Below, piece by piece: positions 1 to 64,000 of a stretch of DNA of 64,000 bases. Each line of letters starts with the position of its first letter. Position 1 is the first letter of the stretch. This DNA comes from Solimonas aquatica (GTDB taxonomy: Bacteria; Pseudomonadota; Gammaproteobacteria; Nevskiales; Nevskiaceae), in NCBI RefSeq assembly GCF_900111015.1, contig NZ_FOFS01000014.1:1-64000 (forward strand). Reading direction: 5' to 3'. The translations under genes were made by a program, and so were the position numbers. Under the pieces are notes generated by a model. That model was not told where the DNA came from. It worked only from the letters and a program-made list of their open reading frames with translations, and did not search any database.

Positions 1-290
1 GCGATCGCTTTTTTTAAAAGGTCGTGCTCGATCTTGAGCTGCTCATACGCCTTCTTCACACGGCGCAGCTCTTTGAGCTCGGCCGCAACGCCTTTGTCCA
101 CCGACACGCCCTTGGTCATGATCAATCCCTCTCGCGCTCGTTTGCGCCAAAGTGACAGCATGTACGGATGGATGCAAAGCGACTCGGCCACATCCTGTAT
201 CGCTACACCCGGCAGCTGGCTCAGGCGAACTGCCGTGGCTTTGAATTCATCGCTATATCGATACGTCGTTCTTGGACCAGGCTTGGGCAT
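1..290 (-). CDS. IS3-family transposase OrfA (partial, 3' end outside window)
   Basis: OrfA is the DNA-binding, regulatory half of an IS3-type transposase; a -1 frameshift joins it to the DDE catalytic OrfB. The 96 visible residues start at an ATG at 290 and show an N-terminal helix-turn-helix region (YSDEFKATAVRL, then a recognition-helix segment ending LWRKRAREG), followed by a leucine-zipper-like coiled coil (ELKELRRVKKAYEQLKIEHDLLKKAI). At 9-15 the minus strand has seven A residues read in frame as A AAA AAA, the classic slippery heptamer for frameshifting into OrfB. No stop codon is seen before the window edge. Confidence 0.8.
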   Translation of the reverse strand, partial: MPKPGPRTTYRYSDEFKATAVRLSQLPGVAIQDVAESLCIHPYMLSLWRKRAREGLIMTKGVSVDKGVAAELKELRRVKKAYEQLKIEHDLLKKAI

Positions 291-332
291 CTGAGGACTC
301 CTGAATGGTTAGTTCAGGGTGTCCACTAAACC
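1..332 (-). mobile_element. IS3-family insertion sequence, one end only
   Basis: This is the first part of an IS3-type element; the rest lies before the window. It contains the 5' part of an OrfA gene. Beyond the OrfA start is a short non-coding tip containing GTGGACACCC (read on the minus strand, about 318-327), which resembles IS3-family terminal inverted repeats. The exact outer boundary (about 327-332) and any target duplication cannot be fixed without the other end. Confidence 0.65.
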
Positions 333-364
333 GAAGGAATCGTCACGTCGGCTTGATGCTCTGG

Positions 365-871
365 TTAGCTGCGAAACAGTAGAGCCTCATTCTTTGCCCG
401 CCTTTCCGTATTTGGATCTTGCTGTGAATGGAATGTACGAATCCACTCGACGTAAGCAGAAGGTAGATCGTGCTCTATGGCTCCGGCTAATACCAAGGCT
501 TTGTACCAGTGGTACGGCAACATGGCACGCTCGACCGCTGTTGCAACGTAGGTTGTTGCTCTGACAGCGGAACCATCAGGCCTGTACACATCAATTTCTT
601 GTGCGTCGTAGCCATTGCCGACGCCCTCCGCCCTATCAAGCTTTGTTTTCTCCGAAGCCTCAATGGAGAACAGCACACCGTAGGCTTGGTCTGTAGTAAC
701 GCCAGTTGCTTCTATGTCGCATTTACCTGACCCGTCCGTGCTTACCTTGTGAAATGCGAGCCGGCGACCGACCACGTGGCCGACCCCAACAACGGATGCC
801 GATGGAGTGCGATCACGGAGCCGCTGGACAAGCATGTTGGAGCCATACGCAAAGTAAAGAAACGTGGCCAT
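365..871 (-). CDS. gamma-glutamylcyclotransferase-family protein
   Basis: The protein (168 aa) begins MATFLYFAYGSNM, the N-terminal strand and YGSN substrate-binding loop of the GGCT/AIG2 fold, which releases 5-oxoproline from gamma-glutamyl amino compounds. An acidic residue in the LDRAEGVG segment (about residue 82) is in the right place for the catalytic Glu of the family. An in-frame ATG further upstream (997) would add 42 residues before the fold; I chose 871 because family members start directly at the YGSN strand. No strong Shine-Dalgarno precedes either. Base composition is lower in GC than most neighbours, and with the IS beside it this may be a transferred segment. Confidence 0.75.
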   Translation of the reverse strand: MATFLYFAYGSNMLVQRLRDRTPSASVVGVGHVVGRRLAFHKVSTDGSGKCDIEATGVTTDQAYGVLFSIEASEKTKLDRAEGVGNGYDAQEIDVYRPDGSAVRATTYVATAVERAMLPYHWYKALVLAGAIEHDLPSAYVEWIRTFHSQQDPNTERRAKNEALLFRS

Positions 872-1425
872 AGCAGCTAACGCAAAGTAGATAACAAAAG
901 GCTGCCAAACAAGCTGGACGACTGTCTGATAATCCAGGCACGTCGCTGGCAAGTCTTTGAATGATGCGAAGTCCGAGTTGCCGGAGGACTTCGCCATGTC
1001 GGATAAGCTGCCATCTTCGCAGGAGCCCCGCTTGCTGGATCAGGTCCGCCAGAGGGTTCGCGTCAAGCATTGCAGCTTGCGGACCGAAACGGCGTAGGTA
1101 TTTCAGATTAAACGCCTCGCCTCATTCCTCGGCAAGTGCTGCCCGCGAGTCGGTCCGAGCCCGTTCACTGGCTGCCTGCTTGCGCGGGCATGACGGGGCC
1201 TGGGGTGCGTATGTGTTGGCGCGTGGGGATCGCGTCATGGTGGGTTACGCGGCCTGTGGCCGCTAACCCACCCTACGGCTGCCGCCTTGCCGGCCGGCCG
1301 AGATCGCAGCTGATTTGATCCGATCGCGGCAGGCGGTGTTGAACGCTCCCGCCGCCTTTGCCCGATAATGGCGCCCCCTCCACACCCGAAGCGGGCGCGC
1401 CACATGCAGCGCGGGCCGCTCGTGA
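872..1425. other. 554-bp intergenic region with palindromic repeat
   Basis: There is no convincing gene here. Short open frames on both strands have no recognisable domain. The interval holds a REP-like stem-loop at 1241-1270 and a segment near 1165-1200 (TGCGCGGGCATGACGGGG) resembling dispersed repeats common in Xanthomonadales-type genomes. Promoters for the genes on either side must lie here, but I cannot place one with confidence. Confidence 0.5.
1241..1270. repeat. REP-like palindrome
   Basis: TGGGTTA and TAACCCA arms flank an inner GCGGCC/GGCCGC stem with one bulged C and a TGT loop. The same GGGTTA...TAACCC architecture recurs near 9949-9981 and, with GGCTTA/TAAGCC, near 19677-19709, so it looks like a dispersed family. 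Confidence 0.6.
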
Positions 1426-2751
1426 ATGAACGATTTTTCGCTGATTCTGCTGGCGCTGTTGCTGGTGTTCGTCAACGGCTTTTTCGTGGCCGCCGAGTTT
1501 GCCCTCGTCAAACTGCGTATCACCCAGGCCGAGGATCTGGCCGAAGAACATGGCCTGCTCGGCCGCACCCTGCTCAAGGTGCGCACGCAGCTCGATGCGC
1601 ATCTCTCCGCCTGCCAGCTCGGCATCACCCTGGCCTCGCTGGGCCTGGGCTGGCTGGGTGAACCGGCCTTCTCTCGATTGCTGACGCCGCTGCTGATCAG
1701 CCTGGGCGTGGATTCGCCGGAGCTGCAGCACAGCCTGGCGGTGGCCATCGCCTTTTCGCTGATCTCCTATCTGCACATCGTGCTCGGCGAGCTGGCGCCC
1801 AAGTCCTTTGCGATCCGTGAGGCGGAGACGCTGTCGCTGTGGGCGGCGCTGCCGCTGTTCGCCTTCCACTGGCTGATGAAGCCTTTCATCCTGGTGCTCA
1901 ATGGCAGCGCCGTGCTGCTGCTGAAGCGCTTCGGCGTGGAACTGGCCGAGGAGGGCACCGAGCCGCATTCGGCCGAGGAGATCAAGAAGCTGCTCGCCGA
2001 CAGCCATCGCCATGGCGAACTGGGCTCGCAGCAGGCGCAGGCCATGTCGCGCACCCTGGAGTTGCCGGAGCTGAGCGTGGGCGAGCTGATGCGGCCGCTG
2101 TTCGATCTGGTGTCCGTGGACATCCGCGACGGCTTCGCCGACAGCATCGCCACCATCGCGCGGCACCGCTACTCGCGCTACGCGGTGCGCGACAGCGCGC
2201 AGGACGATCACTACATCGGCCTGATTCATGTGCGCGATCTGTTCGCGGCCCTGCAGGAGAATCCGCAGCTTGCCGATCTGCGGCCGCTGCTGCGCGAGAT
2301 TCCGGTGGTGCCGCGCGAGGAGCCGGCGCAGCGCCTGTTCCGCCGCTTCCGGCGCGGCCTGCCGCATCTGGCGCTGGTCAGCGACGAGATCGGTCGCGTG
2401 GTCGGCTTCATCACCCTGGAACACATTCTCGAAGCCATCTTCGGCCGCATGCAGGACGAATTCCGCCGTGCGCGCAGCGACTGGGCGGAGGTGGGGCCGC
2501 AAAGTTTCGAGGGGCCGGGCTGGCTGCCGATCTACACCCTGGAACGGCTGCTGGAACGCGACATCGAAGCGCCGCAGGCCGACACCATCGGCGGACTGGT
2601 GATGCAGGTGCTGGACCGTCTGCCGCAGAACGGCGATGTGCTGGACCATGACGATCTGCACATCGAGGTGCTGGAAGTGGCGGGGCCGCGCATCGGCCGC
2701 CTGCGGGTCAGCGAGCGGCGCAGCAGCGAGGACGACGAGCGCGGCGGCTAG
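1426..2751 (+). CDS. CNNM/CorC-HlyC family membrane transporter (hemolysin-like)
   Basis: This 441-aa protein has the standard layout of the family: an N-terminal DUF21/CNNM membrane domain (hydrophobic segments around residues 4-24, 55-80, 90-115 and 125-150), a paired CBS-domain cytosolic region (about 195-330), and a C-terminal CorC_HlyC domain (about 345-435) ending in LRVSERR. Relatives are linked to Mg2+/Co2+ efflux or are called hemolysins; substrate cannot be read from sequence. It starts MNDFSLILLALLLVFVNGFF. Its TAG stop overlaps the stop of the convergent next gene within CTAG. Confidence 0.88.
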   Translation: MNDFSLILLALLLVFVNGFFVAAEFALVKLRITQAEDLAEEHGLLGRTLLKVRTQLDAHLSACQLGITLASLGLGWLGEPAFSRLLTPLLISLGVDSPELQHSLAVAIAFSLISYLHIVLGELAPKSFAIREAETLSLWAALPLFAFHWLMKPFILVLNGSAVLLLKRFGVELAEEGTEPHSAEEIKKLLADSHRHGELGSQQAQAMSRTLELPELSVGELMRPLFDLVSVDIRDGFADSIATIARHRYSRYAVRDSAQDDHYIGLIHVRDLFAALQENPQLADLRPLLREIPVVPREEPAQRLFRRFRRGLPHLALVSDEIGRVVGFITLEHILEAIFGRMQDEFRRARSDWAEVGPQSFEGPGWLPIYTLERLLERDIEAPQADTIGGLVMQVLDRLPQNGDVLDHDDLHIEVLEVAGPRIGRLRVSERRSSEDDERGG

Positions 2752-3101
2752 TCCAGGACCGGCGCGGCGCTGCGCGGCTGCCAGCGATAGCGGCCCAGAT
2801 CCACACGCCCCGCCAGCATCACCACGCCTTCGGCAGCGAGCAGCGCCTGCTGGCGGCGATAGCCCTCACTGTCCAGGGGAAACGACAGCCGGCCCTGCGC
2901 ATTGAGCACACGGTGCCAGGGCAGGCGGCTGTTTTCGGGCAGATGGTGCAGCGCGTAGCCGGCCAGGCGGGCGGCGCGGGGCAGACCGGCGAGTTCGGCG
3001 AGCTGGCCGTAAGTGACCACGCGACCGCGCGGAATCTTTTTCAGCTGCGCCCAGATACGGACATAGGATTGATGCGCGGTGTCGGCAGGCTCGCGGGGCA
3101 T
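2748..3101 (-). CDS. alkyltransferase-like protein (MGMT-family DNA-binding domain, ATL type)
   Basis: The 117-aa protein matches the C-terminal DNA-binding domain of O6-alkylguanine-DNA alkyltransferase: IPRGRVVTYGQLAELAG helix-turn-helix entry, the Arg-finger region, then the active-site loop. The usual PCHRV is PWHRV here (LPWHRVLNAQG), so the acceptor Cys is replaced by Trp. That substitution defines ATL proteins, which bind O6-alkylguanine lesions and hand them to nucleotide excision repair rather than demethylating them (as for E. coli YbaZ). It is convergent with the CorC-like gene, sharing stop-codon bases. Start choice is moderately certain; there is no strong RBS. Confidence 0.88.
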   Translation of the reverse strand: MPREPADTAHQSYVRIWAQLKKIPRGRVVTYGQLAELAGLPRAARLAGYALHHLPENSRLPWHRVLNAQGRLSFPLDSEGYRRQQALLAAEGVVMLAGRVDLGRYRWQPRSAAPVLD

Positions 3102-3224
3102 GCGGCCGAGCTTAGCCGCAAAACAGCAAAAGTCGCAGCCGGGCGACCCCCGTCACCCGGCGCGTTCCTTCCCCCACTTCCCCCACTCCCCCGCAAGGCC
3201 CCCAAGCCCCAACCGCTCAATTCT

Positions 3225-3575
3225 TCAGGCGACCAGCGCCTCCGGCGTCTCGGTCTGCAGACTCCATTCCAGTTTCCAGCCGCTTTGTTCCCAGCGATGA
3301 ATCCAGGCTTGCGCCAGGGCCTGCGCGTACGCGCGGCCGAACTGCATGCGCAGGCGGCGCTGATCAACCCAGCGCATCCAGCGCTCGTCGCCGCCCTCGC
3401 AGACGCGCAGCCAGTGCTGGCCGGCGCCGTCGCGGCTGATGAAGACCGCGCGGGCGCCGCAGACGCCGGCTTCGGCGGGCAGCAGAAGGCTGTTGAACAG
3501 CACCGTCTCGACGTCTTCGAGACGGGTGCTGAGTTCGTCGTGAGAACCGTAGGCGGGAAGAGTGGCGGCATCCAT
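3225..3575 (-). CDS. hypothetical protein, 116 aa
   Basis: I do not recognise a family. The frame is rich in Trp, Arg and acidic residues, soluble in character, with no signal peptide or membrane segment. The core reads as alternating strands and helices (AVFISRDGAGQHWLRVCEGG, then WMRWVDQRRLRMQFGRAYAQ). The start could be the GTG at 3581, two codons upstream of the ATG used here. It lies alone between the ATL gene and the PhzF-like gene. Coding is supported by codon-position GC bias and lack of a better frame on the other strand. Confidence 0.55.
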   Translation of the reverse strand: MDAATLPAYGSHDELSTRLEDVETVLFNSLLLPAEAGVCGARAVFISRDGAGQHWLRVCEGGDERWMRWVDQRRLRMQFGRAYAQALAQAWIHRWEQSGWKLEWSLQTETPEALVA

Positions 3576-3732
3576 GTTCACTATTTCGGCTCGGCCGCTC
3601 AGGCCTGAACGGCAGAAACACGGAGCTGTTTGTCAGATTTTTTACCAGTCCGCCGTCATCCAGCGCTTTCTCCCCGACATCTGTATCGGCAGCACCGTAC
3701 GAAAATTGAGTCCCATGCGGCGCGGCGCGGGG

Positions 3733-4629
3733 TCAAAACCCCAGCAGCTGGCCTTCGCTGACCCGCACGCTGTAGCCGCCCACATGCACGCTCTGCACGT
3801 GCCCCTGGCGACGCTCGGCGCGCAGGGACAGCAGGCTGGGGCGGTTCATTTCCACGCCCTGGTGCAGCTCCCAGCGCAGCTCGCCATCCTGCTGCGCCTC
3901 GCTGGCCAGGGCGCCGGCCAGGGCCGCGGCCGCCGAGCCGGTGGCCGGGTCTTCGCCGATGCCCAGGCCGGGCGCGAACATGCGCGCGCGCAGCTCGCCC
4001 TCGTAGCCATAGGCATACACATAAAGCTCGCCGGCCCAGCCGCCGGCCAGCAGCTCGCGGGCGCGCTGCGCGTTGAAATCGATGGCGGCCAGCTGCTCGG
4101 GCGCGGCCAGCGGCACCAGCACGAAGGGCAGGCCGCAGCTCACCTGGCGCGGCTGCTCGCTCCGCGTCCCGATCACTGCGGGGTCCAGACCCAGCACCTC
4201 GGCCAGGGCCTCGGCCGGCGGCGCCGGCGGTCCGTATTCGGGCAGCTTGGCCGCCGTCAGCTCGGCATAGGCCGGCTCGCCCGGCGTGAGCCGCACGCGC
4301 AGCGGCACCAGGCCCACGCCTTCCTCCAGCAGGAATTCGAACTCGCCCTGGCCGCTGACCAGACCCAGCTCGGCCAGCAGGCAGGCCGTGCCCACCGTGG
4401 GGTGGCCGGCGAAGGGCAGCTCGCGCGCCGGGGTGTAGATGCGCAGGCGATGCGCGGCCTGCGGCACGGTGGCCGGCAGCACGAAAACGGTTTCGGAAAG
4501 ATTGAACTCGCGCGCCACGCGCTGCTGCTGGGCCTTGCTCAGGCCGTCACCGCCGAACACCACGGCCAGCGGATTGCCGCCATGCAGCGCCGAAGTGAAC
4601 ACGTCCAGGGTATGAAATCGCAGTGTCAT
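3733..4629 (-). CDS. PhzF-family isomerase/epimerase-like protein
   Basis: The 298-aa protein shows PhzF-fold hallmarks: an N-terminal FTSALHGGNPLAVVF segment, SETVFVLPA containing the family's conserved Glu, GHPTVGTACLL in the first half, and DPATGSAAAALAGAL in the second half. Family members are diaminopimelate-epimerase-like isomerases, including trans-2,3-dihydro-3-hydroxyanthranilate isomerase of phenazine synthesis. No phenazine genes accompany it, so the substrate is unknown and a phenazine role is not implied. The ATG at 4629 is chosen over one at 4695, which would add an Arg-rich tail not seen in the family. Confidence 0.88.
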   Translation of the reverse strand: MTLRFHTLDVFTSALHGGNPLAVVFGGDGLSKAQQQRVAREFNLSETVFVLPATVPQAAHRLRIYTPARELPFAGHPTVGTACLLAELGLVSGQGEFEFLLEEGVGLVPLRVRLTPGEPAYAELTAAKLPEYGPPAPPAEALAEVLGLDPAVIGTRSEQPRQVSCGLPFVLVPLAAPEQLAAIDFNAQRARELLAGGWAGELYVYAYGYEGELRARMFAPGLGIGEDPATGSAAAALAGALASEAQQDGELRWELHQGVEMNRPSLLSLRAERRQGHVQSVHVGGYSVRVSEGQLLGF

Positions 4630-4816
4630 CTTGGTCGCTTCCGTGGCGGGCAGGCCGCGCATTCTGCGCCGTGCACGGGACAGGCGCGAGAGCAAACTCC
4701 CGCATCACGAGCAGGGCGCTGCGCATTACTATTCGAAGTGTCTGAACAAAGCTTTCGAAAGCGCTCGCTTTCGCAGTCCCCTGGCCGCCCTCTAGCATCG
4801 CCGCATCGGAGAGTTC

Positions 4817-5362
4817 ATGAACACCGTGCCCGAAACCCATTACAGCGCCACCGCCAAGTGGCTGCACTGGCTGACCCTGCTGCTGATGCTGGGTGGCTAC
4901 ACCCTGGGCTTCATCATGGCCGACCTGCCGGTGTCGCCGACCCGGCTGAAGATGTTCGTCAGCCACAAATGGATTGGTGTGACCGTGTTTCTGCTGAGCC
5001 TGATCCGCGTGCTCTGGCGTCTGGCGGTGCCGCCGCCGCAGCCGGTGGCGATGCCGGCCTGGCAGCGCCTGGCCTCCGAATACACGCATCGCGCGATCTA
5101 TCTCATGCTGTTCCTGCTGCCGCTGTCCGGCTGGCTGATGAGTTCGGCGCACGGCTTCCAGACCGTGTATCTGGGCGTGCTGCCGATTCCCGATCTGCTG
5201 CACAAGGACAAGGCCCTGGCCGAGACGCTGGAGGAAGTGCACGAATCCTTCGCCCTGCTGATGCTGGCGCTGCTCGCGGTGCATGTGGCCGCCGCGCTCA
5301 AGCATCATCTGATCGATCACGACGGCTCGCTGCGGCGCATGCTGCCGCGGCGCGGCGCCTGA
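4817..5362 (+). CDS. cytochrome b561
   Basis: This is a di-haem b-type inner-membrane cytochrome of 181 aa with four hydrophobic helices (about 14-35, 50-70, 90-110, 145-165). His residues suited to haem ligation are seen in helix 1 (AKWLHWLTLL), helix 2 (VSHKWIG), and helix 4 (EVHESF and AVHVAAALKHH). It sits 18 bp upstream of two YceI genes, a common arrangement in which b561 and YceI proteins are thought to act with quinones or isoprenoid carriers. An ATG preceded by GGAGAG gives a clear start. Confidence 0.92.
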   Translation: MNTVPETHYSATAKWLHWLTLLLMLGGYTLGFIMADLPVSPTRLKMFVSHKWIGVTVFLLSLIRVLWRLAVPPPQPVAMPAWQRLASEYTHRAIYLMLFLLPLSGWLMSSAHGFQTVYLGVLPIPDLLHKDKALAETLEEVHESFALLMLALLAVHVAAALKHHLIDHDGSLRRMLPRRGA

Positions 5363-5380
5363 AGCCTGCGGAGACGACGC

Positions 5381-5950
5381 ATGCGCACCTCCCGCCCGCT
5401 GCTTCAGGCCCTGTTCGCCGCCATCCTATTCAGCGGCGCCGCACAGGCCGCGCCGCGTCCGCTGCTGCCGGCGCAGAGCAGGATCGAATTCGCCATCAAG
5501 CAGATGGGCGTCACCGTCAGCGGGCGCTTCAAACAGTTCGAGGTGCAGCTGGACTTCGACGCCGCCAAGCCCGCCGCCACGCGCGCGCTGGTGACGGTGC
5601 AGATCGCCAGCATCGACAGCGGCGATGACGACACCGACCAGACCGCGCTCAACAGCGACTGGCTGGACAAGGCCCGTTTCCCGCAGGCGCGCTTCACGCT
5701 CAGCGCGCTCAAGCCGCTGGGCGCGGATCGCTATGAGGCGAGCGGCACCCTGACCCTGCGTGATCGTTCGCGCAGCATCCTGGTGCCGCTGACGCTGCGC
5801 GAGCAGAAGGACGGCACGCTGCTGGCCGAAGGCAGCTTCAATCTGCTGCGCAGCGATTTCGGCATCGGCGGCGGCGAGTGGAACGAGGGCAATCTGGTCG
5901 CCAAGGAAGTCACCGTGCAATTTCACTTGCTGCTGGGCGCGGCGCGCTGA
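5381..5950 (+). CDS. YceI-family periplasmic protein (copy 1)
   Basis: The 189-aa protein has a Sec signal peptide (hydrophobic LLQALFAAILFSGAAQA) followed by a YceI/lipocalin-like barrel: SRIEFAIKQMGVTVSGRF, DWLDKARFPQARF, and GSFNLLRSDFGIGGGEW. Homologues bind polyisoprenoid lipids in the periplasm. It probably forms an operon with the cytochrome b561 gene just upstream and with the second YceI gene. The two YceI copies differ clearly in sequence, so they are old paralogues rather than a recent duplication. Confidence 0.9.
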   Translation: MRTSRPLLQALFAAILFSGAAQAAPRPLLPAQSRIEFAIKQMGVTVSGRFKQFEVQLDFDAAKPAATRALVTVQIASIDSGDDDTDQTALNSDWLDKARFPQARFTLSALKPLGADRYEASGTLTLRDRSRSILVPLTLREQKDGTLLAEGSFNLLRSDFGIGGGEWNEGNLVAKEVTVQFHLLLGAAR

Positions 5951-6000
5951 GCGGCTTTTTCATGTCTTCACTCACAACAACCACACACTTCGAGGGTCTC

Positions 6001-6567
6001 ATGTTCAAGAAACTGCTGTGCGCCACCGCGCTGTCCGGCTTCGTCATCGCCGCCCAGGCTGCCGACACCTACGAGTTCGATCCCACCCATACCTTCCCGC
6101 GCTTCTCGATCAGCCATCTGGGCTTTTCCACCTTCCGCGCGCGCTTCGACAAGACCACGGGCAGCGCCACGCTCGACACCGCCAAGAAGAGCGGCAGCGT
6201 GGAGGCGACCATCGAGGTGGCTTCGATCAGCACCGGCGTGGACAAGCTCAACGAACATCTGAAGGCGCCGGATTTCTTCGATGCCGCCAAGTTCCCCACC
6301 ATCAGCTTCAAGGGCACGCAGTTCAAGTTCGAGGGCGACAAGCCGGTGGAAGTGACGGGCGAGCTGAGCATGCACGGCGTCACCAAGCCGGTGACCTTGA
6401 AGTTCACCAGCTTCAACTGCGGTCAGCACCCGATGATGAAGATCGCGGTCTGCGGCGCCGATCTGGAAACCACCGTCAAGCGCTCGGACTTCGGCATCAG
6501 CTACGCCGTGCCGATGGTGGGCGACGAGGTCAGCATCCTGATCGAAGTGGAAGCGCGCAAGAAGTAA
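6001..6567 (+). CDS. YceI-family periplasmic protein (copy 2)
   Basis: The 188-aa precursor has a signal peptide (MFKKLLCATALSGFVIAAQA, cut before ADTYEFD) and a complete YceI barrel with the diagnostic DPTHTFPRFSISHLGFSTF, APDFFDAAKFPTISF and SDFGISYAVP segments. The ATG at 6001 follows a GAGG ribosome site; a longer frame from 5878 overlaps the preceding gene and lacks a signal peptide at its start. Its stop is 3 bp from the stop of the convergent lipoprotein gene. Role as for copy 1: periplasmic isoprenoid or amphiphile carrier, inferred. Confidence 0.92.
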   Translation: MFKKLLCATALSGFVIAAQAADTYEFDPTHTFPRFSISHLGFSTFRARFDKTTGSATLDTAKKSGSVEATIEVASISTGVDKLNEHLKAPDFFDAAKFPTISFKGTQFKFEGDKPVEVTGELSMHGVTKPVTLKFTSFNCGQHPMMKIAVCGADLETTVKRSDFGISYAVPMVGDEVSILIEVEARKK

Positions 6568-6570
6568 GGC

Positions 6571-6849
6571 TCACTGGAAGCGGCCGCCGGTGATGCGACC
6601 GGCGGCATCCACTTCCGCGAAATAGCGGCTGCGGTCCAGACGCAGTTCCTTGGTGGCGATCTGCCCCGGCAGCACCAGCAGCACATCCGGATAGCGCGCG
6701 TGAAACTGCTCGGGGCTGGGCTGCGTGGCGATGAACCGCGCGAAGGCCGAAAGGTCTTCCACCTTGCCCGGCAAGGGCCCGGCCGCCGGTGACTGACAGG
6801 CCGCCAGCAGCAGGCCCAGGCCGAGCAACAGCCAGCGTGTGAATTTCAT
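6571..6849 (-). CDS. small putative lipoprotein, 92 aa
   Basis: The N-terminus MKFTRWLLLGLGLLLAACQS is a lipoprotein signal peptide with an LAAC lipobox, so the mature protein of about 74 residues should be lipid-anchored. The mature part (FARFIATQPSPEQFHARYPDV, then a short strand-rich end) matches no family I recognise. The start at 6849 is set by the lipobox; an upstream ATG at 6924 would bury the signal. It is divergent from the aminopeptidase gene. Confidence 0.7.
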   Translation of the reverse strand: MKFTRWLLLGLGLLLAACQSPAAGPLPGKVEDLSAFARFIATQPSPEQFHARYPDVLLVLPGQIATKELRLDRSRYFAEVDAAGRITGGRFQ

Positions 6850-6970
6850 GTGCGCCTCCTGGCGATGTGCCGGCACAGCATGCCGCCATTCGCGCTTGAG
6901 GAAAATCCCCGCCACCGGAAACACGCGATGCTTGGCTAAGATGCCGGCTGTTCTTCATTTGAGCCTCATC

Positions 6971-8836
6971 ATGTCCACCCTTCGCCGTTTCCTGCCCGCG
7001 CCCTTGCTGGGTCTGCTGCTGGGCAGCGCGCAAGCCGCCACGCCGAGCGTCTCCATGAGCGATCCGCATTCCTACGCCAACACGCAGGACTTCCGCACCC
7101 GCGCGCTGTCGCTGGACCTCGATGTGGACTTCGCGGCCAAGGTGCTGCGCGGCCATGTGGAGCTGCAGCTGGAACGTGTGAACCCGCAGGCACGGACCCT
7201 GATTCTGGACACCCGCGACCTCACGATCCGCGCCGTGCAGGCCGGTGACGACAAGCGGCTGAAGGCCACGGGCTTCACGCTGGCGCCGCGCGATGCGGTG
7301 CTGGGCCAGGCGCTGAGCATCCAGATGCCGGCGCAGGCCGACCGCGTGCGCATCGAATACAGCACGCAGCCGCAGGCCTCCGGCCTGCAGTGGCTCAGCC
7401 CCGCACAGACCGCCGGCGGCAAGCAGCCCTATCTGTTCACGCAGTCGCAGGCCATCCACGCGCGCAGCTGGATTCCCCTGCAGGACACGCCGCAGATTCG
7501 CGCGCCGTATCGTGCGCACATCAAAACGCCGAAAAACCTGCGGGCGGTGATGAGCGCCAACAATGATCCGCAGTCGCCGCGCAATGGCCGCTATCAATTC
7601 GAGATGCCGCAGGCGATTCCCTCGTATCTGATCGCGCTGGCCGTGGGTGATATCGAGTTTCGCAGCACCGGCCCGCGCACCGGCGTCTATGCCGAGCCTT
7701 CGGTGGTGGCCGCCGCGGCAAAGGAATTCGAGGACACCGAGCAGATGATGCAGCGCTGCGAGGCGGTGTTCGGCCCGTACCGCTGGGGCCGCTATGACCT
7801 GCTGATCCTGCCGCCGAGCTTTCCCTACGGCGGCATGGAGAATCCGCGCCTGACCTTCGCCTCGCCCACGGTAATCGCCGGCGACAAGAGTCTGGTCTCG
7901 CTGGTGGCGCATGAGCTGGCGCATAGCTGGTCCGGCAATCTGGTCACCAATGCCAGCTGGGCGGACTTCTGGCTCAACGAGGGCTTCACCAACCATCTCA
8001 CCTACCGGATCATGGAAGAGGTCTACGGTGCCGACATCGCGCAGCAGGAGCGCGCGCTGGGCGCGGTGGATTTGAAGAAGTCGCTGGAACTGGCAGACCG
8101 CGACGGCGACCGCACCCTGGCGCCCGATCTCAAGGGCCGCGATCCGGATGACGGCGTCACCGATGTGCCTTACGACCGCGGCGCCTTCTTCCTCGCCTAT
8201 CTGGAGCAGCGTTACACGCGGCCGGTGTTCGATGCCTTCCTGCGCGGCTGGTTCGACAGCCACGCCTTCCAGAGCGTGCACACCGCGGATTTTCTCGGCT
8301 ATCTGCAGACGCAGCTGATGGCGAAGTATCCGGATCGCGTGAGCATGGCCAAGGTGGACGAGTGGATCCACGCGCCGCAGATGCCGGCCGACACGCCCTG
8401 GCCGGCGGATGCTTTTGCGCAGCTCGATGCGCAGCGTCAGGCCTGGCTGGACGGCAAGCTGACGCTGGCGCAGCTGGACACCGCGAACTGGAATCCGCGC
8501 CACTGGGTGTACTGGCTCGACACCCTGCCGGTGCTCAGCGTCGCGCAGATGCAGGCCCTGGATCAGGCCTATGGTTTTTCCAGGAGCCGCAACCAGATCA
8601 TCGCCGGCCACTGGTGGGCGCTGGCGGCGCGCAGCGCCTACGCGCCGGCCGATGCCGGCATCGCGCAATACCTGCGCGACGTGGGCCGCATGCGTCTGAT
8701 CACGCCCATCTACCGCGCCCTGGCGCAGACGCCGCAAGGCCGCGCGCGCGCGCAAGCGCTGTTCGCGCAAGACAAGCCGCGTTATCACCCGATTGCGCAG
8801 ACCGCGATCGAATCGCTGCTGGCCGACAAGCCCTAG
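6971..8836 (+). CDS. M1-family zinc metallopeptidase (leukotriene A4 hydrolase/aminopeptidase-like), exported
   Basis: The protein is 621 aa. A signal peptide (FLPAPLLGLLLGSAQA) predicts export. The M1 N-terminal beta domain is followed by GGMEN (the N-terminal-amine recognition motif) and the zinc motif HELAH at residues 314-318, with the third ligand Glu at 337 in LNEGF, exactly HEXXH-X18-E. The C-terminal helical domain (about 480-620) resembles that of LTA4 hydrolase. It should trim N-terminal residues from peptides in the periplasm. The frame is open from 6839, but the ATG at 6971 immediately precedes the signal peptide. Confidence 0.93.
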   Translation: MSTLRRFLPAPLLGLLLGSAQAATPSVSMSDPHSYANTQDFRTRALSLDLDVDFAAKVLRGHVELQLERVNPQARTLILDTRDLTIRAVQAGDDKRLKATGFTLAPRDAVLGQALSIQMPAQADRVRIEYSTQPQASGLQWLSPAQTAGGKQPYLFTQSQAIHARSWIPLQDTPQIRAPYRAHIKTPKNLRAVMSANNDPQSPRNGRYQFEMPQAIPSYLIALAVGDIEFRSTGPRTGVYAEPSVVAAAAKEFEDTEQMMQRCEAVFGPYRWGRYDLLILPPSFPYGGMENPRLTFASPTVIAGDKSLVSLVAHELAHSWSGNLVTNASWADFWLNEGFTNHLTYRIMEEVYGADIAQQERALGAVDLKKSLELADRDGDRTLAPDLKGRDPDDGVTDVPYDRGAFFLAYLEQRYTRPVFDAFLRGWFDSHAFQSVHTADFLGYLQTQLMAKYPDRVSMAKVDEWIHAPQMPADTPWPADAFAQLDAQRQAWLDGKLTLAQLDTANWNPRHWVYWLDTLPVLSVAQMQALDQAYGFSRSRNQIIAGHWWALAARSAYAPADAGIAQYLRDVGRMRLITPIYRALAQTPQGRARAQALFAQDKPRYHPIAQTAIESLLADKP

Positions 8837-8890
8837 CGTCCCCGGGCAGGCGCGGGCACGCGGGACTGACAGCGGATTCCCTTCAGCGCT

Positions 8891-9817
8891 TCAGTCCGCC
8901 GCGCCGCGCGACTCGCTCACGGCCAGGGTCTCGGCGTGAATCGGCGCGCCGCGGCGCAGCAGCGGGTGGATGAACACCGCGCTCAGGATCACCGCCACAC
9001 CGATGTAGAACGCCAGCGACAGATCGCGCTGCTCGCCCAGCAGCAGCACCGCCAGCACGATGGCGTAGACCGGTTCGAGGTTCACCGCCAGCTGTGCGGC
9101 AAAGGCCGAGAGTTCACGCAGCGCCACCAGCGACAGCGTGAAGGGCAGAATCGTGCAGCCCACCGCCAGCAGCAGCAGCAGACCCAGATCATGCGCAGAC
9201 GGCCAGTGCAGCATGCCGCTCAGCGCGCCGGGCCAGAACGGCGAGATCAGCGTCAGGAACAAGAAGCCCGCGCCCAGCTCGATGGTGGTGACCAGCAGCG
9301 GATCGGCCTCGTGCACATAGCGCTTGTTGAGCGCGCCGAAGCAGGCGTCGGCCAGGGCCGAGAACACGCCGATGACGAGGCCAATCTGCATCGCCTGCGG
9401 AATGCCGCCCACCACCAGGGCCACGCCGGGCACCACGGCGGCGCCGAGCAGAAACTCGCGCCGGTCGGCGCGCCGCTTCATCACATAGGGCTCGATCACC
9501 GCGAGGAACACCGGCGCCAGCGCGATGCAGGTGACGGCCACCGAAGCATTGGCGAGCTTGATGGCGCCGTAGAAGCCCAGCCAGTGCAGGGACACCAGCA
9601 CGCCGATGCCGGCGTAGGTGGCGATCAGCTTCGGCGGCAGCGCGCGCAGTCCGCGCCACACGCGCGGCAGGGGCAGCAGCAGGGCGGTGACGATCAGCAT
9701 GCGCCACCACACCAGGGCAAACGCGTCCAGGCTGATCAGCTTGCCGAGAATCGCCGTGAAGCCCCAGAGCAGGACGCAGAAGTGAATCTGCAACTGGGCT
9801 TTGAACAGGGGCGACAT
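8891..9817 (-). CDS. EamA/DMT-family transporter
   Basis: The 308-aa membrane protein has about ten hydrophobic helices arranged as two EamA repeats (about 10-135 and 150-290), typical of the drug/metabolite transporter superfamily that exports amino acids or other small metabolites. Signature stretches include LLWGFTAILGKLISLDAFALVWWRM and LEPVYAIVLAVLLLGE in the second repeat. The ATG at 9817 follows AAGG and begins MSPLFKAQ; earlier in-frame starts would add a non-membrane tail rich in Ser/Pro/Arg. The substrate is unknown. Confidence 0.88.
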   Translation of the reverse strand: MSPLFKAQLQIHFCVLLWGFTAILGKLISLDAFALVWWRMLIVTALLLPLPRVWRGLRALPPKLIATYAGIGVLVSLHWLGFYGAIKLANASVAVTCIALAPVFLAVIEPYVMKRRADRREFLLGAAVVPGVALVVGGIPQAMQIGLVIGVFSALADACFGALNKRYVHEADPLLVTTIELGAGFLFLTLISPFWPGALSGMLHWPSAHDLGLLLLLAVGCTILPFTLSLVALRELSAFAAQLAVNLEPVYAIVLAVLLLGEQRDLSLAFYIGVAVILSAVFIHPLLRRGAPIHAETLAVSESRGAAD

Positions 9818-9944
9818 GGCCTTGCGCTTCTCATCACGAAAACAAACGGCGCGCAGCTTGCCTGCAATGAGCGACCTTGAACAGCCGGGGGAGCCCTCAG
9901 GCTGGGCGCTGGGGGATGTAGCGGACCTGGCGGGGACCGCAGTC

Positions 9945-10246
9945 GCAGGGCGGGTTAGGCGCGCCAGCGCCATAACCCGCCATGGCTTTGCCGTCGTCTT
10001 TGGATGGTTGCGCTTGATCTGATGGTCGTTTCGTCCGCCGCCGCTGTCGCGGCGCCGGAAGGTAAGCGCTGCTCGGTGCGCCGCAAAGGGGGCTCAAAAG
10101 CAAAAGAGAAGCGTGAAGCGAGCTACGGAGAGCTTCTGCGGCCGCCGCCGGAAGAAGCCAATAGATCGGGCATCACACACCGCAACCCACAGCAAAGCCA
10201 TGGCCGGCTACGCGGCTTCGCCGCCAACCCGCCCTACGAAGTTAAC
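9945..10246. repeat. Inverted-repeat-bounded repeat element, copy A (about 0.3 kb)
   Basis: The left end (GGGCGGGTTAGGCGC...TAACCCGCCATGGCTTTG, 9948-9990) and the right end (10190-10246, read in reverse) are imperfect inverted copies, both carrying ATGGCTTTG just inside a GGCGGGTT palindrome. The interior shares blocks with the larger copy at 19671-20295, in opposite orientation: GATCTATTGGCTTCTTCC, the CCCCCTTTGC...GCACCGAGCAGCGC stretch, and CCGGCGCCGCGACAGCGGCG. No transposase is encoded. It fills the interval between the EamA and thioesterase genes. Confidence 0.7.
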
Positions 10247-10294
10247 GCTTCGGGACTTGATGCGGCCGCGCACCTGACGATGCGCGCGCCAGAC

Positions 10295-10738
10295 TCAAAT
10301 GCGCTGCGAACGGCGCGCCTGGGCGTCGGCGTAGCGACGGATTTCATCCGGGGTGCTGGGCTCCAGCGGCTGCACCGCCTGCGGTTCGCCGGCTTCGTTC
10401 ACGGCCACCATGGTGAAGAAGCAGCTGTTGGCGTGACGCACGGTCTGCTTCTGGATGTCTTCCGCCACCACCTTGATGCCCACTTCCATGGAAGTGCGGC
10501 CGGTGTAATTCACCGAAGCGAGAAAGCTCACCAGCTCGCCGACATGAATCGGCTCGCGGAACATCACGCGGTCCACCGAGAGCGTCACCACGTAGCGGCC
10601 GGCATAACGGCTGGCGCAGGCGTACGCCACCTGATCCAGCAGCTTGAGGATGTGCCCGCCATGGATCTTGCCGGAGAAGTTCACCATGTCCGGCGTCATC
10701 AGCACGGTCATGGTCAATTGGTGGCGCGGCAGGTCCAT
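10295..10738 (-). CDS. acyl-CoA thioesterase, YciA type
   Basis: The 147-aa protein has a single hot-dog domain with the YciA/ACOT signature: NFSGKIHGGHILKLLDQVAYACASRY containing the conserved Gly-Gly-His and catalytic Asp, then VDRVMFREPIHVGELV. It hydrolyses acyl-CoA to free acid and CoA in the cytoplasm. The ATG at 10738 is chosen; upstream in-frame codons run into the REP palindrome at 10764-10819 and would encode an Ala-rich artefact. It lies downstream of aceE-aceF on the same strand but is separated by the palindrome. Confidence 0.9.
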   Translation of the reverse strand: MDLPRHQLTMTVLMTPDMVNFSGKIHGGHILKLLDQVAYACASRYAGRYVVTLSVDRVMFREPIHVGELVSFLASVNYTGRTSMEVGIKVVAEDIQKQTVRHANSCFFTMVAVNEAGEPQAVQPLEPSTPDEIRRYADAQARRSQRI

Positions 10739-10763
10739 GGACAGTTGATCCTCGAAGGTGACG

Positions 10764-10819
10764 GTCGCGGCCCAGGCCGCTCCTGCAAGGGCGACAGCAG
10801 GAGCGGCCTGGGCCGCGAC
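10764..10819. repeat. REP pair: perfect 23-bp inverted repeat
   Basis: Two 23-bp arms (10764-10786 and 10797-10819) are exact reverse complements around a 10-nt spacer. Each arm carries GCAGGAGCGGCCTGGGCCGCGAC (arm 2 orientation, one base-pair family member of the GGAGCGGCC...CCGCGAC REPs seen in Pseudomonas and Xanthomonadales-like genomes). Lack of a T-run argues against a simple intrinsic terminator; it may still stabilise the 3' end of the aceE-aceF transcript. Confidence 0.8.
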
Positions 10820-10832
10820 AACGGCTTTAGCT

Positions 10833-12512
10833 TTACAAAACCAGGCGGCGAAGATCAGCAAGCAGCTTGCCAAGCAGCACGGTGAAGCGCGCCGCTGCGG
10901 CGCCGTCGATCACGCGGTGATCGTAGGACAGCGACAGCGGGCACATCAGACGCGGCTGGAAGGCCTTGCCGTCCCAGACCGGTTTGATCTGGCTCTTGGA
11001 CACGCCCAGGATCGCCACCTCCGGCGCATTGACGATGGGCGTGAAGAAGCTGCCACCGATGCCGCCCAGCGAGGAGATGGAGAAGCAGCCGCCACGCATC
11101 TCGTCGGGCTTGAGCTTGCCGTCGCGCGCCTTCTTGGCCAGCTCGGCGGTTTCCTGCGCCAGCTGCACGATGCCCTTCTGGTCGGCATCGCGCACCACCG
11201 GCACCACCAGGCCATTGGGCGTGTCGGCGGCAAAGCCGATGTGGAAGTACTTTTTCAGAATCAGGCTTTCACCATCGGCCGACAGCGAGCTGTTGAACTC
11301 CGGATAGGCCTTCAGCGCCGCGGTCACCGCCTTGATCATGAACGGCAGCAGGGTGAGCTTCACGCCACCTTCCTCGCTCTGCGCCTTGCGGAAGGCTTCC
11401 AGCTCGGTGATGTCGGCCTCGTCGGTCTGCGTGACGTGCGGGATGTTGAGCCAGCTGCGATGCAGATGCGCGGCGGAGATCTTGCGGATGCGCGCCAGCG
11501 GCTTGGTTTCGATGCTGCCGAAGACGGAGAAGTCCTGCGCGGGAATCGGCGGAATGCCCATGCCGCCGCTGGCCGCTGCCGGTGCAGCAGCCGGCTGCGC
11601 CAGGGTCTTCTTCACGAAGCCCTGCACGTCCTCGATCATGATGCGGCCGCGCACGCCGCTGCCGCTGACCTTGCCCAGGTCCACGCCGAGTTCGCGAGCG
11701 AACTTGCGGGTGGCGGGGCCGGCATAGGGCACGGCGGGCGCGGCGGATGAAGACAAGCTGCCTTGAATGGCAGCTTGTCCCGCCGCGCGCCCCGCCAGGG
11801 ATGGCGGGGCCGGGGGTATTTCAGGCGCTGTCGTCGCGCCAGGGACGGCGACACTGCTCGGCTCAGCAGCAGCCGGTGCGGCCGCCGGCTTGCTCGGCGC
11901 AGCCGCCACTTCCGCCGGCAGCGGCGCACCTTCCAGCGTGCACACCGGCGTGCCCTGCGACACCTTGTCGCCGACCTTGAGCCTGATGTTGCGCACCACG
12001 CCGGCGGCCGGGGCCGGCACTTCCAGCGTGGCCTTGTCGGATTCCAGCACCAGCAGCGTGGCATCCTTGTCGATGCTCTCGCCTTCCTTCACCAGCAGCT
12101 CGATCACCGGCACATCGTGGTAGCTGCCGATGTCGGGAATCTTCACCTCGATGCTGCCGCTGGCCGCGCTCGCTGCAGGTGCCGCGGGTGCGGCAGCGGC
12201 AGCGGCGGGTGCGGGCGCAGGCTTGGGCGGCTCGACCGGGGCCGGCGCTGCAGCCGGCGCGGGTGCGGCCGCCGCGCTGGTTTCCATGTCGCAGACTTCC
12301 GCGCCCTGCGACACCTTGTCGCCGACCTTGATGCGCAGATTGCGCACCACGCCGGAAACCGGGGCCGGCACTTCCAGCGTCGCCTTGTCGGACTCCAGCA
12401 CCAGCATCGGCGCGTCTTTTTCGATCTGCTCGCCGTCTTTCACCAGCACTTCGATCACCGGCACATCATGGTAGTTGCCGATATCGGGAATCGTGATTTT
12501 CTGATTGGCCAT
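10833..12512 (-). CDS. aceF: pyruvate dehydrogenase E2, dihydrolipoamide acetyltransferase
   Basis: E2 core of the pyruvate dehydrogenase complex; transfers the acetyl group from lipoamide to CoA. The 559 residues comprise two lipoyl domains (about 4-77 and 121-195), each with the lipoyl-Lys motif ESDKATLEVPAP; Ala/Pro-rich linkers; a peripheral-subunit-binding domain (about 263-300, ATRKFARELGVDLGKVSGSG); and the catalytic domain with DHRVIDGAAAARF near the C-terminus. Start at 12512 (MANQKITIPDIG) follows GAGAAAGAGACC, 14 bp after aceE. The linker at about 233-255 (PSLAGRAAGQAAIQG) is encoded by two back-to-back palindromes, an apparent repeat insertion. No lpd (E3) gene follows. Confidence 0.96.
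   Translation of the reverse strand: MANQKITIPDIGNYHDVPVIEVLVKDGEQIEKDAPMLVLESDKATLEVPAPVSGVVRNLRIKVGDKVSQGAEVCDMETSAAAAPAPAAAPAPVEPPKPAPAPAAAAAAPAAPAASAASGSIEVKIPDIGSYHDVPVIELLVKEGESIDKDATLLVLESDKATLEVPAPAAGVVRNIRLKVGDKVSQGTPVCTLEGAPLPAEVAAAPSKPAAAPAAAEPSSVAVPGATTAPEIPPAPPSLAGRAAGQAAIQGSLSSSAAPAVPYAGPATRKFARELGVDLGKVSGSGVRGRIMIEDVQGFVKKTLAQPAAAPAAASGGMGIPPIPAQDFSVFGSIETKPLARIRKISAAHLHRSWLNIPHVTQTDEADITELEAFRKAQSEEGGVKLTLLPFMIKAVTAALKAYPEFNSSLSADGESLILKKYFHIGFAADTPNGLVVPVVRDADQKGIVQLAQETAELAKKARDGKLKPDEMRGGCFSISSLGGIGGSFFTPIVNAPEVAILGVSKSQIKPVWDGKAFQPRLMCPLSLSYDHRVIDGAAAARFTVLLGKLLADLRRLVL
11752..11810. repeat. two adjacent palindromes inside the aceF coding sequence
   Basis: An 11-bp perfect inverted repeat (11752-11762/11769-11779, GACAAGCTGCC with a 6-nt loop) lies next to a 9-bp perfect one (11789-11797/11802-11810, GCCCCGCCA with loop GGGA). 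The second hairpin has the form CGCCAxGGATGGCG, also seen at about 20029-20046 and 52657-52676. It is in frame and lies in the flexible linker between the second lipoyl domain and the subunit-binding domain. Confidence 0.75.
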
Positions 12513-12526
12513 GTGCGGTCTCTTTC

Positions 12527-15199
12527 TCAAACCGTCCAGGGCGCGGCGCGATCGGCCTTGATGCCGTAGATCTTGATCGCCTGCGCCACTTTTTCCATCG
12601 TCACCTTCTTCTCCTCGGCCAGCGCACGCAGCGCCTTCACCACGATCCAGCGGCGGTCGATCTCGAAGAAGTCACGCAGCGCCGGACGATTGTCGGAGCG
12701 ACCGAAACCGTCGGTGCCCAGCACATGGTAACGGCCCGGCACATAGGGGCGGATCTGTTCGGCGTAGGCGCGCACCCAGTCGGTGGAGGCGATCACCGGA
12801 CCGCTCATGCCTTCCAGGCATTCCTGCACATAGCTCTTCTGCGCCGGCTGCTCGGGATGCAGCAGGCTCCAGCGTTCGGCGGCGCGGCCATCGCGCGCCA
12901 GCTCGGTGAAGGAGGGCACGCTCCAGATGTCGCTGGTGACGCCCCATTCTTCCTTGAGCAGTTCGGCGGCGGCCAGCACCTCGCGCAGGATCACGCCGGA
13001 GCCCAGCAGCTGCACATGCGCCTTGGCGCGCTTTTCCTCGCTGCGCAGCAGGTACATGCCCTTGATGATGCCGCTCTCGGCACCGGCCGGCATCGCCGGG
13101 TGCGGATAGTTTTCGTTGTACAGCGAGAGGTAGTAGTAGACGTCGCGGTTCTCGCCGTACATCTGCTGCAGACCGTGCTGCACGATCACCGCCAGCTCGT
13201 AGGAGAAGGCCGGATCGTAGGACAGGCAGTTGGGCACGGTGGCGCTGTAGATGTGCGAATGGCCGTCCTCGTGCTGCAGGCCTTCGCCATTGAGCGTGGT
13301 GCGGCCGGCGGTGGCGCCGAGCAGGAAGCCACGCGCGCGCGCATCGCCCGCCGCCCAGCACAGATCGCCGATGCGCTGGAAGCCGAACATCGAATAGAAG
13401 ATGTAGAAGGGCAGCAGCGGCTGGCCGTGATTGGCGTAGGAGGTAGCGGCCGCCAGCCAGGAGGACATGGCGCCGGCTTCGGTGATGCCCTCTTCGAGAA
13501 TCTGGCCCTTGATGTCTTCCTTGTAGAAGGCGAGCTGGTCGGCGTCTTCGGGCTGGTACTTCTGTCCCACCACCGAGTAGATGCCCAGCGAACGGAACAT
13601 CGCCTCCATGCCGAAGGTGCGCGCCTCGTCGGGCACGATGGGCACGATCAGCTTGCCGATGTTCTTGTCGCGCAGCAGGGTCTGCAGCATCTGCACGAAG
13701 GCCATGGTGGTGCTGATCTCGCGCTCGCCGGTGGCGGCGGTGAGCTTCTCGAAGCTCGACAGCGGCGGAATCGACAGCGCGGTCTTCACAGGCCGGCGCG
13801 CGGGCAGCGAGCCGCCCAGCGCGGCGCGACGCGCCTTCAGGTACTGGATTTCCGGCGAGTCCTCGGCCGGCTTGTAGAACGGCGTGCTGGCGATCTGGTC
13901 GTCGGAGATGGGAATGCGGAAACGGTCGCGGAAGGCGCGCAGCGCGTCCTCGCCCATCTTCTTCTGCTGATGCGTGATGTTCTGGCCTTCGCCGGCCTCG
14001 CCCATGCCGTAGCCTTTCACGGTCTTGGCCAGAATCACCGTGGGCGAACCCGTGTGCTGGCTGGCGGCGGCGTAGGCGGCGTAGATCTTGTGCGGGTCAT
14101 GACCACCGCGGTTCAGGCGCGCGATGTCCTCGTCGGACATGGTTTCCACCAGGCGGCGCAGCTCCGGGAACTTGCCGAAGAAGTTCTCGCGCGTGTACTT
14201 GCCGCCCTTGGCCTTGTAGTTCTGGTATTCGCCGTCGACGGTTTCGTTGAACACCTGCAGCAGATGCCCGCTGCTGTCCTGCGCGATCAGCGGATCCCAG
14301 AGCGAGCCCCAGATCAGCTTGATCACATTCCAGCCGGCGCCACGGAAGGTGCCTTCCAGCTCCTGGATGATCTTGCCGTTGCCGCGCACCGGGCCGTCGA
14401 GACGCTGCAGGTTGCAGTTGATGACGAAGATCAGGTTGTCGAGCTTTTCACGCGCGGCGATGTCGATGGCGCCCAGTGATTCGGGCTCGTCCATCTCGCC
14501 GTCGCCACAGAAGCACCAGACCTTGCGGCCGCTGGCCTTCACCAGGCCGCGGTTTTCCAGGTACTTCATCAGGCGCGCCTGATAGATCGCGGTGATGGGG
14601 CCCAGGCCCATGCTCACCGTGGGGAACTGCCAGAAGTCCGGCTGCAGCCAGGGATGCGGATAGCTGGACAGTCCCGGCTGCAGGGCTTCCATGCGGAAGC
14701 GCTTCATCTGCTCTTCGCTGAGCCGGCCTTCGAGGAAGGCGCGCGAATAGATGCCCGGCGCGACATGGCCCTGGATGTAGATCAGATCGCCGCCGTCGGG
14801 ATGATCCGCCCCCTTCCAGAAATGGTTGAAGCCCACGTCATAGAGCGTGGCGCTGGAGGCGAAGCTGGCGATGTGGCCGCCGATGCCGGAATGCTCGCGG
14901 TTGGCATTGACCACCATGGCCATCGCGTTCCAGCGGATGATGGAGCGGATGCGCCACTCCAGCTCGTGGTCGCCCGGCGAGCGCTGCTCCAGATGCGGCG
15001 GGATGGTGTTGAGATAAGCCGTGTTGGGGCGGAACGGGATGAAGGAGCCGCTGCGCCGCGCCTTGTCGATCAGCTGTTCCAGCAGAAAGTGCGCACGCTC
15101 CGGCCCCTGGTGGTCGAGCACCGCATCGAGCGCTTCCAGCCACTCGCGGCTCTCCAATGGATCACTGTCCTGCACCAGCTTGGCGTCATCTGCAGCCAT
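12527..15199 (-). CDS. aceE: pyruvate dehydrogenase E1 component, homodimeric type
   Basis: ThDP-dependent decarboxylase that oxidatively decarboxylates pyruvate and acetylates the lipoyl groups of AceF. Its 890 aa match the usual homodimeric E1 length. Visible hallmarks: SGIGGHIASFASSATLYDVGFNHF near the N-terminus, the thiamine-diphosphate motif GDGEMDEPES...NLIFVINCN in the first third, and GRTTLNGEGLQHEDGHSH in the middle. The ATG is preceded by GAGGAGCAGGG. It is first in the aceE-aceF operon and diverges from a LysR regulator gene. Confidence 0.97.
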   Translation of the reverse strand: MAADDAKLVQDSDPLESREWLEALDAVLDHQGPERAHFLLEQLIDKARRSGSFIPFRPNTAYLNTIPPHLEQRSPGDHELEWRIRSIIRWNAMAMVVNANREHSGIGGHIASFASSATLYDVGFNHFWKGADHPDGGDLIYIQGHVAPGIYSRAFLEGRLSEEQMKRFRMEALQPGLSSYPHPWLQPDFWQFPTVSMGLGPITAIYQARLMKYLENRGLVKASGRKVWCFCGDGEMDEPESLGAIDIAAREKLDNLIFVINCNLQRLDGPVRGNGKIIQELEGTFRGAGWNVIKLIWGSLWDPLIAQDSSGHLLQVFNETVDGEYQNYKAKGGKYTRENFFGKFPELRRLVETMSDEDIARLNRGGHDPHKIYAAYAAASQHTGSPTVILAKTVKGYGMGEAGEGQNITHQQKKMGEDALRAFRDRFRIPISDDQIASTPFYKPAEDSPEIQYLKARRAALGGSLPARRPVKTALSIPPLSSFEKLTAATGEREISTTMAFVQMLQTLLRDKNIGKLIVPIVPDEARTFGMEAMFRSLGIYSVVGQKYQPEDADQLAFYKEDIKGQILEEGITEAGAMSSWLAAATSYANHGQPLLPFYIFYSMFGFQRIGDLCWAAGDARARGFLLGATAGRTTLNGEGLQHEDGHSHIYSATVPNCLSYDPAFSYELAVIVQHGLQQMYGENRDVYYYLSLYNENYPHPAMPAGAESGIIKGMYLLRSEEKRAKAHVQLLGSGVILREVLAAAELLKEEWGVTSDIWSVPSFTELARDGRAAERWSLLHPEQPAQKSYVQECLEGMSGPVIASTDWVRAYAEQIRPYVPGRYHVLGTDGFGRSDNRPALRDFFEIDRRWIVVKALRALAEEKKVTMEKVAQAIKIYGIKADRAAPWTV

Positions 15200-15318
15200 A
15201 CCCTGCTCCTCATCCGTCTCGTTTTACGCGAACGCAAAATGTAGACCCGCGAGCTTCATACGTCCAATATATGAGCCTGAGCTGATCGATATTTATTAAG
15301 TATCTCTCGGGTGAGCTG

Positions 15319-16227
15319 ATGGAGCTGCGGCATCTGCGTTATTTCCTGGCGGTGGCGGACGAGGCGCATTTCACGCGCGCCGCCGCCAAGCTGGGCATTG
15401 GCCAGCCGCCCTTGTCCCAGCAGATCCAGCAACTGGAGAAGGAACTCGGCACGCCGCTGTTCAAGCGTCTGGCACGCGGCGTGGCCCTGACCGAAGCCGG
15501 CCACGCCTTTGCCGATGACGCCCGCCGCATTCTGCGCGAAGTGGACGATGCCGCGCAGCGCGCGCAGCGTGTGGCGCGCGGCGAGCTGGGCCGGCTGCGC
15601 GTGGGCCTGATCAATTCCGCGCCCTTTCATCCGCTGATCCCGCGCCTGATCCGCGAATTCCGCCGCCGCTATCCCAACGTGGCCTTCTCGCTGGAGGAAC
15701 GCACCACGCCGGGCCTGGTGACGGCGGTGCGCAACCAGAGCGTGGACCTGGCCTTCGTGCGCCCGCTGCTGGGCGATGCCACCGGCCTGCACATGGAGAC
15801 GGTGCTCGACGAAGACCTGATCGTGGCCCTGCCCGCCGGCCACGCCCTGGCAGCCAAGAGCCGCGTGCCCTTGATGGCCCTGTCCATCGAGCCTTTCGTG
15901 CTGTTCTCGCGCGCGGTGGGCGCCGGCCTGCACGATGAAATCGTCAGCGCCTGCGCGCAGGCCGGGTTTTCGCCGCGCGTGCTGCAGGAAGCCTCGCAGG
16001 TGACTTCGATCGTCAATCTGGTGGCCTCGGGCCTGGGCGTGTCCATCGTGCCGGCCTCCATGCAGCACATCCAGGCCGAGGGCGTGACCTTCCGTCCGCT
16101 GACCCGGCCGGTGCCCAAGGCGCGGCTGTCGCTGATCTGCCGCGTGGACACCGCCGAGGCGCCGCAGGTGCGCAAGCTGCGCGATCTGATCAGCGAGCTC
16201 AAGGGCGCGGGCGGCGCCAGGCCTTGA
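15319..16227 (+). CDS. LysR-family transcriptional regulator
   Basis: The 302-aa protein has an N-terminal winged helix-turn-helix (MELRHLRYFLAVADEAHFTRAAAKLGIGQPPLSQQIQQLEKELG, residues 1-44 in outline) and a C-terminal periplasmic-binding-protein-like effector domain (about 90-295). The helix ARGELGRLRVGLI marks the domain junction. It resembles the BenM/CatM subgroup. Placed divergent to aceE and 66 bp upstream of the acetyl-CoA hydrolase/transferase gene, it probably controls the latter, perhaps both; this is inference from position. Confidence 0.92.
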   Translation: MELRHLRYFLAVADEAHFTRAAAKLGIGQPPLSQQIQQLEKELGTPLFKRLARGVALTEAGHAFADDARRILREVDDAAQRAQRVARGELGRLRVGLINSAPFHPLIPRLIREFRRRYPNVAFSLEERTTPGLVTAVRNQSVDLAFVRPLLGDATGLHMETVLDEDLIVALPAGHALAAKSRVPLMALSIEPFVLFSRAVGAGLHDEIVSACAQAGFSPRVLQEASQVTSIVNLVASGLGVSIVPASMQHIQAEGVTFRPLTRPVPKARLSLICRVDTAEAPQVRKLRDLISELKGAGGARP

Positions 16228-16293
16228 GCGCGGTCATCGTCCCGGCGCCGGCGCATCGCATACTGGGACGATCCCTTTCTTGAAGAGCTGCGC

Positions 16294-18432
16294 ATGGCCC
16301 TGATCCTGCAAGACGTGGACGCCGCCGTCGATGCCATCCTGGCGCGCATCGGCAAGACCATCGTGCTCGGCATCCCCCTGGGGCTGGGCAAGCCGGTGGA
16401 ACTGGTCAATGCCCTGTATCGCCGCGCCGAGCAGGATGCTTCCATCCAGCTGCGCATCCTCACTGCGCTGTCCCTGGCCAGGCCGGAGCCCGGCAAGGGC
16501 CTCGAAGGCGCCTTCCTGCAGCCCTTCCTGGATCGCGTCTACGAAGGCGTGCCGGAACTCGACTACGTGCGCGCGCAGCGTGAAGGCCGGCTGCCGGCCA
16601 ACATCGTCATCGAGGAATTCTTCCTGCTCACCGGCGCGCTGCTGCACAACGCCGAGGCGCAGCGGCATTACATCAGCAGCAATTACACGCATGCGGCGCG
16701 CGATGTCTTTGCGCGCGGCTGCAATGTGCTGGCACAGAGCGTCTGCCGGCGCGAGGACGATGCCAGCCGCTACAGCCTGTCCTGCAATCCCGACACCAGC
16801 CCGGAGCTGCTGCGGATGCTGCGCGAGGCGGGGCGGCCGCATCTGCTGGTCGGCGTGCGCAACCAGCAGCTGCCTTATTTCGGCCACGATGCCGAGCTGC
16901 CGGCCGAGGCGTTCGATCTGATCGTGGAGCATCCGCGCTACGACAGCGCGCTGTTCTCCACGCCCAAGCAGCCGATCGCCGACGCCGACTACGCCATCGG
17001 CCTGCACGCCAGCAGCCTGGTGAAGGACGGTGGCACCCTGCAGCTGGGCATCGGCAGCCTGGGCGATGCCATCGTGCAGGGCCTGCTGCTGCGCCAGCAG
17101 AACAATGGCGAGTACCGCGCCCTGCTCGATGCCCTGGGTCCGACGCCGGAACAGCGGGCACTGAGCCAGACCCTGGGCGGACGCGAGCCGCTGCAGCAGG
17201 GCGTCTACGGCGCCACCGAGATGTTCGTCGACGGCTTCTGGCATCTGCTGCGCGCCGGCATCCTCAAGCGCCGCGTCTATGATTTCTGGGCGCTGCAGCA
17301 GCTGGTGGACGAGGGCCGCTGCGATCCCGACGCGCTCTCGCCTTCCGTGCTGGAAGACTTCGATGCGCTGGGCGTACGCACCCTGCGCGGCCAGGACTTC
17401 GCGGTGCTGCAGTACCACGGCTTCTTCAACGAGGCCACGCGCTACGAGCACGGCCATCTGATCGCACCGGACGGCGGGCGCGTGCTGGCCAATTTCGCCG
17501 ACCCCGGCACGCGCGCGGTGATGGCCGAGCAGTGCATGGGCCAGCGCCTGCGCCATGGCATCGTGCTGCATGGCGGCTTCTTCCTGGGCCCGCGTGATTT
17601 CTATCGCGCCCTGCGCGAGCTGAGCGAGGCGCAGCGCGACCGCATCGGCATGAGCGGCGTGGACAGGATCAACCAGCTGGACCGCAATCCGCGCCTCTAC
17701 CGTCTGCAGCGCCGCGATGCCCGCTTCATCAACACCACGATGATGGCCACGCTCTCCGGCGCCTTCGTCAGCGACGGCCTGGCCGACGGCACCGTGGTTT
17801 CCGGCGTGGGCGGGCAGTACAACTTCGTGGCGCAGGCACAGCAGCTGCCGGGCGGGCGCTCGATCCTGCTGCTGCGCGCGGTGCGTGAGAACCATCCGGC
17901 CAGCAGCAACATCGTCTTCAACTACGGACACATCACCATTCCCCGGCATCTGCGCGATCTGCTCATCACCGAGTACGGCATCGCCGAGCTGCGCTCCCGC
18001 AATGACAACGAAGTGGCCAAGGCCCTGATCGGCATCGCCGACTCCCGCTTCCAGCCGCGCCTGCTGGCGCAGGCCAAGCAGGCCGGCAAGATCGAAGCCG
18101 GCTGGCAGATCCCCGAAGCGCAGCGCCACAACACGCCGGAAGCCCTGGCGGAGAAGCTGGCACCGTATCGCCAGCGCGGCCTGTTGCCCCTGCTGCCCCT
18201 GGGCTCCGACTTCGACGCCGTGGAAGAAGCCTTGCTGCCCGCACTCGGCCGCCTGCGCAAGCTGGCCGCCGAAACGCCGAAGTGGAAGCTGCTGCTGCAA
18301 CTGGCCGGCTTTCGCGCCGACACGATTCCCGAATCGCTGCAGCCGCATCTCAGGCGCCTGAAGCTCGACCAGCCGCAGACCCTGGAACAGCGCGTCGCGC
18401 GCATGCTGCTGGTGCGCCTGCTTCGCGACTGA
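16294..18432 (+). CDS. acetyl-CoA hydrolase/transferase family protein
   Basis: The 712-aa protein belongs to the Cat1-type family that hydrolyses acetyl-CoA or moves CoA between acids. The C-terminal half has the AcetylCoA_hyd_C signature: SGVGGQYNFVAQAQQLPGGRSILLLRA, then VFNYGHITIPRHLRDLLITEYGIAELR, and a terminal part that interacts with CoA. The N-terminal domain (GIPLGLGKPVELVNALYRRA) resembles the start of the family's CoA-transferase fold. It is longer than the roughly 500-residue classic members, matching the long form found in Pseudomonas-like bacteria. Co-oriented with the LysR gene. Confidence 0.88.
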   Translation: MALILQDVDAAVDAILARIGKTIVLGIPLGLGKPVELVNALYRRAEQDASIQLRILTALSLARPEPGKGLEGAFLQPFLDRVYEGVPELDYVRAQREGRLPANIVIEEFFLLTGALLHNAEAQRHYISSNYTHAARDVFARGCNVLAQSVCRREDDASRYSLSCNPDTSPELLRMLREAGRPHLLVGVRNQQLPYFGHDAELPAEAFDLIVEHPRYDSALFSTPKQPIADADYAIGLHASSLVKDGGTLQLGIGSLGDAIVQGLLLRQQNNGEYRALLDALGPTPEQRALSQTLGGREPLQQGVYGATEMFVDGFWHLLRAGILKRRVYDFWALQQLVDEGRCDPDALSPSVLEDFDALGVRTLRGQDFAVLQYHGFFNEATRYEHGHLIAPDGGRVLANFADPGTRAVMAEQCMGQRLRHGIVLHGGFFLGPRDFYRALRELSEAQRDRIGMSGVDRINQLDRNPRLYRLQRRDARFINTTMMATLSGAFVSDGLADGTVVSGVGGQYNFVAQAQQLPGGRSILLLRAVRENHPASSNIVFNYGHITIPRHLRDLLITEYGIAELRSRNDNEVAKALIGIADSRFQPRLLAQAKQAGKIEAGWQIPEAQRHNTPEALAEKLAPYRQRGLLPLLPLGSDFDAVEEALLPALGRLRKLAAETPKWKLLLQLAGFRADTIPESLQPHLRRLKLDQPQTLEQRVARMLLVRLLRD

Positions 18433-18555
18433 GCCGGCTCGCTCGCCGCAGTTGTCTGAGCGGGCCTGCCCGCGACTGGAACCTTTGTCAGCTGTGGGCT
18501 GGCCCGCAGCGATCAGGATCTGCGGCGACCCGGACACAGCAGCGAGCCGCAGGCC
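18433..18555. repeat. REP-like cluster between convergent genes
   Basis: Between the CoA-transferase and the exported-protein gene are two palindromes, GAGCGGGCCTGCCCGCGAC (about 18467-18485) and GTGGGCTGGCCCGCAGCGA (about 18495-18515), in REP style. There is no coding frame and no T-rich terminator tail. Confidence 0.55.
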
Positions 18556-19494
18556 TCAGTACTTCACCTCAATCCGCCCACTCAGCGCGCCGTAATGCCA
18601 GGCCAGACCCTGGAAGTACGTGCGCAGCTCCTCGCGGATATTTACCGTCACCGGATAACCCTTGGCGTCCACGCCCGTGCCCGTTGCCGTCAGCGTCGAG
18701 ACCGCGCTCTTGCCCAGCAGGCGCGGATACTGCGGCTTGAAGGTCCAGGTGGGGTTGTCGATGGTGAGACGCTCACCCGAGGGCAGCAGATACACGATGC
18801 TGCCGCCGGTCACCGTGCCGGTGAAGCGCGCCGGATCGGGCAGCAGCTGGATGGTCGCCTTGCCCGCCGTGCTGCTGCCTTCGTTGCTCAGATCCCTGCC
18901 GCCGTAGCCGTTGCCGGTCCAGGTGTCGGCGTACGACACCGGCAGCGGCGTGGCGCTGTCGTGAAGCTGCACATGGGTGAGGTCAAAGCGATTGTTGGCG
19001 CTGGCGATGGTGGCGGCGCTGAGATTGCGCAGGCCCGAGGACGCCGGAATGGCGTAATCGGCCACGCCCGCCACCGTGCTCAGCGGATAGACGATGGACG
19101 CGCCGCTGCTGTCGGTGCCGTACACGGTCAGATCATTGCCGACGCCATAGTCGTTGATGCGCAGGCTGAGCAGATCGAAGCTCACGCCCACCGGCGGTAC
19201 CAGATTCACATAGCCGCCCACGGCCGGCGAGGTGCCGTACTTGCCCACCGCCAGATAGCCCGGCGCATTGGCCGGGAACAGATTGCTGGCCGTGCAGGTG
19301 GAGCTGGCATTGCCGGCGCCGAGCAGCGTGGAATCAAACTCATAGTTCTGCACCACCACCTTGCACAGCACCGGCGCCGAGGCCGTACGTGATACGGGCG
19401 TGGTGTCAGGAAAGTTGATGAGCAGATCGCTGGCCGAAGCCAGACCCGAAGCCGCCATGCCCAGCGCCAGAACGCAGACTGCCTTGAAACGCAT
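18556..19494 (-). CDS. hypothetical exported protein, 312 aa
   Basis: A clear Sec signal peptide (MRFKAVCVLALGMAASGLASA) leads to a mature protein rich in Ser, Thr, Gly and Asn with predicted beta-strand repeats (LLSLRINDYGVGNDLTVYGTD, RFTGTVTGGSIVYLLPSG). Two Cys residues (in APVLCKVV and SSTCTAS) could form a disulphide. I recognise no family; the look is that of a secreted or surface beta-protein. It is isolated, flanked by repeat-rich sequence on both sides. Confidence 0.75.
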   Translation of the reverse strand: MRFKAVCVLALGMAASGLASASDLLINFPDTTPVSRTASAPVLCKVVVQNYEFDSTLLGAGNASSTCTASNLFPANAPGYLAVGKYGTSPAVGGYVNLVPPVGVSFDLLSLRINDYGVGNDLTVYGTDSSGASIVYPLSTVAGVADYAIPASSGLRNLSAATIASANNRFDLTHVQLHDSATPLPVSYADTWTGNGYGGRDLSNEGSSTAGKATIQLLPDPARFTGTVTGGSIVYLLPSGERLTIDNPTWTFKPQYPRLLGKSAVSTLTATGTGVDAKGYPVTVNIREELRTYFQGLAWHYGALSGRIEVKY

Positions 19495-20317
19495 GCCCTG
19501 TCTCCCTGTGCATCGGCCGCGTGTCTTGGGCGGATGCGGTGTTGAATGAAGGCGGCAAGCTTGGGGCTTGCGTCTTAAACGCTGCTTAAGTGCGAAGCAC
19601 GGCAGGCAGGGTGATCATCAACACGCTGCTGGCGTTGCCAGCGTCCGCGACCTTCCAGAACGAAGACAAATCGTAAGGCGGCTTAGGCGCGTGAGCGCCG
19701 TAAGCCGCCGTTGTGGGGTTGCTGTTGTTGCTTCGTTTTGTTCCTGATCTATTGGCTTCTTCCACCGCCCTTCGGCGGCGGAGTCCGCGAAGCCTCCCCC
19801 GTAGGTCGCTTCGCTCTTTGCTTGTGCAAAGAAAAGGAACCAAAAGAAAGCACACCCCGGCTCCGGCGCCAGAGACGGGGACCCCAAAGTCAAAAGCAAC
19901 AGCGCAGCGACGCTCCGCGCGCGAAGCCGCTGTTGCTGTGGCTTTGCTTTTAAACCCCCTTTGCCTCGCACCGAGCAGCGCAGCGAGCGCAGTGGAAGAA
20001 TCGAACAGGAAGTTCGATTCAGTTGCAGCCGCGCCAGGGATGGCGCGTCTGCAACGGCCCCGAGCACGCGAGCAGCGCTTACCTGCCGGCGCCGCGACAG
20101 CGGCGACGGATGCGAGGCGTAGGGCGTGTTTTCTCTTGGGTACTTCTCTTTGCACGAGCAAAGAGAGCAGAAGCGACCTACGGGGGAGCTTCTGCCTCGG
20201 GCGCCGGAGGCGCACGAAACCAAGGCGCAATCGAGCGATCAGCCAAGAGACGAGAGTGGCGGCTTGCGGCGCTCACGCGCCCAAGCCAGCCTACATGTCC
20301 TTGGCTGACTTCCGAAC
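19495..20317. other. 823-bp gene-free interval dominated by repeats
   Basis: This interval contains the inverted-repeat element described at 19671-20295 plus about 175 bp upstream of the exported-protein gene. Overlapping open frames exist on both strands because the repeat is GC-rich and palindromic; none has a domain, a ribosome site or unique coding character. Confidence 0.6.
19671..20295. repeat. Inverted-repeat-bounded repeat element, copy B (about 0.62 kb)
   Basis: The ends are imperfect inverted copies of a palindrome-containing sequence: left GTAAGGCGGCTTAGGCGCGTGA (from 19673) and right, in reverse, GTAGGCTGGCTTGGGCGCGTGA. Farther in, the two halves again match in inverse: CTCCCCCGTAGGTCGCTTC followed by TTTGC(T)TGTGCAAAGA and a purine-rich AAGAAA tract (19793-19850 versus about 20118-20192 reversed). 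The centre holds two strong hairpins: GAATCGAAC/GTTCGATTC and GTTGCAG...GCGCC/GGCGC...CTGCAAC (about 20002-20054). No transposase is encoded. Confidence 0.7.
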
Positions 20318-20839
20318 TCACCGCAGCCGCGGAATCTCCATCGGCTGCGGCTCAAACCCCTTGCCTCGCAACCAATCCCGCAGCGCATGCCCCGTCCCCG
20401 CCTCCCAATATCGCGCCTGATCAAACGGCACATGCTTCCACGCCACCAGCTCCTCGTTGAGCTGCACCGTGCCGCGCGCGGGCACGTGGTAGGCGATGAT
20501 CAGCTGGTTCATGCGGGAAAAGCCGTAGTGGCCGATGAAGCTGGCGCCCAGCGGTTCCAGGCCCAGCTCTTCCTGCACTTCGCGCTGCACGGCCTCTTCG
20601 GGGATTTCGTTCTTTTCCAGAAAACCGGTGATCAGGGCGTAGAACTCGCCGGGCCAGGCGGCGTTGCGGGCGAGCAGGATGTGGCCTTCGTGTTCGACCA
20701 CGGCGGCGACCACGGGCGTGGGGTTGTCCCAGAACACGAAACCGCAGCCGGGCGTGTGGCAGGCGCGACGCGTGAAGCCGCCTTCTTCGCGATCGGCAAG
20801 GGGCTGGGCACAGCGCGGGCAGTATTGGTAATGGCTCAT
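20318..20839 (-). CDS. Nudix hydrolase with N-terminal zinc ribbon
   Basis: The 173-aa protein has four Cys (7, 10, 27, 32) forming a zinc-ribbon like that of NADH pyrophosphatase NudC, then a Nudix domain with the complete box GX5EX7REUXEEXGU at residues 72-94 (Gly72, Glu78, Arg86-Glu87, Glu90-Glu91, Gly93). It should hydrolyse a nucleoside-diphosphate-linked substrate; the substrate is unknown. It overlaps the upstream thioesterase gene by 4 bp (ATGA-type), indicating translational coupling. Confidence 0.9.
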   Translation of the reverse strand: MSHYQYCPRCAQPLADREEGGFTRRACHTPGCGFVFWDNPTPVVAAVVEHEGHILLARNAAWPGEFYALITGFLEKNEIPEEAVQREVQEELGLEPLGASFIGHYGFSRMNQLIIAYHVPARGTVQLNEELVAWKHVPFDQARYWEAGTGHALRDWLRGKGFEPQPMEIPRLR

Positions 20840-21270
20840 GGCAGGGCGGCGTAACGGGCGCGAGCGGTGAGGATTTCACGATCTTCGCATGTCAGCCGCA
20901 CCGCCACATCCAGGCGCGAACGCCGGCCGGCGCGCAGCTGTTCGATGAAGCGCGGCCAGTCTTCGGGCAGCTGCGCCTCGGCAAAAAATGTGGCAGTGCC
21001 GGGCGCGAGATAGTCGCAGTCGTAATGCTGGATCACCAGATTGGGATGCAGCTGCTCCGCTTGCAGCTCCACATAGAGCAGCGTCCAGCCGGCGACGATG
21101 CCCAGCGTGGCCAGGCTGCCGCCGAACACGGTGCCGTGCGGATTGCGGTTGGCGTCCAGCGGCGCGGCGATGCGCAGGCGACCTTCGCCGCACTGCGTCA
21201 CGCGCAGCTGCATGGCGGCGGTGAGGGGAATCTCTTGCTGCAGAAAGGCGGTGAGTGCTTCAGGCGTCAT
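20836..21270 (-). CDS. YiiD C-terminal-type thioesterase domain protein
   Basis: This 144-aa hot-dog-fold protein has the NPHGTVFGGSLATLGIVAGW segment and the following VIQHYDCDYLAPG strand typical of the YiiD_C putative thioesterase family. It is likely cytoplasmic; no substrate is known. It is translationally coupled with the Nudix gene downstream, suggesting the two act together on a CoA- or nucleotide-linked metabolite (inference). Confidence 0.85.
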   Translation of the reverse strand: MTPEALTAFLQQEIPLTAAMQLRVTQCGEGRLRIAAPLDANRNPHGTVFGGSLATLGIVAGWTLLYVELQAEQLHPNLVIQHYDCDYLAPGTATFFAEAQLPEDWPRFIEQLRAGRRSRLDVAVRLTCEDREILTARARYAALP

Positions 21271-21363
21271 CGGGTCTGGTGTGGGTGATGGGGTCCGAAA
21301 GCCGGCATGCGGATGTCATGCCGGCGCAGGCGGGATGTGCGCCGGTACAGGCATGACAGGCCC
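21271..21363. repeat. dispersed palindromic repeat between thioesterase and kdpE
   Basis: The interval holds GCCGGCATGCGGATGTCATG and CCGGCGCAGGCGGGATGTGC, GCCGG-centred palindromes related to the CTGCGCGGG...ATGAC type repeat near 1165-1200. It is downstream of kdpE and may mark the 3' end of the kdp transcript, though there is no T-run. Confidence 0.4.
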
Positions 21364-22059
21364 TCAGGCCTCGGGTGCGCGCAGACGATAGCCGACTCCG
21401 GCTTCGGTCTGCAGCAGCTGCGGCTGCTGCGCATCGGCTTCGATCTTCTGGCGCAGCTGGCGCACGTAGATGCGCAGGTATTGCACATCGCTGACTTCCT
21501 GCGAGTCCCACACCGCCTTGAGCAGATGCTTGTGCGTGAGCACCTTGCCGGCGTGCAGCACCAGCTGCTCCAGCAGCGCGTATTCCTTCGGCGACAGCCG
21601 CAGTTCCGCACCGGCGAGCTGCACGCGGCGATGCACCAGGTCCACACGCAGCGCGCCGCTCTGATACACCGGCCGCGCGCCCTGCTGCTGCAGACGATGA
21701 CGCAGCGCGGCGCGGATGCGCGCCATGAGTTCTTCGCTGCCGAAGGGTTTGCTCACGTAGTCGTCGGCCCCTTCGTCCAGGGCCTGCACCTTGCTGGCTT
21801 CGAAGTGGCGGCTGGAGAGCACCAGCACCGGCAGCGCGCTATGACGGCGCAGCTCGCGCAGCAATTCCAGGCCGTCGCCATCGGGCAGGCCCAGGTCCAG
21901 AATCATCAGGTCCGGTTTGTCGCTGGCCAGCGCCGCGCGTGCGCCGCGCAGATCGGCGGCTTCCAGCACCTCGTAGTCCTGCGCTTCCAGCGTGGTGCGC
22001 AGCAGGCGCCGGATGGGTTTTTCATCGTCCACCACCAGAATGCGCGCGCCGTGGCTCAT
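21364..22059 (-). CDS. kdpE: KdpE response regulator
   Basis: OmpR/PhoB-type activator of the kdp operon. The 231 aa contain a receiver domain (about 6-118; acidic pocket Asp11-Asp12, phospho-acceptor Asp55 in LMILDLGLPD, Lys in VSKPF) and a C-terminal winged helix (about 130-228) with LSPKEYALLEQLVLHAGKVLTHKHLL. Its start overlaps the kdpD stop by 4 bp, so the pair is translationally coupled. It is last in the operon. Confidence 0.95.
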   Translation of the reverse strand: MSHGARILVVDDEKPIRRLLRTTLEAQDYEVLEAADLRGARAALASDKPDLMILDLGLPDGDGLELLRELRRHSALPVLVLSSRHFEASKVQALDEGADDYVSKPFGSEELMARIRAALRHRLQQQGARPVYQSGALRVDLVHRRVQLAGAELRLSPKEYALLEQLVLHAGKVLTHKHLLKAVWDSQEVSDVQYLRIYVRQLRQKIEADAQQPQLLQTEAGVGYRLRAPEA

Positions 22060-24764
22060 GCCGGGTTCTCGCTGGGCGTGCGCAGCAGGCTGGCGGGGAA
22101 TTCGATCTCGAAGATCGCGCCGCTGCCTTCTTCCTGATTGCGCACGCGGATGCGGCCGCCCATGGCCTGCACGAAGCCGCGACAGATGGCCAGACCCAGG
22201 CCGGTGCCGGCGCGTTGCCGGTCGGCCTGCTGGATGCGGTAGAAGACATCGAAGATGCGTTCCTGCTCCGCCGGCGGAATGCCGGGACCGTGATCGGCCA
22301 CTTCCAGGGTCAGCGCATAACGGTGCTGCTGCACGCGCAGGCTGATCTGGCTCTGCTCGGGCGCGTACTTGGCGGCGTTGTCGAGCAGGTTCACCAGCAC
22401 CTGTTCCAGCAGCGTGGCATCGGCCAGCAGAAACGGCGGCAGCGTGGGCAGCTCCAGCTGCAGGCGATGCCGCGCCAGCAGCTTGGCGCTGCGCTGCACG
22501 GCGGCCTGCACCACGTCCTGCAGATCACAGAGTTCGCGCTTGACCTGCAGGGCGCCGGCGTCGAGGCGCGTCATGTCCAGCAGATTGGCGACGAAGCGGC
22601 TCATGCGCTCGGTTTCATCCTGCGCGGTGGCCAGCAGCTCATCGCGCTGCGCGGCGCTGTAGCGCGCGTCATAGGCGCGCAGCGAGGTGATGGCGCCGAG
22701 GATGCCGGCCAGCGGCGTGCGCAGATCATGCGATACCGAGGTGAGCATGGCGGCGCGCATCTTTTCGGTCTCGGCCAGCATCTTGGCCTGGTCCACGTCC
22801 TTGGCCAGACGGATGCGTTCGGCACCGATGGCCACCAGATCGGCCAGCGCATCCAGCAGCCGGCGCTCGCCGGCGCTGAGGCGCCGCTGCAGCAGACCGA
22901 TCACGCCCACCACGGCCTGCTCCGAATACATGGGCAGAAACAGCCAGCGCGCGCCAGGCAGAGTGTCGGAGCCATGGCCGGTGGGCTGCGCCTTGTCGCG
23001 ACACCAGTTGGCGGCGGCCAGATCGGCTTCCTCCAGCACCGCCTGCGGCGAGGACGCGCCACGGATTTTCAAGCCATCGGGCTCGGCGGCCAGCACCACC
23101 GCCTCGGCATCCAGCATCTGCGCAATGCGTCGCGCCGCCACCTGCATGAGTTCATCCAGGCGCCGCAGTCCGGCGATCTGGCGGCTGAACTGCAGCAGCT
23201 CGCCATTGAGCATGGCCTGATCGCTGGCCAGCTGCGCCTGCTCGCGGCCGCGCGCGGTGAGGCGGCTGGTGAACACCGCCGTGGCGAGAAAGGCGATGAG
23301 CGCCAGCACATTCGCCGGGTCACCGATGGTGAAGGTGTACAGCGGCGGCAGGAACAGGAAGTTGTACGCCAGCGCGCTGAGCAGGGCGCAGGCCAGGCCC
23401 GGCATCAGGCCGCCGCGCATCGCCGCCAGCATCACCGCCGGCAGAAACACCAGCGAGACATTGGGCAAGCTCAGGTAACGGTCCAGCAGCAGGCCCACGG
23501 CGGTGGCGATGGCGGCGTAGAGCAGCGCGCGCAAGTGATCGGCACCGCGTCCCCAGTACCAGACGGGCGCGGGCGTGACGCGGCGCATGCTGCGTTCGCT
23601 GCCCGCGGGATCGACCGCCAGCACCTGCACGGTGAAGCCCTGCGCGCGACGCAGGAGCTCACGCGCCAGCGAGCCATGCAGCAGCTCGTGCAGGCGCGAC
23701 CGCGGCCGGCGCCCGAGTATCAGCTGCGTGATGTTGTGCTCGCGCACCAGATGCAGCAGCGTGTCCACCAGATCGGCGCCGCCCGGCAGGGTCTGCGTAT
23801 CGGCGCCCAGCTGCTCGGCCAGGCGCAGCGTGGCCAGCACCTGCTCGCGCTGGTGCTCGCTCAAGCGCAGGCTGCGCGCGGTTTCCAGATGCAGGGCGGT
23901 CCAGGGTGCATCGAGCTTGTCGGCCAGGCGCTTGGTATAGCGCACCAGATCCGGCCCGCTGCCGGAATCGTCCACGCAGACCAGCACGCGCTCGGCCGCC
24001 GCCCAGACCTGCGCCACCCCGCGCACGCGACGCTGCTGCTGCAGCTGATCCTCCACGCTCTCGGCGGTGCGGCGCAGGGCCAGCTCGCGCAGCGCGGTGA
24101 GATTGGCGCCGGTGAAGTAATGCTGCAGGGCGCGTTCGCCGGCCTCGCCGCGATACACCTTGCCCTCGCGCAGGCGCTGCATGAGATCGGCGGGGGTGAT
24201 GTCCACCACCTCGATCTCTTCCGCCGCTTCCAGCACCGAGTCGGGCACGGTCTCGCGCACGCGCACATGGGTGATGCTGGCCACCACATCGTTGAGGCTT
24301 TCCAGATGCTGGATGTTGAGCGTGCTGTAGACATCGATGCCGGCATCCAGCAGCTCCAGCACGTCCTGCCAGCGCTTGGGATGGCGCGAGCCCGGCGCGT
24401 TGCTGTGCGCCAGCTCGTCGATCAGGGCCAGCTGCGGACGACGCTGGAGCAGGGCATCCAGGTCCAGCTCTTCCAGCTCGGCGTTCTGATAACGCTCGCG
24501 GCGGCGCGGCAGGATTTCCAGGCCGGCAAGCAGGGCCTGGGTTTCGACACGGCCATGGGTTTCCACGATGCCGGCCACCACATCCACGCCGGCTTCGCGC
24601 CGGCGCCGCGCCGACTGCAGCATCTCGTAAGTCTTGCCCACGCCCGGCGCCGCGCCGAGAAAGATCTTCAGCCGGCCGCGCCCCGCACGCTGCGCATCAC
24701 GCAGCAGCGCCTCGGGCGAGGGACGGCGATCCGGATCGGTCGGCGTGGCGGGCGGCAGGTTCAT
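22056..24764 (-). CDS. kdpD: KdpD osmosensitive potassium sensor histidine kinase
   Basis: Membrane sensor kinase for potassium limitation; phosphorylates KdpE. At 902 aa it has the full KdpD architecture: N-terminal KdpD domain with Walker A GAAPGVGKT (38-45), a universal-stress-protein-like domain (about 250-370), four closely spaced membrane helices (about 400-500), a GAF-like domain, then HisKA with His at about 679 (SVSHDLRTPL) and HATPase (N box LLDNAAKYAP, G box DHGPGIPP). The gap to kdpC upstream holds a half REP-like sequence. Confidence 0.96.
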   Translation of the reverse strand: MNLPPATPTDPDRRPSPEALLRDAQRAGRGRLKIFLGAAPGVGKTYEMLQSARRRREAGVDVVAGIVETHGRVETQALLAGLEILPRRRERYQNAELEELDLDALLQRRPQLALIDELAHSNAPGSRHPKRWQDVLELLDAGIDVYSTLNIQHLESLNDVVASITHVRVRETVPDSVLEAAEEIEVVDITPADLMQRLREGKVYRGEAGERALQHYFTGANLTALRELALRRTAESVEDQLQQQRRVRGVAQVWAAAERVLVCVDDSGSGPDLVRYTKRLADKLDAPWTALHLETARSLRLSEHQREQVLATLRLAEQLGADTQTLPGGADLVDTLLHLVREHNITQLILGRRPRSRLHELLHGSLARELLRRAQGFTVQVLAVDPAGSERSMRRVTPAPVWYWGRGADHLRALLYAAIATAVGLLLDRYLSLPNVSLVFLPAVMLAAMRGGLMPGLACALLSALAYNFLFLPPLYTFTIGDPANVLALIAFLATAVFTSRLTARGREQAQLASDQAMLNGELLQFSRQIAGLRRLDELMQVAARRIAQMLDAEAVVLAAEPDGLKIRGASSPQAVLEEADLAAANWCRDKAQPTGHGSDTLPGARWLFLPMYSEQAVVGVIGLLQRRLSAGERRLLDALADLVAIGAERIRLAKDVDQAKMLAETEKMRAAMLTSVSHDLRTPLAGILGAITSLRAYDARYSAAQRDELLATAQDETERMSRFVANLLDMTRLDAGALQVKRELCDLQDVVQAAVQRSAKLLARHRLQLELPTLPPFLLADATLLEQVLVNLLDNAAKYAPEQSQISLRVQQHRYALTLEVADHGPGIPPAEQERIFDVFYRIQQADRQRAGTGLGLAICRGFVQAMGGRIRVRNQEEGSGAIFEIEFPASLLRTPSENPA

Positions 24765-24838
24765 CGGCGCTGCACAGTATCGGGCAAAGCCTGCGTCGGC
24801 TGTAGCGGGCGCCGTGCTCCCTCAGGCAGAGGCCGCTC
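24765..24838. repeat. REP-like half-site between kdpC and kdpD
   Basis: Read on the minus strand, the gap starts TTGTAGGAGCGGCCTCTGCC, the same GTAGGAGCGGCC core as the REP pair at 10764-10819, and ends GGCGCCCGCTACAG. It may form a stem that tunes the amount of kdpDE message relative to kdpABC. Confidence 0.55.
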
Positions 24839-25402
24839 CTACAAGGCGTCGAGCGCGAGATTGAGCTGCAGCACGTTCACGCGCGGCTCGCCGATGAAGC
24901 CCAGCCAGCGGCCTTGCGTGTGCTGGTCGATCAGCTGCTGCAGGCGCTGCGCATCCAGGCCGCGCGCACTCGCGACGCGGGGAATCTGGAACTGCGCGGC
25001 CTGCGGGGAAATGTCCGGGTCCAGGCCGCTGGCGGAAGCCGTCAGCAGCTCGGCCGGCACCAGCTGGCCTGGATTCTCGGCCTTGAGCGTGGCGAGCCTG
25101 GCCTCGATGCTCTGCCGCAGCTTGGCGCTGGAAGGCCCCAGATTGCTGGCGCCCGAGGCGCTGGCGTCATAACCCTCCGTGCCGGCAGCCGAGGGGCGGC
25201 CGTGAAAGTATTTCGCGGCGCTGAAGTTCTGGCCCAGCAGTTCCGAGCCGATGATGCGGCCCTGGCGCTCGATCAACGAGCCCTGCGCCTGATGCGCAAA
25301 CAGCAGCTGGCCCAGGCCGGTGACCGCCAGCGGATACGCAGCGCCGCACAGCAGCGTGAACAGCAGCAGCATGAGCAGGGCAGGACGCAGATAGGTGTTC
25401 AT
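24839..25402 (-). CDS. kdpC: KdpC subunit of potassium-transporting ATPase
   Basis: The 187-aa subunit has one N-terminal membrane helix (LLMLLLFTLLCGAAYPLAVTG) and the conserved KdpC features GSELLGQNFSAAKYFHGRPSA and, towards the end, LDPDISPQAAQFQIPRVA and RWLGFIGEPRVNVLQLN. It stabilises the KdpFABC complex and assists ATP binding. It is 20 bp after kdpB on the same strand. Confidence 0.96.
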   Translation of the reverse strand: MNTYLRPALLMLLLFTLLCGAAYPLAVTGLGQLLFAHQAQGSLIERQGRIIGSELLGQNFSAAKYFHGRPSAAGTEGYDASASGASNLGPSSAKLRQSIEARLATLKAENPGQLVPAELLTASASGLDPDISPQAAQFQIPRVASARGLDAQRLQQLIDQHTQGRWLGFIGEPRVNVLQLNLALDAL

Positions 25403-25422
25403 GAGCAGAGACTCCGGAGGCT

Positions 25423-27465
25423 TCAGGCCAGGCCGCTGGCGCTGAGCAGCAGGTCGATCAGCTTGATGCCGAGAAAGGGCGCGATCAGTCCGCCCACGCC
25501 GTACACGGCGAGATTGCGCGCCAGCAGGGTCGCGGCCGGCGCCGGGCGGTAGCGCACGCCGCGCAGGGCCAGCGGCACCAGCAGCAGGATGATCAGGGCA
25601 TTGAAGATGGTGGCGGAGAGAATCGCCGACTGCGGTGAATGCAGACCCATGATGTTGAGCGCGCCCAGCGGCGGATACAGGGCTGCGAACATCGCCGGCA
25701 GAATCGCGAAGTACTTGGCCACGTCATTGCTCACCGAGAACGTGGTGAGCGCGCCGCGCGTGATCAGCAGCTGCTTGCCGATGGCGACGATCTCGATCAG
25801 CTTGGTGGGGTCTGAATCCAGGTCCACCATATTGCCGGCCTCGCGCGCTGCCTGCGTGCCGGTCTGCATGGCCACGCCGACATCGGCCTGCGCCAGGGCC
25901 GGCGCATCGTTGCTGCCGTCACCGCACATCGCCACCAGCTTGCCCTGCGCCTGTTCGGCGCGGATCAGCGCCAGCTTGTCCTCGGGCTTGGCCTGCGCGA
26001 GAAAGTCATCGACACCGGCTTCGGCGGCAATGGCGGCGGCGGTGAGCGGATTGTCACCGGTGATCATCACGGTCTTGATGCCCATGCGGCGCAGCTCGGC
26101 GAAGCGCTCGCGGATGCCGCCTTTGACGATGTCCTTCAGATACACCACGCCGAGCACGCGGCCGTCGCGCGCCACCGCCAGCGGCGTGCCGCCGGCTCTG
26201 GCGATGCGTTCCACTTCTTCGCGCACTTGGGGCGGCACGGCCTGGCCCTGCGGGTGGGCGCGCGCATAAGCCTCGATGGCATCGACGGCGCCCTTGCGGA
26301 TTTCCTGGTCCGGCAGATTCACGCCGGACATGCGCGTCTGCGCGGAGAAGGCCAGGAAGCGCGCCTGCAGGCTGGCCAGGTCCTGCGCGCGCAGGCCGTA
26401 GCGCTCCTTGGCCAGCACCACGATGGAACGACCCTCGGGCGTTTCATCGGCGAGACTGGCCAGCTGCGCGGCCTCGGCCAGTGCACGCGCCTCCACGCCC
26501 GGCGCGGGACGAAACTCCGCCGCCTGACGATTGCCCAGGGTGATGGTGCCGGTCTTGTCCAGCAGCAGGGTGTCCACATCGCCCGCCGCCTCCACCGCGC
26601 GGCCGGAGAGCGCCAGCACATTGAAACGCACCAGACGGTTCATGCCGGCAATGCCGATGGCGGACAGCAGCGCGCCGATGGTGGTGGGGATCAGCGTCAC
26701 GAACAGCGCGATCAGCACGATGGTGGACACCTGTCCGCCGGCGTAGCGCGCGAAGCTGGGGATGCTGGCGCAGGCCAGGATGAAGATCAGGGTCATGCCG
26801 GCGAGCAGCACATTGAGCGCCAGCTCATTGGGCGTCTTCTGCCGCGCCGCGCCTTCCACCAGGGCGATCATGCGATCCAGAAAGCTGCTGCCGGCGGCAG
26901 CGGTGATGCGCACCTTGATCTGATCCGAGAGCACGCGTGTGCCGCCGGTGACGGCGCTGCGATCACCGCCGGATTCACGCAGCACCGGCGCCGACTCGCC
27001 GGTGATGGCGGACTCATCCACCATCGCCAGGCCCTCGATCACCTCGCCGTCGCCGGGAATCAGATCGCCGGTTTCCACCAGCACGATCTGACCGACCTTC
27101 AACTCCGCCGCCGACACCCGGCTATAGGTGCTTGTGTTGGCGCCGGCCAGCAGCTTGGCCTGGGTCTGGGTGCGCGTGCTGCGCAGCGCGGCTGCCTGCG
27201 CCTTGCCGCGTCCTTCGGCCAGGGCTTCGGCAAAATTGGCGAACAGCACCGTGAACCACAGCCAGGCGATCACCTGGGCGGAGAACAGCAGCTGCGCCTG
27301 GCCGCTGAGCACATCGCGCACAAACAGCAGGCTGGCCAGTGCGGCCACCACCGCCGTGGTGAAGATCACCGGATTGCGCAGCAGGCTGCGCGGATCGAGC
27401 TTGCGAAAAGCGTCGAGCAGCGCGCTGCGCCAGAGAGGGCTGGAAGCTGGAGGCTTGGCTTTCAT
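25423..27465 (-). CDS. kdpB: KdpB ATPase subunit of potassium pump
   Basis: P-type ATPase subunit (680 aa) that energises high-affinity K+ uptake. It shows the phosphorylation motif DKTGTIT, the actuator loop ITGESAPV containing the regulatory Ser region, the nucleotide-binding [10 protein letters not shown] segment, and the hinge [20 protein letters not shown]. Three membrane-helix groups surround the cytosolic loops as expected. It is 14 bp after kdpA. Confidence 0.97.
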
Positions 27466-27479
27466 GATCGTGCTCGTGT

Positions 27480-29189
27480 TTAGAACTGCGTGCCGGCGAG
27501 CATCGCGAAGTGCTCGGCCAGCGGTCCCAGCACCAGGGAGGGCAGGAAGGTGAGGCCGCCGAACACCAGCACCACCGCCACCAGCAGGGCCACGAACAGG
27601 CCACCGTCGGTGGGCAGGGTGCCGGCCGAAACCGGGATCTGTTTCTTCGCCGCCAGACTGCCGGCGATGGCAAGCATGGGCACGATGATCGCGAAGCGCC
27701 CGATCAGCATCGCGATGCCCAGCGTGCTGTTGTAGAACACCGAGTTGGCGGACAGGCCTGCGAAGGCGCTGCCGTTGTTGCCGGCGGCCGAGGCATAGGC
27801 GTAGAGAATTTCCGTGAAGCCATGGGGGCCGGCGTTGTTGAGACCGGTGAGACCCGCCGGCAGCACGCAGGCGATGGCCGTGAACAGCAGGATCGCCAGC
27901 GGCGCGGCCAGCACCGCGAGCGTGGCCAGCTTCACCTCGCGCACCTCGATCTTCTTGCCGATGTACTCCGGCGTGCGGCCCACCATCAGCCCGGCCATGA
28001 AGATCGCAATCAGTGCGTAGAGCATCATGCCGTAGAAGCCGGCACCGACACCGCCGATGATCACCTCGCCGAGCTGGATGTTGAACAAGGGGATGGCACC
28101 GCCCAGCGCGGTGAAGCTGTCATGCATGGCATTGACCGCGCCGCAGGAGGCGGCGGTGGTGATCACCGCAAACAGCGCGGAAGCGGCGATGCCGAAGCGC
28201 GTCTCCTTGCCTTCCAGATTGCCCGGGCCCTGCACGCCATCGAAGCCGCTCAAGGCATTGGGCGCGGCGCTCTCCGCCCAGTAGGTGATCGCCACACCGG
28301 CAATGAACAGGACCAGCATCGCGCCGAGAATGGCGTGGCCCTGCCAGCGATTGTTCACGGCGCGGCCGAAGACATCGGTGAGTGCGGCGCCGATCACGAA
28401 GATCGACAGCATCTGCAGCAGATTGGACAGCGGCGTGGGGTTTTCAAACGGATGCGCGGAATTGGCATTGAGAAAGCCGCCGCCATTGGTGCCCAGCATC
28501 TTGATCGCTTCCTGCGAGGCGATGGGGCCTTGCGCGATCAGCTGCTGCGCAGCTTCCAGCGTGCTGGCCTGCGTGTAAGCCGAAAAGTTCTGCGGCACGC
28601 CCTGCCAGATCAGCAGGCACGCGAACAGCAGACACGCCGGCAGTAGCAGATATAGCGTGAGGCGCGTCACATCCACCCAGGCATTGCCGAGTTGCTGCGT
28701 GCTCTTGCGGGCGAAGCCCCGGATCAGCGCGAAGGCCAGCGCAATACCGGTCGCGGCGGAGAGGAAGTTCTGCACCGTCAGGCCCGCCATCTGCGAGAGA
28801 TAGCTCAGCGCCTGCTCGCCGCTATAGGACTGCCAGTTGGTATTGGTGGTGAAGCTCATCGCGGTGTTGAAAGCCAGGTCCGCGCTCAGGTTCGGCAGCT
28901 GCTGCGGATTGAGCGGCAGCCAGGCCTGCGTGCGCAGCAGCAGATACAGCAGCGCAAAGCCCAGCAGATTGAACAGCAGCATGGCCAGCGCGTACTGCTG
29001 CCAGGTCTGCTCGCTGCGCGCATCGACGCCGGACAGGCGGTAGAAAACGCGTTCCAGGCCGCCGAGTGCCGGCATCAGCATCACGCGTTCGCCCGTGAAG
29101 AGTCGATGCAGATAGGCGCCCAGGGGACGCACGCTGAGCAGCAGCAACAGGCAGTAGAAGAGTATTTGCAGCCAGCCATTGGCGGTCAT
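27480..29189 (-). CDS. kdpA: KdpA potassium-binding channel subunit
   Basis: The 569-aa polytopic subunit selects and conducts K+. It has the KdpA markers [15 protein letters not shown] (first filter region), [22 protein letters not shown] (second), and the later loop [17 protein letters not shown], each contributing Gly-rich filter loops, with ten or so membrane helices. It is located 21 bp downstream of kdpF. Confidence 0.97.
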
Positions 29190-29210
29190 GGGCGTGTCCA
29201 GGCAAGGGCT

Positions 29211-29297
29211 TCAGAATTTCTCGGGACGTGCGAGCACGTAGACGAGATAAGCAAACAGGGCGAGGGCAGCGAGCCCGCCAAGCAGGTAGTCCAGCAT
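29211..29297 (-). CDS. kdpF: KdpF small membrane subunit
   Basis: This 28-residue peptide begins MLDYLLGGLAAL and ends LVYVLARPEKF; the single helix and the terminal RPEKF are diagnostic for KdpF, which stabilises the KdpABC complex. The ribosome site CTAGGAG overlaps the stop codon (TAG at 29307-29309) of the small gene upstream, suggesting coupled translation. Confidence 0.93.
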   Translation of the reverse strand: MLDYLLGGLAALALFAYLVYVLARPEKF

Positions 29298-29306
29298 GAG
29301 CGGCTC

Positions 29307-29390
29307 CTAGAGCCTGGCGCAGATGCGCAGGTAGACGAACATCAGCAGAAAGCCGAAGAGGCCAAGGCCGAGAAACACGACATCCGACAT
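29307..29390 (-). CDS. small membrane peptide at the head of the kdp operon, 27 aa
   Basis: The frame encodes MSDVVFLGLGLFGFLLMFVY followed by LRICARL: one membrane helix with a short positively charged tail ending in Arg-Leu. Its stop codon forms part of the kdpF ribosome site, so it should be translated with kdpF. Small peptides of this form with a cationic -(E/D/A)RL end occur ahead of kdpF in other proteobacteria (from memory); I know no function. Its own Shine-Dalgarno is weak, which lowers confidence. Confidence 0.65.
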   Translation of the reverse strand: MSDVVFLGLGLFGFLLMFVYLRICARL

Positions 29391-29550
29391 GAGGTGGTCT
29401 TCAGGCAGTGACGCTGCTTTGCTGCAGCCCGCGCATTACGCCCCGGCCAGGCATAGGAATTCGAGATGGACGCACCGGGCGCCGGCATATAAGGGACATA
29501 TAGATCCGCGCATCGCAGCCATCACTTGCTTTGTCCAAGCGTTTGTGATT

Positions 29551-29576
29551 GCGGCACTGATCCAGATCAATGCCGC
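29551..29576 (+). promoter_or_regulatory. FNR/ANR-type operator
   Basis: CTGATCCAGATCAA at 29557-29570 differs from the TTGAT-N4-ATCAA consensus at one base and sits in a longer 26-bp near-palindrome (GCGGCA/TGCCGC outer arms). The following TGCC also fits Anr promoters. The hexamer GATGAT (29593-29598) lies where a -10 box would be if the site is centred at -41.5, predicting a start near 29605 on the plus strand. On the minus strand the equivalent -10 position (ACAAAG) is poor. Confidence 0.6.
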
Positions 29577-29604
29577 ACTAGCTGTATCGCACGATGATGA
29601 CCTC

Positions 29605-29700
29605 GGTCTGGCAACAGGCCCCCGAAAGTGCCCGTACCACTCTCCTCCGGTGCGGGACAATACCCGCGACGTCCCCCCCGGATGGCGCGGGTCTTTTTTT
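29605..29700 (+). ncRNA. candidate oxygen-regulated small RNA or attenuator leader
   Basis: About 96 nt between the predicted start and an intrinsic terminator. It contains an 8-bp stem (CCCGTACC 29631-29638 with GGTGCGGG 29649-29656, one G-U pair) exposing ACTCTCCTCC, which is complementary to Shine-Dalgarno sequences, and a terminator hairpin at 29662-29692 whose loop is C-rich. GCGGG (29652-29656) can also pair with CCCGC (29663-29667), giving a competing antiterminator. This fits either a C-rich-loop regulatory RNA or a transcription attenuator for the small exported protein downstream. No protein frame is supported inside. Confidence 0.45.
29662..29700 (+). terminator. intrinsic terminator
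   Basis: Arms ACCCGCG (29662-29668) and CGCGGGT (29686-29692) are followed by C and seven T residues (29694-29700). It faces the plus strand and ends no annotated gene, which is the first clue that a short RNA is made here. Confidence 0.7.
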
Positions 29701-29845
29701 GTGCGCTCGCTTTTGTGGATGCGTCGCGCATTCACCTGCGCGTCAGCTGCCGGTTTCGGGGCTTTCCAAGTTCAGAATCAATTCATGGCCGCCGCCTAGA
29801 GTGGGCTCATCTCATCGATGCCCCAGGCATCAAAGGAAAGCGGTC

Positions 29846-30211
29846 ATGAAAGCCAAGTCTGTTCTCGCCATTGCCGGTCTGTCGCTGGTCTCGCTGGTGC
29901 CGGTGAGCGCGTTCGCCCACGCCGATGTTTCGGTCAGCCTCGGTTTCGGCGGCTACGCGCCGGGCTACGCGACCGTCTACAGTCAGCCGGCTTACGTGGA
30001 ACCCGCCCCGATCTATTACCCGGCGCCGCGTCCGGTGTACTACGGTGTGCGCGGCTATGCGGCGGCGCCGGCCTATGTGGGCTATCGCGGCTACTACCGT
30101 GACGAGGACCGTCACTGCCGCGACCGCGAGCGTCATGATCGCCGCTGGCGCGGTGACCGCGACGACTGGCGTGATTCGCAGTATCGCGGTGGCTACTGGA
30201 ACGGCTACTAA
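29846..30211 (+). CDS. small exported Tyr/Arg-rich protein, 121 aa
   Basis: A signal peptide (KSVLAIAGLSLVSLVPVSAFA, cut after AFA) precedes a mature domain in two parts: a Tyr/Pro/Ala-rich stretch (YVEPAPIYYPAPRPVYYGV) and a charged Arg/Asp-rich tail with RDEDRHCRDRERHDRRWRGD. Such low-complexity periplasmic proteins are widespread but of unknown function. The ATG at 29846 follows AAAGGAAAG; the frame stays open upstream to 29594, but that part crosses a terminator. Confidence 0.75.
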   Translation: MKAKSVLAIAGLSLVSLVPVSAFAHADVSVSLGFGGYAPGYATVYSQPAYVEPAPIYYPAPRPVYYGVRGYAAAPAYVGYRGYYRDEDRHCRDRERHDRRWRGDRDDWRDSQYRGGYWNGY

Positions 30212-30238
30212 AACGCTGCGCAGTACCGCAGCAAGCAG

Positions 30239-30265
30239 GGCCCGCGAGTGATCGCGGGCCTTTTT
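30239..30265 (+). terminator. intrinsic terminator after the small exported protein
   Basis: Nine-bp arms GGCCCGCGA (30239-30247) and TCGCGGGCC (30252-30260) with a GTGA loop are followed by five T residues. It ends the plus-strand gene just before the convergent mnmE stop at 30264. Confidence 0.9.
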
Positions 30266-31616
30266 ATTTGCCGATGCAGAAGCTGGCGAAGATGCGCCCC
30301 AGCAGATCCTCGCTGCCGAAGCGGCCGGTGATTTCCCCCAGGGCTTCGAGTGCCAGACGCAGTTCTTCGGCGGCGAGTTCCGGCAGCTGACGGTCCTGCA
30401 GGCGCGCGGCGGCCTGATCGAGATGGTGCTGGCAGCGCGCGAGGGCCTCCAGGTGACGGCTGCGTGCGGAGAACGCGCTTTCCGCGCCGTCCTGCAGGCC
30501 GGCGAAACGGTGCAGCGCCTCGATCAGCAGGTCCAGACCCTGACCGCTGACGGCGCTGATGAACAGCTCGACACCGGCCTGTCGCTCGCATCGCTGCGGC
30601 GGCAGGCCGGCGAGATCGATCTTGTTGTGCACGATCAGCCGCGGCAGCTGCGCTGGCAGCGTGGCCATCAGCTGCTGGTCTTCATCGCTGAACGTTTCGC
30701 GGGCATCGCGGATGAACAGCGCCAGCTCGGCCTGCTCCAGGGCCAGACGTGCACGACGGATGCCTTCGCGTTCCACCGGGTCTTCGCTGTCGCGCAGACC
30801 GGCGGTGTCGATCAGGGTGATGGGCAGACCGCGCAGATTCAGATGCTCACGCAGCACATCGCGCGTGGTGCCGGCGATCTCGGTGACGATGGCCACGTCC
30901 GCGCCGGCGAGGCGGTTGAGCAGCGTGGACTTGCCGACATTGGGGCGGCCGGTGAGCGCGATGTTCAGACCTTCGCGCAGGCGTCGGCCTTGTGCGGCCT
31001 CGCGCTGCAGCTGCGCAAGCTGTGCTTGCGCAGCGCCGAGTTGCGCGCTCAAGTGCTGATCGCCGAGCCAGTCCACATCTTCGTCGGAGAAATCCAGCGC
31101 GCCTTCCACGTACATGCGCAGCTGAATCAGGCTTTCGGCCAGCTGCTGCACGCGGCGTGAGAGTTCACCGTCCAGCGAGCGCTGCGCGGCGCGTGCGGCC
31201 TGGGCGCTGGCGGCGTCGATCAGGTCGGCAATGGCCTCGGCCTGCGCCAGGTCGATGCGATTGTTGAGAAAGGCGCGTTCGGAGAATTCACCGGGCCGCG
31301 CCGCACGCGCGCCGATGGCGCAACAGGCTTGCTGCAGCAGCTGTAGCGCCATCGGGCTGCCATGGCCTTGCAACTCCACCACGTCTTCACCGGTGAAGGA
31401 ATGCGGCGCCGGGAAATACAGCAACAGGCCCTGATCGATGACCTCGCCGCGCACATCGCGAAAGTGGCGCAGCGTCGCCTGCCGGGGCGGTGGCAGGGTG
31501 CCCGCTATCCGTGCGGCGATGGCGCCGGCCTGCGGCCCGGAGAGACGCAGCACACCGATACCACCGCGTCCGGGCGCGGTGGCGACGGCGACGATGGTAT
31601 CGGTGTGGGCGGACAT
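30264..31616 (-). CDS. mnmE: tRNA modification GTPase MnmE
   Basis: With MnmG it installs the cmnm5 group on U34 of several tRNAs. The 450-aa protein has the N-terminal formyl-THF-binding domain (DTIVAVATAPGRGGIGVLRLSG), a helical domain, the inserted G domain with GRPNVGKST (G1), the G3 motif DTAGL and NKID (G4), and the C-terminal CIGK with the catalytic Cys. The ATG at 31616 is chosen; the earlier in-frame start overlaps the yidC gene end. It is last in the rpmH-rnpA-yidD-yidC-mnmE gene string. Confidence 0.96.
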   Translation of the reverse strand: MSAHTDTIVAVATAPGRGGIGVLRLSGPQAGAIAARIAGTLPPPRQATLRHFRDVRGEVIDQGLLLYFPAPHSFTGEDVVELQGHGSPMALQLLQQACCAIGARAARPGEFSERAFLNNRIDLAQAEAIADLIDAASAQAARAAQRSLDGELSRRVQQLAESLIQLRMYVEGALDFSDEDVDWLGDQHLSAQLGAAQAQLAQLQREAAQGRRLREGLNIALTGRPNVGKSTLLNRLAGADVAIVTEIAGTTRDVLREHLNLRGLPITLIDTAGLRDSEDPVEREGIRRARLALEQAELALFIRDARETFSDEDQQLMATLPAQLPRLIVHNKIDLAGLPPQRCERQAGVELFISAVSGQGLDLLIEALHRFAGLQDGAESAFSARSRHLEALARCQHHLDQAAARLQDRQLPELAAEELRLALEALGEITGRFGSEDLLGRIFASFCIGK

Positions 31617-31647
31617 GTTCCGCAGAGTAGCGGCCGCCAGCAGCGCT

Positions 31648-33300
31648 TTACTTCTTGGCGCCCTCGCGGTCGAGCTTGCGCATGATGTACCACTGCTGCG
31701 CAATGCTGATCAGACCGTTGACCACCCAGTACAGCACCAGGCCGGACTGGAAGAAGGCGAAGAAGGCGGTGAGCGCGATCGGCATGATCTGCATCACGCG
31801 CTGCTGCGTCGGGTCCATGGTCTGGTTACCCGAGAGGCGCTGCTGCAGGAACATGGTGATGCCGTAGAGCACCGGCAGCACGTAGAAGGGATCGGGCGCG
31901 GAGAGATCCTGCAGCCACAGCGCGAACGGCGCCTGGCGCAGTTCCACCGATTCCAGCAGCACCCAGTACAGCGAGATGAACACTGGGAACTGCACGAGAA
32001 TGGGCCAGCAACCCGCCAGCGGATTGAAGCCTTCCTTCTTGTACAGATCCATCATCGCTTTCTGCTGACGCTCGCGATCGTCCGCATAGCGTTCGCGGAT
32101 TTCCTGGATCTTGGGGCTGAACACCTTCATGCGCGCCATCGAGCGGTATTGCGCTTCGGACAGCTTGTACAGCGCGAGCTTCACCACCAGGGTCAGCAGG
32201 ATGATCGCCACGCCCCAGTTGGCGGTGAGGCCGTGGAAGAACTTCAACACCAGGAACATGTATTTGGCGATGAAGGACAGCAGACCGTAGTCCAGCGTCA
32301 GCTCGAAACCCGGCGCCACTTCGGCAACGTGATCCTGCAGCTTGGGGCCGATGTACAGACGCGTGGCAAAGCGCTGCTCGGCGCCCGGCGCCACGCTGAC
32401 GGCGTTGCCCACGTACTGCGCGATATAGCCCGGTGCGCTGCTGCGCGGCCGCGCGCTGTAAGTGACGGCCTCGTCAGCCGGCGGAATGATGGCGGCGACG
32501 AAGTAGTGCTGCAGGATGCTGATCCAGCCGCCGGTCTGCGCCTGCTCGACCTTTTCCTTGTCCAGCTTGTCCAGCGCGGTCTTCTTGAACTTGTACTTGG
32601 CGCTGCCGGCTTCGGCCTGCTGATAGAAGCCGACGCCGGTGAAGGTGTGCGCGAAGCGCGGCTCGCCGCCCTGCTGATAGGCAGTGCGCAGCAGGCGCAC
32701 GTAGGGGCTCAGGCTCAGCGGCGCGGCGCTGGCGTTCTGCACGCTCTGGGCAAGATCGATCTGGTAGCTGCCACGCTTGAAGACATAGGTCTTGCGGATC
32801 AGCACACCGTCGGCGTTCTGGTGCGTGAGCAGAACCTCCAGCTGATCGTTGCCCTGGCTCAGCTGGTAGCTGCTCTGCGCGCTGCTGTAGACCGTATCCG
32901 GAGAACTCAGCGGCGCCTGCGGGCCCGCCAGGCCGCTCTGCAGCACGAACAGACGGCCGGCCTCGTCGTCCAGCAGCGCCATGCGCGCCGGCTGATCCTT
33001 GACCGCGGCATAGTCCTTCAGCTGCAGACGACGCAGCTCGCCGCCGCGCGCGGCAATTTCGGCAATGAACAGATCGGTCTCGACGCGGATGCGCTCGCCG
33101 GTGTCGGCGGCTTGCGCGTCGGCCGGCGTGGCGGCCGCAGCGCTGGTTTCGGTGGCCGCGGCTTTGGGGACGTCCGCTGCCGGTGCAGCGGCAGTCGCCG
33201 GCACGGGCGCCGCAGCCGGGTAATCCTTCTGCCAGGCCTGATAGATGAAGAACAGCAGGGCACCCAGGATGCCAATCAGAATAAAGCGACGGTTTTCCAT
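31648..33300 (-). CDS. yidC: membrane protein insertase YidC
   Basis: Inserts and folds inner-membrane proteins, alone or with Sec. The 550 aa match the Gram-negative form: N-terminal anchor helix (RRFILIGILGALLFFIYQAW), a large periplasmic beta domain (about 55-330), then the conserved five-helix core with the LVVKLALYKLSEAQYRSMARMK segment and NPLAGCWPILVQFPVFISLYWVL. An Ala/Pro-rich spacer follows the first helix. Confidence 0.97.
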   Translation of the reverse strand: MENRRFILIGILGALLFFIYQAWQKDYPAAAPVPATAAAPAADVPKAAATETSAAAATPADAQAADTGERIRVETDLFIAEIAARGGELRRLQLKDYAAVKDQPARMALLDDEAGRLFVLQSGLAGPQAPLSSPDTVYSSAQSSYQLSQGNDQLEVLLTHQNADGVLIRKTYVFKRGSYQIDLAQSVQNASAAPLSLSPYVRLLRTAYQQGGEPRFAHTFTGVGFYQQAEAGSAKYKFKKTALDKLDKEKVEQAQTGGWISILQHYFVAAIIPPADEAVTYSARPRSSAPGYIAQYVGNAVSVAPGAEQRFATRLYIGPKLQDHVAEVAPGFELTLDYGLLSFIAKYMFLVLKFFHGLTANWGVAIILLTLVVKLALYKLSEAQYRSMARMKVFSPKIQEIRERYADDRERQQKAMMDLYKKEGFNPLAGCWPILVQFPVFISLYWVLLESVELRQAPFALWLQDLSAPDPFYVLPVLYGITMFLQQRLSGNQTMDPTQQRVMQIMPIALTAFFAFFQSGLVLYWVVNGLISIAQQWYIMRKLDREGAKK

Positions 33301-33324
33301 CGTTTCAGGTCGAAGGTTGATATT

Positions 33325-33630
33325 TCAGGAATGGGGATGCGCGTGATCCGCCGGCGCTGAGGCACAGCAGGACGCAGGCGGCACAGGATCGTAGCCACCG
33401 GGATTCAAGGGATGACAGCGGCTGAGGCGGCGCAGCGCCAGCGCGCTGCCGCGCAGCAGGCCGTGCACGACGATGGCCTCGGCCGCGTAGTGCGAACAAC
33501 TGGGATAGAAACGGCAGCGCGGCCCGAGCAGCGGGCTGAGCAGGAGCTGGTAGCAACGGATCAGGAAGAGGGCGCAGCCTCGCGGGATGGCGAGGAGAGT
33601 CTTGCCGATGGTGCCGATGCTCGTGTCCAC
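33325..33630 (-). CDS. yidD: membrane protein insertion efficiency factor YidD
   Basis: The 101-aa protein has the YidD core [29 protein letters not shown] with its three Cys, and [12 protein letters not shown]. It assists YidC. The start is a GTG with GGAG five to six bases before it, inside the rnpA gene; rnpA and yidD overlap by 70 bp in different frames. The Cys-rich tail is variable in the family. Confidence 0.93.
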
Positions 33631-33950
33631 ATTCGCTCCAGGCTCGGGCGTAACAGCGGAGTGCTCAGCGCTCGCTTGCCGGGCTTGACCAGTACGACGA
33701 AATCCGCAGCGGGGAGTTCAGTCTGGCGGATGCGAAAGCTCTCGCGAATCTGGCGCTTGATGCGGTTGCGCTCCACGGCCAGCGCCACCGCTTTTTTCGG
33801 AACCGCCATGCCCAGACGGGGATGACCGAGTTCATTGGCCACCACCACCAGGGTCAGGCCACTTTCGTGTAGGCGTCTGCCTTGCGCGAAAGCGGCTTTG
33901 AACTCGGCGGGCTTGAGCAGGCGTGCGCGCCGTAGCAAGCGCGCCGACAT
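33561..33950 (-). CDS. rnpA: ribonuclease P protein component
   Basis: Protein cofactor of RNase P, which matures tRNA 5' ends. The 129-aa sequence shows the RNR signature: [16 protein letters not shown], preceded by the [19 protein letters not shown] strand region. It is 31 bp after rpmH and overlaps yidD. Confidence 0.95.
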
Positions 33951-33981
33951 GAGCTTGCGAAAAAGGTCTAAACCGAAAGCC

Positions 33982-34119
33982 TTAAGGAATCAGACGCTTG
34001 CGGCCCTTGGCGCGACGGCGCGAGAGCACCAGACGACCGCCGACAGTGGCCATGCGGGCACGGAAACCGTGCGTGCGCTTACGACGCAGCTTCTTCGGCT
34101 GGTAGGTACGCTTGGACAT
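33982..34119 (-). CDS. rpmH: 50S ribosomal protein L34
   Basis: The 45-residue protein starts [19 protein letters not shown] and ends KGRKRLIP, near-identical to L34 across proteobacteria. It is first in the rpmH-rnpA-yidD-yidC-mnmE string, facing away from dnaA. Confidence 0.98.
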
Positions 34120-34160
34120 AAATCACCTGCGATTGAAACGGTTTATGCAAAAGGGCGCGG

Positions 34161-34189
34161 AGTGTAGCGGCTGGGCTGCAGCGGGGCAA
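34161..34189 (-). promoter_or_regulatory. probable rpmH promoter
   Basis: On the minus strand TTGCCC (34184-34189) and TACACT (34161-34166) are 17 bp apart, a good sigma-70 match. The start would lie near 34154, 35 bp before the rpmH ATG. Confidence 0.6.
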
Positions 34190-34209
34190 GCCGAGGATCT
34201 TGGCGTGCC

Positions 34210-34218
34210 TGTGGATAA
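34210..34218 (-). promoter_or_regulatory. DnaA box upstream of dnaA
   Basis: The plus strand reads TGTGGATAA, a perfect TTATCCACA on the minus strand. It lies at the -35 position of a possible dnaA promoter with -10 TATAGA at 34233-34238, so DnaA binding could repress its own gene, as in E. coli. Confidence 0.75.
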
Positions 34219-34321
34219 GTGAACTTTGACGCTATAGACTTGCCGGCCGGCGCCGTTGTGCGCTCTCACGGACGCTCCGGTCACTCGCGGGCGATCCATA
34301 CGATACAAGAGCAGCTTGAGC

Positions 34322-35665
34322 ATGTCCGACGAGGATCTCTGGGCACAGTGTGTGCGCTGGCTGGAAGGCGAGTTGGCTGACCGCGACGTACACACCTGGA
34401 TCCGCCCGCTGCAGCCCGTGCTGAACCGCGATCGCCTGACCCTGCTGGCACCCAATCGCATGGTGCAGGAGCGGGTACGTCAGGAATTTCTGGAGCTGAT
34501 CCGCCGTGCGGTGCGCGTCAATGGCGGCCGCGATCTGAACGAGATCGAGATTGCGGTGGGCGCCGCTGAGCAGAAGCCGTTGCTCAATGGCCAGAGCCAG
34601 GCCGAGGCGCCGATCAGCGGCGCCAGCGATGAGGTTGCCGTGATGTCCAGCGGCCGGCTCAACCCCGATTACACCTTCGAGAATTTCATCGAGGGCAAGT
34701 CCAATTCCCATGCCCGCGCCGCAGCCCAGCACGTGGTGGAGACGCCCGGCGGCGCCTACAACCCCCTGCTGATCTACGGCAGCTCGGGCCTGGGCAAAAC
34801 CCATTTGATGCACTCGGTGGGCAATGCCGTGCTGCAGGGCAATCCGCGCGCGCGCGTGGTCTATATCGGTGCCGAGCAGTGGATGAACGAGTTCACCGCC
34901 GCGATCCGTCATGGCCGCATGGACGGCTTCAAGAACCTGTACCGTTCCATCGACGCGCTGCTGATCGACGACATTCATTTCTTCGCGCACAAGGAACGCA
35001 CGCAGGAAGAGTTCTTCCATACCTTCAATGCCCTGATCGACGGTCGCAAGCAGATCGTGCTGACTTCGGATCGCTATCCGAAGGACATCGACGGTGTGGA
35101 CGAGCGCCTGAAGTCGCGCTTCACCTGGGGCCTGTCGGTGGCGGTGGAGCCCCCGGACCTGGAAACACGCGTGGCGATCCTGCTGGCCAAGGCCGACCAG
35201 AACCAGGTGCGCCTGCCGAAGGAAGTGGCGATGTTCGTCGCGCAGCGCGTGCGCTCCAATGTCCGCGAACTGGAAGGCGCGCTGCTGCGTCTGTCCGCCA
35301 GTTCGCGCCTGCGTGGCGAGCCGCTCACCACCGAGTTTGCGCGCAGCACGCTCAAGGACATGCTGGCCGCCTACGAGCGCATGGTGACCATCGACAACAT
35401 CAAGCGCACGGTCGCCAATTACTACAACATCCGCGTCACCGATCTGAACTCGCCGCGCCGCACGCGCTCGCTGGCAAGACCGCGACAGGTGGCGATGGCC
35501 CTGGCCAAGGAACTCACGCAGCACAGTCTGCCGGAGATCGGCGAGGCTTTCGGCAAGGATCACACAACCGTGCTGCACGCCTGTCGCAAGATTGCCGAGT
35601 TGCGCGACACTGATGTGAAGTACCGCGAGGACTACGAAATACTGCAGCGTCAGCTCGGCTTCTGA
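34322..35665 (+). CDS. dnaA: chromosomal replication initiator DnaA
   Basis: The 447-aa initiator has domain I (residues 1-85, MSDEDLWAQCVRWLEGEL), a short linker, the AAA+ domain with Walker A GSSGLGKTH and Walker B LLIDDIHF, and the DNA-binding domain IV with the signature DHTTVLHACRKI at its end. The ATG at 34322 is used; the frame is open from 34256 but the added residues are not conserved. It is followed by oriC-like sequence and dnaN. Confidence 0.97.
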   Translation: MSDEDLWAQCVRWLEGELADRDVHTWIRPLQPVLNRDRLTLLAPNRMVQERVRQEFLELIRRAVRVNGGRDLNEIEIAVGAAEQKPLLNGQSQAEAPISGASDEVAVMSSGRLNPDYTFENFIEGKSNSHARAAAQHVVETPGGAYNPLLIYGSSGLGKTHLMHSVGNAVLQGNPRARVVYIGAEQWMNEFTAAIRHGRMDGFKNLYRSIDALLIDDIHFFAHKERTQEEFFHTFNALIDGRKQIVLTSDRYPKDIDGVDERLKSRFTWGLSVAVEPPDLETRVAILLAKADQNQVRLPKEVAMFVAQRVRSNVRELEGALLRLSASSRLRGEPLTTEFARSTLKDMLAAYERMVTIDNIKRTVANYYNIRVTDLNSPRRTRSLARPRQVAMALAKELTQHSLPEIGEAFGKDHTTVLHACRKIAELRDTDVKYREDYEILQRQLGF

Positions 35666-35912
35666 GCTGCGCAAAAGCCGTGGGTAAACGGCGGGATGAG
35701 GTATTGAATAGGAAGCCGAACAAGCTGTGGATAGAATCCATGCAGACTTTATCCACAGACTGTCCTGCTGCCGGCACAAGGTTTCTGGGGCAGCGTTTTT
35801 ATATTAACGCTATGTTTTTAAAAGAGATTGACAAGTAATCAACAGCGGGCGCCCGGGCCTGTTGTTGTTGAATCTGAATTTATTGAAAAGTGAAGAACAA
35901 TCGGACACGGCT
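35666..35912. other. probable oriC (dnaA-dnaN intergenic region)
   Basis: The 247 bp hold TGTGGATAG (35726-35734, one mismatch to a DnaA box) and a perfect TTATCCACA (35749-35757) in the opposite orientation, followed by an AT-rich stretch (35794-35842; TTTTTATATTAACG, TTTTTAAAAGAGATT) suitable for unwinding, and a GC-rich palindrome (about 35841-35870). Location between dnaA and dnaN fits a chromosome origin. There are few strict DnaA boxes, so weaker sites or the box upstream of dnaA probably contribute. Confidence 0.75.
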
Positions 35913-37013
35913 ATGAAACTGCAAGTGGGTCGCAATGAGTTGTTGTCGGCGCTGTCGGCGGTGATCGGCGTCGTGGAACGCCGTCAGACCCTGCCGGTAC
36001 TGTCCAATTTTCTGCTCGAGCTCAAGGACAATGAGCTGATCGTCACCGGCACTGATCTGGAGATCGAACTACAGGCGCGCGCCCAGGTGCAGAATCTGGC
36101 GCCCGGTCGCGCCACAGTGCCGGCCCGCAAGCTGTTCGATATCTGTCGCGGCCTGCCGGAAGGCGCCGAGATCAATCTCGAATTCACCGGCGACAAGGCC
36201 TTGCTCAAATCCGGCCGCAGCCGTTATTCGCTGTCCTGCCTGAAGGCCGAGGAGTTTCCGGCCCTGGGCCGTGTGGCCGAGGGCAAGACGCTGCAGCTCA
36301 GCCGGCAGCAGCTGCGGGGCCTGATCGAGCGTACGCAGTTCGCGATGGCGCAGCAGGACGTGCGCTATTACCTGAACGGCATGCTGCTGGAAGTCAGCGC
36401 GCAGCGTGTGCGTGTAGTGGCCACCGACGGCCATCGTCTGGCCCTGAGCGAAGTGGGCCTGGAAACCGAGTTCACCGAGCAGCGTCAGGTGGTGGTGCCG
36501 CGCAAGGCGATTCTGGAACTGCAGCGCCTGCTCGATGCCACGGATGAAACCGTCAGCCTCAAGATCGGCGCCTCGCAGTTGGAAGTGGATCTGGATGTGG
36601 TGCGTCTGACCACCAAGCTCATCGACGGCCGTTTCCCGGATTACGAGCGCGTGGTGCCGGATTCGGGCGACAAGCGTCTGCAGGCGGATCGCGAACTGGT
36701 GCGCCGCGCGCTGGCGCGGACCGCGATTCTGTCCAATGAGAAGTTCCGCGGCGTGCGGCTGAGCCTGGACGGCAACAAGCTGAGCCTGCAGACCCATAAC
36801 CCCGAGCACGAAGAAGCCGAGGAAGATCTGGAAGTCGAATACCAGGGCAGCAATATTGAAATCGGCTTCAATGTGAACTACCTGCTGGACGCCCTCGGCG
36901 CGCTGAGCAGCGAGCAGTTCGTCATGGAACTGAAGAATGCTGATTCCAGCGGTCTGATTTATGCGGCTGGCGATGCCTCCAGCAAGTACGTGGTCATGCC
37001 CATGCGGCTGTGA
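35913..37013 (+). CDS. dnaN: DNA polymerase III beta clamp
   Basis: Sliding clamp that tethers the replicative polymerase. At 366 aa it has the exact usual length and the three-fold clamp domain repeat; the C-terminus YVVMPMRL is the hallmark of the protease-like end of beta clamps. The ATG at 35913 begins MKLQVGRNELLSALS; earlier in-frame Met codons lie in origin DNA. Confidence 0.97.
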   Translation: MKLQVGRNELLSALSAVIGVVERRQTLPVLSNFLLELKDNELIVTGTDLEIELQARAQVQNLAPGRATVPARKLFDICRGLPEGAEINLEFTGDKALLKSGRSRYSLSCLKAEEFPALGRVAEGKTLQLSRQQLRGLIERTQFAMAQQDVRYYLNGMLLEVSAQRVRVVATDGHRLALSEVGLETEFTEQRQVVVPRKAILELQRLLDATDETVSLKIGASQLEVDLDVVRLTTKLIDGRFPDYERVVPDSGDKRLQADRELVRRALARTAILSNEKFRGVRLSLDGNKLSLQTHNPEHEEAEEDLEVEYQGSNIEIGFNVNYLLDALGALSSEQFVMELKNADSSGLIYAAGDASSKYVVMPMRL

Positions 37014-37020
37014 ATCCGGC

Positions 37021-38082
37021 ATGCAGCTGACGCAGCTCAAGGCTGACAACTTCCGTCGTTTTACCAAGCTGAGCCTGCCCATCCCGGGCAGGCTTAATTT
37101 GTTTGTGGGCGCCAATGCCGCCGGCAAGACCAGTCTGCTGGAAATGATTTACTGTCTGAACCGCAGCAAGTCCTTTCGGGGTAGTGCGTATCAAGACCTG
37201 ATGGGACCGGCCAAGGCGCAATGGACGGTTTTTGGACGCTATGAAGGCGAGCGTGGTCCGCAGACCGCCGGGCTGCAATGGGCAGAGCAGGGCATACAGG
37301 CGCGCCGTGAGGGCAAGCCGGCTTCGGCCCTGGACCTGGTACAGCTGGCGCCGACCCAAATCCTGGAACCCGGCATGCACCGCATGATCGCCGAGGGTCC
37401 GACTTATCGGCGCAGCTTCATCGACTGGGGTGTGTTCCACGTGGAACCACGATTCATGCCCGCCTGGCGGCGCTTCCGTCGCGCGCTGCGGCAGCGCAAT
37501 CAGCTGTTGCGGGAGCGCCGATCCAATGCCGAGATTTCCGCCTGGGAACCTGAGCTGGCAGAGAGCGGAGAGGAGCTGCATGGTTATCGGCTGGAACACC
37601 TGAGCCGCATGCGACAGCAGGTCAGCGAGCGGATCGCGCGCTTGTTGGAGGAGCCGGACTGGAGCTTCGAGCTGCAATCCGGCTGGAGCGCCGAGCACAG
37701 CCTGCTGGAAGACCTGGAACGTCACCGCGAGCGGGACCGTCGATTGGGAATGACGCAATCCGGTCCCCACAGGGCTGAGCTCCGCATCCGTGCCGGCAAG
37801 CTGGCGGTTCGGCATCGCATCAGCCGTGGTCAGCAAAAGCTGGTGCTGGCGGCGATGCTGATCTCGCAATGCGAGTTGCTGCTCCAGGATGCCGGCATCG
37901 CGCCGATCCTGCTGGTCGATGATTTCAGTGCGGAACTGGCCGAGCATTTCCAGGCCTCACTGCTGGCGCAGCTCAAGGTTTATCCCGGTCAGGTGTTCCT
38001 GACCGCCTTCGAGCAGAGCGGGGTGCTGAAGGATTCCGAGCTGGCCTTGTTCCACGTGGAACAAGGGCGGGTCCGCGCATAG
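37021..38082 (+). CDS. recF: DNA recombination and repair protein RecF
   Basis: ABC-type ATPase that loads RecA at gaps. The 353-aa protein shows Walker A GANAAGKTS near residue 32, the ABC signature region SRGQQKLVLAAML, and Walker B ILLVDDFSAEL. It starts 7 bp after dnaN. Two parS-like palindromes are built into its coding sequence, one mid-gene (encoding VFHVEP) and one near the end (encoding LFHVEQ). Confidence 0.96.
   Translation: MQLTQLKADNFRRFTKLSLPIPGRLNLFVGANAAGKTSLLEMIYCLNRSKSFRGSAYQDLMGPAKAQWTVFGRYEGERGPQTAGLQWAEQGIQARREGKPASALDLVQLAPTQILEPGMHRMIAEGPTYRRSFIDWGVFHVEPRFMPAWRRFRRALRQRNQLLRERRSNAEISAWEPELAESGEELHGYRLEHLSRMRQQVSERIARLLEEPDWSFELQSGWSAEHSLLEDLERHRERDRRLGMTQSGPHRAELRIRAGKLAVRHRISRGQQKLVLAAMLISQCELLLQDAGIAPILLVDDFSAELAEHFQASLLAQLKVYPGQVFLTAFEQSGVLKDSELALFHVEQGRVRA
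37433..37448. promoter_or_regulatory. parS-like ParB-binding site 1 (in recF)
   Basis: TGTTCCACGTGGAACC matches the universal TGTTTCACGTGAAACA parS apart from the symmetric C/G pair and the last base. It lies within 2 kb of the presumed origin. Confidence 0.75.
38048..38063. promoter_or_regulatory. parS-like ParB-binding site 2 (end of recF)
   Basis: TGTTCCACGTGGAACA is a perfect 16-bp palindrome (extending to 18 bp with flanking T/A at 38047 and 38064) and has the Pseudomonas-type parS core. It is 20 bp before the recF stop. Confidence 0.8.
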
Positions 38083-40620
<2,538 letters not shown>

Positions 40621-40627
40621 AGCGGTC

Positions 40628-41218
40628 TCAGGCCTGCTGGGCGAGCCGCTCGGCGGCGGCCAGATCCAGGCGCTGATAGGGCTGGCCGTCCTGCGGACTC
40701 AGCGGCAGGCGATGCAGATCGTCCTGCTCGAACAGGCTCAGGTCCACGCCCAGGCCCTGGTAGTCGAAGCTCAGCACCGGCAGGTTTTCCTCCCGTCCGC
40801 CGGGGTAACGGAAACGTCGTTCGCTGGTTTCGAAATCGATATTGCGTTCCAGCAGAAACACGTCCACCAGCTCGGGCTGATCGGCGAACAGATGCAGCTG
40901 CAGATGATGAGCCTCCGTCACCGCGCCATTGACCGCGCCACCGACCAGCCGCGGTGAGAACGCCGCCAGCAAGCGCATCAGCTTCGGCGCCGCCGCCCGC
41001 ATGCGCGCCAGCTGCTTCTGATAGGCCTCGCCACCAAACAGACGCTGGTACGCAATCACCGCCTCATGCACGCGTGCGTTGTCCGGCAGCGGCGTGCGCG
41101 GTGGCAGACCCAGACGCTGCAAGGCCTTGAGCTTGGCGCTGCGATAGTCGATCAGCAGCTCCTCGCAGACGAGGCGCGCCGCTTCCTCGGCGATGCCATT
41201 GCGCTGCGGACTCGACAT
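40628..41218 (-). CDS. hypothetical protein, 196 aa, possibly nucleotidyltransferase-fold derived
   Basis: I do not firmly recognise this protein. The middle (RLVGGAVNGAVTEAHHLQLHLF, then LERNIDFETSERRFRY and LPVLSFDYQGLGVDLSLFEQDD) has the strand-turn-strand spacing of MNT-type nucleotidyltransferases, but the usual Gly-Ser and paired Asp residues are replaced by Gly-Gly and His/Gln; only a later Asp (GVDLSLF) is kept. If that reading is right it is a non-catalytic relative. No signal peptide. Convergent with gyrB with 7 bp between stops, and 11 bp before the PBP1A gene's stop on the same strand. Confidence 0.6.
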   Translation of the reverse strand: MSSPQRNGIAEEAARLVCEELLIDYRSAKLKALQRLGLPPRTPLPDNARVHEAVIAYQRLFGGEAYQKQLARMRAAAPKLMRLLAAFSPRLVGGAVNGAVTEAHHLQLHLFADQPELVDVFLLERNIDFETSERRFRYPGGREENLPVLSFDYQGLGVDLSLFEQDDLHRLPLSPQDGQPYQRLDLAAAERLAQQA

Positions 41219-41229
41219 GCGGTGCGCCT

Positions 41230-43599
41230 TTAGTAGAGATCTTCCAGGGACTTCTTGCCCGGCTCATGTTCGTCAGCCTGCGCGGCTTCCGGCACATGGT
41301 CTTCCTGCACGGTTTCAAAGATCGCGTTTGTCGTGCCCGGCGCTGCCAGCTTGCCGGTGGCCGGATCGATGCGCACGCTCACCAGCCCGGTGGGCTGCGG
41401 CAGTGTCTGCTGCGGCACGCCCTTGAGCGCGGTGCGCATGTAGTCGATCCAGATCGGCAGCGCCGCGCGCGCACCGACTTCGCCACGACCCAGAGGTGTG
41501 GGCTGATCGAAACCCACCCAGGCGATGCCCACCTCGTCCTTCTGGAAGCCGTCGAACCAGGCATCAGTCTCGTCGTTGGTGGTGCCGGTCTTGCCGGCCA
41601 GATCGACGCGGCCCAGCGCATTGACCGCCGCGCCGGTGCCGCGCACGGTGACGTCATGCATCATGCTGGTGGCGAGCCAGATCACGCGCGGATCGATGCT
41701 GCGCGCCAGGCTGTCGGCCGTATTGGCCGGTGCGGCTGCAGCGGCCGGCGCGGCACTGTCGGCGCTGGTGGTGGTGGTGGCCGCACTGACGTCGCCGCAT
41801 AGCGGACAGGCCCGCTTGGGCTGCGCCTGGAACAAGACCTTGCCACCGGCATCGCGTACTTCGGCGATGAAGTAAGGATCAATCACGAAGCCGCCATTGG
41901 CGAAAGTGGCATAGCCGCGTGCCAGCTCCAGCGGCGTGAACACGGCGCTGCCCAGGGCCATGGTCAGATCATTGGGCAGGCGGTCTGCCGGCAGACCGAA
42001 GCGCGGAATGAAATCGCGCGCATAGTTCAGGCCGATGGCCTGCAGCAGACGGATCGAAACCAGATTGCGGGAATGCACCAGCGCCTCACGCAGGCGCATC
42101 GGGCCCTGCAGATCGCCTTCGTAGTTTTCCGGACGCCAGGCCGAATCGCTGGCACCATCGCCGACCACCACCGGGGCATCGAGAAACACCGAGGCCGGCG
42201 TGTAACCGTAAGCCATGCCGGCAGCATAGAGAAAAGGCTTGAAGCCCGAGCCCACTTGGCGCCGTGCCTGCGTCACGCGGTTATAGCGGTTGACGAAGAA
42301 ATCGAAACCGCCGACCAGTGCCTGAATCGCACCATCGCTGGGACTGAGCGCGACAAACGCGCCTTGAACCTGGGGAATCTGCGCCAGACGCCAGTTGCCG
42401 CCACTGCGCCGCAGGCGCAGCACATCGCCCACTTCCGGCGGCTTCTTGGCCCAGTTGGCCCAGGCAAACGCGCTCCTCTCCAGCGTCAGCGCGCTGCCGT
42501 CGCGCAGCTTGAGGCTCAGGGCCTCGGGTTCGTAATGCGTGACCACCGCCACCGGCAGATCGCTCAGCTGCGGCAGCGCATCCAGGGATTCGCGCAGCAG
42601 TTCGGGGCTGCTCATGGCCTGCGTCGACAGCTTGCCCTCGGGCCCGCGCCAGGCGTGGCGCTCGTTGTATTCAAGCAGCGAGCGACGCACCGCGCCATTG
42701 GCGGCGGCCTGCTTGGCCGAGTCGATGGTCGTGATCACGCTCAGGCCGCGCGAGTAGAGATCTTCGCCATACTGCTCGTAGAGCTGCGTGCGCACCATCT
42801 CGGCCAGATACTGCGCATCGACATCCACTGCGGCGCGATAAGGATGCACCGCCACCGGCGCCGCGCGCGCCTCCTGGTACTGCGCGTCGTTGATATAGCC
42901 CAGGGTATGCATGCGCGACAGCACATAGTCGCGACGCTCGCGGGCGCGCTGCGGATTGCTCACCGGATTGTCACGCGAAGGTGCTTTGGGCAGACCGGCA
43001 ATCACCGCGGCTTCCGACAAGCTCAGCTCGTGCACGTCCTTGCCGAAATAAACCAGCGCGGCGGCACCCACGCCGTAAGCGCGTTCGCCGAGAAAAATCT
43101 TGTTGAGATACAGCTCCAGGATCTGCTCTTTGGACAGCTCATCCTCGATGCGCAGCGCCAGCAGAATCTCCCGGAACTTGCGCGTGAAGGTGCGCTCATT
43201 GCTCAGGAATACATTGCGCGCCAGCTGCATGGTGATGGTGCTGCCGCCCTGGGCCTTCTCACCGGAAGCCGCAAGCTTGAGGCTGGCGCGGGCCAGGCCT
43301 TGCCAGTCCACGCCGGGATGCTCGAAGAAGCGATCATCCTCGGCGGCGAGAAAGGCGTGAACCAGCTGCGGTGGAATGTCCTGGTATTTGAGCAGCGCGC
43401 GGCGTTCGGCACCGAACTCGCCGATCAGCTTGCCGTCGCGGCTGTAGACATGCAGCGGCTGCGCCAGCTGCAACTCGCTGAGACTGGCTACGGATGGCAG
43501 GTCTTGCTTGAGATGCTGGATACCGGCCCAGGCGGCCAGCAAGCCCAGCAGAACCAGCGCGAGTGCGGCGCCGGCGAGTTTGATCGTGAGGGATTTCAT
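41230..43599 (-). CDS. mrcA: penicillin-binding protein 1A (bifunctional)
   Basis: Periplasmic peptidoglycan glycosyltransferase and transpeptidase, 789 aa. Visible: N-terminal anchor (IKLAGAALALVLLGLLAAWAG), the GT51 domain with EDDRFFEHPGVDW and GGSTITMQLARN, and the transpeptidase with SGFK catalytic Ser motif, HSRN and KTGTTNDETDAWF. An Ala/Thr/Ser-rich insert with CPLC (about residues 595-635) lies before the KTG box. It diverges from pilM, the usual arrangement in Pseudomonas and Xanthomonas. Confidence 0.95.
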   Translation of the reverse strand: MKSLTIKLAGAALALVLLGLLAAWAGIQHLKQDLPSVASLSELQLAQPLHVYSRDGKLIGEFGAERRALLKYQDIPPQLVHAFLAAEDDRFFEHPGVDWQGLARASLKLAASGEKAQGGSTITMQLARNVFLSNERTFTRKFREILLALRIEDELSKEQILELYLNKIFLGERAYGVGAAALVYFGKDVHELSLSEAAVIAGLPKAPSRDNPVSNPQRARERRDYVLSRMHTLGYINDAQYQEARAAPVAVHPYRAAVDVDAQYLAEMVRTQLYEQYGEDLYSRGLSVITTIDSAKQAAANGAVRRSLLEYNERHAWRGPEGKLSTQAMSSPELLRESLDALPQLSDLPVAVVTHYEPEALSLKLRDGSALTLERSAFAWANWAKKPPEVGDVLRLRRSGGNWRLAQIPQVQGAFVALSPSDGAIQALVGGFDFFVNRYNRVTQARRQVGSGFKPFLYAAGMAYGYTPASVFLDAPVVVGDGASDSAWRPENYEGDLQGPMRLREALVHSRNLVSIRLLQAIGLNYARDFIPRFGLPADRLPNDLTMALGSAVFTPLELARGYATFANGGFVIDPYFIAEVRDAGGKVLFQAQPKRACPLCGDVSAATTTTSADSAAPAAAAAPANTADSLARSIDPRVIWLATSMMHDVTVRGTGAAVNALGRVDLAGKTGTTNDETDAWFDGFQKDEVGIAWVGFDQPTPLGRGEVGARAALPIWIDYMRTALKGVPQQTLPQPTGLVSVRIDPATGKLAAPGTTNAIFETVQEDHVPEAAQADEHEPGKKSLEDLY

Positions 43600-43784
43600 C
43601 GTAAGGGCGCCGGAGCGTGCAGGCTGCTGGCTGTGAACGGATTCAAGGTCGGCATCGGTGCCGTGCTGTTATAGACCACATCGGAGCTCGTCATCGCCTG
43701 ACAAGGGCGGGCGTCGTCGGTCCGGGCGGCAGTGTTGAGGTCCGGCGGGGGAAAGTCAACGCAAGTCGCAGAGGGGGCGCCGCT
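43600..43784. promoter_or_regulatory. mrcA-pilM divergent promoter region
   Basis: The 185 bp between the two divergent starts must hold both promoters. I can see no clear -35/-10 pair on either strand. A ribosome site GAGGGGG lies before pilM. Confidence 0.4.
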
Positions 43785-44675
43785 ATGGGGGCATCACTCA
43801 GCGCATGGATGCGGCATAGACAGAAAGCTGCCGTGGTCGGCGTGGATCTCGCCGACGAGCAGGTGCATCTGCTCGAACTCGGCGGCGGGCAAGAGGTTCG
43901 CGCCGCTGTCAGCGCGGAACTGCCCGCAGCCGAGGGCTTCAACGCCGCAATCACCGCCGCCGCCATACGCGAGGCCTTCAAGCGCGGCGGTCTGCGCGCG
44001 CATCGGGCGGCACTGGCCCTGCCCGCCGCCATGCTGCAGATCCGTCGCCTGCAACTGCCGCCGGGGCTGGACGAGGACAGCCTGCAGGAACTGCTGCACG
44101 CCGACGCCGAGCGCTATCTGCCCTACCCCGCCGCCGAATGCTGTTTCGATTTCGAATGTCTTCCCACCGCCAGCAGCGCGCACACCGAGCTGCGTCTTTA
44201 TGCCTGTGCGCGTCGGCAGCTGGAACCTCGCTGCGAAGCACTGCGGCTGGCGGGCCTGGAGGTGATCGCCGCCGACCTGGAAAGCTACGCCCTGGAAGCG
44301 GGGCTGCGCGCCTGCCTGCCGCCGCCAGGCGATGGTGCGCTGCTCTACCTGCGCCGGCGCCGCTGCGATCTGCTTTTGCTCGACGCCGGTGAAACCAGTC
44401 TCATGCAGGAACTGCCCGGCTACGGACTGTGGCTCGATGAGCCGCCGGCTTATGCGCGCGTGCTCAGCCAGCTGCGCACGGCACTGGCCGGCAGTCCACG
44501 AGCCGATCTGCCCTTGCTGCTCGGTGGTGCCGGCCCGACGCTGAACAGTCTGGCTGCGCGACTGACGCAGGATCTGCGACGCCGCTGCACGCCCGCGCGT
44601 CTGCCTGCCAGTGCCCACGGCGCCGCGCTGCTGGCTTACGGCGTGGCTGTGCGCGCACAGCTCAGGCGGGCATGA
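43785..44675 (+). CDS. pilM: type IV pilus assembly ATPase-like protein PilM (short form)
   Basis: Actin-like inner protein of the pilus alignment complex; binds the PilN N-terminus. The protein (296 aa) has GVDLADEQVHLLELGGG near the N-terminus, the core LRAHRAALALPAAMLQIRRLQLP, and later GDGALLYLRRRRCDLLLLDAG. It is shorter than canonical PilM (about 350 aa), closer to ComA/HofM forms. The ATG at 43785 follows GAGGGGG; the upstream part of the open frame has no homologous look. First of a tightly coupled five-gene operon. Confidence 0.85.
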   Translation: MGASLSAWMRHRQKAAVVGVDLADEQVHLLELGGGQEVRAAVSAELPAAEGFNAAITAAAIREAFKRGGLRAHRAALALPAAMLQIRRLQLPPGLDEDSLQELLHADAERYLPYPAAECCFDFECLPTASSAHTELRLYACARRQLEPRCEALRLAGLEVIAADLESYALEAGLRACLPPPGDGALLYLRRRRCDLLLLDAGETSLMQELPGYGLWLDEPPAYARVLSQLRTALAGSPRADLPLLLGGAGPTLNSLAARLTQDLRRRCTPARLPASAHGAALLAYGVAVRAQLRRA

Positions 44676-45223
44676 GTCCGGCCTTGAATCTGCTGGACTG
44701 GCGCAGTCTGCGCCGCGTGCAGGCGCAGCAGCGCCTGCGCCGGCAGCTGCAGCTGAGCCTGCTTGCGGCGCTGTTCCTGCTGCTGCTGCTCTATGGCGGC
44801 CTGCAGCTGTTGAGCGAACGGCAAGGCCGGCAGCAGGCGCAGCTGCGCAAGCAGCTTCAGCAGCAGGAACAGCAGCTGCAGGCGCATTACCGGCACGCCG
44901 AGCAGGCGCGCCGCTGGCGTCTGCAGCTGCAGCAGATCGAGGCCCTGCGCCGCCAGCGCGAGCTGCCGGACTTGTGGCTGGAGGCCCTGGAGCAAAGCCT
45001 GCCGCCTACCCTGCGCTGGAGCGAGCTGCAGCAGACCGCCGATGGCCTGCTGCTCAAGGGCCAGGCGCAAGACGCCGCGCAGCTGGGCGATTATCTGCAA
45101 GCCCTGCAGCAAAGCGCGGTGTTTGCCCAGGTGCAGCTGCAGGCGCAGCAGAGCGAAGCGCAAGGCGGCCTGCAGCGCTTCGTGCTCTTTCTGCAGCCAT
45201 CGCCGCTGGCGGCAGGCTTATGA
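44672..45223 (+). CDS. pilN: PilN-like pilus assembly protein
   Basis: This 183-aa bitopic protein has the N-terminal SPALNLLDWRSLRRVQAQ motif (PilM-binding NLLDWR type), one membrane helix (LLAALFLLLLLYGGLQLL), a Gln-rich coiled coil (about 50-90), and a C-terminal ferredoxin-like domain. The start overlaps the pilM stop by 4 bp. Confidence 0.85.
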   Translation: MSPALNLLDWRSLRRVQAQQRLRRQLQLSLLAALFLLLLLYGGLQLLSERQGRQQAQLRKQLQQQEQQLQAHYRHAEQARRWRLQLQQIEALRRQRELPDLWLEALEQSLPPTLRWSELQQTADGLLLKGQAQDAAQLGDYLQALQQSAVFAQVQLQAQQSEAQGGLQRFVLFLQPSPLAAGL

Positions 45224-45816
45224 CGGCGCTGCACCTGCCCTGGCTGCCGGAACGCTGGCGCGCAGCGCAGCGCTGGCCACCGCGCTGGCGACGCCTGCTG
45301 CAGATGCTGGTTTTCACCGCGGCATGCGTGCTCCTGGCACCCTGGCTGCTGCTGCCCGGCTGGCAGCGCTGGCAACAGCAGCGCGAGCAGACGCAGGCGC
45401 TGTCCAAACAAAGCCAGGAGCAGGCGCTGCGTCTGCAAGCCCTGCGCAAGCAGCAGGCCGGTGACCGGTCGCTGCAAGCGGACTACGAACGCGCCCTTCG
45501 CGCCCTGGCCGGCACGGAGACGGCCGGTCTGCTGCACGCGCTCGAAGAACTGCGTGCCGCGCATGGTCTGCGCCAGGACAGCTACGAACCGCTGCCGGCC
45601 ATCCACCTGGACTGCTGTGACGCGCCGGGCTATCGCCTGAGCTTGAGCGGCGCTTACGGCGAGCTGCGCGGCTGGCTGGATGATCTGCCGCAGCTGAGCG
45701 AGTTGCTGCTGATCGAGCAGATGCACTGGCAGCTGCAGAGCGAGAACGACAACCAGGTTCTGCGCCTGAGTCTGGTGCTGCGTCATTACCGTCCGGCCGA
45801 GGGCAAGTCGCCATGA
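45220..45816 (+). CDS. pilO: PilO-like pilus assembly protein
   Basis: This 198-aa protein mirrors PilN: an N-terminal basic segment, one membrane helix (LLQMLVFTAACVLLAPWLLL), a Gln-rich coiled coil (QQREQTQALSKQSQEQALRL), and a C-terminal PilO domain. It pairs with PilN in the periplasm. Starts with a 4-bp overlap with pilN. Confidence 0.82.
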   Translation: MTALHLPWLPERWRAAQRWPPRWRRLLQMLVFTAACVLLAPWLLLPGWQRWQQQREQTQALSKQSQEQALRLQALRKQQAGDRSLQADYERALRALAGTETAGLLHALEELRAAHGLRQDSYEPLPAIHLDCCDAPGYRLSLSGAYGELRGWLDDLPQLSELLLIEQMHWQLQSENDNQVLRLSLVLRHYRPAEGKSP

Positions 45817-46187
45817 GAATCCTGCTGCTGCCCCTCGCGGCATTGCTCTGCGGCGCGCAGGGCCGGCCCGGGCCGTCGCCTGCGCGCGATCCCTTCGCCG
45901 CTCTGCTTCCCGCCGCCAGCGCCGCAGCGGCCAAGCCCGAGGCCATGCGCGGTCTGCATACGGTGTCGGTCTACACCCTGCAGTGGCTCGGCCTGCTGTG
46001 CTACGGCGAGCGCAAGATGATCCTGTTGGGTACGAGCGACGGCCGCACGCAGGCCGTGGATGCTCGCGAGCGCATCGGCATCGAGCAGGCGCGCGTGCTG
46101 GCCCTGGATGAACAGGCGCTGCTGCTCCAAATCGAAAACGGGCGCCCGCTGCGGCTGCGCATGGCGAACCCGCCGCCGCTGCCATGA
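45813..46187 (+). CDS. pilP: PilP-like protein
   Basis: The protein (124 aa) has an N-terminal signal (MRILLLPLAALLCGAQG) and a beta-rich domain ending in a strand pair typical of PilP's secretin-binding fold (YGERKMILLGTSDG). Unlike classical PilP it lacks a clear lipobox, and it is shorter. Identification rests largely on operon position between pilO and a secretin. Confidence 0.7.
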   Translation: MRILLLPLAALLCGAQGRPGPSPARDPFAALLPAASAAAAKPEAMRGLHTVSVYTLQWLGLLCYGERKMILLGTSDGRTQAVDARERIGIEQARVLALDEQALLLQIENGRPLRLRMANPPPLP

Positions 46188-47506
46188 AGGCCCTCGCTGC
46201 GCTGCTCCTGCTGTTGAGCACGGCCTCGGCTGCGCAAGTGCCGCTGGCGGAGCCTGCGAAACCGATATCCCTGTCGGTGCGCGATGCCGAACTCGGCGAG
46301 CTGCTGCGCAGCATCGCCGCCATCGCCGGCCTGCAGCTGGTGATCAGCCCCTCGGTGCAGGGCCGCATCAGCCTGCACCTGCAGGATCTGCCGCCCGAAC
46401 AGGCCTTGAGCGTGATTGCGCGCAGCCAGGGGCTGGGCCTGCGACAGCTCGACACGGTGTGGCTGATCGCACCGGCGGCCGAACTCACGCAACGTGAAAA
46501 AGCCCTGGAAGAGGCCGAGCGCGCGCATGCGCAGAGCGCGCCGCTGCAGCTGCAGACCCTGCAACTGCGCTATGCCAAGGCGGCCGAGCTGAAAAACCTG
46601 CTGCAGTCCGACAAGAATTCGCTGCTCAGCGAACGCGGCCGCGTCGGCGTGGACGAGCGCAGCAATACGCTGCTGCTGCAGGAACAAGAAGACCGTCTGC
46701 CGACCTTGATGCGCTTGCTGACCGAACTGGACCAACCGCAGCCGCAAGTGCTGATCGAGTCGCGCATCGTGATTGCCAGCGAGGATTTCGCGCGGCAGCT
46801 CGGCGCGCGTCTGGGCGGCGCCGGCGGCAGCGGGCACTACGCCATCGCCGGCAGCGCGGCGGCGGCGCGCGAACGCCTGGCCGGCGGTCAGCCGGCGCTG
46901 GACAGCGCACTGGCCGTGCACGCGCCCACCGCCAACACCGCCATCGGCACGCTGGGCTGGTCCATCCTCGGCCCCGAGTTTCAGCTGGACCTGGAACTGC
47001 AGGCCCTGGAAAGCGAAGGCCGCGGCGATGTGATTGCGCAGCCGCGCGTGCTCACCGCCAGCGGCAAGCAGGCCCTGATCGAGCAAGGCCGCGAGATTCC
47101 GTTCCAGACATCGAGCAGCAACAACGGCACCAACACCCAGTTCAAGAAAGCGGTGCTGTCGCTGACCGTGACGCCGCAGGTCACGCCCGATGGTCGCGTG
47201 ATCATGGACCTCAGCGTCACCAACGACAGCCAGGGCAGCAGCGTCAGCACCGGCACCGGCGGCGCGGCGCCGACCATCGACACGCGGCGCCTGCAGACCC
47301 AGGCCTTGATCCACAGCGGCGAGACCCTGGTGCTCGGCGGCGTGACGCAGGAAGAACGCAATCGCAGCACCGGCAAGCTGCCCTTGCTGGGCGATATTCC
47401 GCTGCTGGGCTATCTGTTCCGCAACAGCGCGCGCAGCAGCGCCAGGCGTGAGCTGCTGATCTTCGTCACGCCCCGCATTCTCGAAGAGCAGACGGCGACA
47501 CGGTAA
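46184..47506 (+). CDS. pilQ: secretin PilQ/HofQ-like (short, no AMIN domains)
   Basis: Outer-membrane secretin through which the pilus or transforming DNA passes. The 440-aa protein has a signal peptide (MKALAALLLLLSTASA), an N0-type domain (VRDAELGELLRSIAAIAGLQLVISP), an N1 domain (LRYAKAAELKNLLQSD), and the secretin barrel with VTPQVTPDG, TRRLQTQALIHSGETLVLGG and the closing GDIPLLGYLFRN. It lacks the N-terminal AMIN domains that bring classical PilQ to about 700 aa, so it resembles ComE/HofQ. Confidence 0.85.
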   Translation: MKALAALLLLLSTASAAQVPLAEPAKPISLSVRDAELGELLRSIAAIAGLQLVISPSVQGRISLHLQDLPPEQALSVIARSQGLGLRQLDTVWLIAPAAELTQREKALEEAERAHAQSAPLQLQTLQLRYAKAAELKNLLQSDKNSLLSERGRVGVDERSNTLLLQEQEDRLPTLMRLLTELDQPQPQVLIESRIVIASEDFARQLGARLGGAGGSGHYAIAGSAAAARERLAGGQPALDSALAVHAPTANTAIGTLGWSILGPEFQLDLELQALESEGRGDVIAQPRVLTASGKQALIEQGREIPFQTSSSNNGTNTQFKKAVLSLTVTPQVTPDGRVIMDLSVTNDSQGSSVSTGTGGAAPTIDTRRLQTQALIHSGETLVLGGVTQEERNRSTGKLPLLGDIPLLGYLFRNSARSSARRELLIFVTPRILEEQTATR

Positions 47507-47542
47507 AGTGTCGTTCTGCCCGTAGGGAGCGGGCCCGACACC

Positions 47543-48064
47543 ATGCTCAGCAGCCGCAATATCTTTCTCATAGGCCCCATGGGTGCCGGCAAGACCACCA
47601 TCGGCCGCCGCCTGGCGGACAAGCGTGGTCTGGAATTCATCGACAGCGATCACGAGATCGAAGCGCGCACCGGCGTGGACATTCCCTACATCTTCGAAAA
47701 GGAAGGCGAGCCGGGTTTTCGCAGGCGCGAGCAGCAGACCATCGCCGAGCTGGTGGAACGCCAGGGCATCGTGCTGGCCACCGGCGGCGGCGCGATTCTC
47801 GATCCGCGCAACCGTCAGGCCCTGGCCGCGCACGGCTTCGTGGTGTATCTGCACGCCAGCGTCGAACAGCAGGTGCAGCGCACCGCGCGCGCTGCCAACC
47901 GGCCGCTGCTGCAGGCCTCCAGCGACCGACGCGAAACCCTCGCGCGCCTGTTTGAAATCCGCGATCCCCTGTACCGCGAGATCGCCGATCTGGTGCTGCA
48001 CACCGACCATCGCGGCGCACGCACCCTGCTGCGTGAAATCGAGCGGCACGTGGATCGCGACTGA
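47543..48064 (+). CDS. aroK: shikimate kinase
   Basis: ATP-dependent phosphorylation of shikimate in chorismate synthesis. The 173-aa kinase shows the P-loop [12 protein letters not shown], the substrate Asp in DSDHEIE and the Gly-Gly-Gly motif TGGGAIL, then the lid region [11 protein letters not shown]. It sits directly after the pilus operon, the standard order in this class. Confidence 0.96.
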
Positions 48065-48120
48065 ACCGGCGCCCGGCCGGCATTTGCTACGATGCGCGGC
48101 GAAAATCCCAGCAGCACCTC

Positions 48121-49215
48121 ATGAACACCCTGCACGTCGAACTCGCCGAACGCCGCTATCCGATCCACATCGGCCCAGGCCTGCTGTCCCAGCCGCAATT
48201 GCTGGAACCCTTGCGGGGCCGGCCGCTGTTCGTGATCACCGATGAACACGTAAAGCCGCTGTACCTGGAGCGCCTCTGCGCGTCGCTGGGCAGCGACCCC
48301 GCCAGGGCGCTGGCCCTGGCGCCGGGCGAAACCGCCAAGACCCTCGCCAACGTCAATGAAGTGATGGGCCTGCTGCTGCGCGCACGCCTGCCGCGCGACG
48401 GCGTGCTGGTGGCCCTGGGCGGCGGCGTGATTGGCGATCTGGTGGGTTTTTGCGCCGCCATCTATCAGCGTGGCATCGACTTCGTGCAGGTGCCCACCAC
48501 CCTGCTGGCGCAGGTGGATTCCTCGGTGGGCGGCAAGACTGGCGTCAATCACGAGCTGGGCAAGAACATGATCGGCGCCTTTCACCAGCCGCAGCTGGTG
48601 CTGGCCGACACCGACACGCTCAAGACGCTGCCGCGCCGCGAGCTGCTCGCGGGTCTGGCCGAGGTGATCAAGTACGGCATGCTGGGCGATCTGCAGTTCC
48701 TGAACTGGATCGAAGAGAACCTCGATGCCTTGCTCAAGCTCGACGGCGAAGCGCTGAGCTACGCCATCCGCCGCAGTTGCGAGATGAAGGCCGCGATCGT
48801 GGCCCAGGACGAGCGCGAGACCGTCTCCGGCGGCGCCGGCCCGCGCGCCACGCTCAATCTCGGTCACACCTTCGCGCACGCCATCGAAACCTACACGCGC
48901 TACACCGAGTGGCTGCATGGCGAGGCGGTGGCCACCGGCCTGTGCATGGCGGCGGATCTGTCCGCGCGCCTGGGCTGGATGGCGCAGGCGGACGCGCAGC
49001 GCTGCATCGCGCTGATCGCGCGCGCCGGCCTGCCGGTGAAACCGCCGGCCGGTCTGGACGCGGCGCAGTTCCGCAATCTGATGGGCCTGGACAAGAAGAA
49101 CGTCTCCGGCAGGCTGCGTCTGGTGCTGATGAAGCCGCTGGGCCAGAGTCTGGTCAGCAGCAACTTCGATCAGGCCGCGCTCGACGCCTGCTTCACCCAC
49201 TTCACCAGCGCCTGA
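48121..49215 (+). CDS. aroB: 3-dehydroquinate synthase
   Basis: Converts DAHP to 3-dehydroquinate. The 364-aa enzyme has the NAD+-binding [34 protein letters not shown], and the zinc-site AEVIKYG (Glu) plus [11 protein letters not shown] and [10 protein letters not shown] (His ligands). It is 56 bp after aroK. Confidence 0.97.
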
Positions 49216-49223
49216 AGCCGCAG

Positions 49224-50372
49224 ATGGACCTCGCGCCCTACGCCGCCAATGACCGCCACTCGCGCGGCCGGCTGCATCCGGAACCGGGCGCGGGACATCG
49301 CAGCGAATACCAGCGCGACCGCGACCGCATCATCCACTCCGGCGCCTTCCGGCGCCTGGAGTACAAGACCCAGGTCTTCGTCAATCACGAAGGCGATCTG
49401 TTCCGCACGCGGCTGACGCATTCGGTGGAAGTGGCGCAGATCGCACGCACCATCGCGCGCAGCTTGCGGCTCAACGAAGATCTCTGCGAGGCAGTGTCAC
49501 TGGCCCACGATCTGGGCCACACGCCCTTCGGTCACGCCGGTCAGGATGCGCTCAACGACTGCATGAAGCCTTACGGCGGTTTCGAGCACAATGCGCAATC
49601 GCTGCGCGTGGTCGATGAGCTGGAAGACAAGTACGCGGAGTTTCGCGGCCTGAACCTGATGTTCGAAACCCGCGAAGGCATCCTCAAGCATTGCTCGGCG
49701 GCGCGTGCGCGACAGCTCGGCGAGGTGGCCGAGCGTTTTCTCACACGCCGCCAGACCACGCTGGAAGCGCAGCTGGCCAACAGCGCCGACGAGATCGCCT
49801 ACAACAATCACGATATCGACGACGGCCTGCGCGCGCGGCTGCTGACGCTGGACCAGCTGCGCGAGGTGAGCTTGTTCCGCCGCCACCACGACGAGGTGCT
49901 GGCGCGCTACGGCAGCATCACCCCCAAGCAGCAGCGTCATGAAACCATCCGGCGCATCATCAACACCCTGGTGGTGGACCTGATCGCGCACAGCCAGCAG
50001 CAGCTTCAGGCACAGGCCATCGACAGCCTGGAAGCGGTACGGGCACAGAGCAAGGCCCTGATCTCGTTCTCGCCGCAGGTCAGTGCCGAGAACGAAGAGC
50101 TCAAGCGTTTCCTGCGCGAGCAGCTGTACCGCCATCATCAGGTGCACCGCATGATGGTCAAGGCAAGGCGTGTGATCCGCGAGCTGTTCGCGGCCCTGAT
50201 CGACGATGCCAAGCTGCTGCCACCCGAGCACTATCAGGAAGCGCAGCGCCTGGAGCAGGCCCTGGGTGCGGACGGCCGCGCCCGCATCGTCGCCGATTAC
50301 ATCGCCGGGATGACCGACCGTTACGCACTGGACGAGCACGAACGTCTGTTCGACCCGCGCCGCCTGCGCTGA
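49224..50372 (+). CDS. dgt: deoxyguanosinetriphosphate triphosphohydrolase-like (HD domain)
   Basis: The 382-aa HD-family protein hydrolyses dNTPs to deoxynucleosides and triphosphate. The DR[18 protein letters not shown] motif, the HD metal site ([11 protein letters not shown] ... [13 protein letters not shown]), and the [18 protein letters not shown] segment are present. It starts 8 bp after aroB. It is close to the short bacterial dGTPase subfamily rather than the longer E. coli Dgt. Confidence 0.92.
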
Positions 50373-50519
50373 AGCACATTGTGCGCGGCTTGGCAGTCGC
50401 CCTCGCCGCTGCCGTCTCCACAGCGCAGCGTTTTTGCTAAGGTGCGCGCCGACCGCCGCTGGTATCCGAGAGGTACACAACAAGGGCGGCGATAAAGGCA
50501 ATACACACCGGGAGTGTTC

Positions 50520-51146
50520 ATGTTCAAAAAAATGGTTTTGACGGGTTTGCTGTTGTCCGCGTCCTGCGCCAGCCAGGCGGCACCGATCGGGTCGCTGGAC
50601 CTGCGTTACGCCGGCAGCAAGGTGGAAATCGAAGACGACTTCGACAAGGCGGAGGTGGAGGGCGATGGCTTCGATCTGCGCGGCAGCTTCAATCTGACGC
50701 CCGAGCTGGCGGCTCAGGTGAGCTATCTGAGCACCAGCGCCAATGACTTCCGCTTTGACGGTGTCAAGTACGAAGGCGATACGGATCTGAGCGTGTTGCG
50801 CGCCGGTCTGCGCTATCAGTTCTACAGCGGCGGTTTTGCTGCCTATGTCCTGGCTGATTACGGCAAGGTCAAGCTCAGTGGTGATGGTGGTTCGGACGAT
50901 GACAGTGGTTTCGTCGCCGGTGCCGGCCTGCGCGATGCCGGCAAGGGCGCCTTCCTCTGGGATGTGTCGCTGGGCTATATCGACATGGGTGACATCGGCA
51001 CGGGCGCGGTGTTCGAGTACAACCTCGGCTATCGCTTCACGCCGATGTTTGCCGCCGTGCTCGGCGGCCAGGGTTATGCCCTCAGCAAGGACAGCGTCGA
51101 TACCACCCTGGGAACTTTCACGCTGGGTCTGAAGCTGAGCTTCTGA
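50520..51146 (+). CDS. outer-membrane beta-barrel protein, 208 aa
   Basis: A signal peptide (MVLTGLLLSASCASQA within the first 22 residues) precedes alternating amphipathic strands typical of small porin-like barrels: SLDLRYAGSKVEIEDDFD, AAQVSYLSTSANDF, LRAGLRYQF. The final FTLGLKLSF ends in Phe, as needed for outer-membrane assembly. Strand loops are acidic (EDDFD, GGSDDDS). Start: GGGAG five bases before the ATG at 50520; a GTG two codons earlier is in frame but too close to the SD. Confidence 0.8.
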   Translation: MFKKMVLTGLLLSASCASQAAPIGSLDLRYAGSKVEIEDDFDKAEVEGDGFDLRGSFNLTPELAAQVSYLSTSANDFRFDGVKYEGDTDLSVLRAGLRYQFYSGGFAAYVLADYGKVKLSGDGGSDDDSGFVAGAGLRDAGKGAFLWDVSLGYIDMGDIGTGAVFEYNLGYRFTPMFAAVLGGQGYALSKDSVDTTLGTFTLGLKLSF

Positions 51147-51163
51147 TCGCCCAGCTTACAGAA

Positions 51164-51197
51164 AAAAGCCCGCCGGACGCACATCCGGCGGGCTTTT
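51164..51197. terminator. bidirectional intrinsic terminator
   Basis: The 14-bp arms AAAAGCCCGCCGGA and TCCGGCGGGCTTTT flank a six-base loop. The A-run at one end and the T-run at the other suit termination of both the barrel-protein gene and the convergent YXWGXW gene. Confidence 0.92.
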
Positions 51198-51213
51198 CGT
51201 TTGCGGCGCCTGC

Positions 51214-52521
51214 CTAGTTGCGTGAATCGTCCTGGCCGCGCTGCATCATGCGTGTCCAGGCCGGCGCGTCCGGTCGGCGCTGCTGCTCACCCTGCTGCTG
51301 ACGCTGCGGTATCTCACGTTGCTGGCGCTGCTGCTGCTGTTGCTGCTGCATTTCCCGCTGCTGGCGTTCCTGCTGTTGCTGCATCTCGCGACGTGCCCGC
51401 TCCTGCTGCTGCTGCGCCTCGCGCTGCTGATATTCGCGCTGCTGCTGAATCTGCCTTTGCTGCTGCTCGAAATCGTTCTGCCGCTGCTGCATCTGGCGGC
51501 GCTGCTCGTCCTGCTGCTGGCGTTGCTGGTCGCGCATGCGCTCTTCACGCTGCTGCGCCTGCTGCTGCTGGCGCGCCCAGTTCTGGCGGTCCTGCGCTTC
51601 GCGGCGCTGCTGCTCATCGTTGCGACGCAGCAGCTGCTGTTGCAACTGGTCGCGCTCCTCACGCTGCTGCTCGGCGCGTCGGCGATCGCCATCACGCTGC
51701 CAGGCGTCCTGGCGTTCCTGTTGCTGCTGCCAGCGCTGCTGTACGTCGCGGCGGTCCTGGTCTCGCTCATCGCGGCGCGGATCGCCGCCACGCCAAGCCT
51801 CGCGTGAGGGCACGATATCGCGCGGACCGAAAGCGCCGGGGCGCAAGGTCGCAGCAATCGGCGGGCGCCCGCCGTTTTCGCGTGCGAACAACTGCCGGTC
51901 CTGACGTGCCGACTGGATGTGCTGCAGCTGCGGCGAGGTCGGCGCAAAGCGCGACAGGCGTCCGTACTCGCGCTCGCGCTCGTTGGGGCGATAGCGCACA
52001 CCGTCGTCGCCGCCGTTGAAGCTGATGCGGTTGATGGTGATGTTGTTCACCACATTGCGCTGATAGAAGTAAGGAATGCGGCGGGTATCGACGCGGCTCA
52101 CCGAGCGGTTGTAGTAGTACTGATTGCCGCGCCAGTAGCCGCCGTAGAAGCCGCTGCCCGGATAGCCATAGCCGTAGTTGATGCCGCCGTAGAAGCCCAC
52201 CTGCGTGCTCCAATAACCCGGATACCAGACGTAGGCGAACTCGTTCCAGGCCCAGTAGCCCGGCGTCCACAGCAGGCCCGGACGCGGTGGTCGCGCCCAG
52301 GTGCCAGGCACCCAGTAGTACTCACCGTAATCGGGGTCGTAAGCCCAGTAGCCAGGCACCCAGAGGTAGCCCGGTCCCGGGCAGTACGGTTGGTCGTAGA
52401 CCGGCAGTTCCGGCGGCGCGAAGTTCACCGAAATCTGCAGATCCGCCCGCGCGCTCAGCGGCGACAGCAGGATGGCCAGCAGCAGCGGCACAAAACGCAA
52501 ACGAATCAGCATTGCTCGCAT
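51214..52521 (-). CDS. YXWGXW-type repeat protein with Gln-rich tail
   Basis: The 435-aa precursor has a signal peptide (LLAILLSPLSARA), then a Trp/Tyr/Gly/Pro-rich domain of degenerate GYW repeats (VPGYWAYDPDYGEYYWVPG, TPGYWAW, YPGYW), and finally about 180 residues of Gln, Arg and Glu (about 255-425) forming a very long low-complexity or coiled-coil tail. The first domain matches periplasmic YXWGXW proteins of unknown function. The start at 52521 has GGAG eight bases upstream. The Gln codons are mixed CAG/CAA, so it is protein-level selection rather than a pure microsatellite. Confidence 0.8.
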   Translation of the reverse strand: MRAMLIRLRFVPLLLAILLSPLSARADLQISVNFAPPELPVYDQPYCPGPGYLWVPGYWAYDPDYGEYYWVPGTWARPPRPGLLWTPGYWAWNEFAYVWYPGYWSTQVGFYGGINYGYGYPGSGFYGGYWRGNQYYYNRSVSRVDTRRIPYFYQRNVVNNITINRISFNGGDDGVRYRPNEREREYGRLSRFAPTSPQLQHIQSARQDRQLFARENGGRPPIAATLRPGAFGPRDIVPSREAWRGGDPRRDERDQDRRDVQQRWQQQQERQDAWQRDGDRRRAEQQREERDQLQQQLLRRNDEQQRREAQDRQNWARQQQQAQQREERMRDQQRQQQDEQRRQMQQRQNDFEQQQRQIQQQREYQQREAQQQQERARREMQQQQERQQREMQQQQQQQRQQREIPQRQQQGEQQRRPDAPAWTRMMQRGQDDSRN

Positions 52522-52656
52522 CACACATTCTCCATGCACGACCAAGCGTGCGCGTTGCCACTATGCCCGGCCACACTGAACCGGCCGTGAAAACTTCCAG
52601 ACCGCTGCAGGACTCGAAGCATGTCCCTGGCCCCTACCGCGCGCCATTTTTGATCC

Positions 52657-52676
52657 CCGCGCCAAGGATGGCGCGG
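52657..52676. repeat. short palindrome of the CGCGCCA-GGATGGCGCG family
   Basis: CCGCGCCA (52657-52664) and TGGCGCGG (52669-52676) flank AGGA. The same form occurs near 20029-20046 and in aceF. It lies just beyond the PIN toxin's stop. Confidence 0.6.
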
Positions 52677-52694
52677 TCTTGTACAGGACGTGCC

Positions 52695-53123
52695 CTAAGG
52701 CCGGAACCAGTCCTCCACCCGCAACTCTGCAATCCCCGCAAACGCACTGGCATTGCGCGTCACCAGACTCAACTCCCGCGTCGCCGCGATCGCCGTCTGC
52801 TGCGCTTCCAGCACCGACCAGCCGCGCTCCTGCCGCCAGCGCTCGCTGCGTTCGCGTGCCAGCCACTGCGCCGCATCGCCATCGAAGCTCAGCAGCTGCG
52901 GCCCGCTGCGTTGCAGTTCATCGGCGAAGACCCCCAACTGAGTCTGGCGCTCGCCGCCATGCAGGCCATTGATGCCGCGCAAGAGCGCATACAGTGCCGG
53001 CGCTGCCAGCGCGCACTGCCGCTGCCGCTGCTCATACAAGGTGAACACGCGGCGGTTGCCCGTGGGCCGGCTCAGCTCGGCCAGCACTGCCAGGTCCAGC
53101 AGATAAAGCAGCTTGTTGGCCAC
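52695..53123 (-). CDS. PIN-domain (VapC-like) toxin, probably catalytically impaired
   Basis: The 142-aa protein follows the VapC layout: LYLLDLAVLAELSRP at the N-terminus, then LEAQQTAIAATRELSLVTRNASAFAG. Usual PIN acids are altered: the first Asp is kept (LLD) but the partner Asn is Ala, the Glu of the LAE-type helix is missing (ALYALLRG), the DAQIAA Asp is Glu, and the TRNxxDF Asp is Ala. It therefore looks unable to coordinate metal normally. I chose a GTG at 53123, 7 bp after the antitoxin stop; another start at 53165 would overlap the antitoxin gene. Confidence 0.7.
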   Translation of the reverse strand: MANKLLYLLDLAVLAELSRPTGNRRVFTLYEQRQRQCALAAPALYALLRGINGLHGGERQTQLGVFADELQRSGPQLLSFDGDAAQWLARERSERWRQERGWSVLEAQQTAIAATRELSLVTRNASAFAGIAELRVEDWFRP

Positions 53124-53130
53124 GGATGTC

Positions 53131-53391
53131 CTACAGCTCGCGCCAGCGTTCCAGCTCGCCGGCACTGATGCCCTCGAAGCCCGCCGGCAGCTCCGAGCGC
53201 CATTGCTGGGCCCAGGCGGCGAAGTTCAGGCTGCCGGCCGCCGCCGCGCGCAGCCGCAGGTAGTCGGCTTCGGACAACAGCACCGCCACCGGCTGGCCGC
53301 GTCGGGTCAGCTGTAGGGTCTGACCTTCCTCGGCCTCGTAGAGCAGCTCGGTGAGGCGGTTCTTGGCGTCGGCGATGGAGACGGATTTCAT
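53131..53391 (-). CDS. Phd/YefM-family antitoxin
   Basis: The 86-aa protein has a Phd-type DNA-binding N-terminus (MKSVSIADAKNRLTELLYEAEEGQTLQLTRRGQPVAVLLSEADY, in outline) and a toxin-binding tail (ELPAGFEGISAGELERWREL). Located immediately before the PIN toxin, it would bind the toxin and repress the pair by binding the palindrome at 53435-53460. A start 15 codons earlier is possible but the N-terminus is then unusual. Confidence 0.85.
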   Translation of the reverse strand: MKSVSIADAKNRLTELLYEAEEGQTLQLTRRGQPVAVLLSEADYLRLRAAAAGSLNFAAWAQQWRSELPAGFEGISAGELERWREL

Positions 53392-53434
53392 GGCAAACAG
53401 GCTTTTGCGGCGCGGCTTCCGCGCAGGGGCGCAC

Positions 53435-53460
53435 AAGATGGCTATCTAGATGGCCATCTT
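53435..53460. promoter_or_regulatory. 26-bp palindrome, probable antitoxin operator
   Basis: AAGATGGCTATCT and AGATGGCCATCTT form inverted halves centred on TCTAGA with a single mismatched pair (T43/G52). It is 44 bp upstream of the antitoxin ATG, where the promoter should lie. The sequence is AT/GC-balanced and unlike the REP families. Confidence 0.7.
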
Positions 53461-53487
53461 ACGCCCGGATAAGCGCTTGATTCAATT

Positions 53488-53502
53488 AGGCACATTTCGT
53501 GC
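53488..53502 (+). promoter_or_regulatory. possible sigma-54 promoter of gltBD
   Basis: AGGCACATTTCGTGC keeps the invariant GG and GC separated by ten bases (53489-53490 and 53501-53502) and matches TGGCAC-N5-TTGC at eight of ten positions. Nitrogen-regulated glutamate synthase would be a logical target. The leader to gltB would be about 130 nt. No clear NtrC palindrome is seen upstream. Confidence 0.4.
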
Positions 53503-53644
53503 TCATCAATCAGCCCCCGTTTTCGCTTGCAGCTGGAGCGGCACTGTCCTTAGTGTCCCGCTCCCGCCTCAGCGGCGGTGGCTTGAGCGCGAGGTTCCGC
53601 GAGCCGGAATCCGCCTCCTTATTTATGTGTGTCAGGAGCCCGCG

Positions 53645-58114
<4,470 letters not shown>

Positions 58115-58171
58115 AGCGGCGGCCCGCACGGAGGCGGTGATTCGCGAAACGAATCACCCATCATCAACTAG

Positions 58172-59608
<1,437 letters not shown>

Positions 59609-59632
59609 ATCGTGGCTAGCGATTGCTGTTTC

Positions 59633-59669
59633 AACAACAAGGCCCGCAGTCGCGGGCCTTGTTGTTTTT
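59633..59669 (+). terminator. strong intrinsic terminator of gltBD
   Basis: Fifteen-bp arms AACAACAAGGCCCGC and GCGGGCCTTGTTGTT (loop AGTC) run into TTT. Confidence 0.95.
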
Positions 59670-59745
59670 ACGCCACAGGGGAGGACAAAGATCAGACGCC
59701 AATCTATCTCCGTCGTTTAGCGCGATACCATCCAAGGCTCTGGGT

Positions 59746-60327
59746 TCACCGAGATTCGCAGGCCACCAGAACGGCGCGCAATTTTTCAAGGATCGAGGGA
59801 TAGTCGTTGCTCAGCTGCTTGGTTAATTTCAATGCAATTGAGTTATGCCAAGCTATAAAGCTGCTTACATCCTGTTGCTCCAGCTCCGTTAGATTCAGTC
59901 GAGAGCTGCTGGTAGTCAGGAGGTAATCGACAAAATCTGCACCCCCGCTACGGGCTCCAGCACTTAATTCAGCCACGTGTGCTTCTGCATAGTTGACAAC
60001 CGGCAAGAAGACGGGCTTTAACGCCAGATCAGATCCCTTCGTAAATTCGTCTGGAGAGAGCGCGGCATTAATTATGTGACCAAAGACGTCTGCAGCTACC
60101 GGCCTTCCATCGTTTTGAAAACACCGAACTATCTTTTCCTTACCAGCGCGGTTGCCTAGTGCCGGCGTGATAGTCGACATGACTCCTTCGAAGAAGGGAG
60201 CCGTCATAAAAAGTGCACGGTCCAGCGCATTGGTGCGAAGTACGTGCTGATCTTCCTTTTGTGCGAAGGCTTCGACTGGCTTGAGTAGTAATGCTACTGC
60301 ACTGACTAAGATTACTGCCCAATACAT
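59746..60327 (-). CDS. hypothetical secreted protein, 193 aa (lower GC)
   Basis: A signal peptide (MYWAVILVSAVALLLKPVEAFA) leads to a mostly helical mature protein. I recognise no family. Segments such as NALDRALFMTAPFFEGVMST and EQQDVSSFIAWHNSIALKLTKQL suggest a helical bundle. The ATG at 60327 follows AGGAG with an 8-base spacer. Base composition is close to 50% GC, well below neighbours, and the flanks lack the local repeats; likely acquired by transfer. Confidence 0.7.
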   Translation of the reverse strand: MYWAVILVSAVALLLKPVEAFAQKEDQHVLRTNALDRALFMTAPFFEGVMSTITPALGNRAGKEKIVRCFQNDGRPVAADVFGHIINAALSPDEFTKGSDLALKPVFLPVVNYAEAHVAELSAGARSGGADFVDYLLTTSSSRLNLTELEQQDVSSFIAWHNSIALKLTKQLSNDYPSILEKLRAVLVACESR

Positions 60328-60536
60328 TGGTTGTTCTCCTAACAATCAACGTCTACGTGGTATTTGAACACGCTGCGCTATTCCGTCTTACGTCCGATGC
60401 AGGGCTAATGCTTTGTGTGGGAGTTGAAGTCTCGTCGTTTTCCGCACAGCGCTCAGCTCTGATACGCCCACACATAAAGGACGGTATCGCGCCGCTGAGC
60501 AGCGCCTCATGTCCTGAATCAATTGTTCACAACAGC
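60328..60536. other. 209-bp lower-GC intergenic region
   Basis: Upstream of the orphan secreted protein and downstream of the POT transporter gene; I see no gene, terminator or repeat. It shares the lower GC of the orphan gene, so both probably came in together. Confidence 0.45.
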
Positions 60537-62105
60537 TCAGCCCGCCGCCTCCCGCACATAAACCCGCTCGCGATAAAACATCGCCACGACGATGAACAGC
60601 AGCGCACCCACCGCCATCACGCCGGCGAAGAACAGGAAGTACGCCGGCCCGACCAGGGCATAGGTGGAGACTTTCGCGCTGGCGCGATACGCGCCCTGGC
60701 TCATCAGATCCTGGCGATGGATCGCATCGACGACGCGCAGACGCTGCTGCGCCGCATCGATCTCGGCAATCAGATATGTGCCCGCCAGGGGCCTGGCCGC
60801 GCCGTTTCCGGTCTGCACGCGGATGCCGGTGTCGCCGGCGAAGTCGAGCTTCTGGCCCAATGTGAACGGCGAAATCTCCGCCAGCGCCACCCAGGTCTGC
60901 GCGCCGACGCGGATGTCGTGCACCGCCAGTGGCCGCACCATCGCGTCGTTGACCAGGCCGGTGAACAGATTGCCCAGGCTTTGCGAGAGCAGGAACAGGG
61001 CCATGATGAAACTCTTGATCTTCAGCGGCGCCTGCTTGTAGCTGAATTCCAGCGCGGTGATGGAAACCAGCACTTCAGAAGCCGTGAGAATGGCGTAAGC
61101 CAGGATCTGCCACCACACGCTGACCACCTGGCCGTGCTGGATACGGTTTTCGATCCAGGCCACCAGCACGAAGGAGCTGGCGGTGACGAACATGCCGGCG
61201 CCGATCTTGCGCAGCGGCGTCACCGCCGCAAAACGCGCCCACAGCGGATACACGCCGTAGCTGAACAGCGGCACCAGCAAGAGAATGAACAGGGCGTTGG
61301 CGATCTGGATCTGCGCCGGCAGGATCTGCAAGCCAAAGCCCAGATGCTTGTCCATGAGATCGGACTGCGCCTGCAGCGTCCAGGTCTGGCCATTGGACTG
61401 TTCCCACAGCGACCAGAAGAAGGCGATGAACAGATAGATCAGCAGCAGACGGCCGATGAGCTTGAGCCCGTCTGCGCAGAACAGCTCGCGCAGCCAGGGC
61501 TTGCCGGCGGGTGGCAGCACCGCAAAGCGCTTGCGGCCCAGCCAGAACACCAGCACCGCCAGCGACATCATCGCGCCCGGCAGGCCGAAAGCCAGACGCG
61601 GCCCGTGCTCGCGCAGCAGCCAGGGGCAGGCGGCGATGGAAATCAGCGAGCCGGCGTTGATGGAGAGATAGAACCAGGAGAAGGCACGCTCGATCAGATG
61701 CGCGTTGGCGCGGGTGAACTGATCACCCAGATTGGTGGAGACGCAGGGCTTGATGCCGCCGGTGCCCAGGGCGATGAAAAACAAGCCCGCAGCGAGCGTG
61801 GCCGGCGAAGTGCTGCCCAGCGCCAGCAGCGCGCAGCCGCCGACATAGCTCAGCGAGAACAGCAGAATCGTGCGGTACTTGCCCAGCAGCACATCCGAGA
61901 CGATGGCGCCCAGCAAGGGAAAGAAATACGCGCCGGACTTGAACAGCGACTGCCAGGTGGTGGCCTGTGCCTCGCCGAAGCGCAGCACATTGACCATGTA
62001 CACCGAGAGAATCGCGTTGAGTCCGTAGTAGCAGAAGCGCTCCGCGAACTCGTTGGCCACGATGTAGGGAATGCCCGGCGGCATGCGGGCATGATCGTGA
62101 TTCAC
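60537..62105 (-). CDS. POT-family (PTR2) peptide:proton symporter
   Basis: The 522-aa MFS-type carrier imports di/tripeptides with protons. The POT motif ExxERF is seen at the N-terminus (ANEFAERFCYYGLNAIL) and the PTR2 signature in FSWFYLSINAGSLISI. It has about 12 membrane helices; an extra polar domain (about 385-470, DFAGDTGIRVQTGNG) sits between the last helices. I use the GTG at 62105, preceded by GGAGAG at good spacing; the ATG at 62084 has none. Confidence 0.9.
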   Translation of the reverse strand: MNHDHARMPPGIPYIVANEFAERFCYYGLNAILSVYMVNVLRFGEAQATTWQSLFKSGAYFFPLLGAIVSDVLLGKYRTILLFSLSYVGGCALLALGSTSPATLAAGLFFIALGTGGIKPCVSTNLGDQFTRANAHLIERAFSWFYLSINAGSLISIAACPWLLREHGPRLAFGLPGAMMSLAVLVFWLGRKRFAVLPPAGKPWLRELFCADGLKLIGRLLLIYLFIAFFWSLWEQSNGQTWTLQAQSDLMDKHLGFGLQILPAQIQIANALFILLLVPLFSYGVYPLWARFAAVTPLRKIGAGMFVTASSFVLVAWIENRIQHGQVVSVWWQILAYAILTASEVLVSITALEFSYKQAPLKIKSFIMALFLLSQSLGNLFTGLVNDAMVRPLAVHDIRVGAQTWVALAEISPFTLGQKLDFAGDTGIRVQTGNGAARPLAGTYLIAEIDAAQQRLRVVDAIHRQDLMSQGAYRASAKVSTYALVGPAYFLFFAGVMAVGALLFIVVAMFYRERVYVREAAG

Positions 62106-62154
62106 GTCAGTCTCTCCGGCGTGCTGATCTTCCACGCCGGAGTTTACGCGGCGC

Positions 62155-63627
62155 TCAGGCCTTCGCCACGCGCAGCCCCGCCTGACGGCCGAAGAAAGTG
62201 GCGTCGGCCAGCGACAGGCCCGAGCTGTAGCCGGCGCCCACCCGCGGCAAACCGGAGGTGGTGCGGCCCGCAGCGTAGAGGCCGGGAATCGCTTCACCGG
62301 CGGCATCGAGCACCTCGCCCGTGGGTCGCGTGTGCAGACCGCCGAGCGTGAAGCTGGAATAGATGCAGTGGTCGATGCGCAGGTCCAGGGCCACGAACGG
62401 CGGCTTGACCAGCGGCGTGAGCCAGCGCGCCTGCTTGTGGAACAGCGGATCTTCGCCACGGGCGGCGTGCTGGTTGTAGACCTGCACGGTGGTCTGCAGC
62501 GCGCCCTGCGGCAGCTCCAGCTCGCGCTCCACTTCCTCCCAGCTCTCGCCGGCGGCGGCGATGCCGATCTTGGCAAACGGGCCCCATTCGGGCTCGGCGA
62601 AGAAGCTGCTGTCGGCGAGCAGGAAGAAGCGCGTGCCCTCGTCCTGCAGAATCGCCTGACTCACGCGGCCGTGATAGCAGTCCTCGTTGATCAGACGCTG
62701 GCCGCGTTCATTGATGATGATGCCCTTGATCAGATCCTGCGGCGGATACCAGGGGATGGTGACGAAGCCTTCATTCATGTGGATGGCATTGCCGCCCACG
62801 CTCTGCCCCAGCTGGATGCCGGAGCCATCATCCACGGTGCCGATGGGCGTGTTGGCGCGCAGCAGCTTGGGCGCGTGCTGCTGCAGCATGGCCTTGTTCA
62901 TGATGAAGCCGCCGGCGCACAGCACCACGCCCTTGCGCGCGCGGATGAAACGGTCTTCGTTGTTGCGTCGCGCCACCACGCCCAGCACGCGATTGTCGTC
63001 GTCGGCAATCAGGGCCTGCACGCGGCAGTCGTACTGCACGTCCACGCCGGATGCCTGCACGCGCTCGGCAAGGCGGTCCATCAGATACTTGCCGCCGCCC
63101 AGGCCCATCCACTGCGGCGTGTGGCCGCGCGGGCAGGGCCGGGCCTTGTCGATGAAGGGCCAGGCCTCTTCGCTGCCGCTCCAGATCAGGCAGTCATCGG
63201 TGAAGGGCTCGATGATGCGTGTGGCGATAAAGGAGTTCTTGTAGACCACGCCCTGCGCCTGCAGCCATTCGAAATGCTTCAGGCTGTTGTCGGCATAGAG
63301 CCGGCACTTGGCGGCGTCGGCATCGCTGCCGCCGGCCAGCAGCAGGTACTGATACAAATCTTCCGTGTCGTCGCTGAAGCCGGCTTCGCGCTGGATCGGC
63401 GTGCCGCCATTGCCGCCCAGGTAGATCTCGCCGCCGGACAGCGCCGAGGTGCCGCCGTGTCCGGATGCGGCTTCCAGCAGGCAGACCTGGGCGCCCGCCC
63501 CGGCGGCTTCGATCGCGGCGCTGGCGCCGGCCGCGCCAAAGCCCACGATCAGCACCTCGGTTTCCAGATCCCAGCGCGGCACTTGCGAGAGGCGGCAGGG
63601 ACGGTGACGGGAATACGGGGCGCTCAT
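62155..63627 (-). CDS. FAD-dependent oxidoreductase, KstD/fumarate-reductase-like
   Basis: The 490-aa flavoprotein has the dinucleotide-binding GFGAAGASAAIEAAGAG near residue 30, the S-G-G-x-IYLGGNG segment, and the C-terminal FAD motif RTTSGLPRVGAGYSSGLSLADATFFG. It belongs to the FAD_binding_2 group with 3-ketosteroid-delta1-dehydrogenases and flavocytochrome c subunits. Neighbouring sterol-desaturase-family and POT genes make a steroid or lipid role possible but unproven. It is 50 bp upstream of the POT gene on the same strand. Confidence 0.85.
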   Translation of the reverse strand: MSAPYSRHRPCRLSQVPRWDLETEVLIVGFGAAGASAAIEAAGAGAQVCLLEAASGHGGTSALSGGEIYLGGNGGTPIQREAGFSDDTEDLYQYLLLAGGSDADAAKCRLYADNSLKHFEWLQAQGVVYKNSFIATRIIEPFTDDCLIWSGSEEAWPFIDKARPCPRGHTPQWMGLGGGKYLMDRLAERVQASGVDVQYDCRVQALIADDDNRVLGVVARRNNEDRFIRARKGVVLCAGGFIMNKAMLQQHAPKLLRANTPIGTVDDGSGIQLGQSVGGNAIHMNEGFVTIPWYPPQDLIKGIIINERGQRLINEDCYHGRVSQAILQDEGTRFFLLADSSFFAEPEWGPFAKIGIAAAGESWEEVERELELPQGALQTTVQVYNQHAARGEDPLFHKQARWLTPLVKPPFVALDLRIDHCIYSSFTLGGLHTRPTGEVLDAAGEAIPGLYAAGRTTSGLPRVGAGYSSGLSLADATFFGRQAGLRVAKA

Positions 63628-63724
63628 GGCCGCTCCTTGAACGAGGCTGTTCGGGTGGAAGATCGATGCCAGCGCACACTAGACGGCCGCGTGCACGCTT
63701 CCCTCCCCCGCATGGATGAGCTTT

Positions 63725-64000
63725 TCAGCCGCTGCCGAGCAGGCTCCGGTTGCGGCGCAGCGGATACTCGTGCTCCACCCAGTCCGGATGGCGCCAGAGG
63801 ATGCGCGGATCGCGGCAGGTCCAGACATCGCGCCACATCGCAAACCACTCATCCAGGTTCAGGCGCAGCGGATTGAGCGTGCGCGGCTGCCGGTGGCCGA
63901 TGCCGTAGACGATGGGGCCGGCATCGCGCTCATCGACAAAGGTGCCGAACAGACGGTCCCAGATGATCAGCACGCCGCCGAAGTTGGTATCGATCTGTCC
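63725..64000 (-). CDS. sterol desaturase/fatty-acid hydroxylase family protein (C-terminal part)
   Basis: Only the last 91 residues are in the window. TNFGGVLIIWDRLFGTFVDE is characteristic of the family after its last histidine box, followed by VYGIGHRQPRTLNPL. The metal-binding His boxes and membrane helices lie outside. It is upstream of the flavoprotein gene, same strand, 97 bp away. Confidence 0.8.
   Translation of the reverse strand, partial: GQIDTNFGGVLIIWDRLFGTFVDERDAGPIVYGIGHRQPRTLNPLRLNLDEWFAMWRDVWTCRDPRILWRHPDWVEHEYPLRRNRSLLGSG

Follow-up and report, generated by a model that had tools for sequence, protein, structure and literature searches.

Introduction

Small RNAs (sRNAs) activated by FNR are an established kind, and FnrS of Escherichia, PhrS of Pseudomonas and AniS/FnrS of Neisseria are all made under oxygen limitation or under FNR/Anr control. 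For the Neisseria AniS/FnrS, oxygen limitation or FNR control is described alongside the siblings NmsRA and NmsRB, which the same source presents as having three stem-loops and UC-rich anti-Shine-Dalgarno stretches that repress mRNAs (PMC5362039, in part). The C-rich loops of sX13 are described as repressing mRNAs with G-rich motifs at their ribosome-binding sites, independently of Hfq (PMC3771888, in part). ErsA is placed between polA and engB within a sigma-22 circuit; it acts on the anr mRNA, and Anr links it to anaerobic control (PMC8575079, in part).

Here we describe a candidate sRNA from a 4.43-Mb draft genome (G000) of what we infer to be a Solimonas-type bacterium. The stretch analysed, hereafter the window, comprises 64,000 nucleotides (G000:C15:1-64000). 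We consider it rather likely that positions 29605-29700 encode a free-standing, trans-acting sRNA that is activated at low oxygen and covers Shine-Dalgarno sequences with its C-rich loops; its transcription, oxygen control, trans action and targets are predictions. The parts of the candidate are all of known kinds. Two covariance models were used for comparison, R1 being built from the candidate alone (one sequence) and R3 from polA-adjacent sRNAs (alignment A2). Searches within G000 for boxes, R1, R3 and terminator loops covered 1.26 Mb, or 29% of the draft, and gene names in the low-oxygen and matched stretches are mostly our reading of the translations by eye.

Genomic context and putative promoter

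The element is placed between the leftward kdp genes and the rightward gene of a 121-aa protein, followed on the opposite strand by mnmE, with which that gene is convergent (Table 1). A reading made from the sequence only had located the RNA upstream of kdp, with no gene between operator and terminator. The kdp genes do adjoin it, but they are transcribed leftwards, so that the predicted RNA is divergent from them. The stretch is also not free of open frames, several of which, distributed over both strands, share sequence with the RNA; the five that were scanned gave no Pfam match. Pfam and NCBIfam searches with the 121-aa protein returned no match either.

Table 1. Coordinates of the features discussed, in the window unless another locus is named
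Feature	Position	Strand	Basis
kdpA of the divergent kdp genes	27480..29189	-	open reading frames, profile search
FNR/Anr-type operator, 28-bp near-palindrome TGCGGCA...TGCCGCA	29550..29577	.	sequence, box scans
Putative -10 hexamer GATGAT, 4/6, class II spacing	29593..29598	+	read from sequence; inference
Predicted sRNA, 96 nt, three hairpins	29605..29700	+	fold and shuffles; model R3 match
5' hairpin GGUCUG-GCAA-CAGGCC	29605..29620	+	fold
Hairpin 2, 8-bp stem, loop ACUCUCCUCC (29639-29648), complementary to GGAGG Shine-Dalgarno cores	29631..29656	+	fold
Possible competing (antiterminator-like) hairpin GCGGG-ACAATA-CCCGC, not favoured	29652..29667	+	fold
Intrinsic terminator, apical CCCCC loop (29675-29679), T7	29662..29700	+	sequence, fold
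Small protein, 121 aa, signal-peptide-like start (by eye)	29846..30211	+	frames, profile search
mnmE (from the start used in searches)	30264..31637	-	frames, profile search
Analogue in family-mate G043: perfect FNR box, CUCCUCCUC loop hairpin, terminator	L144:1501-1632, G043:C101:10541-10672		
polA-adjacent RNA of G000, GAACTT...TCTAA promoter, C-rich loops	L218:3916-4032, G000:C8 near 70.4 kb	-	

The proposed FNR/Anr box with one mismatch is borne out, CTGATCCAGATCAA at 29557-29570 differing once from TTGATNNNNATCAA. The near-palindrome surrounding it is likewise real but extends over 28 bp rather than the 26 bp first read, with 11 of 12 arm positions pairing. A ggca flank is likewise seen at the two boxes linked to ccoN in family members. 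The window has two sites at which a box departs from the consensus by no more than one mismatch (shuffle mean 0.39; two or more sites in 6 of 100 shuffles), and 33 such boxes were counted in the 1.26 Mb of G000 (13 in 464 kb and 20 in 800 kb). At about one per 38 kb such boxes are common enough to lend some credit to the idea that a near-consensus box and a pair of GC-rich hairpins have met here by chance and without meaning. Nevertheless, we hold this to be unlikely, as extreme box symmetry, a box-to-start distance that puts the start where a hairpin begins, a terminator and rare C-rich loops all coincide; the 29557 box is the most symmetric of the 33, the arms of the runner-up pairing at 8 of 12 positions.

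With the box centre at -41.5, a class II start would fall on 29605, which is the foot of the 5' hairpin. This 6-bp hairpin, capped by a GCAA loop and absent from the sequence-only reading, begins exactly at that position, and a hairpin on the predicted first base favours the start, if as a post hoc point. The -10 hexamer itself is weak. Since a palindromic box is directionless, the box could also be real but used otherwise, for example in a divergent kdp promoter, with the hairpins forming a stray terminator rather than a functional sRNA, and that no homologue was accepted in congeners would agree with this. We regard such a role as improbable. The hexamer at leftward class II spacing, ACAAAG, agrees at two of six positions, against four of six for the rightward GATGAT (both by eye), and no box with at most one mismatch lies in the 11 kdpA-upstream regions that were read from the 21 other KdpA-bearing genomes. 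Five two-mismatch boxes occur in four of these regions, positioned elsewhere. The missing Pfam matches among the RNA-overlapping frames and the rarity of so stable a fold among shuffled sequences (below) also argue against it.

Fold of the predicted RNA

The 96-nt RNA folds at -44.9 kcal/mol, compared to a mean of -32.9 for shuffled sequences (z -3.36), and 1 of 200 shuffles was as good. Hairpin 2 (CCCGUACC-ACUCUCCUCC-GGUGCGGG) presents its anti-Shine-Dalgarno loop much as had been proposed, on an 8-bp stem and with each of the ten loop bases unpaired at a probability of at least 0.99. The terminator also holds up, as a hairpin at 29662-29692 followed by T7 at 29694-29700, for which a simple scan gives an offset register only. 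Its loop is indeed C-rich, but only five of seven C residues are unpaired. By our own criteria, C-rich loops are found in 5 of the 279 terminator-like hairpins in 1.26 Mb of G000, and two of these five belong to the candidate and to the polA-adjacent RNA of the same genome.

The sequence-only reading had further offered a competing hairpin and, as an option, an attenuator for the gene at 29846. On that view the RNA would be an FNR-controlled leader and attenuator, transcription starting at 29605 and mostly stopping at 29700 unless the competing hairpin forms. RNA and gene lie on the same strand, 145 bp separate the terminator from the start codon, and the GCGGG/CCCGC pairing can be drawn. This pairing is however absent from all eight folded prefixes, and a fold made to include it is less stable by 4.3 kcal/mol (-40.6 compared to -44.9). 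Moreover, the downstream gene has a Shine-Dalgarno-like AGGAAAG of its own, Rfam gives no gathering-level match here, and although 6 of 40 other genomes encode a relative of the protein, none of these loci is near an R1 match or a box-to-T-run match, as judged from the match positions rather than base by base. An attenuator is thus unlikely in our estimation. The oxygen-responsive sRNA is the better of the two options on account of an FNR-type regulator, a box before a ccoN-like gene, the compact three-hairpin unit ending in a terminator, and the presence of C-rich-loop sRNAs in the same genome and order.

An FNR-type regulator and low-oxygen genes

Contig G000:C28 encodes an FNR-type protein of 253 aa. 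In an alignment with an FNR-type regulator of solved structure, its four cysteines (three in C-x2-C-x5-C, the fourth in VCRVP) and its ETVSR helix find their counterparts; the best match among solved chains is 9qlt_A (E 3.5e-30). In FNR, cysteines of this kind hold the oxygen-labile cluster. Against NF008365 the protein scores 123.5 bits, below the curated cut-off of 228, and as none of 61 genomes, G000 included, has a protein over that cut-off, we call it FNR-type rather than a proven Fnr equivalog. At G000:C28:111297, a box precedes a ccoN-like gene, with fixL-like and fixJ-like frames and the FNR-type gene within 5 kb. The box-preceded ccoN-like gene and the fixL-like, fixJ-like and FNR-type genes make up a low-oxygen cluster at G000:C28:110217-116000 (L254, L215).

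Comparison with known sRNAs

At the gathering level, Rfam gives no match at the place of the candidate. The sole above-threshold Rfam match in the window is a TwoAYGGAY RNA at 19994-20061 (51 bits). Below threshold the candidate has 13 matches (E up to 10), varied and often to C-rich families, so base composition may drive the likeness. The highest score is to ErsA (Pseudomon-1, RF01719) at 22.6 bits (E 0.013), under the cut-off of 50, and the two RNAs are alike in having a C-rich hairpin followed by a terminator. They differ in the direction of control, as ErsA is described as acting on the anr mRNA (PMC8575079, in part), whereas an FNR-type regulator is the proposed activator of the candidate.

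Like sX13 of Xanthomonas (RF02232), the candidate consists of compact C-rich-loop hairpins with a terminator of their own, C-rich apical loops being present in two of its three hairpins. It nonetheless scores 18.0 bits with the sX13 model, against a gathering cut-off of 50, and was not listed when that model was run on G000. While sX13 adjoins polA, the candidate lies between kdp and mnmE, and the FNR-type box is another feature by which it differs. Its loop differs as well, being CUCUCCUCC where the published account of sX13 has CCCC (4C) motifs (PMC3771888, in part). The likeness to NmsRA and NmsRB is one of description only, and these are paired siblings, whereas the candidate is single in 1.26 Mb. 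Rfam includes an FnrS model; the names FnrS, PhrS and AniS are absent among the candidate's 13 matches, which were compared by family name only.

A family of polA-adjacent C-rich RNAs

The Rfam sX13 model has sub-threshold matches in 34 of 61 genomes and in 3 of 14 control genomes, and the ErsA model in 8 of the 61; with neither model does any of the 61 exceed the cut-off. Of 16 such matches that were read, 13 look like one family, located beside polA and characterised by a sigma-E-type promoter and four hairpins with C-rich loops. A polA C-terminal motif was present at 18 of 21 loci, and Pfam confirms polA in G000, on contig G000:C8. The sigma-E-type promoter, GAACTT-N15-18-TCTRA, was found at 10 of 15 loci, a raw count without a control set.

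Among 11 aligned members, 13 of 29 pairs change on both sides, which none of 500 shuffles reach, and sliding the pair partners lowers this number to 2-5 pairs. One of the five covariation measures, that of further pair types, was not above shuffles (24 against 24.8), and RNAalifold alone finds only 16 pairs. As the structure was drawn by hand on the same alignment, the percentage of paired positions leans to it. Taken with these points, covariation supports the predicted family fold in the 11 aligned members.

Clustered copies, three to six within about 3 kb, were observed in ten loci of two genera, namely L103, L105-L109, L111 and L112 (genus g17, family f6) and L117 and L119 (genus g5, of the window's family). 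By motif, nine of the ten lie beside polA, L111 being the locus where the motif was not seen, and a sigma-E-type promoter is present in some. Two copies each were counted in S. flava and G001, compared to a single copy in the 1.26 Mb of G000. We found no description of clustered polA-adjacent C-rich sRNAs in the literature searched. The multi-copy family represents a clear and testable set of RNAs with covariation support.

Relation of the candidate to the polA-adjacent RNA

The polA-adjacent RNA of G000 shares with the candidate its C-rich loops, a C loop in the terminator and the genome itself; it differs in having four hairpins, a GAACTT...TCTAA promoter and polA as neighbour. No sigma-E-type GAACTT...TCTRA promoter was seen by eye in 29500-29610. 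In the window, the candidate is the only match of R3 (E up to 10), at 19.0 bits and E 0.012. In 1.26 Mb of G000, R3 finds its own member at 106.5 bits, then the candidate at 19.0 (E 0.23), the next site scoring 11.8 bits. Conversely, R1 finds, after itself, the polA RNA at 24.0 bits (E 0.0014), followed by its own antisense at 20.5 and a 15.9-bit site, and no second copy of the candidate. The two RNAs are thus mutual best model matches within 1.26 Mb, with modest scores.

How much this means depends on the background, which in 265 kb from other genomes reached 14.4 bits for R3, and 20.6 and then 12.4 bits for R1. In other genomes, R1 reaches as much as 37.5 bits at sites that lack a box and resemble plain terminators, and a whole-genome run of R1 with stricter filters listed, in G000, the candidate itself only and not the polA RNA. 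We therefore consider the model likeness soft, with R3 as the better witness, and at 19.0 bits against the 29.7-106.5 bits of the 38 counted R3 family members, it falls short of family membership.

One origin that would be compatible with the sRNA reading is that the candidate is a diverged paralogue of the polA-adjacent sigma-E-type sRNA, which moved and gained an FNR promoter, so that two stresses elicit the same anti-Shine-Dalgarno activity. The mutual best matches and the multiple copies of the polA RNA in relatives make this conceivable, but we find it doubtful. The R3 score is below those of the counted members, the R3 alignment breaks several pairs of the candidate's helices 1 and 3, the 24 bits of R1 are little above its 20.6-bit background, and convergence on C-rich loops plus a terminator would look identical. 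Judging from the models, either paralogy or convergence on C-rich loops could account for the likeness. Most likely, the candidate would work like sX13, ErsA and the polA RNAs without being filed with them, as it scores below the counted members of the polA family and below the sX13 and ErsA cut-offs.

Conservation and look-alikes in other genomes

Conservation in close relatives, proposed beforehand as a test of the RNA, did not emerge, since no homologue was accepted in any of the ten congeners examined. These are not close, MnmE being at most 72% and KdpA up to 85% identical. Nor did the corresponding mnmE or kdp place yield an accepted homologue in the loci read. The look-alikes that were read and rejected as homologues comprise a lone box in G004, R1 matches in G006, G007 and G008, and box-to-T-run matches in G001 and G008. 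Around mnmE, a box within 1.5 kb was present only in G000 and its order-mate G062 (20 of 21 loci parsed, L091 being left out).

In a DNA search of 100 genomes, nine matched, self included, and the nine non-self matches span 22-60 bp. A box is present at the match in six of these nine loci (none in L003, L004 and L008), and of the six boxes, two precede ccoN-like genes while a third is flanked by an fnr-like and a fixJ-like frame. The 18 matches of R1 in 14 other family genomes were rejected, as they have no box with up to two mismatches in the 150 bases upstream and appear by eye to be terminators or coding sequence. C-rich loops are seen in three of them (L073, L074 and L078), and L073 adjoins polA and has a sigma-E-type promoter. 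At L074:1501-1596 (minus strand, G028) and L139:1501-1582 (plus strand, G007), a C-rich-loop hairpin and terminator are located just past stop codons, and the preceding genes end alike (AKYAF and AKYMF). These hairpins are possible 3'UTR-derived C-rich RNAs.

Searching the order for a box followed by a T-run gave 14 matches with 13 boxes in 12 of 85 genomes, and none in the reversed control. Judged by eye at 12 of the 14 loci, a hairpin RNA with a real terminator is present only in G000 and in its family-mate G043. The G043 analogue has CAGAAT at the place of the -10 and a hairpin that shows UAUCUCCUCCUC; it lies between a glycerol-3-phosphate-dehydrogenase-like (glpD-like) gene and a ydcF-like frame. 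Both RNAs have TCTCCTCC in common, their neighbours differ, and R1 does not match L144 at E up to 5. From sequence, it would seem that such a layout either arose on two occasions or belongs to an RNA that evolves fast.

A box combined with CTCCTCC gave 18 matches in 13 of 58 family genomes, as string matches only, with none in the reversed control. In the class, the same pair occurs 42 times, in 41 of 369 genomes, compared to four genomes in the reversed control, so that the motif pair alone is weak evidence. Thirty such loci were screened, the candidate's own among them; no T-run of five lies within 170 nt in 27, and in one (L225) the opposite strand has an overlapping open frame. The leader of an rplM-like gene (L220, G392) contains TTGATAGGGATCAA, CTCCTCC and a strong terminator; it may be analogous to the candidate, a leader attenuator or a coincidence.

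Proposed mechanism and targets

So how would such an RNA act? When oxygen falls, the FNR-type regulator, carrying an iron-sulphur cluster, would bind the 29550-29577 palindrome and activate the class II promoter, from which transcription would begin at 29605 and stop at the RNA's own terminator. The rigid hairpins would then present ACUCUCCUCC and the C5 loop, and by pairing with GGAGG-type ribosome-binding sites both loops could repress translation of a set of mRNAs at low oxygen, much as sX13 acts on G-rich motifs. Given that FNR-activated sRNAs exist, and that sX13 represses through C-rich loops and the NmsRs through UC-rich anti-Shine-Dalgarno stretches, the most likely effect of the RNA would be reduced translation, under oxygen shortage, of mRNAs whose GGAGG(A) sites are strong.

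If real, the candidate would be an sRNA under FNR control whose loops are dedicated to anti-Shine-Dalgarno pairing, from an order without a described sRNA in the literature searched, and would show how one simple kind of loop chemistry can be coupled by bacteria to promoters for different stresses. Literature on Solimonas, Nevskiales and Salinisphaera contained no such sRNA by title, subscription journals being mostly outside the scope of this search, and titles and abstract openings of literature joining FNR, C-rich and anti-Shine-Dalgarno contained no such RNA either.

In a target scan of 10% of the genome, complementarity to the loop extended over 7 nt or more at 21 starts. In the 400 kb used for discovery, a box lies within 250 bp upstream of 3 of these 21 starts, compared to 9 of 364 GGAG starts. 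In 800 kb of held-out sequence, the numbers were 1 of 16 and 5 of 588, and with one start in 16 the idea of a feed-forward arrangement, which arose post hoc, stays a lead that we do not claim. Within the window, complements of the loop are not enriched: 16.7 were expected, and the six that occur include the antisense of the RNA itself. At its most extended, the idea would be a two-input anti-Shine-Dalgarno system, in which the polA-linked family answers envelope stress and the relocated, promoter-swapped candidate answers low oxygen, while some targets are themselves activated by FNR, so that their translation would be delayed or capped by incoherent feed-forward control; we deem this speculative and not likely.

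The possible gene starts that have both a box within 250 bp upstream and at least 7 nt of loop complement are located at G000:C28:163540, 142986 and 125696, and at G000:C14:4152. By eye, the product at G000:C28:125696 resembles a sigma-32-type factor.
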